DNA of 42,120 nt from a virus (IMGVR_UViG_3300013286_000022:1-42120), one strand, 5' to 3'. Positions 1-42,120 are shown, numbered from the stretch's first letter. Notes: generated by a model not told the origin, from the sequence alone. A program made the numbers and translations.

Positions 1-1
1 G

Positions 2-127
2 CTGACGCAGGACTCCTACTCTACTAGAACACAAGATATACACGACTGTTTCGGCATAACGTTTCTAATCGGCCTGTTGCTGATCGTCGCTGGGTCTGTC
101 ATCAATCTCTGGGAGATCATACCATGA
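2..127 (+). CDS. Membrane protein, C-terminal part (cut by left edge)
   Basis: An open frame enters from the left edge without a start codon and ends at TGA 125-127. The visible 41 residues contain one clear hydrophobic segment (TFLIGLLLIVAGSVINLW) close to the C-terminus, preceded by a polar stretch with one Cys. The stop overlaps the ATG of the next gene in an ATGA junction, which supports a real, translationally coupled gene. The function is unknown. A small phage membrane or lysis protein is possible, but a C-terminal membrane segment is not the usual layout of an inner-membrane spannin. Confidence 0.55.
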   Translation: MTQDSYSTRTQDIHDCFGITFLIGLLLIVAGSVINLWEIIP

Positions 128-270
128 ATGATGATTTCACCAAGAGCCACATCGTGATGCTCTACTTGATCATTGCCGCTTTGATGATCCTGCTACTTGG
201 CGGATGCGCAGTGGTGGTCAAGCAAGGGGCAACGCCACCCGTAGACCCATTAACCCGCAAACATTACTGA
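124..270 (+). CDS. Small predicted lipoprotein (48 aa)
   Basis: Reading from ATG 124 gives 48 residues: a short polar N-terminus, a hydrophobic core, then the lipobox LLGGC with the Cys near residue 28, followed by a short mature tail containing PP. This is the layout of a signal peptidase II substrate, so the mature product would be a lipid-anchored peptide of about 20 residues. The ribosome-binding site GGGAGA lies 7 bases upstream, inside the preceding gene, and the start overlaps that gene's stop. Small Pro-containing lipoproteins are typical of outer-membrane spannin subunits (Rz1-like), but the other lysis genes lie far away on the - strand, so this role is only a possibility. Confidence 0.6.
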   Translation: MNDDFTKSHIVMLYLIIAALMILLLGGCAVVVKQGATPPVDPLTRKHY

Positions 271-281
271 GGGAAAGAGTG

Positions 282-524
282 ATGGACACTATTAACGGCT
301 GCGAGTTTTATGATGGCAAGTGGTATACGGAAGGCCAGCGTCAGGCATGGCGCAAGGCAATGACACCAGCCGCCGACGAGATTGAACGGTTGCGGGAAGC
401 GTTGCGAAAGATTGCGGCGGCATCAAAGATTATTGCAAAGGGCAAAGACATGGAACTTGCGTTGCAGTTGTTGCTGACATCACACCGCCAGACAGCACTG
501 AAAGCATTAGGAAAGGAAGAGTGA
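282..524 (+). CDS. Small protein with helical/coiled-coil segment, unknown function
   Basis: 80 residues beginning MDTINGCEF. The start at 282 is chosen because GAGGGA lies 7 bases upstream; the frame extends further upstream (to 204) but only across the lipoprotein gene. The middle (about residues 29-48, DEIERLREALRKIAA) is a heptad-like amphipathic helix often seen in small phage proteins. I do not recognise a domain. It is part of the run of closely packed small genes, and its stop overlaps the next start (TGATG). Confidence 0.6.
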   Translation: MDTINGCEFYDGKWYTEGQRQAWRKAMTPAADEIERLREALRKIAAASKIIAKGKDMELALQLLLTSHRQTALKALGKEE

Positions 525-880
525 TGAAGCGTAGGTCATTTTTAGCATTACTGGGGTTTGGTGCCGCTTCGTCGGGGTCCGTGGCAAAATCGGCTCTTGT
601 CGAGTCGGTGCCTGTCACCTCAGCACCCGTGGTTGTGGCTACCACCCAAGTGACCGTTCCGTCTTACATGGTGCGGATACCAGTCACCGTGAGCTTGACA
701 CCTGCGCAGATCGAGGCCGCAGAGATATCTGATATATCGGTTCTTCAATACGCTCAGGAGCTACTTAAGGCCAAGCAACGTAACGAGATCGAGGGTGAAG
801 TAGACTCTAAGCTTGAATACGATGTTGAAAGGGTGTTGGGCTACAAGTTGACACCCGTAAAGAAGGAGCTGGAACAATGA
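524..880 (+). CDS. Secreted/periplasmic protein with predicted Tat signal
   Basis: 118 residues starting MKRRSFLALLGFGAASS. Two Arg followed by S-F-L and a moderately hydrophobic run with small residues match the twin-arginine signal pattern (RRxFL), with likely cleavage around residue 25-30. The mature part has a Val/Thr/Pro-rich stretch and then a charged helical C-terminal half. A GTG precedes the ATG, but ATG 524 gives the signal peptide directly and overlaps the upstream stop by one base. The function is unknown. Export by the host Tat system is inferred from the signal alone. Confidence 0.6.
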   Translation: MKRRSFLALLGFGAASSGSVAKSALVESVPVTSAPVVVATTQVTVPSYMVRIPVTVSLTPAQIEAAEISDISVLQYAQELLKAKQRNEIEGEVDSKLEYDVERVLGYKLTPVKKELEQ

Positions 881-1071
881 CACTTGATCAGGCTATACGA
901 ATACTATTTGACTGCACCCAGCATAACGTAAGGTCAAAGGAGGCTTTCAATGTAGCCTATGAAGAGTTCGTGAGGGTTAACAGGGTAAATGAGCAATTGG
1001 TCCACTCGTTAGACGATTCGGTTAAAGTAATCGAGAAGCTATTAGAGGAGAGTAAAAATGAGCGAGACTAA
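877..1071 (+). CDS. Small helical protein, unknown function
   Basis: 64 residues, charged and predicted largely helical, ending in a Glu/Lys-rich stretch. The ATG overlaps the upstream stop (ATGA), so translational coupling is likely. Its 3' end overlaps the next gene by 14 bases and carries that gene's ribosome-binding site. No domain recognised. Confidence 0.6.
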   Translation: MTLDQAIRILFDCTQHNVRSKEAFNVAYEEFVRVNRVNEQLVHSLDDSVKVIEKLLEESKNERD

Positions 1072-1342
1072 ACCAGTATACGTACAGAAGAACAATACGG
1101 GTGTATTGTTTAAGAATCAGTACAAGACCACCCCCAATCATCCAGACTATACTGGGAATGCCACCATCGAAGATAACAAGTACAAGGTGGCCGCTTGGAC
1201 CAAAGTGTCGGCCAAGGGGGCTAAGTTCCTTTCGCTGTCCTACACCAACGAAGACGACTTGCACCCTCTGGGTGTGGGCAAGCCAAAAGAGCCAGACAAC
1301 CGCACTACCGACGAAATTCTCGACGACAAGATTAATTTCTGA
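1058..1342 (+). CDS. Small phage protein resembling the DUF736 type
   Basis: 94 residues with the order NTGVLFKN, NHPDYTGNATI, YKVAAWTK and KFLSLSYT. This is the strand pattern of short DUF736-like proteins in phages and mobile elements, where a GxLFKN start is followed by an NHPDY-type turn and an AAW-K motif. Such proteins are thought to be small beta-barrel proteins; a role with single-stranded DNA is plausible but not shown. GAGGAG lies 7 bases before the ATG. The C-terminal tail is acidic (TTDEILDDKINF), a feature also seen in single-stranded DNA-binding proteins. Confidence 0.55.
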   Translation: MSETKPVYVQKNNTGVLFKNQYKTTPNHPDYTGNATIEDNKYKVAAWTKVSAKGAKFLSLSYTNEDDLHPLGVGKPKEPDNRTTDEILDDKINF

Positions 1343-1356
1343 CCAGGAGAATACCC

Positions 1357-1623
1357 GTGACCAAATCAGTTCCAGACGTGCCAGCAAAAGAGCCAGAGAT
1401 TGTTGAAAAGCTTAAACCGTCGATCGTCATCACCATCGGCGACGACAACACCATGTATTTCGACGTAACCGACGAGCTTAATACTTGGCCCACCGACAAG
1501 ATGAAAATCGCCGCTATGGCTATGTTCGATTTCGTCCAGCATCTGCGAGTGACGATCGATAATCGCGAAAAGATGGACGCTTTGACAAAGAAGTATCTAA
1601 ATGGTGGCATCAAACTATCGTAA
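1357..1623 (+). CDS. Hypothetical protein with GTG start
   Basis: 88 residues. The start codon is GTG at 1357, preceded by AGGAG with suitable spacing. A beta-like segment (SIVITIGDDNTMYFDV) is followed by a helical stretch. I do not recognise a family. It is the last gene before the promoter and palindrome at 1628-1670. Confidence 0.55.
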   Translation: MTKSVPDVPAKEPEIVEKLKPSIVITIGDDNTMYFDVTDELNTWPTDKMKIAAMAMFDFVQHLRVTIDNREKMDALTKKYLNGGIKLS

Positions 1624-1627
1624 ATAC

Positions 1628-1670
1628 TTGACAAACATGTGACCGTATGCTAAAATAAGCATACGGTCAC
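1628..1670 (+). promoter_or_regulatory. Sigma70-like promoter overlapped by a perfect inverted repeat (candidate operator)
   Basis: TTGACA (1628-1633), a 17-base spacer and TAAAAT (1651-1656) form a near-consensus promoter. Across it lies a perfect inverted repeat: GTGACCGTATGCT (1639-1651) and its reverse complement (1658-1670), separated by AAAATA, so the -10 box is the centre of the palindrome. No T-tract follows on either strand, which argues against a terminator. The layout is that of a repressor operator, or an RNA hairpin at the transcript start. The first gene downstream starts at 1704. Confidence 0.75.
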
Positions 1671-1703
1671 AAAAGGCCGCAGATAGGACATAGGAGACAA
1701 AGA

Positions 1704-1919
1704 ATGGTAATGCGCATCGTGCACAACGATCAAATCGTACAAGTAAAACCAGACGGCATCGATCATTATGTAATCATAATGAATGATGCTATGGCTGGGT
1801 GTGTTAGTTGGTCGCGTAACTCTAAAAAATGGATGGCATACGTATCCAAAGATGACTCGATGGAGCACTTCTACTCCCAGTTTGCGGCAGTGAAGTGGGT
1901 CTTGGGGCATTACGCATGA
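1704..1919 (+). CDS. Hypothetical small protein, first gene after the 1628 promoter
   Basis: 71 residues with beta-like segments, beginning MVMRIVHNDQIVQVKPDG and containing two Trp (SWSRNSKKWMAYV). AGGAG lies about 7 bases before the ATG. No family recognised. Its stop overlaps the next start in an ATGA junction. Confidence 0.55.
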   Translation: MVMRIVHNDQIVQVKPDGIDHYVIIMNDAMAGCVSWSRNSKKWMAYVSKDDSMEHFYSQFAAVKWVLGHYA

Positions 1920-2302
1920 TTAGGCCATCCGTTGCAGAAGCCAGATTGGCTATCATTATCTGTATGAACGACTTGGTGCGGCAATACGTTAGGGCCATGC
2001 CAAGTCGTCGATCAACTGATGGCAAAGGACGCGTGACCGACGGCAACGCACCATATATCGATGGGCTGATCACAGCCTCTTTTGTGCCAGACGGAGACGA
2101 TCACGACGATATCAACAAGGCGATTAATAGATGCGTTAACGTCATGATGACATACGAATACACCATTACTGCTGACCCAGACTCCATCAAAGACATACGC
2201 AAACTGATAGAGCAATTAGGATCGATACTTGCTATCTCGACAGCATACCCAGAAAAATCGGCCAGTCGAGCCAAGGCACTAGGAAAAGGAAAACGAAAAT
2301 GA
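1916..2302 (+). CDS. Hypothetical protein (128 aa)
   Basis: The ATG at 1916 overlaps the preceding stop. The frame stays open further upstream (to 1895), but the coupled start is the simpler choice. The product has a helical N-terminus (RLAIIICMNDLVRQYV), an acidic centre (DGDDHDDINKAI), a helical region and a very basic tail (GKGKRK). No domain recognised. Confidence 0.55.
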   Translation: MIRPSVAEARLAIIICMNDLVRQYVRAMPSRRSTDGKGRVTDGNAPYIDGLITASFVPDGDDHDDINKAINRCVNVMMTYEYTITADPDSIKDIRKLIEQLGSILAISTAYPEKSASRAKALGKGKRK

Positions 2303-2559
2303 CATCTAGAGAAATGGGTGATACGTTCATTGGCATGTGTAACACTACCCTTATGCGGGAGATGATTGAGAAGCTAGACGGCAGGTCTTATGGTGAAGGT
2401 ATTGGCACTTTGATGGGTGCCTTAGCGTTTATGATCGACACCGATGAAAATCTGTCAACCATACAGAAAATGGCCATGGTGCATTCTATCAGCCAGACGC
2501 TGTTGTTGATCATGGCAATTAAATCTTCAGATGAAAATACAAATGAGCAGGTGCACTAA
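2299..2559 (+). CDS. Hypothetical helical protein (86 aa)
   Basis: Starts in an ATGA junction with the preceding gene. The product looks all-helical and Met-rich, with a moderately hydrophobic C-terminal segment (MVHSISQTLLLIMAI) that could be an amphipathic or weak membrane helix. No family recognised. The stop overlaps the next ATG (TAATG). Confidence 0.55.
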   Translation: MTSREMGDTFIGMCNTTLMREMIEKLDGRSYGEGIGTLMGALAFMIDTDENLSTIQKMAMVHSISQTLLLIMAIKSSDENTNEQVH

Positions 2560-2765
2560 TGAAACAGACTCTTACCCAATTCAAGCGCATCCCAGTCGCC
2601 GATAAAAATACTGGTAAGCCCACTTGTCAGTATAATCGAATGATGAATCTTATCAAGCAGTGCATCCTTGGCGGTGGCCACGTCGAGTTTATCCAGCATG
2701 GTTCCTACCGCGAAGTATACCCACCAGTGGTTAGCGTTGACCTTCATTGGGAGGTAAGCCAATGA
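2559..2765 (+). CDS. Hypothetical protein (68 aa)
   Basis: Short protein with a basic N-terminal half, including NRMMNLIKQCI, and a beta-like C-terminal half. It starts directly on the preceding stop (TAATG). GGGAGG near its 3' end serves as the ribosome-binding site of the following gene. Function unknown. Confidence 0.5.
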   Translation: MKQTLTQFKRIPVADKNTGKPTCQYNRMMNLIKQCILGGGHVEFIQHGSYREVYPPVVSVDLHWEVSQ

Positions 2766-3007
2766 GACATCCTTGCAGACGCTGCGATGGCACTGGTGTT
2801 ACTGACGAGGGCAAAGTGCGATGCTGGAATTGTCATGGAAACGGTTTAGATCCAGCAGAGTATTTTACATGGTCTGAGGCTAAAGAGGCAGAGAAAACAC
2901 CCGAAAAAACGGTGTGGGAAAAGTCGATCATCGACCTACTACACGAGAAAATGGTACAGCACGAAGAGAGAGTGCGACTTAGAAAAGAAGAGGAGGCCAA
3001 GCAATGA
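2762..3007 (+). CDS. Small DnaJ-type zinc-ribbon protein
   Basis: 81 residues. The N-terminus holds two CxxCxGxG repeats, CRRCDGTG (residues 5-12) and CWNCHGNG (about residues 22-29), which is half of a DnaJ central zinc finger able to bind one zinc. The rest is a charged, probably helical tail. The ATG at 2762 overlaps the preceding stop and has GGGAGG at good spacing. Such mini zinc-ribbon proteins are common in phages, and their partners are usually unknown. It lacks the J domain, so it is not a DnaJ chaperone. Confidence 0.65.
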   Translation: MRHPCRRCDGTGVTDEGKVRCWNCHGNGLDPAEYFTWSEAKEAEKTPEKTVWEKSIIDLLHEKMVQHEERVRLRKEEEAKQ

Positions 3008-3309
3008 CTGGTTGGAACGCAAAAAAGGCAGTTACTGACAGACAGCCTCTACCAGACGAGTTTGTAGACCTAGACAAAGTGTTGGAATACGCCGATGTCT
3101 GGTATGAGTGCAAGCGTCGCGCTAATAACGCCGCATTTGACCAAGCCGAAAGAGACATATCAGCGGCATTGGAAGTGCTAGCGTGGGAGCGTCTCGTCGT
3201 CGCTCATCGCAAGCTGATGGAAGATCGCTACAGCTTGATCAAAGCGCACAACCAGATTGAAAGGGATATCAGTGAATTGCTTCAAGGCGGTGTTCCTGTC
3301 ACATCTTGA
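3004..3309 (+). CDS. Hypothetical helical protein (101 aa)
   Basis: Starts in an ATGA junction. Mostly charged helices, with the similar stretches AERDISAALEVL and IERDISELLQ suggesting a two-helix repeat or coiled coil. No family recognised. Its end overlaps the -35 box of the next promoter. Confidence 0.55.
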   Translation: MTGWNAKKAVTDRQPLPDEFVDLDKVLEYADVWYECKRRANNAAFDQAERDISAALEVLAWERLVVAHRKLMEDRYSLIKAHNQIERDISELLQGGVPVTS

Positions 3310-3334
3310 CAGGATGTGTGGCGTGTGGTATACT
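3306..3334 (+). promoter_or_regulatory. Sigma70-like promoter P(3.3)
   Basis: TTGACA (3306-3311), a 17-base spacer and TATACT (3329-3334), with TGG just before the -10 (extended -10). The flanks TCACATCTTGACA and GTGTGGTATACTA recur almost exactly at the promoter before purZ (7368-7396). It drives the gene starting at 3357. Confidence 0.8.
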
Positions 3335-3356
3335 ACTGGGGTAAAGGATAACGTAA

Positions 3357-3695
3357 ATGAAACAGTTCAATAGGGTATTTGCACCAGTAAACAACGAAAG
3401 GTTTGACAAGTCGGCTCTCTATGACTTGGCGAACGACACCATTTTCGTTTGCCCAGTCCCCATGTTTGACGACATCAAGGATAGGCACGATCTCTTCGAG
3501 CACTACATCGACGAGCACATGAAGGACTTTAACCCAGATACCGATTGTATTGCCGATTTTGGCGACTCGATGATCTTCGCGATGATGATCTTCTACGTGG
3601 CTATGGAGCATGATAGACTATACGTGGCTCGGTATAATCGTCGGGCTAGTGGTTACACCATCAGACTGATTACGACGGAGACAGACAAATGGTAA
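3357..3695 (+). CDS. Hypothetical early protein (112 aa)
   Basis: First gene after the 3306-3334 promoter. It is acidic, with a central helical Met/Phe-rich segment (DSMIFAMMIFYVAMEHD) that could be buried or membrane-associated. No family recognised. It overlaps the next gene by 7 bases (ATGGTAA). Its position behind a strong promoter suggests a product needed early or in quantity. Confidence 0.55.
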   Translation: MKQFNRVFAPVNNERFDKSALYDLANDTIFVCPVPMFDDIKDRHDLFEHYIDEHMKDFNPDTDCIADFGDSMIFAMMIFYVAMEHDRLYVARYNRRASGYTIRLITTETDKW

Positions 3696-4177
3696 ATGAA
3701 AATAACTTCAAAGTGGTGCGGCAGTTGACTCTTGATCTGGCTGATTTTGTCAAGCACATCAAGGAGAATGGCCCCACCCAGTCGGCCAGCCTTTGCGCCG
3801 AGCACTACCGCATGTTGCGTGAAATGCACGACGAGATTGATGCGGTTAAAAAAGAAGCGTACCACGCGATGGAGCACTACACGATGTCCGTGTTGCCAGA
3901 GCTTTTCGAGGATGAGTGTGTTACCACGCTAAATCTGGCAAGTGGTTATCGTGTTACCGTTAAACACACTATGAGAGCGTCGGTTAAGGCCGATGCCAAA
4001 GGCCACGCGTTTCAGTGGCTGATTGATAATGATCTTGGTGATCTTGTCACCGAGACTGTGAATGCATCCTCGCTCTCTGCTACGGCGAGGATGTTAAACG
4101 AAGAAGGCCGCGAGTTACCCACGGACTTCTTCAATGTCGCCACGCTCCCTCAGGTAAGCTTGACGAAAACGAAATAA
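3689..4177 (+). CDS. Conserved-looking phage protein near the replication genes (162 aa)
   Basis: The N-terminal half is helical and charged. The C-terminal half is a compact mixed domain with LPELFEDECVTTLNL, SGYRVTVKHTMRASV, FQWLIDNDLGDLVTETVNAS and a final beta segment (ATLPQVSLTKT). I recognise this pattern from proteins next to the single-strand-binding or replication genes of other phages, but I know of no assigned biochemical function. It is followed by a 27-base gap and the 270-residue gene, probably in the same transcript. Confidence 0.6.
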   Translation: MVNENNFKVVRQLTLDLADFVKHIKENGPTQSASLCAEHYRMLREMHDEIDAVKKEAYHAMEHYTMSVLPELFEDECVTTLNLASGYRVTVKHTMRASVKADAKGHAFQWLIDNDLGDLVTETVNASSLSATARMLNEEGRELPTDFFNVATLPQVSLTKTK

Positions 4178-4204
4178 ATCCTGATTTATTGAAAGGCTTA
4201 AGCC

Positions 4205-5017
4205 ATGGCTAAAAGTGCAGTTGCTACCAAGTCGCAGTCCACAGCAGTCGCTACTTCTGATGAGAACTTCATGACTAAATACGGCCTCGCGGGGACCGAA
4301 AATATCGACTCGTCGTCGGTAGAAACGCCCCGTCTCGTCTTGATGCAAGCATTGTCCCCACAAGTGGAGCAATACAGTGCGAAGCAGGGAGCCTATTTCC
4401 ACTCGATCCTCGAAAAGGACTTGGGTGATGAATTGGTCGTTGTGCCGCTCTACATCGAAAAGACTTACACCCTTTGGCGTCCGCGCCTTGATGGTGGTGG
4501 GATCCTTGCTCGTCAGGAGGGCAATGCTTGGGTGCCTAGTCATACCAAGTTCGAAGTCACTCAGGGTGGCCGCACTATAGTGTGGGACACTAAGGGATCG
4601 ATCCTTGAATCGGGTCTAGCCAGTTGGGGGTCCTCGGTGCCCGATGATCCTCGGTCGCTTCCAGCAGCTACTGAGACCTACAACTTCGTGTTTGCACTGC
4701 CTGATCACTCAGAAGGGTCGCCAGTGGTACTTTCGTGCAGTAAGACCGCAATCAAGCCGACCAAGAAGGTGCTCAGTCAGATTAAGATGTCTGGTCGCCC
4801 GTCTTTCGGTTTGCGGTTTATCCTCTCCTCTGAAAAGACCGAAAATCAGAAGGGCAAGTTCTTCACGCCCAAGTTTACGATGAACGGTCTTAATACTGAA
4901 GCCCAGTGCGATGAGTATTACAATCTCTACAAGCTCTTCGCCAATAAAGATCGCAAGATCGGTGTAGTTGATGCGGATCACGACGGAGACGCCGTGGTGA
5001 ATGAGGGACGCTTCTAA
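4205..5017 (+). CDS. Phage replication-region protein, possibly ssDNA-binding (270 aa)
   Basis: 270 residues with a low-complexity Ala/Ser/Thr N-terminus, then PRLVLMQALSPQV (about residues 42-54) and a long region rich in beta strands. In the middle it has VVVPLYIEKTYTLWRP, and later a basic segment (SCSKTAIKPTKKVLSQIKM). The end is acidic (VVDADHDGDAVVNEGRF). An acidic tail, a beta-rich core and the position directly before the DNA polymerase fit a single-stranded DNA-binding or recombination-mediator role. I cannot place it in a named family, so this is inference. AAAGG lies 9 bases before the ATG. Confidence 0.6.
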   Translation: MAKSAVATKSQSTAVATSDENFMTKYGLAGTENIDSSSVETPRLVLMQALSPQVEQYSAKQGAYFHSILEKDLGDELVVVPLYIEKTYTLWRPRLDGGGILARQEGNAWVPSHTKFEVTQGGRTIVWDTKGSILESGLASWGSSVPDDPRSLPAATETYNFVFALPDHSEGSPVVLSCSKTAIKPTKKVLSQIKMSGRPSFGLRFILSSEKTENQKGKFFTPKFTMNGLNTEAQCDEYYNLYKLFANKDRKIGVVDADHDGDAVVNEGRF

Positions 5018-5027
5018 CCACCGTCTA

Positions 5028-5143
5028 CTCCTAGCGGCGTAGAGTCCGCTAGGAGCTTAATGCGGGGCGGTGTGTTTCTGCTGCTTCCACATCTTGGGCT
5101 AATCGAAGCAGAGCAGCGTCAGGTTAGTCACCCGCATTTTTTT
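5028..5143 (+). promoter_or_regulatory. Structured RNA leader/attenuator before the DNA polymerase
   Basis: The 140-base gap before the polymerase gene contains two structures. The first is a perfect 10-bp hairpin, CTCCTAGCGG (5028-5037) with CCGCTAGGAG (5046-5055). The second closes with ATGCGGG (5060-5066) and CCCGCAT (5131-5137), extended by GTG/CAC past a 3-base bulge. It encloses an inner stem (CTGCTGCTTC with GAAGCAGAGCAG, one bulge) and is followed directly by seven T (5137-5143). The T-tract makes it look like an intrinsic terminator; AGGAG of the polymerase follows within about 10 bases. Whether it is constitutive, leaky or regulated is unknown. It matches no riboswitch class I can identify. 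Confidence 0.6.
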
Positions 5144-5157
5144 CATAGGAGAATTAG

Positions 5158-6936
5158 ATGATTAATGAAGTGTCGCGTCGCTTAGCAGACGCAAAGATGG
5201 TTGTTATCGACGTTGAAACTAATGGCCTAGATTGGCGCAATTGCTTCATTTGCGGTTGGGTATTCACGTTTGGTCCCCGCGAAGAAGACACCTACTATTT
5301 GCCAGTGCGCCACGAGACTGGCCCCAATTACGATCCTGCCAAGGTGCGGGACATGTTTAATTCTCATCAAGATGTCGCTCGTCACTGGGTGGGCCACAAT
5401 CTCGCCTTCGATTTGGCGTTTATCCACAAAGAGTGCGATCCTATCAATGGCACGTTCGAGGATACGATGATCAATGCGTGTCTCATTAACGAGTTCGAAG
5501 AGTCATACAGCTTGGCGGCTTGCGCCGAGAACGTTAATGTACAGAGCAAAAAATCGTCCGAAATCCTGCAACACATCGCCAATACATTTGGTGGCGACGC
5601 TCATAAAAATCGCATGGGCGAGTTCTGGCGGCTCCCAGCAGACGACGACATGGCACATGAATACGCCAGAGGCGACGGCACCACCACTTGGCAATTGTGG
5701 GAAGTGCAACAGCGTCGACTTGAAATGCAAGAGCTTGGCCAAGTACACAAGATCGAGTGCGATCTCATCCCAGTGTTGAATCGCATGACCATGCGCGGTA
5801 TCAAGATCGATGTGTCGTATTTGCATCGGCTGAAGGAGCATTTGGAAAAGGAGCACACCGTTCTAATGAAGGAGATTGGTGGTGACACTAACATTAACTC
5901 CAGTAAGCAGATTGCCCAGTTCTTTGCCGATCGTGGCTACAGCGGGTGGCCCACCACCGAGAAGGGCAATCCGTCCTTTACCGAAGAGTGGTTGTCTACC
6001 AATGAGCTTGGGCAAAAGTTCGTTAACGTGCGCCGCGTGTCGAAGATGCTGTCGTCGTTTGTCGATCCGATCTTGGAGAGACACTTGCACAACGGTCGAG
6101 TGCACCCCCAGTATAACCAGCTCAAGTCCGACGAGTTTGGCACGGTCACGGGGAGACTATCGTCGTCCAGCCCAAACGTCCAAGCGGTGCCAAAGCGCAA
6201 CGCCGACTCAGGTATACCCTTTCGTGCCATCTTTGTGCCAGACGATGGCATGATCTGGGGATCCGCTGACTACAGCCAGTGTGAGCCAAGGCTACTGGCT
6301 CATTATTCTAATTGTAAAGTCCTTGTTGACGGCTATAGTGCGGATCCACCCGTCGACGCCCACACCGCTGTGGCCAATGCGGCAGGAATCGACCGCCAGT
6401 CTGGCAAACGTCTTAATCAGGCACTGCTCACGGGTGCTGGTATCAAGAAGGCCACTCTGATGCTGGGTAAGCCACCCAAGGAGGCCGAGGCGATCGTCAA
6501 GCAATACTTCGCCTCAATGCCAGAGATCAGAACCCTCCAGGAACAAGCCGCAAGCGTTATGAGGGAAAGGGGATACGTGAAGTCGATCTTTGGTCGACGT
6601 GCTCGACTGGAAAAATCGGGCTACGAGTACAAGGCAGTTAACCGCTTATTGCAGTGCAGTAACGCGGACATGATTAAAGTGTCGATGGTGAAGGTAGATG
6701 AGTATTGTATGAGTGTTGGTGGCATCGATATGCTTAATAACGTTCATGACTCTATCGACTTTCAGTATGATCCTGATCGCGTGGACGCTTATCGCGGAGC
6801 TATTGAGATCATGTGCCAATTTCCTCAGGTCAATATACCGATCGTCGTGGATGACGATACTGGTAGCAACTGGGGTGAAGCTTCTTACGGTACTAAGTAT
6901 TACGAAGAGGTGATGGCCAAAAAGGGTCTGAAATGA
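5158..6936 (+). CDS. dpoZ: Family A DNA polymerase with 3'-5' exonuclease (DpoZ candidate)
   Basis: 592 residues. The proofreading domain shows Exo I DVET (D18, E20), Exo II HNLAFD (N81, D85) and Exo III YARGD (Y169, D173), so it should be active. The polymerase domain has motif A DYSQCEPR (D371 to R378), motif B from R413/K417 reading NQALLTGAG instead of the usual NFGxxYG, and motif C VHDS (H530, D531, S532), where most family A enzymes have HDE. Both catalytic Asp are present. There is no 5' nuclease domain. The start has AGGAG at 5147-5151 and follows the structured leader. Context with purZ, mazZ and datZ makes it a candidate DpoZ, the polymerase type of 2-aminoadenine phages. The family A call is firm; the dZTP preference is inferred. 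Confidence 0.93.
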   Translation: MINEVSRRLADAKMVVIDVETNGLDWRNCFICGWVFTFGPREEDTYYLPVRHETGPNYDPAKVRDMFNSHQDVARHWVGHNLAFDLAFIHKECDPINGTFEDTMINACLINEFEESYSLAACAENVNVQSKKSSEILQHIANTFGGDAHKNRMGEFWRLPADDDMAHEYARGDGTTTWQLWEVQQRRLEMQELGQVHKIECDLIPVLNRMTMRGIKIDVSYLHRLKEHLEKEHTVLMKEIGGDTNINSSKQIAQFFADRGYSGWPTTEKGNPSFTEEWLSTNELGQKFVNVRRVSKMLSSFVDPILERHLHNGRVHPQYNQLKSDEFGTVTGRLSSSSPNVQAVPKRNADSGIPFRAIFVPDDGMIWGSADYSQCEPRLLAHYSNCKVLVDGYSADPPVDAHTAVANAAGIDRQSGKRLNQALLTGAGIKKATLMLGKPPKEAEAIVKQYFASMPEIRTLQEQAASVMRERGYVKSIFGRRARLEKSGYEYKAVNRLLQCSNADMIKVSMVKVDEYCMSVGGIDMLNNVHDSIDFQYDPDRVDAYRGAIEIMCQFPQVNIPIVVDDDTGSNWGEASYGTKYYEEVMAKKGLK

Positions 6937-7358
6937 GCATAGAGCTTAGGTATCAAAAGCAAATCGTCGACGATGTTAAATTCTTTAACCGTCGATCATA
7001 TGCGATAAAAATGTCTAATCGCTTCATTGCTGGAATACCAGACCTGCTGATCAAGGTGCCTGACTACGAGATACTGTTTGTAGAGGTGAAATACACCGCT
7101 CTACCCAAGACGTCTAACACCGTGTTAGTCGAAACCACCGCCATTCAGAAAAGAACGCTCAAGGTAATGGCTGGTGCGGGTCTTGCGGTGGCGGTGTGGG
7201 TGTTCGTAGACGTTGGCAAGTCTATTGGAATAGCAAAGGTAGGGTGGGACAGAACATCGATAGACATAGACCCCGCCAAGTTAATTTATAGGCCGAAGGG
7301 TAAAATCTGGCCCATAAAAGAATTACTTACAAACCCCGACGGATACGGCATCTGGTAG
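6933..7358 (+). CDS. VRR-NUC domain nuclease
   Basis: 141 residues with the VRR-NUC (PD-(D/E)XK) core: an N-terminal helix with RYQKQIVDDV, then GIPDLLI (active-site Asp), LFVEVKY (Glu and Lys of the ExK motif) and a later Gln (IQKRTLKVMAGAG). Phage VRR-NUC proteins are structure-specific nucleases or Holliday-junction resolvases acting in replication and recombination. The start overlaps the polymerase stop (ATGA), so the two are co-translated. The gene ends just before the purZ promoter. Confidence 0.85.
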   Translation: MSIELRYQKQIVDDVKFFNRRSYAIKMSNRFIAGIPDLLIKVPDYEILFVEVKYTALPKTSNTVLVETTAIQKRTLKVMAGAGLAVAVWVFVDVGKSIGIAKVGWDRTSIDIDPAKLIYRPKGKIWPIKELLTNPDGYGIW

Positions 7359-7367
7359 CGTCACATC

Positions 7368-7396
7368 TTGACACAAAGACCACGGTGTGGTATACT
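7368..7396 (+). promoter_or_regulatory. Sigma70-like promoter of the purZ operon
   Basis: TTGACA (7368-7373), a 17-base spacer and TATACT (7391-7396) with an extended -10 (TGG before the box). The 13 bases ending in the -35 and the 13 bases around the -10 match the promoter at 3306-3334. A purine-rich ribosome-binding site (AGAGGG) and the purZ ATG at 7423 follow. This gives the Z-nucleotide genes their own strong host-type promoter. Confidence 0.82.
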
Positions 7397-7422
7397 AAAA
7401 CACTAACAGAGGGATACACAAA

Positions 7423-8544
7423 ATGCATAGTGACGGATTTCTGCAGTATGGCAAAGCATCAGTGCTGATCGACGGTCAGTTCGGTTCTACAGGCAAGGGT
7501 CTCGCCGCCGCCTACATTTTCGAAGTGATTAAGGACCAATACGACTGGGAAAAGGTGGTGTGCATCACCAACGCTGCCCCCAATGCTGGCCACACCACGA
7601 TCACGGCAGAAGGTCGCAAGTTCGTAACGTTTCATATGCCCACAATGGGCGTCTTGTCGCCCAACTCGCCGATTTTCCTCAATGCAGGTGCCATCATCGA
7701 CATTGAGATGCTTAAAAAGGAAGTAGCCGATCTTGGCGTAAACCCCAATCGGGTCTTCATCCACCAAAATGCGGCAGTTATCACCCCAGAGGACGCGGAG
7801 TACGAAAAGCAACGTAGCTCCTCACAAACGAAAATCGCATCAACACAAAAAGGAGTAGGACGTGCACTCGCAAGGAAGGTCGGAAGAGACGGGAGGGTCG
7901 TTCGCGATTTTGCTAGCGACCTTGTTAATAGCGGCTTCAATATATCCACTAATGATGCTAATCACTACCTTATGCGAGGTTTTGCCGCGATGGTGGAGAC
8001 ACCACAAGGTATGGGATTATCTCTCAACAACGGTTTCTACCCTCATTGCACATCTCGCGAGGTTTCTGTCTCACAGTCGCTCTCGGATGCTGGTCTGCAC
8101 CCAAGCACTCTTGCTCACACTCTGGCTACGTTTAGGACGTTTCCGATCCGCGTTGGCCACATCTATGACGAAGACGGTCAAATAATCGGTAATTCAGGAC
8201 CAGTATACCCTGATCAAATAGAGCTATCATGGGACTACTTTAGGGGTGTAGAGCCTGAGCGCACCACAGTCACCAAGCGCGTACGTCGCATTTTCTCTTT
8301 TTCGGAGCAACAGTATGCTGAGGCTCTGGTCCGTTTGCGGCCCACATATGTACACATCGGTTTCTGCGACTACTTTAATGACGAGGACGAGTTTCACCGC
8401 TTCATCGACATTTTGGCGCGGGTCGAGGCACAAGTCGGCGTCAGGGTCCATCGGTTTTATGCTTTCGGACCAGCAACCACCGACGTTATTCACGACAATG
8501 AGGTATACTTTAACAAGATGGCACTAGGAAGGTTCTTTAAATGA
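7423..8544 (+). CDS. purZ: PurZ-like 2-aminoadenylosuccinate (dSMP) synthetase
   Basis: 373 residues of the adenylosuccinate synthetase superfamily, shorter than bacterial PurA (about 430). The N-terminal loop reads DGQFGSTGKG (residues 17-26): Ser22 stands where PurA has its catalytic Asp in WGDEGKG. Losing that Asp is a hallmark of phage PurZ, which joins aspartate to dGMP rather than to IMP. Other family blocks are visible: NAGHT (about residues 54-58), STQKGVG (140s, equivalent to PurA GTTGRGIG) and RTFPIRVGH in the C-terminal half. The product is the precursor of 2-aminoadenine deoxynucleotide. It is first in an operon with mazZ and datZ, and its stop overlaps the mazZ start (ATGA). PurA in the strict sense is unlikely because of the Ser and the neighbours. 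Confidence 0.92.
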   Translation: MHSDGFLQYGKASVLIDGQFGSTGKGLAAAYIFEVIKDQYDWEKVVCITNAAPNAGHTTITAEGRKFVTFHMPTMGVLSPNSPIFLNAGAIIDIEMLKKEVADLGVNPNRVFIHQNAAVITPEDAEYEKQRSSSQTKIASTQKGVGRALARKVGRDGRVVRDFASDLVNSGFNISTNDANHYLMRGFAAMVETPQGMGLSLNNGFYPHCTSREVSVSQSLSDAGLHPSTLAHTLATFRTFPIRVGHIYDEDGQIIGNSGPVYPDQIELSWDYFRGVEPERTTVTKRVRRIFSFSEQQYAEALVRLRPTYVHIGFCDYFNDEDEFHRFIDILARVEAQVGVRVHRFYAFGPATTDVIHDNEVYFNKMALGRFFK

Positions 8545-8834
8545 AAACGAGAGAAGAAGTATCAACGTTTGCCACCGCTATGGAGGGCAAGCTACAGAAG
8601 CGCGATGCTTATGGTGGGTGGCGTCACTTGCCGCTTGAGTATCTGCAAGAGAAGCTTGAGTCCGAGTTGCGCGAGTTGTTTATCGCGCTTAAGTACGAGA
8701 GCCGCTCAGAGGTAGCTGGGGAGTGTGTAGACGTGGCCAATTTTGCCATGTTCATCTGGGACATCATGCGGTCCCAGCCCGAAAAACGCGAGGGCATCCT
8801 TACTCGCGGGTCTAAGGAGAAGGCACATGAGTAG
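8541..8834 (+). CDS. mazZ: MazG-like nucleotide pyrophosphatase (MazZ candidate)
   Basis: 97 residues, all-helical, with the MazG metal-binding pattern ExxE...ExxD: E42/E45 within ESELRELF and E61/D64 within ECVDVANF. The length fits small single-domain MazG-like proteins. In characterised 2-aminoadenine phages, MazZ hydrolyses (d)GTP to (d)GMP and so supplies the PurZ substrate; that role is inferred here from the position between purZ and datZ. It starts in an ATGA junction with purZ and overlaps datZ by 8 bases. A general house-cleaning dNTPase is the alternative. Confidence 0.85.
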   Translation: MKTREEVSTFATAMEGKLQKRDAYGGWRHLPLEYLQEKLESELRELFIALKYESRSEVAGECVDVANFAMFIWDIMRSQPEKREGILTRGSKEKAHE

Positions 8835-9426
8835 TCTTACAGCTCCTCGCAACGCGCCGTTTGCCGCTGCATTCAGAGACCTGTCATACGTGCCGCGCTG
8901 GGGCATCCTGCGTAGCATCCGCAAGCAAAATGTCGCTGAGCACTCGTACTATGTGGCACTGTATGCGGATCAACTCGCCGCGCTGATACAGTGGGAGGGC
9001 GACACTGCCGCTCTCCTTCAGTACGCGCTGTTGCACGACATCGATGAGACGATCACGGGAGACATTCCAGGCCCAGTGAAGCGAGCAGCGTTCGACAAAA
9101 CCAAGATGTGGAACAAAATCCGCGATACAATGGCTAGACGTTTCGGGACTATCAACGTGTTTCGCCTTAATAACCCGCTACCAGAAATCAAGGCTATCGT
9201 CGCGGTAGCCGACTCCATCGACGAGATATCATATCTTATCGAAGAGACTGTGCTAGGCAATAAATGGGTAAAGGTGGTGTTGGTGGAGGCCATTCGTCGC
9301 TTTGAGGCTCGGTGGGAGATGCTACCCATCAATGACGAAGAAGACTCTAAAAGTCTCAAGGCCGTTGTGATGGAGATACTCACCACCCACAGGCAGGACC
9401 CTATTCTTCTTAAGGATGTGCTATGA
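8827..9426 (+). CDS. datZ: HD-domain phosphohydrolase (DatZ candidate, dATP triphosphohydrolase)
   Basis: 199 residues from ATG 8827; the frame is open further upstream, but only across mazZ, and this start matches the family N-terminus. It has the YfbR-like HD order RWGIL (R24-L28), NVAEH (H39), LLHD (H70, D71) and VADSIDE (D129), so all metal ligands are present. Aromatic and aliphatic residues after the RW pair, and a Pro (GDIPGPVK, residues 79-84) after the HD motif, occur where DatZ proteins read the adenine base. DatZ removes dATP so that dZTP is used instead. A YfbR-like 5'-nucleotidase is the alternative; the neighbours favour DatZ. Confidence 0.87.
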   Translation: MSSLTAPRNAPFAAAFRDLSYVPRWGILRSIRKQNVAEHSYYVALYADQLAALIQWEGDTAALLQYALLHDIDETITGDIPGPVKRAAFDKTKMWNKIRDTMARRFGTINVFRLNNPLPEIKAIVAVADSIDEISYLIEETVLGNKWVKVVLVEAIRRFEARWEMLPINDEEDSKSLKAVVMEILTTHRQDPILLKDVL

Positions 9427-10775
9427 ATTGGCCGTTAGCTCTTTCACCGTTGCCAGTGCAATCAGAGGCACTTAAACGCTCCAAAGGTAGCGAGGGGTAC
9501 GCTTACTTTCTAGAGCCTGGAATGGGCAAAACCGCCATTATCATGGCCGAATTTAGTAATCTAGCCGCCGCTGGTAAGGTTAAGCTGTTGCTGGTAATAT
9601 GCCCCAACACCCTTCGTGGCAACTGGGCGGCGGAGGCCGAGAAATTCGGGTTTGCGTACAACGTTGCGGTGCACCCAGAGCCACCACCCAAGGTGGGTAT
9701 GTTAATCGTTAACTATGAGCGTCTGGTCACCAAGTCTTACACCGACTTGCTGAAGGTGGTGTCTGCCACTTCTAGTATGGTAGTCTGCGATGAGAGTCAC
9801 AGAATTAAAAACCCAAAGGCCAAATCCACCAAGGCGGCTATCACACTGTTTGACCAAGCAAAGTACAAGCGCGTGATGACGGGTACACCCATGGCCAACA
9901 ACGTGATTGACCTGTGGCCCCAGCTACGGGCGATCGGGCATAACGGATCCCACCGCACACCGTTTACTTGGCGCAACCGCTACGGTATTATGGGTGGTTG
10001 GATGGGCAAGGTGGTTGTAGGTGTGCAACGCGAGGAGGAATTAAAAACCATCATCGACGGGTGCGCATTTCAAGCCAAAAAGGTAGACTGGCTGAAGACC
10101 CTGCCACCCAAAGCATACTACACCATTCAATACGACATGCTTAAGGCTCAGAAGGACGCATACAAGAGCATATATACCGATCGGTTTCTAGAGGTAGACG
10201 ACTCTGAAATCACTGCTAGCATCGTAATCACCGCGCTGATGAAAATGCAACAGATCACGTCTGGCTTCATGATGGACGACGAAGGTAAGGTAGTTTATCT
10301 GGTCGAGCCTTACAATAACCCCAAGATTAACGCAGTTAAGGAGGTGGTGAGTGACATTGACGGAAAAGTTATACTATTTGCTCACTATCGTGAGACGATA
10401 CGGCTTCTTCAGAACTCCAAAATAGGCAAGCATGTTACTATTATCGGCGGCATGAAGCGCGACGAGATTGCCAAGGCTGTGTTCGATTTTAATAACGATG
10501 ACAGTGTGCGATTTCTAATTGCTCAGACCGCCACCGCCAAGGAGGGCATCACCCTTCTTGGTAACATGAATGTGCAATGTAGCACTACGGTGTTTGTGGA
10601 AAATACCTACAGCCTGATCGACCGCACACAGGCCGAAGACCGCAACCACAGACACGGCCAGATGGCCGAGCAAGTGTCTTACTACGATATGGTCGGTAGT
10701 AAGCTGGAGGCCAAGATCATCAAGGCACTTCAGAACAAAAAAGACCTAGTTAAATCCGTGATGGAGGGCGTCTGA
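9423..10775 (+). CDS. SNF2-family DNA helicase/translocase
   Basis: 450 residues. Walker A is EPGMGKT (residues 31-37), motif II is DESH (123-126) followed by RIKN, motif III is TGTP (153-156), and the C-terminal RecA domain ends in the SNF2-type arginine motif (DRTQAEDRNHRHGQ). The length is that of compact phage SNF2 proteins without accessory domains. Such proteins move along double-stranded DNA and are found near phage replication genes; the exact function is unknown. The start overlaps the datZ stop (ATGA), which places it in the Z operon. Confidence 0.88.
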   Translation: MNWPLALSPLPVQSEALKRSKGSEGYAYFLEPGMGKTAIIMAEFSNLAAAGKVKLLLVICPNTLRGNWAAEAEKFGFAYNVAVHPEPPPKVGMLIVNYERLVTKSYTDLLKVVSATSSMVVCDESHRIKNPKAKSTKAAITLFDQAKYKRVMTGTPMANNVIDLWPQLRAIGHNGSHRTPFTWRNRYGIMGGWMGKVVVGVQREEELKTIIDGCAFQAKKVDWLKTLPPKAYYTIQYDMLKAQKDAYKSIYTDRFLEVDDSEITASIVITALMKMQQITSGFMMDDEGKVVYLVEPYNNPKINAVKEVVSDIDGKVILFAHYRETIRLLQNSKIGKHVTIIGGMKRDEIAKAVFDFNNDDSVRFLIAQTATAKEGITLLGNMNVQCSTTVFVENTYSLIDRTQAEDRNHRHGQMAEQVSYYDMVGSKLEAKIIKALQNKKDLVKSVMEGV

Positions 10776-10972
10776 TGGCGGTCAAGAAAAAGAAGCCTAA
10801 TGTCAGGATGAAGACTTACGTTCAACGCCAAAAAGAGCGTGGACTAACTAGCATTAACATCTGGATACCAGTTGAGTACGCAAAAGGAGTGAGAGAATGG
10901 GCAGACCGATTAAGACGAGAGCACGGAATTACAACAAAGCGAAGCACGTTCCTGTACGGGAACAAGGAATAA
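10775..10972 (+). CDS. Small basic protein, ribbon-helix-helix-like
   Basis: 65 residues. A very basic N-terminus is followed by SINIWIPVEYAKGVREWADRLRRE, read as a short strand and two helices, compatible with a ribbon-helix-helix DNA-binding fold. It starts directly at the SNF2 stop (TGATG). Its 3' part overlaps the next gene by 76 bases in another frame and contains that gene's ribosome-binding site. A regulator role is inferred from the fold guess only. Confidence 0.5.
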   Translation: MAVKKKKPNVRMKTYVQRQKERGLTSINIWIPVEYAKGVREWADRLRREHGITTKRSTFLYGNKE

Positions 10973-11259
10973 CCGCTCGTGTACTGGAAACCGCCCTCGA
11001 CTATGTTAGTAACGACAGAGGTAGAAGCCACGGCGACGCAAAAGCTAATTTTCATCACATTGCATCGCTTTGGAGTGCTTATGTTGGTGTGCCAATATCG
11101 TCGCTTGACGTTTGCCAAATGATGACCCTGCTGAAGATAAGCAGGTCTAAGATCGGAAGTTCTACACATATGGATCACTATGTTGACCAGTGTGGATACT
11201 CGGCACTAGCAGCCGAAATCGCCAGCGGGGACGATATCCCCGATAACCAAGGAGAATGA
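10897..11259 (+). CDS. DUF6378-type phage protein (120 aa)
   Basis: After a basic N-terminus comes the characteristic run RGRSHGDAKANFHHIASLW, then VPISSLDVCQMM, LKISRSKIGS and DHYVDQCGYSALAAEI. I recognise this as the DUF6378 pattern, common in phages and of unknown biochemical function. The His and Asp residues (HGD, HH, DHYVD) suggest a metal or nucleotide site, which is inference. AGGAG lies 7-8 bases before ATG 10897, inside the preceding gene, so the 76-base overlap looks genuine. Confidence 0.72.
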   Translation: MGRPIKTRARNYNKAKHVPVREQGITARVLETALDYVSNDRGRSHGDAKANFHHIASLWSAYVGVPISSLDVCQMMTLLKISRSKIGSSTHMDHYVDQCGYSALAAEIASGDDIPDNQGE

Positions 11260-11261
11260 AA

Positions 11262-11573
11262 ATGGTAAGTCTTACAGAAGCAATGCACAGAGTAGACAAG
11301 ACAGTAGAAAATGACGAATTCATGCTTAGGGCGTCGATCATCAACTCGATGATCATCAAAGCCCAGCAGTGTGGTAGGAATTATCTTACTCCTAACGATG
11401 TGCGTCGCATCGACGTGATGTTTGGCGTTTTGCAGGATGCCCAGTTGCCACCTGCGCCAAATAGCTCACAATACGCTACTCAGTCGCAGAATCCAGAGCC
11501 ATTTAGCGGTTTCTTGGCGGGTGTCGAGCAGACCCTTACCGAAGCCATTAACGAAGGTTCATCTAAGAAATGA
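11262..11573 (+). CDS. Hypothetical protein (103 aa)
   Basis: Helical N-terminal half with a possible helix-turn-helix-like stretch (INSMIIKAQQCGRNYLTPNDVRRIDVMF) and a Pro/Ser/Gln-rich linker before a short C-terminal helix. ATG 11262 is preferred over the in-frame ATG 11256 because AGGAG at 11250-11254 is only one base from the first but 7 from the second. No family recognised. Confidence 0.5.
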   Translation: MVSLTEAMHRVDKTVENDEFMLRASIINSMIIKAQQCGRNYLTPNDVRRIDVMFGVLQDAQLPPAPNSSQYATQSQNPEPFSGFLAGVEQTLTEAINEGSSKK

Positions 11574-11842
11574 CCCCTATGGTTTGCGTTGACTCTTTGT
11601 TTATCATCAAGTCGGTTTTGGACAACATATGCCAAAAGCACGGGGTAACGTATGAGGAGTTAACGTCGCTGTCGCGAAAAGACGGGCTTACCAAAGCCCG
11701 TCGAGAAGCCATTATTACGATGAGAGACGAGTTGAAAATGTCATATCCGTTTATTGCTCTTATGATTAAAAGAGACCATTCTACGGTGCTTCGTATTTAC
11801 GAAAGGGAAAAAGGGCATGACGCTAGAGTCGTTCATCCGTAA
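11570..11842 (+). CDS. Stand-alone DnaA domain IV-like DNA-binding protein
   Basis: 90 residues. The segment from about 40 to 80 (TKARREAIITMRDELKMS, then RDHSTVLRIY) matches the DnaA C-terminal domain, including the signature RDHSTV (R68-V73; DnaA usually RDHTTV) that reads DnaA boxes. The AAA+ part of DnaA is absent, so it cannot load helicase by itself. It could bind DnaA boxes as an origin-recognition factor, regulator or competitor of host DnaA. It starts in an ATGA junction and overlaps the next gene by 26 bases. Confidence 0.75.
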   Translation: MTPMVCVDSLFIIKSVLDNICQKHGVTYEELTSLSRKDGLTKARREAIITMRDELKMSYPFIALMIKRDHSTVLRIYEREKGHDARVVHP

Positions 11843-12302
11843 TACCGTAATTGATATGTGGAAGGGTAACAAAACCGCCCTTCAAATATCCAACTACCTT
11901 CGGGCCAAAGGGTACCACCTATCCCGAAGTGCCATTAGCGGTAGGGTAAAGCGTCTTCAAGACGCTGGGGTGCTTCGTCGAAGGACGATCGCCCCAACCA
12001 CCGTTAGTGAGAGAAAAGCTAGGCCAGCCGTCGAGAAAAAGCCGCCACCGCCACCCGTAATGGAAATTAAACACAACAACCCAGTGTCTCTTCTTGACTT
12101 AAAAAGTGAGCATTGTAGGTACCCATTAGGCAACAGCATGTTTTGTGGAGACCCAATACACAAAATATCATACTGTTCTTGTCACTATAAACTATGCTAT
12201 AATACGATTTTAAATTATAGAGGAATAGCAAATGCTACAGTTAACCCCACCACTGCCGCTAACCACCCCAAAAGGAAAAGCTTTGGCCCATTTCGTTATT
12301 GA
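11817..12302 (+). CDS. GcrA-like transcription regulator
   Basis: 161 residues. The N-terminal helix-turn-helix (about 1-50; ALQISNYLRAKG...SRSAISGRVKRLQ) is followed by a basic/Pro linker and the GcrA C-terminal block SLLDLKSEHCRYPLG, MFCGDP and YCSCHYKLCY (C100, C110, C120, C122, H123). GcrA in Caulobacter and relatives binds sigma70-RNA polymerase and methylated GANTC sites. A phage version could redirect host RNA polymerase to phage promoters. The family is nearly confined to Alphaproteobacteria and their phages, which points to the host. It overlaps the DnaA-like gene. Confidence 0.82.
   Translation: MTLESFIRNTVIDMWKGNKTALQISNYLRAKGYHLSRSAISGRVKRLQDAGVLRRRTIAPTTVSERKARPAVEKKPPPPPVMEIKHNNPVSLLDLKSEHCRYPLGNSMFCGDPIHKISYCSCHYKLCYNTILNYRGIANATVNPTTAANHPKRKSFGPFRY
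12195..12203 (+). promoter_or_regulatory. Extended -10 promoter candidate
   Basis: TGC followed by consensus TATAAT (12198-12203) lies inside the 3' end of the GcrA-like gene. No good -35 box sits at 16-18 bases, so it would depend on the extended -10. It could drive the last + strand gene at 12232. Confidence 0.5.
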
Positions 12303-12492
12303 CTATGGGCCAGAACACCACCTGTTGTGGGTATGCTTTCAAGACGACACTGGTGAGTGCTGGTCATGGCCAAACCCCGACATCAGGATTCAGAATAACC
12401 CGTCGATGCAACGAGACCTTAAGGACTTTAAATTACCCTCTTGGCAATCTCAAGCGCATGCACAACAGCATCGTCAGGCTGATTCAAAATAA
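12232..12492 (+). CDS. Conserved small phage protein (86 aa)
   Basis: The order LPLTTPKGKALAHFVIDYGPEHHLLWVCF, DDTGECWSWPNPDIRIQ is a pattern I recognise from small proteins of many phages of Alphaproteobacteria and others; no function is known to me. AGAGG lies 8 bases before the ATG and an extended -10 lies just upstream. This is the last gene of the + arm. Its 3' end overlaps the end of the convergent - strand gene by 65 bases with no terminator visible between them. Confidence 0.68.
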   Translation: MLQLTPPLPLTTPKGKALAHFVIDYGPEHHLLWVCFQDDTGECWSWPNPDIRIQNNPSMQRDLKDFKLPSWQSQAHAQQHRQADSK

Positions 12493-15058
12493 CCTTTGTC
12501 TCTTCGCCAAGGCCGCGCTTTGCTTTGTCGGCCATGTTTACCAGACGATCAGCTTCGTAGTGGTGATCAAGGACACTACCACCAGTAGCGCGGCCTTGGC
12601 GACTTTCAACACCCTCTTTTGCACCAGTCGCGCTTACACGTGCCTGATTAGCACCGAACAGAGAGGCAAGCGACTCGACGCTTGGACTTTCCATTAACTG
12701 GCGGCGAAGCTCAGGGTTAGTGCGGGACTGTTGCAGAAGGTCCATCGCCTTTTGGCGCACACTTCCAGATAACAACGCTTCGGTAAACTGGTTAATACCA
12801 AGATTGCCTATGGGAGTGTTACCAAGTACGCCTGAACTAAGTAATTCTAAACCACTTCCAACGGGAATGCCAGTAATAGCCTCGGCACCCTTGGTAAGAC
12901 CGTAGCCCGCGATATTACGGGCAATGCGGCCAGTGGCCACCCCGTACAGAAGGTCGCTTGTCTTGTTCTCAGCCAACTTGTTAATCGCGCTAAGGTTAGC
13001 CACACCACTTGGTGGGATCTTGGCGATTGCACGAGCAGAATTCTCCAGCATATTAAAATACTCGATGTCTGCGGGGGTGCGCACGTGCTCATTAATTTCT
13101 TTACGAGCGTTATCGAACAGCTTAACAAGCTTTTCGGGGCTAGCTGACGCCGCCGCAAAGTTGTCGGACAATTGCTGTGCGGAGCTTGACTGTTTAATAG
13201 CATTGATACGATCGCGTAATCCTGGAACTTTATCCACCAGAGCGTTGTTGTTGCTCTTGGCCAACCACCTGTCTACTTCTTGTGGTTTAATGATCTTTGT
13301 TCCATCGCCCGTCATGTCGGCGACGAGGTAATTGGCAAGGTGGTCGTTAATAGCACCATTCGTGGCCTTTTGCAACTGTTCAACGTTCTGTCGACTGTTT
13401 GCTCCAGTAAGCATTTTCTGAAATGTAGCATCAAGTGCTACTTTTTCCGCTCCACCCACCTCTTTATTAAGGTCTCTAAGGAATCCAGTATTGTAAACTT
13501 CGTGGTAATCGCGAGTAGCGTCAACAGCATTTTTCCAAGCGTTTCTAACCGTGCTGGCTTTATCACCAAACACGATGTTTTTCTCGTTGTTAAGGATATC
13601 GGCAAGCTGTTTGCCGAGTTGATTATTAACCATACCAGAGAAGTTGTCTCCCTTAACAAATGCTTCGCGACCCGCGCCAAGCACCTGAGAGCGCAGTTTC
13701 TGTATGTGGTCAAGTGGGATGTCTCGACTATCGCTAGTCTTGATCTCGTTAATAACGTCCATCACATCTTTCGGAATCTTTTGACGCTCAGACGGGGACA
13801 AGCCCTTAATATAATTATCTACCGCATCGATAGACTTGTTGCGGTACATGCTAACGTTTTTAAGAGACGGTGATTCCCACAGTGTCTTCACATTGTCGCT
13901 TGCCGCTTCTTCCATGGTAGTAAATATCTGTCGTGCTTCAGAAGACGCCATGGTGCGAGGAGCGGTGCCGCTAAGACCATACTGGGACTGCAAGTCCCGC
14001 TTAAGGCGATCTGCCGCTTCTTCGGTACCCTTCTGCACCGCCTCGACGTTTTTCTCTCCTTGACCTTCCAATTGCGTAGGTACCAATGCGCCTTCACCCT
14101 CTTTCGGCATAAGACGAGGATCGCTTTTAAGACGAGCATCGAGAGCGGCGTGACCTGCGTCGCCCGACAACTGGGCAGACGACGGCACGAAATCAGGCAG
14201 GTAATTCGGCTGGTGCGGCGATTGTACAGGCTGAGTCTGACCGAGCCTAGACTTAACCGCATCGGCATCGGTAGCGGACTCTCGCAACGCTTGACCTGCA
14301 ATGCGTTTTGCGGAGTCCTCTGGAAAAAAGTGTGCACCAGCTATTTTAGGAATAGCAGCTGACCCCGCGCCAGCGGTAATACCCGCGCCTAACGCAAGAA
14401 CGGGATTCTCGGTAACACGACCGACTGTTTCACCAGCAGCCGCCCCGACACCCGCAGGAACTGCCCTTTTAACGATATCTAGTCCCTTTTCAACGATACC
14501 AGCCTTGCCAGACGGGGAAAGGCCAGAAGTAGTTCCCTCAAGAAACGCCATGCCAGTCTCACCAGCGGGAGACTCAGCTTTGTATTCACCCGTGTGTGGC
14601 AGAATTCTTTTTTGGATGTCTGCACCAGATGGCAAGTTAGTAGGATCAGTGTAATAACCGAGACGACCCATGACGGTACTATCTTTACCAGTCTGAGCCT
14701 CTTTCATCTCACCAGCGAATTTTTGCTGGTCAGAGTACACGTCATGAAATGGCTTACCAGTAATCAATGACCCTGTATAAGCAGCGGCCATATTGCCAAG
14801 GTCCATAATGTCCCCAGCCATTCCTGTCCAAGGCAAGTGGGTAGCACCCTTAACCACAGCGGTTCCAATAGCTTTTGACGCTTTGTCAAGCGTTGTGTCT
14901 GTCGGAGCGTTTGACAAAGCGCCACGCTCGGACTCTGGCAAATAACCGAGTGCCTCTTCGTAAGAAATGCCACCAGAGGGAGTGGTAGAAGACCTAGCAA
15001 CGGGCTTCCTACCAGTAGCATCTTCATAAGAAATTCCGTCGTCAGCTTCTTCACTCAT
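12428..15058 (-). CDS. Large internal virion/DNA-ejection protein (876 aa)
   Basis: The N-terminus carries two copies of a GISYE(D/E)A motif (residues 9-15 and 30-36), followed by an Ala/Gly-rich stretch with possible membrane-active segments (AVLALGAGITAGAGSAAIP) and a long helical body. The C-terminus has the RATGGSV motif, then a helical end (VVHALEIAKRVI) that I know from podoviral internal proteins. It is the last gene of the virion transcript and starts in an ATGA overlap with the 1636-residue gene. By position, size and composition it should be an ejection protein that leaves the capsid with the DNA. No catalytic motif was seen. Confidence 0.72.
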   Translation of the reverse strand: MSEEADDGISYEDATGRKPVARSSTTPSGGISYEEALGYLPESERGALSNAPTDTTLDKASKAIGTAVVKGATHLPWTGMAGDIMDLGNMAAAYTGSLITGKPFHDVYSDQQKFAGEMKEAQTGKDSTVMGRLGYYTDPTNLPSGADIQKRILPHTGEYKAESPAGETGMAFLEGTTSGLSPSGKAGIVEKGLDIVKRAVPAGVGAAAGETVGRVTENPVLALGAGITAGAGSAAIPKIAGAHFFPEDSAKRIAGQALRESATDADAVKSRLGQTQPVQSPHQPNYLPDFVPSSAQLSGDAGHAALDARLKSDPRLMPKEGEGALVPTQLEGQGEKNVEAVQKGTEEAADRLKRDLQSQYGLSGTAPRTMASSEARQIFTTMEEAASDNVKTLWESPSLKNVSMYRNKSIDAVDNYIKGLSPSERQKIPKDVMDVINEIKTSDSRDIPLDHIQKLRSQVLGAGREAFVKGDNFSGMVNNQLGKQLADILNNEKNIVFGDKASTVRNAWKNAVDATRDYHEVYNTGFLRDLNKEVGGAEKVALDATFQKMLTGANSRQNVEQLQKATNGAINDHLANYLVADMTGDGTKIIKPQEVDRWLAKSNNNALVDKVPGLRDRINAIKQSSSAQQLSDNFAAASASPEKLVKLFDNARKEINEHVRTPADIEYFNMLENSARAIAKIPPSGVANLSAINKLAENKTSDLLYGVATGRIARNIAGYGLTKGAEAITGIPVGSGLELLSSGVLGNTPIGNLGINQFTEALLSGSVRQKAMDLLQQSRTNPELRRQLMESPSVESLASLFGANQARVSATGAKEGVESRQGRATGGSVLDHHYEADRLVNMADKAKRGLGEETKVILNQPDDAVVHALEIAKRVI

Positions 15059-18000
15059 GGTGTATATTTCCTTGCAGGAGGAGTACTCTTAAACTTTTGA
15101 GAGTTAGCATCCCACCAACCAACTGTTTCTTTCTTAGTCTTAGGATCCATAATCCAGTATTTTTGACCATCAGGGATTTGGTCGGGGTTAGGTGGTTTAA
15201 CGCCCTTAGGAGCGATATGCTTTTCAGCATCCTTAACGTAATCATTAAGATTGTGCTCTTTATCACGACGCCATTTGTCGTTAAATTGTTCTGGGTAAAT
15301 GTCGTCTGGGTTGGCCATGCGATAATTCATATAGTCTTTGTGGTGATGATCCTGATAGTTAAGTACACCTTCTAACTGAGCCAAGATCGACCTGTTGGCC
15401 TCTGGGCTAATTTCAGAGCCAACCACTGCCTTAGATAGGCCCTGAATTTCTGCCACCAACACCTTATTACCGATTGCCTTGGCCTGATCGTAGACTTGAG
15501 CGATCGAGTTTTTAACCAGCTTGTCGAACTCAGCAGGTTGTATGGTGTCCGTATTTATATCAGGGAAGCCAGCTGATTTAAGAATTTTAGCCAACTCATT
15601 CTTTTGTTCAGAGAACTTGCCAGTCTCCATCTTTTCGATAACGTCCTTCAGAGCGGTGGTGCGCTGACGAAGCACTTGACGATTCTGTTGCTGCTCGTCC
15701 ATGGTAGTGTCATTTTTCATGACCTCTTCCATTTTCTTCACCGCAATCGGGTTACGCTCGGTGACGAGTGGTTGTTGACCTTCTGCTGCGCGTTGCTTGT
15801 TAGCTTCTAGCAGTTGGGCTTTGGTCATCGACACCGCATTACCCGTAAGGGATGGGAATACAGTAACCAACTCGTTCTCGTTCTTAAGGCGCAGTTCTTC
15901 TTCGAATTTCTTGCGAGCGATTTCTTCATTACGCCGCGCAGTTTCTTCCTCGCGCTGGCGAATAAGTTCGTCCGCACTTTTCTGAACGGTAATCTGTTGT
16001 TCAGTGGAAATACCCGACTCTTTGCGCCTTTGCTCGATGTCGCGCTCTTTGGCAAGACGATCAAGATCAGGTGCAATAGAATCTTTTAATGCTGTGGTGG
16101 CGCGTTGACGAATGTCGTTCATCAACTGACGCTGGCTGTTAGCTTGAGCAGTAAGCCTTGAAGCAGCTGAGCTGTTAAAAGGCAGTGCCTTCGCGGCCTG
16201 TGCCTCAAGGTTTTCAATATTCTTTTGTAACTTGTTAGCTTCAGCGATAAGGTTAGGATAGTGAAGTTCTGGTGGCCCTTTGTCCCAGTAAGCTGTGTCC
16301 TGCGCCCGTTGTTGCATAAGTTTTCCGATATCTTGAGCAACAAATTCTCCAGATTCGGTCTTAACGACCGCAGGAGACGTCTGAGGAGCGGTGCTTGTTG
16401 TCGCGGGTGGTTTAGCACCGTCTGGTGTCGCAGTGGCCGTCCCTTGACCGTCTCCTGCGGCAGGAGGTGCCTCAGCAGTCGCTGGTTTGGCCTCGGTGGT
16501 CGCTGGTTTGGCCTCGGTGGTCTGTGGCTTGGTGCCAACGGGTGCTGGGGCCTCTGTAGCGGGGGGAGGCTTAATCTCCAGCACACTCGGCTTGGTGCCT
16601 TTTGCCGATTCAAGCGCACCCAAGATGGTTTTACCAGAATCAGTACGACCAACGATCTTCTTGTACAGTTCCTTCATCTGATCTTTAGTATACGTTTCGC
16701 CATTCATCTTGTTAACAAACGTCTCGCCGTCAATCGTCGAGAAGTTATTGTTAAGGATCTGAAGGTTAGTCTTCAGCATGTCGTTTTGCTGTCTCTGAGC
16801 GGCAGCGTATGCATTCACACCCGCCAGACCGCCTTGACCGATAGCGTTCAGCAGGTATGGGCTTGGAGACGCCAACATACCAAATATGCCCGAAAGTAGG
16901 GCCATTCTGCCTTCATGCGACTCTGGCAAAACTTTCTGCGCTTGATGAGTGATCTGCGACACAATGCTACCGAGGGTAGTTGACTCTTTACCAACATTCT
17001 CACTACTTCTAGCGCGAGACGTTGTAGGAGCGTTAGGATCGTTAGGGTCAAGACCCGTTGCGGTAGCGAACTTTTTAACGTATCCAGGAATAGAAGTACC
17101 CAGCACGTCTCTTCTACCGTCATCCTCAGCCCTAGTTTTGCCTGAGAACCATACAGAAGCCGCGTCAAGCGGGTTGCCATGCTTTTCAACCAACTGACCA
17201 AACTGGTGCTTAAACACAGCGTCCTGAGCGTCTTTGTCTTTACGAAATTCCTCAGGAGTCATCTCTTTGCCGAGTGCCTCTTTGGTCCAAGGCCCGACGT
17301 TAACACCCATGACGCCATACGCGCCGTATGCGTAGTCTTCCATCCCTTTGTAAGGACCACCCTTGTAGACTACTTTCGGCCCAACGGTGTCGTAATTGCC
17401 AGAGCTTTCGATACCCTTAATAGCCGCCGCAGACGCGTCAAGAATGTTACCCTTGGTGGCAGGAATGCCAGCTGGCTTTTTGTCGGGGGTTGGTACCAGA
17501 CCCTTAGGGGCAGGTGCTGGTGCTTGTGGGATAGAAGTAACAGCTGGCAAAGCGGCAACCACACCCTTAGGTATTTCTACCTTAGGCTCAACAGTAGCGG
17601 GTGCTTCGTCTTTCGGCACGACAGTAGCTGGCGCGGGAGCCGCGACCGAAACACCAGTAGTTTCGTCTTTAGGTGTTGTAACCTTTTTGGCCAGATCAAT
17701 GGCGGCAGGGTCCGCAGAAGCCAACTGCACAAGATCGGGGTCGGGCTGACGAGGCTCGTCTTTTACTTCACCCTCTAACGCATAACCGTGTCGAGCGTTT
17801 GCCGCACCACCGCTTGCTAAGAACAGCATTGGCAAGAACGACATAATACTACCAATGCCTTCACCAATAGTACCGAGTAGACCCGCACCTTCCGCAGCAG
17901 CACCAGCCCCCGTAGCGGCGGCAACGCCTTCAGACGCGGGACCAGCGAGAGCCGAAATGCCAGCTGGGGCCTCTGACATAAATGGTCCAATTTCGGCGGC

Positions 18001-19965
18001 ACTTGTCACGGGAGACCCGAAGCTGGTCATAGTAGCGGTACCGACTTTATCCGCACCACCACCCAAGAAATCGGCTGCTTTGGTGCCGAGGTCCATTGCC
18101 TTTTTACCAGCACTGTACATCTGCATGCCGCTCTTCGCTGCGTCGCCTAAAGTTCCAGGCTTCTGCATTTGACCAGCATTTTGCGGGGTAACCAGTTTAT
18201 ACTGATTAGGCTCGTTGGGGATATCTAACACACCCTGCTTTTGGGTGTCCTCTTTTGCGTCTTCTTCGTATGGAATAGAGCCTTGTGTGCTGTAATGCTC
18301 ACGATCACCAGCCAGACCGCCACTTGACTTTTTAGGAGTAGTTATACCAGTGTCTTTTTCTTTAACTTCTGGATCTTCTTCTTCACTTTCGTTAAACCAG
18401 TCGTACAGCTTCGACCCGCCTTCAGCCACCTTAATGGCGGATGATGCGTCGTTAAGTGCCGATTGCATGCCCGTTGGCTGTTGAGGACGGAATTGACCAA
18501 GCACCAAGCCGCGATTGGGCGGTGCTTGCATTGGGATGTTAAGGCCAGTAGGGGGCGGAGTAATGGGAGGCTTGGCCATCGCCGCATAAGATTGTGCCTG
18601 AGCAGAAGCGGGGTCCATCGACTGGTCGCTGGCATTTGGCAAACCGCCACCAAGACCAAACCCAAGACGATCGTCGCCCACATGTACGTTACCGCCCATA
18701 GAGGCTCCAGCTAGGCCACCTTCGTAGAAGTGGCCCCTTTTCGCCGCATCACGTGTAGCCGCGTCATAATCGACAGTCTTGTACCCGTGTGACTCACCAA
18801 CTGCTTCTGGGTGGTGCTTTTCAACGTCCTGCGCCACGAGGCCGATCTGTTTCGGACCTTTTTCACCTTTGTAGCGGAATTTAATAATCTTCTGACCATC
18901 GTAGGTCTCACCGATCCGCTCAATGTCTGTCTTAAGACGCTCGTCCGAAAAGAACGAGGACGGTTGTTGATTGGTGGTCGTTGACCCAGACAGCGCACCC
19001 GTACCTTCGGCGATGTTTGCCAAGAACTGCGTAGTCTGGAAAGGATAAGACTGCTGTTGCAGGAACTGATTGTACAGAGCGGTAAGGCCAGCCTGTTTGG
19101 TGGCCTGTTCCTGCTGACCCGCAGTAAGCTGAGCCTGAGCACCTTGCAATGCAGCATTTTGTGCACCAGTTCCGAGGCCAGCAACGGTGTTGGCACCCTG
19201 AACGCCTTGGTTAAACACTTGATTGCCTAAACCAGCCAAAGCCTGACCTGTGCCAGAATATTGGTTGTAAAGGTTCTGACCTGTCTGTTGCAATGCCTGA
19301 CGGTTGGCCTGACCTGCAGCCAAATTAACACCTTGCTGGGTATTAAATTCATTAACAGCTTGACCATAACCCTGATTTAACAAATTGCCAACAACATTGC
19401 CTGTTGCCATTTGCTGCTGTCCGCGCAATGCTGCCTGAGCCAAGTCAGCGCGATTGCCACCGAAAGCTCCCGCACCGATTGCTTTACCTGTCAGAGCTTG
19501 CTGGTCCATAGCTTGTTGCTGTTGCAATGGAGCCAAAGTGCCGCCAATAACCGCATTCATATATGGGTTCATATACTGATTAACAGCGTTTGGGCTAAAC
19601 TGCTGAGCGTTTACTGATTGCCCACCTGCATAGGTAAACGGCAAAGAAGCGTTAAGACCACCCACTAGCCCGCTAGTGGCCGCTTTGTTGTACCCTTGGG
19701 CCGCATTGGCACCCTGACTGTACTGTCCAGCAGCAGCACTAAAGAATGGCTGAGCAGCTCCCGCCGCTGCATTGGTATTAGCGATACCTGCTTGTTGAGT
19801 GTCGGAGAGAGACGCCACAAAGGCGTTAGGATCTGTAGAGTATGCCTTAAATGGCGTTTTAGCTACATCCTCCGCCTTGGCGTTGACCGCGTTATATCGG
19901 GCCAAAACTTCTGGTGGAATGCTAACTGTTGATGTACTAGTACCGCCCTTACCGCCGCCACCCAT
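15055..19965 (-). CDS. Giant internal virion protein with S74-like chaperone and lytic transglycosylase domains (1636 aa)
   Basis: Residues 1-335 are Ala/Gln/Asn-rich, with QQ repeats of the type seen in tail-tip/DNA-transfer proteins. Residues about 340-402 (SDERLKTDIERIG...IGLVAQDVEKHHPEAV) match the peptidase S74 intramolecular chaperone domain of tail fibres. Residues about 845-960 (IKGIESSGNYD with E853 as likely catalytic Glu, then YGAYGVMG) match a transglycosylase SLT fold for cutting peptidoglycan. A Pro/Ala/Thr-rich linker and a charged coiled-coil C-terminal third follow. The SLT domain fits a protein ejected to open the cell wall for DNA entry. An S74-like domain in the middle of the chain is unusual. 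Confidence 0.82.
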   Translation of the reverse strand: MGGGGKGGTSTSTVSIPPEVLARYNAVNAKAEDVAKTPFKAYSTDPNAFVASLSDTQQAGIANTNAAAGAAQPFFSAAAGQYSQGANAAQGYNKAATSGLVGGLNASLPFTYAGGQSVNAQQFSPNAVNQYMNPYMNAVIGGTLAPLQQQQAMDQQALTGKAIGAGAFGGNRADLAQAALRGQQQMATGNVVGNLLNQGYGQAVNEFNTQQGVNLAAGQANRQALQQTGQNLYNQYSGTGQALAGLGNQVFNQGVQGANTVAGLGTGAQNAALQGAQAQLTAGQQEQATKQAGLTALYNQFLQQQSYPFQTTQFLANIAEGTGALSGSTTTNQQPSSFFSDERLKTDIERIGETYDGQKIIKFRYKGEKGPKQIGLVAQDVEKHHPEAVGESHGYKTVDYDAATRDAAKRGHFYEGGLAGASMGGNVHVGDDRLGFGLGGGLPNASDQSMDPASAQAQSYAAMAKPPITPPPTGLNIPMQAPPNRGLVLGQFRPQQPTGMQSALNDASSAIKVAEGGSKLYDWFNESEEEDPEVKEKDTGITTPKKSSGGLAGDREHYSTQGSIPYEEDAKEDTQKQGVLDIPNEPNQYKLVTPQNAGQMQKPGTLGDAAKSGMQMYSAGKKAMDLGTKAADFLGGGADKVGTATMTSFGSPVTSAAEIGPFMSEAPAGISALAGPASEGVAAATGAGAAAEGAGLLGTIGEGIGSIMSFLPMLFLASGGAANARHGYALEGEVKDEPRQPDPDLVQLASADPAAIDLAKKVTTPKDETTGVSVAAPAPATVVPKDEAPATVEPKVEIPKGVVAALPAVTSIPQAPAPAPKGLVPTPDKKPAGIPATKGNILDASAAAIKGIESSGNYDTVGPKVVYKGGPYKGMEDYAYGAYGVMGVNVGPWTKEALGKEMTPEEFRKDKDAQDAVFKHQFGQLVEKHGNPLDAASVWFSGKTRAEDDGRRDVLGTSIPGYVKKFATATGLDPNDPNAPTTSRARSSENVGKESTTLGSIVSQITHQAQKVLPESHEGRMALLSGIFGMLASPSPYLLNAIGQGGLAGVNAYAAAQRQQNDMLKTNLQILNNNFSTIDGETFVNKMNGETYTKDQMKELYKKIVGRTDSGKTILGALESAKGTKPSVLEIKPPPATEAPAPVGTKPQTTEAKPATTEAKPATAEAPPAAGDGQGTATATPDGAKPPATTSTAPQTSPAVVKTESGEFVAQDIGKLMQQRAQDTAYWDKGPPELHYPNLIAEANKLQKNIENLEAQAAKALPFNSSAASRLTAQANSQRQLMNDIRQRATTALKDSIAPDLDRLAKERDIEQRRKESGISTEQQITVQKSADELIRQREEETARRNEEIARKKFEEELRLKNENELVTVFPSLTGNAVSMTKAQLLEANKQRAAEGQQPLVTERNPIAVKKMEEVMKNDTTMDEQQQNRQVLRQRTTALKDVIEKMETGKFSEQKNELAKILKSAGFPDINTDTIQPAEFDKLVKNSIAQVYDQAKAIGNKVLVAEIQGLSKAVVGSEISPEANRSILAQLEGVLNYQDHHHKDYMNYRMANPDDIYPEQFNDKWRRDKEHNLNDYVKDAEKHIAPKGVKPPNPDQIPDGQKYWIMDPKTKKETVGWWDANSQKFKSTPPARKYTP

Positions 19966-19969
19966 TTAA

Positions 19970-20455
19970 CTACTCCGCTGCAATCTTGTTGGTACCAGTA
20001 TTACCGTTGTATATCCAGTATGCGCCAGACGGGGATCCGAATTGACGCTCGTAGAGCTTAACCTTTGCCGCTACCCGCTCAGAGCTTAGCACACCGATTA
20101 CCAGTGGCTTTTCTAAGGAGTCGGATACCTTTTTGGCAAACTCGCATAGAATACGCGCCCGTCCTGCTTTAGCACTTCTGTGATCGGGATGCACGAAAAT
20201 CGCTCTCTCGATCAATGATGGTTCGTCAGAATACCACAGCGGCTCGATTCGCAAAAGGATTGCCGCTTCGAACTTTTCGCCTTGGTCACCGATAATACCA
20301 ACGATTCCCCTGTCTCTGGTAAGCCCCGCCCAAATCTCTCCGAGTAGCTTGATCGGGTTAGGGTTAGTAAGTCCGTTTTCTTCACACGCGGCAAATGCCA
20401 ACGCCATCATTCCATCTACGTCTTCGGGTACCCCGATGCGTACTTCGTCTACCAT
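19970..20455 (-). CDS. GNAT family acetyltransferase
   Basis: 161 residues with the GNAT fold: an N-terminal strand (VRIGVPEDVDGMMALA), a central strand ending in IERAIFVHPDHRSAKAGRARIL, where the acetyl-CoA loop R-x-x-x-x-G-R is visible, and a late Y-E-R motif (VKLYERQFG). It lies between tail and internal-protein genes, a place where podoviruses often carry an acetyltransferase. The substrate is unknown; modification of a virion or host protein is possible. Confidence 0.78.
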   Translation of the reverse strand: MVDEVRIGVPEDVDGMMALAFAACEENGLTNPNPIKLLGEIWAGLTRDRGIVGIIGDQGEKFEAAILLRIEPLWYSDEPSLIERAIFVHPDHRSAKAGRARILCEFAKKVSDSLEKPLVIGVLSSERVAAKVKLYERQFGSPSGAYWIYNGNTGTNKIAAE

Positions 20456-20458
20456 GGC

Positions 20459-21052
20459 TCAATCCCTCTTTGGACCTGGAAGTTTCTGCAAAGTCTTAAT
20501 CGTATTATTACGCATTTTCTTGACAAACGAGTCAAGTATTCTATGACCAGCGTCTAAGTTACCCTTGCCAATCACCACCACGTCCTCTGGAGAAATGACG
20601 TATTCTCCACCAGCGGCTACGATCGGCACTAACTCGTGGCTGACTTCTCCCCCTTCTGCCTTGCTAGGCATTTGAGCACCATACGGTGTAGCTTCCCCTG
20701 AGTACGGTGTACCAGAGAAGATACGATGTGCCGACTTAAACCCCGACATGGTGTTACCTTCACCCATTGCCGAAATAATATCTGCTGGAATTACGTACGA
20801 CCCCGATTTAACGTGCATTGGCAGGTGGTCGGTGCGTCCCGACACTGACGAATGAATAGGACCAATGTGAGGCTTCATCGCTTTTACGGTTGGCACTTTT
20901 ATCTTCGGCATCAAACCACCCATTGCGCGAGGGTGACGTTTGGCCATGTTTAAAGCCGCCGCCACCGCCTGATTTTGAGGGTGGCCAGCATGAACCATTT
21001 CACTAATGTTAGTGGAAATCGTTTTTTGAGAGTGGCCCTTTTTCAGTGGCAT
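20459..21052 (-). CDS. Virion-associated protein with basic N-terminal motif (197 aa)
   Basis: The N-terminus [19 protein letters not shown] and [16 protein letters not shown] is a common phage block (a Lys/Ser start followed by an AGHPQ-x-QAVAAAL helix), of unknown function. The rest is Gly/Pro/His-rich, with [11 protein letters not shown] and [13 protein letters not shown] as two related segments, suggesting an internal duplication. It contains GG motifs (RAMGGLM, KAEGGEV) shared with other virion proteins here. Position in the tail/internal-protein block suggests a minor virion component. Confidence 0.6.
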
Positions 21053-21059
21053 GTCGTCC

Positions 21060-21401
21060 TCACGAGTAGCTTACAGTAGCTGTCATTCCTGTTCCAGGAA
21101 CAAACACTATGCCATTGGTTACGGGAAGATTAATTGTAGTAATACCCACTGTGTTAGCGACAATAGCGATTGGCGTGGTTAGTGTCGTCGTTGCATTGCT
21201 GTCATAAATAGTCGCAGACGTAGACCCCGCAACAGTAACAGACACCCTTGCTACCCAACCAGCACCACTACGAACCAGCGATGTAGTAGTTAATGCTGGT
21301 GCGCTTGCTTTACCCGCCAAGAAATAGTTAGACGTAGCGATACCATTGACACCGAGCACACCGTTCTTCTGTGTTGTTAAAATGTCGTCAAGAGTTGCCA
21401 T
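21060..21401 (-). CDS. Small beta-rich structural protein (113 aa)
   Basis: A short helical N-terminus is followed by Thr/Val/Ser-rich strands, a composition typical of phage tail or head decoration proteins. The start overlaps the stop of the gp10-like gene (TAATG), so the two are coupled. No named family. A tail accessory role is inferred from position. Confidence 0.6.
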
Positions 21402-23686
21402 TAAAATCTACCATCTGGTTGATAACGATATCGCATGCTGCCTAGACGCCAAAATGTTCCAACGTCATTGCTGGATACTTTTATTGATATTAGACGAGCG
21501 CGAATTCGTGATGTTACAAATTGTGTTGCTTGTGTAACGTTATACGGCCCAAACTGCACTGGGGTGTCTCCAGAGTAGTTAGTGCCAAAAAACGTTATTT
21601 GAATAGTAGCGTTCTTAGGCTGACTATACTGACCCCATTTAAAATCGGGCCACACTTGGTCTAAGAACACAAGATTGTCAGACTCGTTAATCTCAAAATA
21701 TCCAGTTTGAAACGACGATAACATAGCTTTCCCGTCGGCGTCATTTGAAGTCTCGTGTTGATAGACATACCCTGAGGTTGGGTCGGCACCGATCGGCGGA
21801 CCGATAACCGATTGATCAATCCATGCACTGCGAGAAAGCGTACCATAATCCCACTGTTTGATAACGGTGTTGTATTTAACATAACTGTCGTTTTCACCCG
21901 TACCAGACGCTGATGGGTAATACCAAGTTACTTCATTAAATTGCGCGTTGGTGCCACAGCGGATGCGATTGGTGTATGGCATCCCATTAGCGTCGTTGCC
22001 TGAATTAAGATTTTGAAACACAATGTCCCATACGGGGCAAGGAAGTGATTCAGCTCCGTTTCCAGAAAGAACAAAAAATTGTTTTTGACTCATCCAATAG
22101 GTGGCGTCACCAACGTTGGCTGCAGCACCTCTAGCGATCAAACCACAACTAGACTTAATTTTGTTAAACCCATAAACATATGGTGGGCCAATGTATTGCA
22201 TGGCCCACAGATCAAGATCTGTCCAAAGTAAACCCTGCTGATTGGCTTGCAGCCCACCGACAATTCTGCTGCCTGTTGGGATGCGGTATGAACCTGCTTG
22301 ATTTGTTACTGTGGCATCCCACATAGCATAATCTTCAATATCTGTCCATCTGACTAACAGCGGATCGACGATTCCCGTTTGAGTAGATCCGTATGCTATA
22401 AGTTGGCGTTGTGGCATTGCAACAAACATGCCTGCATTAGCCAACGGACAGCCATCGATGATCTGTGCGTTTTGAATAACGCCATTTGGCTCCCAGAAAT
22501 AAATAGGACCACCCGCAGGACACGCAATAAGAATTTGTCCCCAATTATCAAGAGACCAATCGGTTGCAGTAATAGCGGACCCAGATGTGGGAACAATACC
22601 TGCTCCTGTACCATACCCGCCAACGCCGTAACCACCAACGCCATAACCAGAACCAGCGGGTTGAGGAATCGTGCCATAATAGATAGTAGAGTTAACATTA
22701 CCACTATTTTCAAACGCAGACGCATTCGACGTAGCCGAGTTTTGAGCCACGAAAATAAGGTTGTTAGCGTCAACAACGGAGCTAACCATATAAACCCCAG
22801 ATAAAGTTATCCCACCAACACTTGTTGGTATTGTTACTGGAAAATTAGATCCAACCACTAACCCGTGATTTGGGAATAAAACAGAAACAGTGGACAACCC
22901 TGTTGCGGTAGTAAAGTACGCTACTTGTCCTGGGAATGTAGCCGTGTGAGTGCCAGACCCCGCCGACAAAGTATTAATTGACGCCCCAGTTGGGGTGGTA
23001 GCTATTTGAAACGTGTTCGACGTGGCACTCTTTACAAAATATGTTGTGCCAGCTGTAATACCAGTTGGCAAGGTGCCAGTAGTTGAGAATTTAACAACTG
23101 TTCCATTAACTGGTGCTGTTGTAACTGTGATAACAGCTGGACTTGCGTTGGTTATAGTTGCAGTTTGTATATTTGTATAAGTCGCGGGGGTTTCTGCAAT
23201 AACTTGAAATTGATTTGAACTTACAACGTTGTAAATCGCATACGCCCCATACAGCTTTGTCCCTCCAACGCTTATGGGCGTAAGATAATAAACATATGAG
23301 TATATGTTTGTGTTGCTGGACGCTTCTGTGTCAGATACCACCAAACTAGCGGCGGTTGTAGAAAACGCAGCAGAACCATTAAACGTCTGCTGAAGAGGTG
23401 TAATACCAACGGCGTTGCCTTGATAAATAACCGTAAGATTAGTTTCAGCACCGAGAGCCAGATAGTCAATTGCGTTTAGATCTTGCCATGATTTCATATT
23501 TCTAACGGCAGATCTAATCGTATTGGCATAATATTTAGACCACCCACCCAGTTTTTGCGGTAGACCCATACCACCTCTATCAGGTAAAAAACGAATTAAG
23601 TTAGTTTGCGAAAGCGCAACTTCATTTAAAGTAGGAGTTTTTTGAGTATCTACTCCTGGAATCATTTTTAAAATAGCGTGAGGCAT
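21401..23686 (-). CDS. P22 gp10-like tail/DNA-stabilisation protein (761 aa)
   Basis: The N-terminus, with LNEVALSQTNLIRFLPDRGGMGLPQKLGGW, resembles podoviral packaged-DNA stabilisation (tail hub) proteins, which begin with a similar N/RF-P-G-W pattern. The body is beta-rich and contains a module from about residues 170-255 (ASPAVITVTTAPVNG, TGTLPTGITAGTTYFV) that also occurs in the fibre-like protein at 28883-29884. The last third holds WSxDNWGQILIACPAGGPIYFWEP and WTDIEDYAMWD, typical of this family. It would sit between the adaptor and the tail needle or fibres. Confidence 0.75.
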   Translation of the reverse strand: MPHAILKMIPGVDTQKTPTLNEVALSQTNLIRFLPDRGGMGLPQKLGGWSKYYANTIRSAVRNMKSWQDLNAIDYLALGAETNLTVIYQGNAVGITPLQQTFNGSAAFSTTAASLVVSDTEASSNTNIYSYVYYLTPISVGGTKLYGAYAIYNVVSSNQFQVIAETPATYTNIQTATITNASPAVITVTTAPVNGTVVKFSTTGTLPTGITAGTTYFVKSATSNTFQIATTPTGASINTLSAGSGTHTATFPGQVAYFTTATGLSTVSVLFPNHGLVVGSNFPVTIPTSVGGITLSGVYMVSSVVDANNLIFVAQNSATSNASAFENSGNVNSTIYYGTIPQPAGSGYGVGGYGVGGYGTGAGIVPTSGSAITATDWSLDNWGQILIACPAGGPIYFWEPNGVIQNAQIIDGCPLANAGMFVAMPQRQLIAYGSTQTGIVDPLLVRWTDIEDYAMWDATVTNQAGSYRIPTGSRIVGGLQANQQGLLWTDLDLWAMQYIGPPYVYGFNKIKSSCGLIARGAAANVGDATYWMSQKQFFVLSGNGAESLPCPVWDIVFQNLNSGNDANGMPYTNRIRCGTNAQFNEVTWYYPSASGTGENDSYVKYNTVIKQWDYGTLSRSAWIDQSVIGPPIGADPTSGYVYQHETSNDADGKAMLSSFQTGYFEINESDNLVFLDQVWPDFKWGQYSQPKNATIQITFFGTNYSGDTPVQFGPYNVTQATQFVTSRIRARLISIKVSSNDVGTFWRLGSMRYRYQPDGRF

Positions 23687-23689
23687 TGG

Positions 23690-24421
23690 TTATCCCCGCG
23701 ATGGAGTTGCAGCTGGGGTTGGTGAGTAGGAAGTCCACCCCGCTGACTCGAATTTTTTACGAGCCTCTTCGATAAACGCGCCTTTTAATAGTGTATTGTA
23801 CTGAGCTTCGTACGTAACCGCCATCTGTGGGTCGTCGTTGGCACGGCCAAAATTACGCTGATAAGCACTAATATAAATCATACTAGCCATAATTAACACG
23901 TCGGGTAAATACGTGCTTATGAATGTGGTGGTATTCGTAGACGACAAACTAGCAGGGCGAGATGTGCCTGTTACCAAAACGTTATAATTCTGACTAGGAT
24001 AAGGGCCGAAAATGAGGTATTGACTGGTTAAACCCGTGGTGGCACGATCACCGCCATACACCGCAAACACTGTTGGAATGTTAGTTAACGATGAGTCGTT
24101 GTACACGTTTTGAATGTACTCTTTAGTAACTGGCAGAACTGGCAAATTAGCTGTGCCGCTCGTCACAGCAACTGTTTGAATGGTAATAAAGTCACCAGTG
24201 GGTATAGTAAGTTGGTTGTTGCCGCTTGTCATAGTATACGTGTTAGAGTTCCGAGTAGACAAGAAATCTAGATCACGACAAATACGGTTTTCGGCATAAG
24301 TTATCATTTGAGGAATAATAATAGTAAATGGGTCTGTCGGATTGTTTAAGTCGTACCCGTTAATCACAGCCATCGTTGCTATTTGACTGACGTAGGTAGA
24401 ATATGTTAAACCCGTCGTCAT
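23690..24421 (-). CDS. Phage tail adaptor-like protein (243 aa)
   Basis: The region PQMITYAENRICRDLDF is the helix seen in short-tail adaptor proteins, followed by a beta region and a C-terminal helical part (LPDVLIMASMIYISAYQRNFG...AVTYEAQYNTLLKGA). ATG 24421 is preferred to the upstream GTG 24430 because AGGTG is correctly spaced for it. The candidate promoter at 24450-24478 lies just upstream. It should bridge the neck and the gp10-like protein encoded next. Confidence 0.7.
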   Translation of the reverse strand: MTTGLTYSTYVSQIATMAVINGYDLNNPTDPFTIIIPQMITYAENRICRDLDFLSTRNSNTYTMTSGNNQLTIPTGDFITIQTVAVTSGTANLPVLPVTKEYIQNVYNDSSLTNIPTVFAVYGGDRATTGLTSQYLIFGPYPSQNYNVLVTGTSRPASLSSTNTTTFISTYLPDVLIMASMIYISAYQRNFGRANDDPQMAVTYEAQYNTLLKGAFIEEARKKFESAGWTSYSPTPAATPSRG

Positions 24422-24449
24422 TTTCGACACCTATGCACGTTGTACTGAA

Positions 24450-24478
24450 ACTATATCACACGAGCTTGTTGTAGGCAA
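24450..24478 (-). promoter_or_regulatory. Candidate - strand promoter before the tail genes
   Basis: On the - strand, TTGCCT (24473-24478), a 17-base spacer and TATAGT (24450-24455) lie at the end of the endolysin gene, 29 bases before the adaptor start. CGTGTGA precedes the -10, similar to the other promoters in the window, although here it also contains the endolysin stop codon. Confidence 0.45.
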
Positions 24479-25049
24479 TTTCTAACTTGGTGTCATATTG
24501 GTTCTGAGCGTACGCGGGGCCATTGTAACCCTTAGCGAAACCCGCCCAGTCCTTTCGTTGAATCTCGTCCAACAACCCAGCGGATTTAATAAAGTTAGCC
24601 ATGTGCCGAAGCTGATTTACTTCAGACTCCATAGCTTGTTCCACCATTTCTTGAGCGGATGAGCATCCAGCCAGTTTGTAATTATTACCCATAATTTGAC
24701 CCAGACCCCATGACACAGATCGCAGAGCAGCGTCCAGATCAATATCAACAGCGGCAGTAATTTCTGCATAAACAGCGTCTGAGCCTTTTGGGTAAGGCTT
24801 TTCGCCCCACTTAGGATAAGCGAGACCAGCATCAACAGCTTGTTGTAGAGCATCGGGTTTGTCCTTTAACATTTTGTAAAAGTAATGACGCTCAAAAAGA
24901 GCTTTAGGCCTTTTAGATTTGTCAAAACCAAAACCGCCAGTTTCGACAGACAACACTGCACGCAGAGCGGCAGGTTCAATATCAAGATATTCTGCAGTTG
25001 CATCGATGTCGCCAACTTGCATTGGGGTGGCTGTGCCTACGAAATTCAT
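24456..25049 (-). CDS. Endolysin, N-acetylmuramidase domain
   Basis: 197 residues filled by one muramidase domain (PF11860 type): ALRAVLSVETGGFGFD (Glu at about residue 36 as likely acid), PKALFERHYFYKML, SVSWGLGQIMGNNYKLAG and WAGFAKGYNGPAY. It cuts the glycan strands of peptidoglycan for host lysis. No signal peptide or membrane anchor is seen, so it should depend on the holin encoded directly upstream, with which it overlaps by 4 bases. Confidence 0.88.
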   Translation of the reverse strand: MNFVGTATPMQVGDIDATAEYLDIEPAALRAVLSVETGGFGFDKSKRPKALFERHYFYKMLKDKPDALQQAVDAGLAYPKWGEKPYPKGSDAVYAEITAAVDIDLDAALRSVSWGLGQIMGNNYKLAGCSSAQEMVEQAMESEVNQLRHMANFIKSAGLLDEIQRKDWAGFAKGYNGPAYAQNQYDTKLEIAYNKLV

Positions 25050-25543
25050 TTCTTTTCTCCGATTGACGGGTTACTACTACCAAACCAGAATGACAACACC
25101 AGCATCAAGGCACCGTCGAGTGTGCCAAGAACACGCGCAATCAATTCCCGCATACTAGCTTCAATCACATGCGTGAACAGAAAATATTGAATGACTGCCC
25201 AACAGACAACGATGACATAGGACATGATAGACGGCGTAAAAGAATGCGTGCCAATCGCCATATCGCGGGCAGAGGCCCGATCATTGGCTGCGATCTTTAC
25301 TAGGTCTATGTCCAGCGATTTTATCTGGACTTTGAAGTCGGCATCCACTTTCCTGATGGCGGCAATTTGATCTGGGGTTGCAGTTGCCAGCGCATTTCTA
25401 ATGTCGTCTTCAGTCCCGTCACTGTGACCCAATAGAGCCGTAGACAGTGCTTTGACGGCCATGCCTGCCACTGGGCCGCCAATGGCCGTTGCGATAGTTG
25501 GTGCGACATTTTCAATCAACTTTCCAAAGATGCCGAGGTCCAT
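25046..25543 (-). CDS. Three-transmembrane holin (GTA holin type)
   Basis: 165 residues matching the 'holin of 3TMs, for gene-transfer release' pattern: Gly/Ala-rich N-terminal segment (IGGPVAGMAVKALSTALLG), ATPDQIAAIRKVDADFKVQIKSL, NDRASARDMAI, two C-terminal membrane segments and a final FWFGSSNPS. It makes the membrane lesion that lets the endolysin reach the wall. ATG 25543 overlaps the preceding stop by one base and is preferred to GTG 25546. This holin type is best known from Alphaproteobacteria. Confidence 0.85.
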   Translation of the reverse strand: MDLGIFGKLIENVAPTIATAIGGPVAGMAVKALSTALLGHSDGTEDDIRNALATATPDQIAAIRKVDADFKVQIKSLDIDLVKIAANDRASARDMAIGTHSFTPSIMSYVIVVCWAVIQYFLFTHVIEASMRELIARVLGTLDGALMLVLSFWFGSSNPSIGEKK

Positions 25544-25824
25544 CACTTATCCCCCAATTTTGCTTCAAGTAAGCGGATGCGAACCTTCATATCGTTAATG
25601 TCTTTGTAAATTTCATCCCGCAACCTGTATCGAGCTTCTGCGCTTAATGGGCTATCAGTAGGAATCCCCTGCGGCGTAATTAATAGTGGCATCTTACCTT
25701 TAATGTCTTGTACATCCATATGGAGACCATTGATACCGCTGACCAACCACCCAATTGCTGCAACCAGCACAGGAAACATCATGCTCATGATTTTTGAAAG
25801 ATCAAAATGCCCTTTGTCGTCCAT
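25543..25824 (-). CDS. Membrane-anchored small protein of the lysis block (93 aa)
   Basis: One N-terminal membrane segment (MMFPVLVAAIGWLVSGI, about residues 14-30), a periplasmic-size linker and a C-terminal coiled coil (RLRDEIYKDINDMKVRIRLLEAKLG). This N-anchored, coiled-coil layout fits an inner-membrane spannin or a holin-associated protein. It is coupled to both neighbours (TAATG and TGATG junctions). No partner lipoprotein gene is nested in it that I could see. Confidence 0.6.
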   Translation of the reverse strand: MDDKGHFDLSKIMSMMFPVLVAAIGWLVSGINGLHMDVQDIKGKMPLLITPQGIPTDSPLSAEARYRLRDEIYKDINDMKVRIRLLEAKLGDK

Positions 25825-26297
25825 TATACCAAACTCCCTAAAAGTATAATCCCTATGCCAAGCATTATACTTAACAATAATAGAACTATGAAGCTAACAA
25901 CAGCAGCTTCCTTGATCTCTTCCATCTTAACCGCAGAAGCGCGTTCTTCTTCCCATTTCTGCCGTTCAATCTCCTTGCGGATGTTTATGACTTCACGTTG
26001 GACTTGATCCCAAGCTGCAAGACCATAAGTGCCGACAAAAAGGTTTCTGGCTTTCAATGTCAAATCATAGGCTTCAGCTTTTGCAGCATATCGTTCAATG
26101 GCAATTTGTTCTGCACTTTTGTCATTGAAAAAAGTCTTTTTAGGAGGATCGGCAGCAATTTGAGTAAGTTTAGCGAGATTGCCCCACAACTCAGACAAAT
26201 CTGCTGCCATGCCTTGTATTTCTTTGCCAGCAGCAATGCCAGCTTGAATGCCAGCATACGCCGCTTGAGCTGCCGCCAGTATTGTTAACGGATCCAT
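25824..26297 (-). CDS. C-terminally membrane-anchored helical protein (157 aa)
   Basis: An Ala/Gly-rich N-terminal helix (ILAAAQAAYAGIQAGIAAG), a long charged helical region and one strong C-terminal membrane segment (AAVVSFIVLLLLSIMLGIGIILLG). No known family. Its place between lysis genes suggests a role in lysis or in the cell envelope. Confidence 0.6.
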   Translation of the reverse strand: MDPLTILAAAQAAYAGIQAGIAAGKEIQGMAADLSELWGNLAKLTQIAADPPKKTFFNDKSAEQIAIERYAAKAEAYDLTLKARNLFVGTYGLAAWDQVQREVINIRKEIERQKWEEERASAVKMEEIKEAAVVSFIVLLLLSIMLGIGIILLGSLV

Positions 26298-26301
26298 AGC
26301 A

Positions 26302-26484
26302 TCACTCTTTGTGAGAGATTTCGCGAATCATAACATATAAACGGTAGCTAATTAGAATTACACCGCCTACATGAAGGAACAAAATTGCCCATTCATTTAG
26401 GCCGACAGCCCAAAGAGGCATTGACATGAACCCACCTGCCAAAGTCGAATCTATAACAAGATTAGTGTTGTGGTCGTTGTCCAT
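26302..26484 (-). CDS. Small single-membrane-segment protein (60 aa)
   Basis: Start chosen at the internal Met giving MDNDHNTNLVIDSTLAGGF; the longer reading (to 26574) runs over the preceding gene. A membrane segment spans about residues 28-50 (WAILFLHVGGVILISYRLYVM), with a short charged tail. The weak AGG ribosome-binding site makes the start uncertain. It could be a small holin or holin-like protein of the lysis block. Confidence 0.5.
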   Translation of the reverse strand: MDNDHNTNLVIDSTLAGGFMSMPLWAVGLNEWAILFLHVGGVILISYRLYVMIREISHKE

Positions 26485-26500
26485 GTTAAACCTGCTGCGT

Positions 26501-26698
26501 TTATTCTGTTGGAGGTGTAAATTCAGTTTCAACAGTTTTGGCAGTTTCTTCAACCGACTTTGCGATTGAAGCAACCTGTGCTTCAGCTTTAAATTTGATT
26601 TTGTGGATCAAATCAGCCACTTCTGCATATGGACGCAATGCCAATGCATTAAGGATTGCGTTAATTTCTTCTACAGTGTGTTCGAGATTAATGTTCAT
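26501..26698 (-). CDS. Conserved small phage protein (65 aa)
   Basis: The sequence EINAILNALALRPYAEVADLIHKI is a recurrent small phage protein pattern (NAILNAL followed by EVADLI), usually near tail fibre or lysis genes; no function known to me. The C-terminus is a charged helix ending in Pro/Thr. A GAGGG site precedes the ATG. Confidence 0.6.
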   Translation of the reverse strand: MNINLEHTVEEINAILNALALRPYAEVADLIHKIKFKAEAQVASIAKSVEETAKTVETEFTPPTE

Positions 26699-26707
26699 TT
26701 TACCCTC

Positions 26708-27478
26708 TTATTGGAATTGATAACTTACTTTGATTAAACCAGTGGTCCCAGCAAACCCGCCATAATAGCCAATGTAAAAATTAACATTGGCGCAACCCCC
26801 GCCACCACCTGCACCAAAACCAGTAGCAGCACCAGCTTGTGCAGCTTGCCCGACCCCTCCTGTCCCGCCTGTCCCAAGAATCGTGCTACCACCTGTACCC
26901 GCGACAGGGTTAGAGGAACCAGTTGTTCCTGAATCACCTGTTGTGTTGGTGACAAGGGTCAATGTGTTGTAACTGTTTGTGCCACCAGTTCCTCCAGGAC
27001 CGAATTGAACGGTGCCACTAGTGATAGTTCCAGGACCACCACCATTGGCAGTTATATATGACCCAAAAATGCTCGCACCGCCAGCAATTGGGGATGGAGG
27101 GGTGCCATAAGTCGAACCAGTTCCAGATCCAGCTCCTATTGTGCCGACAGTTGTGGCTATTGTTTGGCCATTATAAAAAATTCCTGACCCTGCAGTGCAT
27201 TTTATATATCCCCCTGCACCGCCACCGCCACCACCTGCATCACCTGCCCACGCATACCCTGTAGGATTGCCGCCAGCACAAGCTCCCCCGCCACCAGACC
27301 CTAATACTTCAATCGTCATTGGGTAGGCATTTGAAGGTGCAGTTAGGATTACAAAAGAATCAGACCCAACAGTAGTGAATGTGTGAGTCCTAATATTTCC
27401 AGCAACAGTTACTGTGCCACCTGTTGCATTGGCGAAATTTGAACCACCAGACCCAACCAAAATATTGTAAATGCTCAT
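26708..27478 (-). CDS. Glycine-rich tail-tip/fibre protein (256 aa)
   Basis: Starts MSIYNILVGSGG at 27478, exactly on the stop of the upstream gene (TAATG); an upstream in-frame extension would run inside that gene. After a beta-rich N-terminus there are long Gly runs (GSGGGGACAGG, AGDAGGGGGGAGGY, GTGGSTILGTGGTGG) ending in GAGGGGGC and a short beta end. Such polyglycine sandwiches are typical of receptor-contacting phage adhesins. Role inferred. Confidence 0.65.
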   Translation of the reverse strand: MSIYNILVGSGGSNFANATGGTVTVAGNIRTHTFTTVGSDSFVILTAPSNAYPMTIEVLGSGGGGACAGGNPTGYAWAGDAGGGGGGAGGYIKCTAGSGIFYNGQTIATTVGTIGAGSGTGSTYGTPPSPIAGGASIFGSYITANGGGPGTITSGTVQFGPGGTGGTNSYNTLTLVTNTTGDSGTTGSSNPVAGTGGSTILGTGGTGGVGQAAQAGAATGFGAGGGGGCANVNFYIGYYGGFAGTTGLIKVSYQFQ

Positions 27479-28539
27479 TATGACAAGCCTCCACCTGTAA
27501 TAACGAAAGTATTGGTTCCAACGCACATTATAGTACAAAGGCCGCGCTGTGAAAGTGTGCGATTGCCTGTCGTCGCAGAACCAACCAAATACATTGTCAC
27601 ACCAGAACCTTGTGTAATCGTCTGAGAAGATGCGCTATCGTTATAGATGGTGACATTCTGGCCTGTGGTAAAAATACCAGTATTTAGAGCAACGCCACCT
27701 GTGCTGATGGAAATGTATTTTCCTGCGTCTGATGCGATTAAAACATATGCACCCGTTTTGGCATTTGCAGGAACTGCACGGACGTTGCCAATTGAATCAG
27801 AAAGAGCCGCAGTGGTTGTGACATTTTGAGATGCGTCAACCGTCAAGGCAAGAACAGAGGTATTTGTTTTAACTGTAAATGTGGTGGTGCTTACTACCCC
27901 AGAAAGGGTAGGAGCAGAAGACCAAGAAGGAGCAGTGCTAACGCCACCAGAAGCAAGAACCGAGCCAACTGCTACATCCGCAAGTTTAGATAAAGCTGTG
28001 GTCGTGGACGCGTACAAAAGATCACCAACGGCATAAGAAGTATACCCCGTTCCACCAAGAATTGCCGTTACAGGAGCAGTTATTGATATTGTTGGAGATG
28101 TTCCAGGAGTAATAGTAATACCCGCGCCTGCCGTAAGAGAGGCTCTGGTATCATCAGCAAAAATTACATTGGTACCATCAGTAAATATAATGGCACTTTG
28201 AGTTTGCACAGAAGTTACAGACGTGCCACCACCAACAGAAGCCAACGTTACCGTGTAGGCGTTTGTGGTTGCATTCGTAACTACAAAGAACCCAGCAACG
28301 CCAGAGGGAAAAAATATGTTAACATTGGCAGAAAGAGCACCTGTAAGCCTGACGCGCATATTTTGACAGTTAGTCTGAGTCAGAGTAACATCAAAATTAG
28401 TGAGGGAAACCGAAAGCGTTCCAGCGAAACAAGCGTCAACAAGATCCCAATCGCTATTAGTTGGTACGTTCCACGAATTAATGTAATCGTTGTATCCAGG
28501 CTTCTCGAGGGCTTTGTTTGTCGTGTACGAACTGGCCAT
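27478..28539 (-). CDS. Tail fibre-like protein (353 aa)
   Basis: The N-terminus (ALEKPGYNDYINSWNVPTNSDWDLVDACF) is a phage fibre attachment pattern I recognise from many tail fibres. The remainder is Thr/Ser/Val-rich beta, ending in repeated strands (ASSQTITQGSGVTMYL, NRTLSQRGLCTIMCVGTNTFVITGGG). It probably forms a trimeric fibre or spike with the adjacent Gly-rich protein. No enzymatic motif seen. Confidence 0.7.
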   Translation of the reverse strand: MASSYTTNKALEKPGYNDYINSWNVPTNSDWDLVDACFAGTLSVSLTNFDVTLTQTNCQNMRVRLTGALSANVNIFFPSGVAGFFVVTNATTNAYTVTLASVGGGTSVTSVQTQSAIIFTDGTNVIFADDTRASLTAGAGITITPGTSPTISITAPVTAILGGTGYTSYAVGDLLYASTTTALSKLADVAVGSVLASGGVSTAPSWSSAPTLSGVVSTTTFTVKTNTSVLALTVDASQNVTTTAALSDSIGNVRAVPANAKTGAYVLIASDAGKYISISTGGVALNTGIFTTGQNVTIYNDSASSQTITQGSGVTMYLVGSATTGNRTLSQRGLCTIMCVGTNTFVITGGGLS

Positions 28540-28540
28540 T

Positions 28541-28870
28541 TTAGTTTCCCCAAGGGAGTGGTGGAACGATTACAGGCACATTTTGCTGCGTCTGTATTTC
28601 ATTTGCTAATGTGCCCTGATAGCTAGTAACATTTTGCGGACCCAAGCGATCTACGACCCAAGCGATAACTTGATCTTGATTTAATTCATTATAAGGGGTA
28701 AACGGTTGTCCAGACAAGTAATTTATGTTGACCGAACCATCTAAATTGGCAGAATAATTACCATCTGTGCCTGTATAACGATAGAAAACAGTGCACACAA
28801 CGTCCTGCTGCCCCTGATAGTTTGGGAAGCACTCCATCCGCAAAATCTGCCAAGAATAACTAACGGTCAT
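28541..28870 (-). CDS. Small conserved phage protein between fibre genes (109 aa)
   Basis: The pattern TVSYSWQILRMECFPNYQG, VVCTVFYRYTGTDG, INYLSGQPFTPYNELNQDQVIAWV matches small proteins found beside tail fibre genes in many phages (DUF7936-like). No function known to me. It may be a fibre assembly or minor tail component. Confidence 0.6.
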   Translation of the reverse strand: MTVSYSWQILRMECFPNYQGQQDVVCTVFYRYTGTDGNYSANLDGSVNINYLSGQPFTPYNELNQDQVIAWVVDRLGPQNVTSYQGTLANEIQTQQNVPVIVPPLPWGN

Positions 28871-28882
28871 TATAAACCCCTA

Positions 28883-29884
28883 TTAGACCCAAGACCCGAC
28901 GCTTGTATTGGTAGTGGTAACGCTAGGGATTGGGTAGATCAGGATGTAAGTACCCTGCAAAATAGACGACGTAGTTGGAGCGGCGGTAAAACCAATCGTA
29001 AAGTTTACGTTGGTAGCTGCTGTTGCGCCCACTTCCAACACACCCTTGATGAAGATAGTGTGCGAAGATGCTGCGGCGGCAGACGCTGCGGTTACTGTAA
29101 CAGGCGCAAAAATGTTAGTTGTGATGTAGTTGGACATCGAGCTTGACGCTGCAGGAGTGACAGCAGACGCTGCAGTGTTAGACACGACCAAATATGAATG
29201 GAAGTTAAAAGGAATAAGTCCCTGTGCAGCGGTAATCCCCGTTACTGCGTACTGGATAGCGGCAGCGTTGGCGGAAGTTTTTGTTACAGTGGTGTAAAGT
29301 TCATACGCGTAGCGTGTGTTGGCGTTTAAACTTACTCCCGTATTAGTTGCAGATGAATAAAATGTTGCGGTCTGTATGCCAGACTGTGAACCAGAGGTGT
29401 TAATTGCAGCACCACCGCGAGTGAGCGCGATGTTAAACGTTGTGGCTGACAAGTTAAGCACGAAATATTGTACACCCGCCACAATGCCCGTTGGAAGCGT
29501 ACCTGTCGTTGTGAAAACAACAATTTGACCAGACGCCGGAGCGGTAGTTACGGTAATAACTGCTGGCGAAGCAATGGTAATGGTTGCCGTCTGACCAGTG
29601 TTGGCAATCGTTGGGCCTGTAAGGGCGGTTTGACCAATGGCATAATACTGAGGGGCAGTAACCAACCCGCGCTGAAGAGCGACAGGCGTGAAGTACATGT
29701 CCGTGCCGTCATACTCGATGTTGCCAGCAGCGGCTGATGTCAAGTTTGTGCCAGCAGTCAATGTAATAGGCGCAACAGTTGTCGTACCTGCTGCTGCTGC
29801 AATGTTGTTTGGCACAAGGGTTGTTGACGTCAAACTGGTCAAACCAGTAATGGTATTTACTGTTCCGTTGATAGTGATAGCCAT
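28883..29884 (-). CDS. Tail fibre-like structural protein (333 aa)
   Basis: Beta-rich, Thr/Ala-rich protein. About residues 100-180 carry a module (ASPAVITVTTAPASGQ, TTGTLPTGIVAGVQYFV, GGAAINTSGSQSG) closely related to one in the gp10-like protein at 21401-23686. The second half has repeated Ala/Thr strands ending in a hydrophobic YILIYPIP. This looks like a tail or head fibre. Family unnamed. Confidence 0.65.
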   Translation of the reverse strand: MAITINGTVNTITGLTSLTSTTLVPNNIAAAAGTTTVAPITLTAGTNLTSAAAGNIEYDGTDMYFTPVALQRGLVTAPQYYAIGQTALTGPTIANTGQTATITIASPAVITVTTAPASGQIVVFTTTGTLPTGIVAGVQYFVLNLSATTFNIALTRGGAAINTSGSQSGIQTATFYSSATNTGVSLNANTRYAYELYTTVTKTSANAAAIQYAVTGITAAQGLIPFNFHSYLVVSNTAASAVTPAASSSMSNYITTNIFAPVTVTAASAAAASSHTIFIKGVLEVGATAATNVNFTIGFTAAPTTSSILQGTYILIYPIPSVTTTNTSVGSWV

Positions 29885-29895
29885 TTTCTAGTTCC

Positions 29896-32085
29896 TTATA
29901 AAACGACCCAGTTGCTGTTTGTTGATACCACCACAATTGACGAAATTACAATAGGTCCTGCAGACATGGCATTGTTGCCAGCAGTGGTGGTGTAATTGAA
30001 CGCTATTGATACGACATTTTCATAAATTCCACTGCTAGAAATGATATTTCCTGCAGCTGTGATGCGCATACGTTCTGTAGAGTTGCTCGTTTGAAAAACG
30101 AGTGGAGTTGTCGTATCAAATAGACTTGGACCCATAGAAAAAAATGTTCCAGGCACATAAGACAAACGAGCCTGCCCCAACCCAGCATTTAGAACAAGAG
30201 CAGAATACCCAGTTGAGTTTGTATTTGTAATGCTTATATAAATAGCACTTGGTGAAGAACCACTAACTTCAAGTTTTGATGCAGGTGTGGCTGTCCCGAT
30301 CCCTACGTTTCCTGTTGAAACGCTACCTAAAGCAATCGATCCAGCACCTTTGGCGTCAATAGTAAGATTTTCGATGGCACCTGAAGACAAAACGGAAAGA
30401 GCAACACCAGCACCAGCGGCGGCTGATTTTATGTTAACACCAGTGGCAGAAGACGCTGTAGAAGTATCAATATTAAACGCTGGGTTAGTAACACCATTTT
30501 GGCCAACAGCAAATGCGTTGGCTGATGTCGCTGTGATAACAGTCGCACCAAACGCTGGAGTGCTAGACCAAAACGGAGCAGCTGATGCGCCACCTGATAC
30601 TAAAATCTGACCTGAAGTGCCATAACTTACGGAACCAATTGGCCCGATGCCAAACTGGCCTGCAGTGCCAAATACAAAACGCCCTAAACCACCATTGAAA
30701 ATGGAAAGCGGAAGATACGTTCCCGTTCCGTTTATACCAGAAACAAGTTGAACATCAGTTGTGCCGTTAGTCGCAATGAGGATTTTGCTAGCATTGGTTG
30801 GATCAGCGTTGTTTGTCGCTTGCCAAGACGCAGCAGTGCTAGAGCCATTTGGAAGAGCGTAAATCCCAGTCGTAGCATTTGCAGTCGATGCTTGAAACGA
30901 AAATCGATTTGATACTGTTGCGTTGCTAAAGTCAGCTAAAAACCGCTGTGCAGTGCCACCAAATGTCAAATTAGCTGCTGTGCCTGTGCCGATCGTCAAA
31001 GCAGTAGTTGCACCAGCGTTTCCTACTTTAAAAGTTATGCTGTCGGTTGTTCCTGCCCCACTCGTTGATTGCAAGGTTAATGTAGAAGAAGCAGCCGTCC
31101 CGCCATAGACTATGGGCGTAGTTAAAGACGATTGAATGATTTCTGCGTTTGGTATTGTAACAACACCCGCTGCAGAAATAGTCATCGCATCAGTTGCGCC
31201 ATTATTTACGACAAAACGGATGGCGTTAGAACCAAGAGTGCCAATAACCAAATCAGAAGAAGCTGACGTCAAATACACGTTATTTGGTTGTGAAAGCGAT
31301 CCAGTTCCGGTAAACCCACTACTGTTAATGCCAAAATTTGCATAATTGGTAAATGCAGTGCCTGCGTCATTACTGATCGTAATGTCAGCAGACGCTGTTG
31401 CACCATTGCTAGTATTTTGAATTACCAACTGAGCATACGAGTTAACACTAGTCTGAAGTGACTCTAAGACGTTTGTGTCAGAATAACCTAATGTGCCATA
31501 GTTAATCGCGCCAGTGGTCGATGTTGCAGTGCGAGATGCTGTGGCAGTTAAAATTGGCGACGTGGCAGAAGTTGTAAACGTCGCTGCACCAGTTGCATCG
31601 ATTAAAAACTGGCGTGCGTTGTTGGTACTGAGAGCGATTTGATTGGCAGCTGGGCTGTATATGCCTGCTGTGGTAGGAGTCGATCCAAAGGCGATCGATA
31701 CAACACCTGACGTTGCAGCCACTGGTGTTAGGCCAGTTGTGCCAAATGCAACGCTGTCAACGCCAGCCGTTACGGGGATGGTTGGTTGCCAAGTTGGGAC
31801 AGAACCAGAAGAACCAACAAGAACGTAGTTTGTTCCAGACGGAGGGCTAATAGCACCAATCGGTGAGGTGCCATTGCCATACAACAAACCATACTGTGTA
31901 AGCGTTGCGTCGCCCGTGCCACCAATGGAAACAGGAAATGGAAGATTGCCCCCAGCACCTACAGCAAGGCTTACTATCTGACCGACGGTAATTTTAACGG
32001 ACGCGTTTGACTGAACACCTAGAAGAGGTTCTGTTCCATTTAACGCAATTACCGCAGGGAGATTTGGGATCGTGATATTGGACAT
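29896..32085 (-). CDS. Long tail fibre protein (729 aa)
   Basis: Starts with SNITIPNLPAVIALNGTEPL, a tail-fibre attachment-like N-terminus, then a long Ser/Thr/Ala/Gly-rich repetitive beta region. Near the end it contains GNVGIGTATPASKLEVSG and STERMRITAAGNI, the two motifs that normally come just before an S74 chaperone domain in fibres. Here the protein ends soon after, without an S74 domain. Start overlaps the upstream stop by one base. Likely receptor-binding. Confidence 0.72.
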   Translation of the reverse strand: MSNITIPNLPAVIALNGTEPLLGVQSNASVKITVGQIVSLAVGAGGNLPFPVSIGGTGDATLTQYGLLYGNGTSPIGAISPPSGTNYVLVGSSGSVPTWQPTIPVTAGVDSVAFGTTGLTPVAATSGVVSIAFGSTPTTAGIYSPAANQIALSTNNARQFLIDATGAATFTTSATSPILTATASRTATSTTGAINYGTLGYSDTNVLESLQTSVNSYAQLVIQNTSNGATASADITISNDAGTAFTNYANFGINSSGFTGTGSLSQPNNVYLTSASSDLVIGTLGSNAIRFVVNNGATDAMTISAAGVVTIPNAEIIQSSLTTPIVYGGTAASSTLTLQSTSGAGTTDSITFKVGNAGATTALTIGTGTAANLTFGGTAQRFLADFSNATVSNRFSFQASTANATTGIYALPNGSSTAASWQATNNADPTNASKILIATNGTTDVQLVSGINGTGTYLPLSIFNGGLGRFVFGTAGQFGIGPIGSVSYGTSGQILVSGGASAAPFWSSTPAFGATVITATSANAFAVGQNGVTNPAFNIDTSTASSATGVNIKSAAAGAGVALSVLSSGAIENLTIDAKGAGSIALGSVSTGNVGIGTATPASKLEVSGSSPSAIYISITNTNSTGYSALVLNAGLGQARLSYVPGTFFSMGPSLFDTTTPLVFQTSNSTERMRITAAGNIISSSGIYENVVSIAFNYTTTAGNNAMSAGPIVISSIVVVSTNSNWVVL

Positions 32086-32813
32086 TATGGCCCCACTTGC
32101 GGTATTTTATCATAACCGTATGGCAACCCTACTTTAGCAGTTCTTATTAAGGTAGTAGAAGTAGCAAAACTACCCGATTTGACTCTGCTAGAAGTAATGT
32201 AGGAAAAAACCAAAGGGTTATTCGTAACGATAACACTATAAAAACCCATGGCTAGTGGGTTTGTCAATCCCTCTACAGACACTTGGTCGTTGGTAACAAG
32301 ACCATGCGCTGAATAACAAGTAACGGTCACAACACCGTTGCCAACGGATGTTACCGACAAATACGGTATAACTTTACCATAAGACACCGTACCCTGCAAA
32401 GGCATAATAGCATTGCCGTCAAGACCAACAGGTACACCCGTAGGTTGAGTGTTGTAGTTAACACCATCTTCGCTAACAATGTAAGTAGTGGATGGTATTG
32501 GAATACCAGTTACAGGGTCAGTAACGGTTGGAGCAGAAATAGTAACATAATCAGTCTCTGCTTCCGCAAACAAATCTACACGGGCGTTTATGATAGGTGT
32601 AGGGTCTGCGGGTAGGACAATAGCGCGAAGTTGCTCTTGCGGGGTATCATTGCAGGCTTCGCACACCAAAATGCGCTTATTAATAAGATTAACACCTGCC
32701 CAATCGAATTGCCACGATAGATTGGTATGGTTGTATAGGAACCCACAGCGATCGCATATGCCAAACGCCTGTGGATTTCTACTATCTACCCTAGCGCGAC
32801 CGTGTGGCCTCAT
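32085..32813 (-). CDS. Structural protein with N-terminal zinc ribbon (242 aa)
   Basis: The N-terminus has CDRCGFLYNH and, about 30 residues later, CEACND: four Cys of a zinc ribbon. A beta-rich part follows, with YLSVTSVGNGVVTVTCYSAHGLVTNDQVSVEG, a module type also present in the gp10-like protein. The gene sits between the adaptor and the long fibre, so it is probably a neck or tail component. It overlaps the adaptor gene's end by 4 bases. Confidence 0.62.
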   Translation of the reverse strand: MRPHGRARVDSRNPQAFGICDRCGFLYNHTNLSWQFDWAGVNLINKRILVCEACNDTPQEQLRAIVLPADPTPIINARVDLFAEAETDYVTISAPTVTDPVTGIPIPSTTYIVSEDGVNYNTQPTGVPVGLDGNAIMPLQGTVSYGKVIPYLSVTSVGNGVVTVTCYSAHGLVTNDQVSVEGLTNPLAMGFYSVIVTNNPLVFSYITSSRVKSGSFATSTTLIRTAKVGLPYGYDKIPQVGP

Positions 32814-33499
32814 CTATAGTACCCCGATACCGTTGGGCTAATATACATGGCGACGTTTTCCACGTCCTGAGCAGCAGCAATACCATAAGACTCGTCTGCT
32901 ACAGCCTTAAGAGCAACGGCGATGGGTGGTGCCCAAATCTTGGCCAGACGATACGCCAGACCATCCGCGAACGCTTCGAGCCAACGGTACGGAATTTCTA
33001 CTGTCTGGCCGCTCGTAAAGTTAGAATCCTGCACCTGTCTTACACGGTAATAATTAAGGGTATACGTGTTGGTAGCGGGGGGAACGGGCCACAGAGTGAT
33101 AGTCGGAGAGATGAGACGGTCAAACCAGAACACTGTAGGAAAGCCCTGCTGCTCCTTATTAGGATAGGAGGCGTATTCCGTACGGCTTACTGGCATAATA
33201 ATGCGATCGATCGGCTGACTAGACGAATTGATCTCGATGTACGCGTCGAGCACCATTACGGTGTTACCGTCGACAGCGTAGGTAGTCTGGTCCTGAATCA
33301 AAGGCACCGTAATAAGATCGACCGCCCACAGATTGACCCCTTGGTTAGACCAACGGGAAAGCATCAGATTGGTGGCCATACGAGCGGACACCATGTGCTC
33401 TTGCGCTAGCGATGTATTGCGTACCCCACACACGTTGTACGCGTAGAGCGTTAACTCGCCAAGGGACGGGTTGAATGCATAGGTGCCGCTCGTGGTCAT
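32810..33499 (-). CDS. Head-tail adaptor/connector protein (229 aa, P22 gp4-like)
   Basis: The order SLGELTLYAYNVCGV, HMVSARMATNLMLSRWSNQGVNLWAV, LIQDQTTYAVDGNTVMVLDAYIE, then RTEYASYPNKEQQGFPTVFW and LWPVPPATNTYTLNYYRVRQVQD is the typical layout of short-tailed phage tail-accessory (gp4-like) adaptors, which attach below the portal. Length fits. The lysozyme activity known for P22 gp4 cannot be judged here. Confidence 0.75.
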   Translation of the reverse strand: MTTSGTYAFNPSLGELTLYAYNVCGVRNTSLAQEHMVSARMATNLMLSRWSNQGVNLWAVDLITVPLIQDQTTYAVDGNTVMVLDAYIEINSSSQPIDRIIMPVSRTEYASYPNKEQQGFPTVFWFDRLISPTITLWPVPPATNTYTLNYYRVRQVQDSNFTSGQTVEIPYRWLEAFADGLAYRLAKIWAPPIAVALKAVADESYGIAAAQDVENVAMYISPTVSGYYR

Positions 33500-33511
33500 G
33501 ACGACTCCTTA

Positions 33512-34189
33512 TTAGAATGACACCATACCAGACTGGTTAAAGTTTACATGCACAGAAGCAGACGTGTTAGAGCCAGCGTTGCTAACGTACACACGCATCA
33601 TTGTAGGAACGCCAGCTTGGTTAGCATTTTGAGCACTTGTAGCGTTAACTAACGCAGCAGTTCCTGAATTAACCCAACGAGCATTTACGTATGTGTCGGT
33701 TCCTATACCAATCTGAGCGTTATTAGGATTGTCACCTGAAAGTTGAATAGTATAGGTAATAGCGGTAGAACCACCAGTGTCTGTTTGAATATAAATGCTG
33801 CTATCTGCGTACGAATCAATAAAAACGGGGCGACTTGACGCGATCGCGTTTGTACCAATACTAACGTTACCCGCCGAAGCACCAGACGCTGTAACTGAAG
33901 TAACCGTTTTAAAATCATAAACGGTGTAAACAGTCGTAGCGTTTGCACCCGTTACGGTTTCCGAAACAGGCGTGTTATTCCAATCAGTACCGTTAACCAA
34001 AAAAGTAATACCACTATCGTTACCAACCGAAGTAAAAAGAACACGTCGTGGCTGATCTAGCGTTGCAACACCACCAGAAACTAAAGAACCGTTTAAAGTA
34101 ACCGCACCCGCCGCGATAGAAGAGGCAGTGCGAATATTGGTTGCGCTTGGAGTGGTGTAAGGGCCACAATTAACAATTACTGAACGCAT
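33512..34189 (-). CDS. Virion structural protein (225 aa)
   Basis: Beta-rich Ser/Thr/Ala protein beginning MRSVIVNCGPYTTPSA. It contains WNNTPVSETVTGANATTV, then YDFKTVTSVTASGASAGNVSIGT, a module also found in the 421-residue protein at 35137-36402. Such modules occur in head or neck decoration proteins. Function inferred from position and composition. Confidence 0.62.
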   Translation of the reverse strand: MRSVIVNCGPYTTPSATNIRTASSIAAGAVTLNGSLVSGGVATLDQPRRVLFTSVGNDSGITFLVNGTDWNNTPVSETVTGANATTVYTVYDFKTVTSVTASGASAGNVSIGTNAIASSRPVFIDSYADSSIYIQTDTGGSTAITYTIQLSGDNPNNAQIGIGTDTYVNARWVNSGTAALVNATSAQNANQAGVPTMMRVYVSNAGSNTSASVHVNFNQSGMVSF

Positions 34190-34190
34190 G

Positions 34191-34352
34191 TTATTTACCT
34201 TTCTTGCGGACTATTGCTGCATTGTCTACCAGATTAGGATAGGGCCTACCAGCGGCACGTGCACGGGCTTTTGCGGACTGAATTTGTTTTTTCGCCAAAT
34301 GCTTTGCTTCGTGGTCCTTAGGTAATTTCTTATCCCAGAATGGTTTTTCCAT
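34191..34352 (-). CDS. Small basic protein (53 aa)
   Basis: Reading from ATG 34352 gives 53 residues starting MEKPFWDKKLPKDHEAKHLAK and containing KARARAAGRPYPNLVDN near the end. The motif A(R/K)AAGRPYPNLVDN recurs in small phage proteins of the virion block, which supports a real gene. The start lies 2 bases after the stop of the upstream gene and the stop lies just before the 33512-34189 gene. Function unknown. Confidence 0.65.
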   Translation of the reverse strand: MEKPFWDKKLPKDHEAKHLAKKQIQSAKARARAAGRPYPNLVDNAAIVRKKGK

Positions 34353-34354
34353 TA

Positions 34355-34597
34355 CTAGCAACCCCATTTCCTAAGAGACTTATTGATCCTGCTATCAGGA
34401 TCAGCGGCAGCTGCCGAACCAGTAAGCTTGCGTTTTTGCCCAGTCATGCGCTCACAAAATGATTTATGGCGCGGATTATCGACGTCTTTTGTCGGGGCTT
34501 TTAAATTATGGCCTTCGGCACGAGCGGACTGCCTACCTCGCTCGTTAAGACCACCCGAAGGGCTTTTACCTTCTTTACGCGTCCAAGCTGCAGTCAT
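34355..34597 (-). CDS. DUF6321-like small basic protein (80 aa)
   Basis: The pattern WTRKEGKSPSGGLNERGRQSA, GHNLKAPTKDVDNPRHKSFCERMTGQK matches a small phage family (GLN-x-KGR, then LKPP, then RKKSFCxRM) known to me as DUF6321. It is very basic, has one conserved Cys in KSFCERM, and usually lies among structural genes; function unknown. It lies 15 bases after the terminator at 34612-34638, so it may be expressed only by read-through. Confidence 0.68.
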   Translation of the reverse strand: MTAAWTRKEGKSPSGGLNERGRQSARAEGHNLKAPTKDVDNPRHKSFCERMTGQKRKLTGSAAAADPDSRINKSLRKWGC

Positions 34598-34611
34598 AAC
34601 ACCCTCATGTG

Positions 34612-34638
34612 AAAAACGGGGAGGTATTACCCTCCCCG
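34612..34638 (-). terminator. Intrinsic terminator after the His-rich gene
   Basis: On the - strand a perfect 8-bp stem, CGGGGAGG (34631-34638) with CCTCCCCG (34617-34624), has a 6-base loop and is followed at once by five T (34612-34616). This is a textbook rho-independent terminator, 13 bases after the His-rich gene's stop. It would lower transcription into the downstream tail genes relative to the capsid genes. Confidence 0.85.
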
Positions 34639-34651
34639 CTTGCTAAACCGA

Positions 34652-35125
34652 TCAATCGGTTTCGTGTTCCATATCAAACTTACGGCCAGTAGGCTGAGTG
34701 CCTTTGTGAGCCGAAGAAAGAGGATGGTTTTCCGAGCCAGTACGACCGCCCGATTTACGGGGCTTGCGACCAGCGTGGTGATGAGCGTGCTCACCATGAA
34801 CATGACCCACGTGCTTCATGTGTGCCATTTTAGCTGCGCCACCGAGCTTACGCTTGGCGCGGCCACCGTGCTTGTGCTGTTCGGCTTCTTTAACCACATT
34901 AGAATGTGCGCCAGCATAAACATCATGTGGTGCTTCGTCGTGTGCAAAGTCGCCGTGCATAGCAGACTCAGCCTTGCCACCCTTAGCGTGATGAGCGCGA
35001 GGGTGGTGATGGTGATGAGCCTTAGCCTTGCCGCCGTGAGCGTGGTGAGCGTGATGCTCGTGGTGTTCAGCGGTGTGATGCGCCTTGCCACCATGAGCGT
35101 GGTGATGTGCCTTATGACCTTTCAT
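34652..35125 (-). CDS. Histidine-rich protein (157 aa)
   Basis: About 38 of 157 residues are His (near 24%), mostly in clusters such as HKAHHHAHGGKAHH and KAHHHHHPRAHH. It also has repeated GGK/GGR motifs (HGGKAHH, HGGKAKA, KGGKAES, HGGRAKRK, SGGRTGS) and ends in a more ordinary acidic segment. HAGRKPRKSGG is nearly repeated in the 360-residue protein at 40618-41700. AGGAG lies upstream of the ATG. Placed among capsid genes and followed by a strong terminator, it is probably abundant in the virion. Metal binding, pH response or DNA compaction are possible, none shown. Confidence 0.72.
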   Translation of the reverse strand: MKGHKAHHHAHGGKAHHTAEHHEHHAHHAHGGKAKAHHHHHPRAHHAKGGKAESAMHGDFAHDEAPHDVYAGAHSNVVKEAEQHKHGGRAKRKLGGAAKMAHMKHVGHVHGEHAHHHAGRKPRKSGGRTGSENHPLSSAHKGTQPTGRKFDMEHETD

Positions 35126-35136
35126 TGGTCTACTCC

Positions 35137-36402
35137 TTAGAAGTTGGCATACTGGGTTTGACCAAACAGGCCAGCGTTGGAGCCGACGTTGTAAGGCTGG
35201 GGCGATTGACGAACCACATAACGATTGGTTGCCGTTGAAGGGGTAAGATTAAAGCCTGTCACATTCGACAGATCAATCGTACCACGAACGTCACCAGTGG
35301 TGGCAGTCGGGTAGGTGTTAACAGCTGCCACGAAACCAGTATAGTTGGTTACTGGGTTCAGCACCGACAGCGAAGCCGCTGCAGCAGCTGTAAGTTCGCC
35401 CGACGAGTCGGCGCGAATAGGCAGACCAACCAGTGCGCTTGTACCGATCGAGTAAGCGTGGGTAGTATCAGCCGTGCCACCGGACAGGGTGACGGACTTG
35501 ATGTACTTGAACGCTTTCCTACCAGTCACGGTGCTGTTTGCCGTAAGAGTGACTTGTTCGGTCATTGGGTAACCGTAAATGTCATAACCGTTGGTAGTAG
35601 CAGTCGTGTAAGTAGCAGACGCAGCAGCTGTATAGGTCAAGCAACGACCCAGCAATGCCTGTGGGTTCCAGAAATTCAAGCTAGCAGCTGAACCCTGAGG
35701 AATGGCGTTGGAGTAAACGGCATTCAAGGCATTGTTGAGGGATGCAGTGACGGTGATTGCCGAACCACTTGTACCAGCAGCGATAGCAGGACCGCTAATA
35801 GTATAAGAGCCAGTGAAACCAACACCCGACGCACCGTTCGAGGCGTTAACCGTTGGGCCGAAACCCGTAATGGTCGTGCCAGTAGGGATACCCGTGCCGC
35901 TAATCACCATGCCAATCGCCAAAGGACCCGCACTAGCGGTAGAGACGATCAGGATGTTACCAGCAGTACCAGACGTTCCGTTAGAAATGTACCCAGACAC
36001 CGAAGTATACGAGTCCAAAGCTACAAACCCCGCACCGTTATTCGTATCAACTGCACCAGTGTCGCTACGAGCGATCTGGCTTACAATTGAAACACCCGTT
36101 GTTGTTGACGCGGAAGACACAAGCGTCAGGGTTGCTGACGTTGGGTTGGCCGAGGCAACAATGGCAGCCGTTGAATTGGTGTACGGAACAATGTTAAGGG
36201 TAGTGATGTTATCAAAACCCAAAAACATGCCAGTAAACGCACCAAAATTCTGGCCTGGAGTATAGGTGAAGGCGAGGCGGGGATCAAGGACCCCCGCACC
36301 AGAGTAGAAAGCCGACGCACCCAATTCAGGGTTGTATTCTTGAGCAGGGAAAGGACTCTGCCCAAAGACTACTGCGGGACCAGAGAAAGCTGTAATAGAC
36401 AT
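35137..36402 (-). CDS. Virion structural protein next to the capsid gene (421 aa)
   Basis: Starts MSITAFSGPAVVFGQSPFPAQEYNPELG and is rich in Thr/Ser/Ala beta segments. IYGYPMTEQVTLTANSTVTG followed by KAFKYIKSVTLSGGTADTTHAYSIGTS matches the module in 33512-34189. Directly downstream of the major capsid gene, it is likely a head decoration or head fibre protein. Family not named. Confidence 0.65.
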   Translation of the reverse strand: MSITAFSGPAVVFGQSPFPAQEYNPELGASAFYSGAGVLDPRLAFTYTPGQNFGAFTGMFLGFDNITTLNIVPYTNSTAAIVASANPTSATLTLVSSASTTTGVSIVSQIARSDTGAVDTNNGAGFVALDSYTSVSGYISNGTSGTAGNILIVSTASAGPLAIGMVISGTGIPTGTTITGFGPTVNASNGASGVGFTGSYTISGPAIAAGTSGSAITVTASLNNALNAVYSNAIPQGSAASLNFWNPQALLGRCLTYTAAASATYTTATTNGYDIYGYPMTEQVTLTANSTVTGRKAFKYIKSVTLSGGTADTTHAYSIGTSALVGLPIRADSSGELTAAAAASLSVLNPVTNYTGFVAAVNTYPTATTGDVRGTIDLSNVTGFNLTPSTATNRYVVRQSPQPYNVGSNAGLFGQTQYANF

Positions 36403-36419
36403 GATACTTTCTCCTTAGC

Positions 36420-37334
36420 TTACGAAGTTGGGAATGAACCGTAGATTGCGCGCCAGTTGAAATAACCGAACGAATAACGCTCATAACCCTTGACCAGCAA
36501 GTTGTCGGTGACGAAATCCACCTGCATGTCAGTTTCAAACTTCACGCGCTCCATGTAAGCCAGACCTGCAATGTTAGTAAGCAGGAACCAAGCGTAGCTA
36601 GAAGTCAAGAAGTCGTTGGTCATGTAACCTTCTGGCAAGCCGCCAGCGGTGGTCAGGATAGCGTTAACATCGTTATCTGCAGTTCCTGGACGCAATTCGG
36701 TCTTGGTTAGACGAATAGCAACTGGTTCCAAAGCAGGAGGAACGATCAACTTACGACCACGTGCGAAAATCTTCAGACCAGCCTGATCTTTGAAGTTCGT
36801 ACGAATTGCGATCATCGCATTCAGCAACGTAGCTTCGTTCAGATCGACCTGAGTCGTTGGAGTGTTCGCAACGGTACCGCCATCGATAGGATGTGCAGTG
36901 GAGCAGAGAGCCACACCGTCACCGCCGATCGACGCATTGTACGTCGTAGACGTGTTGAGCACGTTCGCACCATAGATTTCCTTGGTCTGGTGGAAAGATT
37001 CCGTAAGACCGAGGTTAGATGGGGTGAACTGAGTCTTGTAGACGTTATCGTCGATTGCCTTACGGGTGATCGCGTAACCCAGAGCCAATTCAGAATGCTC
37101 TTGGTTGTAAACGTAGCGTTCACCTGCGCCGTTATCAAACGACGTCTGAGCACCTTCGGTCTTAAGCTGAGCCAAACCGAGGTAGCGCATTTCGGCAGTA
37201 CGTTCCAAAGCAAGCTTCGAATCGTATTTTGCGAAGATTTTGTCATACTGACTAGAAATCATCTCGTACTTGCCTTCGACTCCGCGAAGACCAGGAAGGA
37301 GAAGATCCTTGATTGCTGAAAGATTGACAGCCAT
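36420..37334 (-). CDS. Major capsid protein (304 aa, Mu-type HK97 fold)
   Basis: The order YEMISSQYDKIFAKYDSKLALERTAEM, LGYAITRKAIDDN, ALCSTAHPIDGG, LIVPPALEPVAIRLTKTELRPGTADNDVN and WFLLTNIAGLAYMERV is characteristic of the Mu gpT-like major head subunits. The STAHP and VPPALE...PGT-NDVN motifs are the clearest. It forms the icosahedral shell. Neighbours are a scaffold-like protein, a GroES-like protein and head-associated proteins. Confidence 0.85.
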   Translation of the reverse strand: MAVNLSAIKDLLLPGLRGVEGKYEMISSQYDKIFAKYDSKLALERTAEMRYLGLAQLKTEGAQTSFDNGAGERYVYNQEHSELALGYAITRKAIDDNVYKTQFTPSNLGLTESFHQTKEIYGANVLNTSTTYNASIGGDGVALCSTAHPIDGGTVANTPTTQVDLNEATLLNAMIAIRTNFKDQAGLKIFARGRKLIVPPALEPVAIRLTKTELRPGTADNDVNAILTTAGGLPEGYMTNDFLTSSYAWFLLTNIAGLAYMERVKFETDMQVDFVTDNLLVKGYERYSFGYFNWRAIYGSFPTS

Positions 37335-37350
37335 TGTACCTTACTCCTTA

Positions 37351-38325
37351 TTAGATACCTGCAAGACCACGTTGCATCGAGTTGTTAAACCCGACAATGA
37401 TCTTGTTGTACGCGGTTGTGCTATCGTAGCCGTTACCACCAGCAATGGGGCTAGCACCGCCCACTACGTAGTTGGCAAGACTGATAATGCGGAATGGCAA
37501 GAAATTGTTAGACGCCGAACCAGCACCCGAATTGGCGATCAGTGAATACTGGTCGGCAAAGAAGGTGGAGAGTTCGTTGGCAGTGTTACCATTGGTTTCG
37601 CCAGTGTAGGTTGCATCGTTGTAGTTAAACGAAATGTTCTGACCAACCGACGCCAAACCAACCGCAGTTGCAGTGGTGTTGGAGTTAGCAGTCTGAACGA
37701 TGAACTGAGCGTTCGGGTCGGTGATCACATACGCGGTCACGTCGCCGTTAGCATCGGAACCAGGCCAATACTTCGACCAAACAGTACGCTTCTGCGAAGT
37801 TGACAGATACTTACAACCAGCGAAAACACCAGAAACAGGAACGTAGCAGGTAACGGTACCCGATGCGCTCGAAGTAACACTTGGAGTCTGCAGGCCATAA
37901 GCAGCGACTACTGCAGTGGTCGTGGTCGAAGAAGTAACTTGGAAAGTACCGTTCAAGTTAACACCCGATGCAGTGGCTGAACCAGTGATCGTGATGTAAG
38001 AACCAATGGGTGGTGCCCAAGCGTTAGGCGAATAAGGCAAGTTACCGCTGGTTGAAGTGGTAGCAGCGGTGAACGTAACCGTCAGAGTGCCAGTAGCACT
38101 GGTAGCGATACCCGTTGCGCCGACCGTCAGGGTGACGGGGCCATATGCTTGGTTGATGTAGCCAGTGCCAACACCAGTGGTGTTAGCGGACTGAATTACG
38201 GGGTCGCCTAAAAAGATCGGTGTGGCGTTGCTAGAAGAAATAGCAGCGGCGACCTGCTCATACGTAGGAGCAGAACCAGTCCCCTGATATTGCTGAAAAC
38301 CGTTGGGCGCGAAAATATTCGCCAT
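37351..38325 (-). CDS. Head-associated structural protein (324 aa)
   Basis: Starts MANIFAPNGFQQYQGTGSAPTYEQVAA. The first half contains a Thr/Ser-rich insert (ITITGSATASGVNLNGTFQV), while the second half has AGCKYLSTSQKRTVWSKYWPG, VTAYVITDPNAQFIVQT and NFLPFRIISLANYVVGG, a pattern recurring in phage proteins encoded just before the capsid gene. The role is probably capsid decoration or stabilisation. The Thr-rich insert looks like a domain added to a more compact core. Confidence 0.68.
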   Translation of the reverse strand: MANIFAPNGFQQYQGTGSAPTYEQVAAAISSSNATPIFLGDPVIQSANTTGVGTGYINQAYGPVTLTVGATGIATSATGTLTVTFTAATTSTSGNLPYSPNAWAPPIGSYITITGSATASGVNLNGTFQVTSSTTTTAVVAAYGLQTPSVTSSASGTVTCYVPVSGVFAGCKYLSTSQKRTVWSKYWPGSDANGDVTAYVITDPNAQFIVQTANSNTTATAVGLASVGQNISFNYNDATYTGETNGNTANELSTFFADQYSLIANSGAGSASNNFLPFRIISLANYVVGGASPIAGGNGYDSTTAYNKIIVGFNNSMQRGLAGI

Positions 38326-38450
38326 GGCGGGATTCTCCTTTTAATGGGGTGACCCAATCTTCGCATCGTGCGAACAGGGGGCCGATTAAATTTTAACCTC
38401 TCGCGTCGTGGAGAGGATTTTCCCTAATGCGTCCCTCTAGAACCTGTTGG
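38326..38450. other. 125-base intergenic region with two small hairpins
   Basis: Noncoding gap between the 174-residue gene and the head-associated gene. It contains CCTCTC (38397-38402) paired with GAGAGG (38411-38416), with A/T-rich flanks on both sides, which could be a weak terminator in either direction. It also has TTCGCA/TGCGAA (38360-38374). AAAAGGAGA just before the downstream ATG is a strong ribosome-binding site. No convincing -35/-10 pair seen. Confidence 0.5.
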
Positions 38451-38975
38451 TTACTGAGGGATTGGCATTGGCTCGTATCCCTTTTTGATTGTGGGACGAG
38501 CGTTAGGGTGGTCGCGGGTCATTGTACCCTCTGGCGCGCTTGCAAGCTGTTGTTCCTTAGAACGAACCTGCGCACGAGCTTTACGAAGTTCAACATTTTT
38601 CGCTTCGTCTGTCAATTCCTTAGGACGCTCCATCAAAATGAGACCATCGCGCTCAATAGTCTCATACTTTCCGATAGGCATCATTTCGGGGTGACGAACA
38701 GCGGGGACCGCTTCCCAACCTTTGCGGGACAATTCGACTTCATAGGCGGGATCAGTTTGACCGTAGACAGTCTTACGTTTCCACTCGTAGGACCACCCTT
38801 CGGGGATAGTATTAGGGTCGATCCGAAATCGATCGGTACCGTCTTCCATCCCGTTTTCACCGAGATTTTGACGGATCTGCTCCGCACGGATACGGGCGCG
38901 TTCCAAAGGATCGTTGATCTTTTCTGGACGCATTGAAGGGCGTTCTGGGCCAGCTTTCATCAGGTCTTTAGACAT
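38451..38975 (-). CDS. Conserved phage protein of the head block (174 aa)
   Basis: Charged, Pro/Arg/Glu-rich protein with DGTDRFRIDPNTIPEGWSYEWKRKTVYG, YEVELSRKGWEAVPAVRHPEMMP and a helical region LRKARAQVRSKEQQL. I recognise the IPEGWSYEWKR pattern from phage genes between scaffold and capsid, without a known function. It might be an assembly factor or a minor head protein. Confidence 0.65.
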   Translation of the reverse strand: MSKDLMKAGPERPSMRPEKINDPLERARIRAEQIRQNLGENGMEDGTDRFRIDPNTIPEGWSYEWKRKTVYGQTDPAYEVELSRKGWEAVPAVRHPEMMPIGKYETIERDGLILMERPKELTDEAKNVELRKARAQVRSKEQQLASAPEGTMTRDHPNARPTIKKGYEPMPIPQ

Positions 38976-38988
38976 TTTGTATCCTCTC

Positions 38989-39882
38989 TTAATTCAGTTT
39001 ACCAGCGCGTTGAAGGTCAAGCTTGTTTTTGGCGTACTCTTGGTATGACATACCAAGTGCTTCAGCCGTTTCGCGCTCTGCTTCGCTAAGACGAACCACA
39101 TTAGGGCGGCTAGAGCCAGTTGTAGAAGCCGACCGAGACACTGGAGCAGCCATAGGAGCCGCCTGACGACCCCCAGAGGCTGTCTGAGTGTCTTCCGAAC
39201 GCCCACGAGGCACATAAGAGTCGTTTCCTTCGATACCGAGGGTATTTTCGATAAAGTTAAAATACTCTGGAGTGTCCTCAACGATGCCACGACCCTTTGC
39301 GAGAGTATGCGCACCAATCATCATCTGATTCATGTTGGGGTTGGTAACGTACTCTGGGTGCGCTCGAATCCACTTAGCAGACTCGTAAGACAACCGAGAA
39401 GCAAACGCTTCAACTGGGTCGCCATTTGAGTAAGTCGGAACCTCTTGACGAGGCATTTTCTCCATCTCAGACTTGCCTTCTTCAAGCCGCATGAGCTTAG
39501 AAGTATGCTGAGACATTTGCTCTTGGATGTCTGCGGCCTCGCCGTAGTCACCAGAAGCCAACGCATGCCTGTAGTTGGCCTTAAGAATAGACACGTCGCG
39601 CTTCACGGTGTCAATCGCGTTATTCAGAAGATGCAGATTGGTGTCTGTAACTTCATTCTTAGCCGTCATAGCAACCGTTTCGGCGTCTCTAGCGCGTCTC
39701 TCGGCGTCCTGACGCGCCCTCTCAACACTCTCAAGACGCTCTTTAAGCTCCGAGAGAGCCTGATCTACCTCTACTTGAGCCTTTTTGGGCTTTTTCTCTT
39801 TGCCCACTTCGACTTCAAGCACCGAATCATTAACTACTTCCGTAAAATCCTCTTTGGGAAGTTCTACTTCAATATCGCTCAT
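38989..39882 (-). CDS. Scaffold-like protein (297 aa)
   Basis: An acidic N-terminus and a long coiled coil (about residues 35-145, ALSELKERLESVERARQDAERRAR) are followed by a helical region and a basic C-terminus (EYAKNKLDLQRAGKL). Acidic coiled-coil proteins encoded before the capsid gene are usually scaffolding proteins. No protease motif was seen. AGGAG lies before the ATG, and the candidate promoter at 39912-39940 lies just upstream. Confidence 0.68.
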   Translation of the reverse strand: MSDIEVELPKEDFTEVVNDSVLEVEVGKEKKPKKAQVEVDQALSELKERLESVERARQDAERRARDAETVAMTAKNEVTDTNLHLLNNAIDTVKRDVSILKANYRHALASGDYGEAADIQEQMSQHTSKLMRLEEGKSEMEKMPRQEVPTYSNGDPVEAFASRLSYESAKWIRAHPEYVTNPNMNQMMIGAHTLAKGRGIVEDTPEYFNFIENTLGIEGNDSYVPRGRSEDTQTASGGRQAAPMAAPVSRSASTTGSSRPNVVRLSEAERETAEALGMSYQEYAKNKLDLQRAGKLN

Positions 39883-39911
39883 TTTGTTCTCCTATCAGGT
39901 ATTGACGCTGC

Positions 39912-39940
39912 ATTTTACCACACGAGATCGGGGTGCGGAA
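39912..39940 (-). promoter_or_regulatory. Candidate - strand late promoter before the scaffold gene
   Basis: On the - strand the -10 TAAAAT (39912-39917) is preceded by CGTGTGG, so TGG gives an extended -10, as in the + strand promoters. The -35 at 17 bases is poor (TTCCGC, 39935-39940). The sequence CGTGTGGTAAAATGC is nearly repeated at 41764-41779. Confidence 0.5.
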
Positions 39941-40310
39941 TTGTACCCCTAATGTTAACATCGTCAACAATTCGGCAATACGCGTCGTTAATCTTCAACT
40001 GCCACCCGTCGGATGGCCGAAATACTACCCACTGCAGAGGGTCAACGTTTTCACCGTTAAACCACTTGTTGTCGGGGTCGTAAAATGCCGAAGGGCCTTT
40101 CTTAAGCACCAGACCAACTTTTCCCTGCCACTTATCTTCGTCGCGGGTAGCCCCTGGAATCATAATTCCACCGCTAGTGCGCTCTGGGCGAATGTAAATA
40201 CCCACGAGCACCTGATTGTTAAACAGCTTAAAGTCGCTGATATTGCCAACGCTTTCCACAAGATCGATCCGTGGATCCTTCTCATGCTTCATACGCAGTA
40301 AAGATGACAT
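39915..40310 (-). CDS. GroES-like co-chaperonin (131 aa)
   Basis: The core DFKLFNNQVLVGIYIRPERTSGGIMIPGAT, DKWQGKVGLVLKKGP, WVVFRPSDGWQLKINDAYCRIVDD matches the Cpn10 fold, including the mobile-loop position (TSGGIMIP) that contacts GroEL. The N-terminal 25 residues are an extension, and the insert between strands (SAFYDPDNKWFNGENVDPLQ) is longer than in bacterial GroES. It probably pairs with host GroEL to fold the capsid protein, since it is encoded in the head block. Confidence 0.83.
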   Translation of the reverse strand: MSSLLRMKHEKDPRIDLVESVGNISDFKLFNNQVLVGIYIRPERTSGGIMIPGATRDEDKWQGKVGLVLKKGPSAFYDPDNKWFNGENVDPLQWVVFRPSDGWQLKINDAYCRIVDDVNIRGTIPHPDLVW

Positions 40311-40323
40311 GTTATTTCCCCTG

Positions 40324-40527
40324 TTAGATATCTTCTTGCACGGCTTTACGTGCTTCTTCTAATAGCTCATCAATGAGAGCTAACCCAGCGGCCATCCCCG
40401 CTAGATACTTGTACTGTGCAAAATCGGCAAGACCGCCGTACACCATATTATGCTTGATTTGGTCGATATTGGCCTGAATATACTTACGCAATTCAGACTG
40501 TATCCTGTCGTTGAACGTTTGACTCAT
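40324..40527 (-). CDS. Small conserved helical phage protein (67 aa)
   Basis: All-helical: SQTFNDRIQSELRKYIQANIDQIKHNM, then GGLADFAQYKYLAGMAAGLALIDELLEEA. The ADFAxYKYLxGxxxGL pattern is common in small proteins of phage head gene blocks; no function known to me. Confidence 0.62.
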   Translation of the reverse strand: MSQTFNDRIQSELRKYIQANIDQIKHNMVYGGLADFAQYKYLAGMAAGLALIDELLEEARKAVQEDI

Positions 40528-40545
40528 AAGATTGCCCTCTACAAT

Positions 40546-40599
40546 CCCCTCTAGTGTGAAGGCATTGGGGTAGCCAGCCAGAGGGGAACCGACTACCCC
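40546..40599 (-). other. Interleaved complementary segments between structural genes
   Basis: In the 90-base gap between two - strand genes, CCCCTCT (40546-40552) pairs with AGAGGGG (40580-40586), and GGGGTAG (40567-40573) pairs with CTACCCC (40593-40599). The two 7-bp stems interlock, so they can form a pseudoknot or be mutually exclusive. No T-tract follows. This may affect the mRNA between the 360- and 67-residue genes. Confidence 0.45.
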
Positions 40600-40617
40600 C
40601 GCCTCTGCAAGGTCGCG

Positions 40618-41700
40618 TTAGCGTCCGAGAGAGCGTTTTGGAGGCTTGGTACCGTACGACTCTATTTTTTCGAGACGAGCGTTACCACCACCAGAACCTG
40701 TGGTAATAGGATACGAAGTCCTACCACCGTGTTTACGGCCCATTGGAGCAGGTGCTGGAGCACCACCCACTGGTACTGGGAAAGGCATCGGCATACCGCC
40801 CATTGGCATACCACCCATTGGAGGACCACCTGCACCAACCTGCGGGGGAGGAACGGGTACCGAACGAGGGGGCATCGCGGGAGGAGGCATAGCACCCGCG
40901 TCAGCACCACCATGAGGAGCGATGTTGATGTGAATGTTAGTCTTGCCTTTACCAGCCTTACCACCAGTTGCACGAGCTACGCGATCGCCCTTAGGCTCTG
41001 CCGCGCCACCCCAGCATTTTTTGCAACGGCAATCGTCGGGGTGAGCGTCGGGGCCGTGCATCTTGCCAAGATGGGCAAAGAATTTACCAACTGGCCCACC
41101 TTTTTTGTGGTGCTCACGCTTCAAAGCGTCAGACTTAATCATCTGCTTGATCAGCTTGCGATCTTCAGCGATATCTGGGTGCGCTGCACCACCGCTCTTC
41201 AGACCCGTTGACTTAGCCAAACGCGACGAAAAGCCACCCTTCGAGGGGATAAGACCCGAAGGAACGCCAGCGCGATTAGAAGACTGCATCTGCTGCATCA
41301 TAGCGGCACGAGGATCGCCCGTCATACCACCGGCATCCCGCTGAGCACGACCGCCACGCTTTAGCGCACCGACTGGTTCGCGGTTAGCCTCGTCACGGGA
41401 TTCGTTGGCTTCTTTCACGTTGCGATTGATCAGGCTGGTAGCGGAAAGAGCCGACCCGCCAGATTTGCGTGGCTTCTTGCCAGCGTGGTGATGCGCTTTG
41501 GTACCCAAAGTGTGCGCCACTTTTCCGCCGCGCTTAAATGCGCGTTTGGAGACAGGCCGCAAACCAGTTTTAACTTCGGGGTTCATAAAATCGGGCGGGA
41601 CAAAAGTAGACGAATCTACTTTCTCGCGAGGATCGCCACCACTAAGCCTTTTAGCCTTCTCTATCGCGGCTTTCCGCGACGACTTACGAATCATGTCCAT
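40618..41700 (-). CDS. Low-complexity virion-associated protein with GG motifs and Cys cluster (360 aa)
   Basis: Very basic protein with at least six short GG motifs (FKRGGKV, LKRGGRA, LKSGGAA, HKKGGPV, ATGGKAG, KHGGRTS), an HHH-AGKKPRKSGG segment shared with the His-rich protein, and a Cys cluster at 224-229 (CRCKKC) next to His and Asp that may bind zinc. The TNIHINIAPHGG segment (about 255-266) is followed by a Pro/Met/Gly-rich repeat (PMGGMPMGGMPMP). Probably a disordered virion protein encoded soon after portal-region genes; function unknown. Confidence 0.62.
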   Translation of the reverse strand: MDMIRKSSRKAAIEKAKRLSGGDPREKVDSSTFVPPDFMNPEVKTGLRPVSKRAFKRGGKVAHTLGTKAHHHAGKKPRKSGGSALSATSLINRNVKEANESRDEANREPVGALKRGGRAQRDAGGMTGDPRAAMMQQMQSSNRAGVPSGLIPSKGGFSSRLAKSTGLKSGGAAHPDIAEDRKLIKQMIKSDALKREHHKKGGPVGKFFAHLGKMHGPDAHPDDCRCKKCWGGAAEPKGDRVARATGGKAGKGKTNIHINIAPHGGADAGAMPPPAMPPRSVPVPPPQVGAGGPPMGGMPMGGMPMPFPVPVGGAPAPAPMGRKHGGRTSYPITTGSGGGNARLEKIESYGTKPPKRSLGR

Positions 41701-41763
41701 GACAAAGGTTCCTTGTATGCTACTAGTTCCTAGGCGATGCAGTAGCGAACATCGTGCCGAAGC

Positions 41764-41792
41764 ATTTTACTACACGGAAGCCTTTTCGTCGA
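41764..41792 (-). promoter_or_regulatory. Candidate - strand late promoter
   Basis: On the - strand, TCGACG (41787-41792, 4 of 6 matches), a 17-base spacer and TAAAAT (41764-41769), with CGTGTAG before the -10. The -10 region closely matches the one at 39912. It lies between the partial gene at the right edge and the 360-residue gene. Confidence 0.5.
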
Positions 41793-41793
41793 G

Positions 41794-42120
41794 TTATTTT
41801 TTTACGTAACCACCTTTATAGAAGGTAGGAAGAGGAGGGGTAGCATACGACGAAGGTACAGGAGAAGGAGCTGCTGGAGTAAACGTGGCCCCAGAACCTA
41901 CTGGCAAATAGCCCATGTTGGGCTTTACGAAGTTAAAGTTAAGCATAGGAGGCACCACTGGTGCTGGCTTTTCTTCAACTGGCTTTTCTTCGGTAGTAGG
42001 AGCGGCTTCAACGGGGTTATTGTCGTTCCCACCGCCACCACCACCACCCACATCGCCGCTATCACTATCGCTAGATGGGTCACCAACGCTACTTCCTTGA
42101 TTGTCGCCAGTATCACCGCC
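41794..42120 (-). CDS. Pro/Gly-rich protein, cut by right edge
   Basis: The frame is open to the last base of the window, so the N-terminus is missing; the visible part is 108 residues. It has an acidic Gly/Ser/Asp stretch, a seven-Gly run, a Pro/Glu linker (EEKPVEEKPAPVVPP), then LNFNFVKPNMGYLPVGSG and the C-terminal FYKGGYVKK, another GG motif. A GTG at 42051 could be read as an internal start, but the uninterrupted frame upstream argues for a longer protein. Function unknown; virion-associated by context. Confidence 0.55.
   Translation of the reverse strand, partial: GGDTGDNQGSSVGDPSSDSDSGDVGGGGGGGNDNNPVEAAPTTEEKPVEEKPAPVVPPMLNFNFVKPNMGYLPVGSGATFTPAAPSPVPSSYATPPLPTFYKGGYVKK

Follow-up and report, generated by a model that had tools for sequence, protein, structure and literature searches.

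The window analysed here is the whole of an IMG/VR virus record of 42,120 bases from an uncultured phage, and its genes between 5158 and 10775 all lie on the + strand (Table 1). A candidate 2-aminoadenine (Z) cassette, purZ-mazZ-datZ, begins 0.5 kb after the end of a polymerase gene, and its genes are joined to each other and to the helicase gene that follows by overlapping stops and starts: an ATGA at 8541 between purZ and mazZ, an overlap of 8 nt between mazZ and datZ, and an ATGA at 9423 between datZ and the helicase gene. The datZ gene was listed as an ORF at 8743-9426, with the ATG at 8827 as its likely start. The promoter upstream of purZ matches the consensus at 11 of 12 positions and is the best of five sites found in 4.5 kb, a length in which 4.1 sites matching at least 9 of 12 positions are expected by chance. 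These observations agree with a preliminary description of this DNA, in which the three genes were coupled behind a promoter of their own. The cassette had also been placed directly after the polymerase gene, which is indeed upstream, with a nuclease-like gene in between.

Table 1. Features of the window discussed in the text.
Feature	Coordinates	Strand	Remarks
Family A DNA polymerase with 3'-5' exonuclease domain, 592 aa	5158-6936	+	PurZ-linked Thr-type lineage
Thr425 codon of the polymerase	6430-6432	+	E. coli Y766 position
Small nuclease-like protein, 141 aa	6933-7358	+	Weak PHROG endonuclease match
Sigma-70-type promoter TTGACA-17-TATACT upstream of purZ	7368-7396	+	TG before second hexamer
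Predicted PurZ (succino-2-amino-deoxyadenylate synthase), 373 aa	7423-8544	+	GQFGSTGKG with Ser22; Asp316 at S-2L Q308 position
Predicted MazZ, MazG-like (d)GTP pyrophosphohydrolase, phiVC8 type (MazZ-2), 97 aa	8541-8834	+	
Predicted DatZ, HD-domain dATP triphosphohydrolase, 199 aa	8827-9426	+	RWGI, Q..A.H, HD, D129; S-2L K116 replaced by Ala
SNF2-type helicase	9423-10775	+	End of coupled run
GcrA-like cell-cycle regulator	11817-12302	+	
GroES-like co-chaperonin, among structural genes	39915-40310	-	

Comparison of the window with a 97% relative (L006) gave dN/dS values of 0.04-0.09 for each gene compared. The proteins are therefore under constraint, and all genes of the cassette are subject to strong purifying selection. 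No close DNA relative of the first 24 kb of the window was found among isolated phages.

The purZ, mazZ and datZ products

The synthetase scored 228.8 bits (E 8e-68) against the NCBIfam PurZ model, below its curated cut-off of 300, matched PHROG synthetase family 1211 with an E of 1e-62, and also matched the solved PurZ structures of phiVC8 and S-2L. The preliminary description had considered that the synthetase might group inside PurA, but a tree that included PurZ0 and E. coli PurA placed it within the PurZ clade (SH-aLRT 97), apart from both, and among PurZ sequences it lies on the side of Ochrobactrum phage vB_OspP_OH (phage OH), not on that of the phiVC8 and S-2L isolates. The site of the PurA residue Asp13 is occupied by Ser22, as it is by serine in 130 of 130 aligned PurZ sequences, and the threonine at the S-2L T273 position is retained. 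Membership of PurA was rejected on the tree and these diagnostic residues, and the identification of the window synthetase as a predicted phage PurZ is well supported. The S-2L Q308 position holds Asp316, neither Gln nor Asn, as in E. coli PurA; aspartate occurs there in 43 of the 130 aligned PurZ, and the site is thus variable within the family. In PurA this aspartate reads the guanine of GTP, and for this reason the phosphate donor of the window enzyme may differ.

The predicted MazZ retains the metal ligands ExxE...ExxD (E35, E38, E50 and D53), while the guanine-site residues I56 and D60 of MazZ-1 are replaced by Asn and Phe (ligands and MazZ-1/MazZ-2 characters as in PMC8342488). Its sequence resembles the MazZ-2 of phiVC8, ZP6 and OH, which assigns the predicted enzyme to the phiVC8 type, MazZ-2.

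The HD protein matched the PHROG dATP triphosphohydrolase with an E of 9e-22 and retains all the metal ligands of S-2L DatZ (H34, H66, D67 and D119 in S-2L numbering) together with the equivalents of R19, W20, I22, Q29, A32, G74, P79 and K81. The W20/I22 pair is what gives S-2L DatZ its specificity for dATP, excluding ribose and 2-amino purines (PMC8065100). The S-2L residue K116, a contact of the gamma-phosphate, is replaced by Ala in the window and by Ala or Ser in close relatives, with lysine present in 66 of 87 aligned DatZ; the strength of the predicted dATPase is uncertain as a result. The earlier statement that each enzyme has its catalytic residues was therefore nearly right, with K116 as the exception. 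The AlphaFold model of the protein (pLDDT 88.7) has S-2L DatZ (6zpa) as its best structural match with a Z of 19.1, effectively tied with YfbR at 18.8, so that fold alone does not separate the two, and in sequence its best PDB match is the nucleotidase YfbR.

A PurZ-linked polymerase with an altered tyrosine position

The polymerase aligns along its length with Klenow and also matches phiVC8 DpoZ; the Klenow fold is seen again in its model (pLDDT 92). Against the NCBIfam DpoZ model it scored 345 bits, below the curated cut-off of 500. When compared with the named features of phiVC8-like DpoZ (PMC8599892), it lacks the fingers (helix-O) insertions 2 and 3 and has Gln421, Thr425 and Asn in place of L455, F459 and G548, while S583 and the long exonuclease E1/E2 region are present. 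A stretch equal in length to insertion 1 (G349-G353) is also present, but ordinary phage PolA such as HTVC023P, R5C and LC04 carry it as well, which makes it non-diagnostic.

Thr425 occupies the position of E. coli Y766, a tyrosine with a presumed role in shaping the active site; phage OH has Ser there. This tyrosine is otherwise strictly conserved, and its replacement by Phe is the only characteristic residue common to both known DpoZ clades (PMC8599892). In a tree built without the helix-O columns, the Thr-type polymerases formed a clade with support of 99, they joined other PurZ-linked polymerases in a lineage with support of 100, and the phiVC8-like DpoZ stood apart, also with support of 100. 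Membership of the window polymerase in the phiVC8-like group (DpoZ-2) was rejected on residues, insertions and tree, and a clade of Thr-type and DpoZ-2 enzymes that excludes other PurZ-linked polymerases was rejected with a p-AU of 0.00016. A single origin of all PurZ-linked polymerases as against canonical ones received support of 7. The window enzyme also falls outside the Wayne-like DpoZ-1 group of PurZ0-phage polymerases, whose own placement is unsure owing to long branches, and does not have the helix-O Phe of that group. The most likely reading is that it belongs to a Z-phage PolA lineage of its own, marked by a change of the conserved tyrosine to Thr, with Ser in OH and with Asn, Phe or Tyr in certain relatives. 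Three PurZ-linked, insertion-free polymerases (L321, L322 and L323) have Phe at the Y766 position (VFGMGE), apparently a further change at this site. In two papers on viral PolA diversity (PMC9069017, PMC6302109) no mention was found of purA, adenylosuccinate, position 766 or diaminopurine.

The association between residue and cassette was examined in three IMG/VR scans in which polymerases, not purZ, were the queries, giving 181 unique polymerases with the window included; whole records were checked for purZ at 26 loci. A nearby purZ was found for 67 of 67 decidable Thr-type polymerases, with 3 more undecided on truncated contigs, as against 6 of 40 decidable Tyr-type polymerases (34 without purZ, 63 undecided), a group that does not represent PolA evenly as a whole, since HTVC023P-like polymerases were the focus of the canonical scan. 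Asn-type polymerases had purZ in three cases and not in one, and three Phe-type polymerases had it. The sole exception among changed residues is an Asn-type polymerase on a 46.5-kb contig without purZ (L324). All changed residues compared with Tyr gave a Fisher p of 1e-21, a value that ignores ancestry, and the tree contains only three supported independent pairs, too few for a phylogenetic test, so that no phylogenetic significance is claimed. Since Thr at this position has essentially one origin, the link to purZ could reflect shared ancestry; it is an association, not proof. The tyrosine change is also not required, because a few purZ phages keep Tyr. The dpoZ label of the preliminary description holds insofar as the window enzyme is a PurZ-linked polymerase, despite its score below the cut-off of the DpoZ model, and fails insofar as it implied a phiVC8-like DpoZ, given the low score, the missing insertions and the changes at Phe459 and Gly548.

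A predicted 2-aminoadenine genome and its alternatives

The earlier interpretation of PurZ, MazZ and DatZ as a Z cassette is well supported by the trees, the diagnostic residues, the order of the genes and the signs of selection. The cassette is real and probably working, and it is likely that this phage has a 2-aminoadenine genome, as predicted from its genes; the preliminary description predicted virion DNA with little or no adenine. By analogy with characterised homologues, MazZ would convert (d)GTP to (d)GMP, PurZ would join dGMP to aspartate to give succino-2-amino-dAMP, host PurB would remove fumarate and host kinases would then yield dZTP, while DatZ would destroy dATP and the adjacent PolA would copy the genome with dZTP in place of dATP. 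Each of these steps is known from S-2L, SH-Ab 15497 and phiVC8.

In simulations of Bst Pol I, wild-type Tyr714, at the Y766-equivalent position, clashes with the amino group of the template guanine in a G-T mismatch, and in the Y714S enzyme Ser714 forms a hydrogen bond with the template guanine NH2 (PMC12756729). From this simulated bond we propose that the small hydroxyl at the Thr425 position may tolerate, or form a hydrogen bond with, the 2-amino group of template Z in the minor groove. This is a hypothesis: guanine in an ordinary G:C pair has that amino group too, and Tyr-type enzymes copy such pairs well. We suggest tentatively, at somewhat short of an even chance, that these enzymes add another class to the Z-selective family A polymerases, next to those of the phiVC8-like and Wayne-like types, without fingers insertions and with Thr (or Ser/Asn) in place of tyrosine, by which the 2-amino group of Z would be tolerated or recognised. 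No single structural cause of Z selectivity was found in phiVC8 DpoZ (PMC8599892), and a Thr/Ser/Asn lineage without insertions offers a natural comparison by which the choice of Z versus A at the polymerase becomes directly testable. If the suggestion is true, nature would have reached Z specificity by a minimal change, one present in many uncultured phages.

It is quite possible, if on the doubtful side, that Z is made without any discrimination by the polymerase, so that DatZ alone excludes adenine and the Thr-type enzyme is an ordinary replicative PolA that travels with the cassette. The phiVC8 features missing from the window enzyme, the purZ phages that keep a Tyr-type polymerase and the precedent of cyanophage S-2L, where adenine is excluded in this way and the PrimPol takes A as well as Z (PMC8065100), all agree with this; however, the Thr-type lineage is distinct, it was never found without purZ at decidable loci, and exclusion of adenine by DatZ only is less comfortable for a DatZ that has lost K116. 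It is improbable that replacement is partial or absent, with genes that serve during infection to increase dGMP and to clear dAMP or dATP, for example in nucleotide salvage, and virion DNA that mostly retains its adenine. The three genes of phage OH were taken as nucleotide salvage (PMC7139368), and the similarity of the HD protein to YfbR and its loss of K116 are in line with that, but the synthetase has Ser22 where PurA has its catalytic Asp and falls among enzymes of demonstrated dGMP use, DatZ retains the W20/I22 pair, by which 2-amino purines are excluded, and the S-2L trio alone sufficed to put Z into E. coli DNA (PMC8342488).

PurZ-type genes are also found outside phage cassettes. The chromosomes of two alphaproteobacterial MAGs carry one with the GQFGSTGKG motif (L340, 8983-10026; L341, 8998-10035) in a common gene order, cmk - purZ-like - RdgB/HAM1-like - rpsA - sppA. 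It is the only PF00709 gene in either genome, the MAGs being possibly incomplete, and the DNA polymerase I of both is Tyr-type. Because of these two bacteria, PurZ sequence alone is not proof of a Z genome. That the window synthetase might likewise function as a PurA and make AMP, as the fold could if a PurZ-type gene is a bacterium's only PurA-family gene, is very improbable, since its gene lies together with mazZ and datZ, conserved sites are changed in the bacterial copies (TSHS for TSRE, TTNTK for TTVTK) and no purB above the curated cut-off was found in these possibly incomplete MAGs.

The alphaproteobacterial host proposed in the preliminary description is plausible, since GcrA is an alphaproteobacterial regulator and the window carries a GcrA-like gene; its structural matches are mixed, with alphaproteobacterial phages among them. 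Such a setting is uncommon, as had been stated, but not new, phage OH with the same cassette being already in GenBank. GcrA acts together with adenine methylation at GANTC, a mark that might be missing from a Z genome, and here the GcrA-like gene sits in a likely Z-DNA phage. GANTC occurs 102 times in the window against about 135 expected, and GATC is over-represented over 1-42120 (192 against about 125).

Comparison with known systems

A single IMG/VR scan confirmed 384 relatives of purZ, which shows that the Z cassette is widely spread among uncultured phages. The PurZ genes of L059, L062, L063 and L071-L073 lie on very large viral contigs of 83-287 kb, and DatZ and MazZ were not found in their fetched flanks. 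Among described systems, the Wayne-like or PurZ0 phages of Arthrobacter and Gordonia share with the window a PolA gene and a synthetase of the PurA family in which Ser occupies the D13 site, but their synthetase belongs to the PurZ0 clade, their polymerase has Phe in helix O, and dUTPase-type and other nucleotide genes replace datZ and mazZ. Cyanophage S-2L has a contiguous purZ-mazZ-datZ and the dATP-specificity residues of DatZ, but differs in its MazZ-1, in having only a PrimPol and no PolA, in keeping K116 and in a PurZ that is 33% identical. In phiVC8 and SH-Ab 15497 (DpoZ-2), purZ-mazZ-datZ is found with a nearby PolA with exonuclease and a long E1/E2 region, and with MazZ-2 in phiVC8; the window polymerase, unlike theirs, is of a separate lineage, without helix-O insertions 2 and 3, Phe459 and Gly548.

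Phage OH (MT028492), the one isolate encountered of the window's lineage, has a description that makes no mention of 2-aminoadenine (PMC7139368). It differs from the window in having Ser where the window polymerase has Thr425 and in additional small genes, located upstream of purZ and between mazZ and datZ, and the two are 36% identical in polymerase and 42% in PurZ. It shares with the window the order polymerase, nuclease, purZ, mazZ, datZ and helicase, with the putative nuclease between polymerase and purZ and the helicase in the same place, as well as MazZ-2, an insertion-free PolA of the same lineage and an alphaproteobacterial host.
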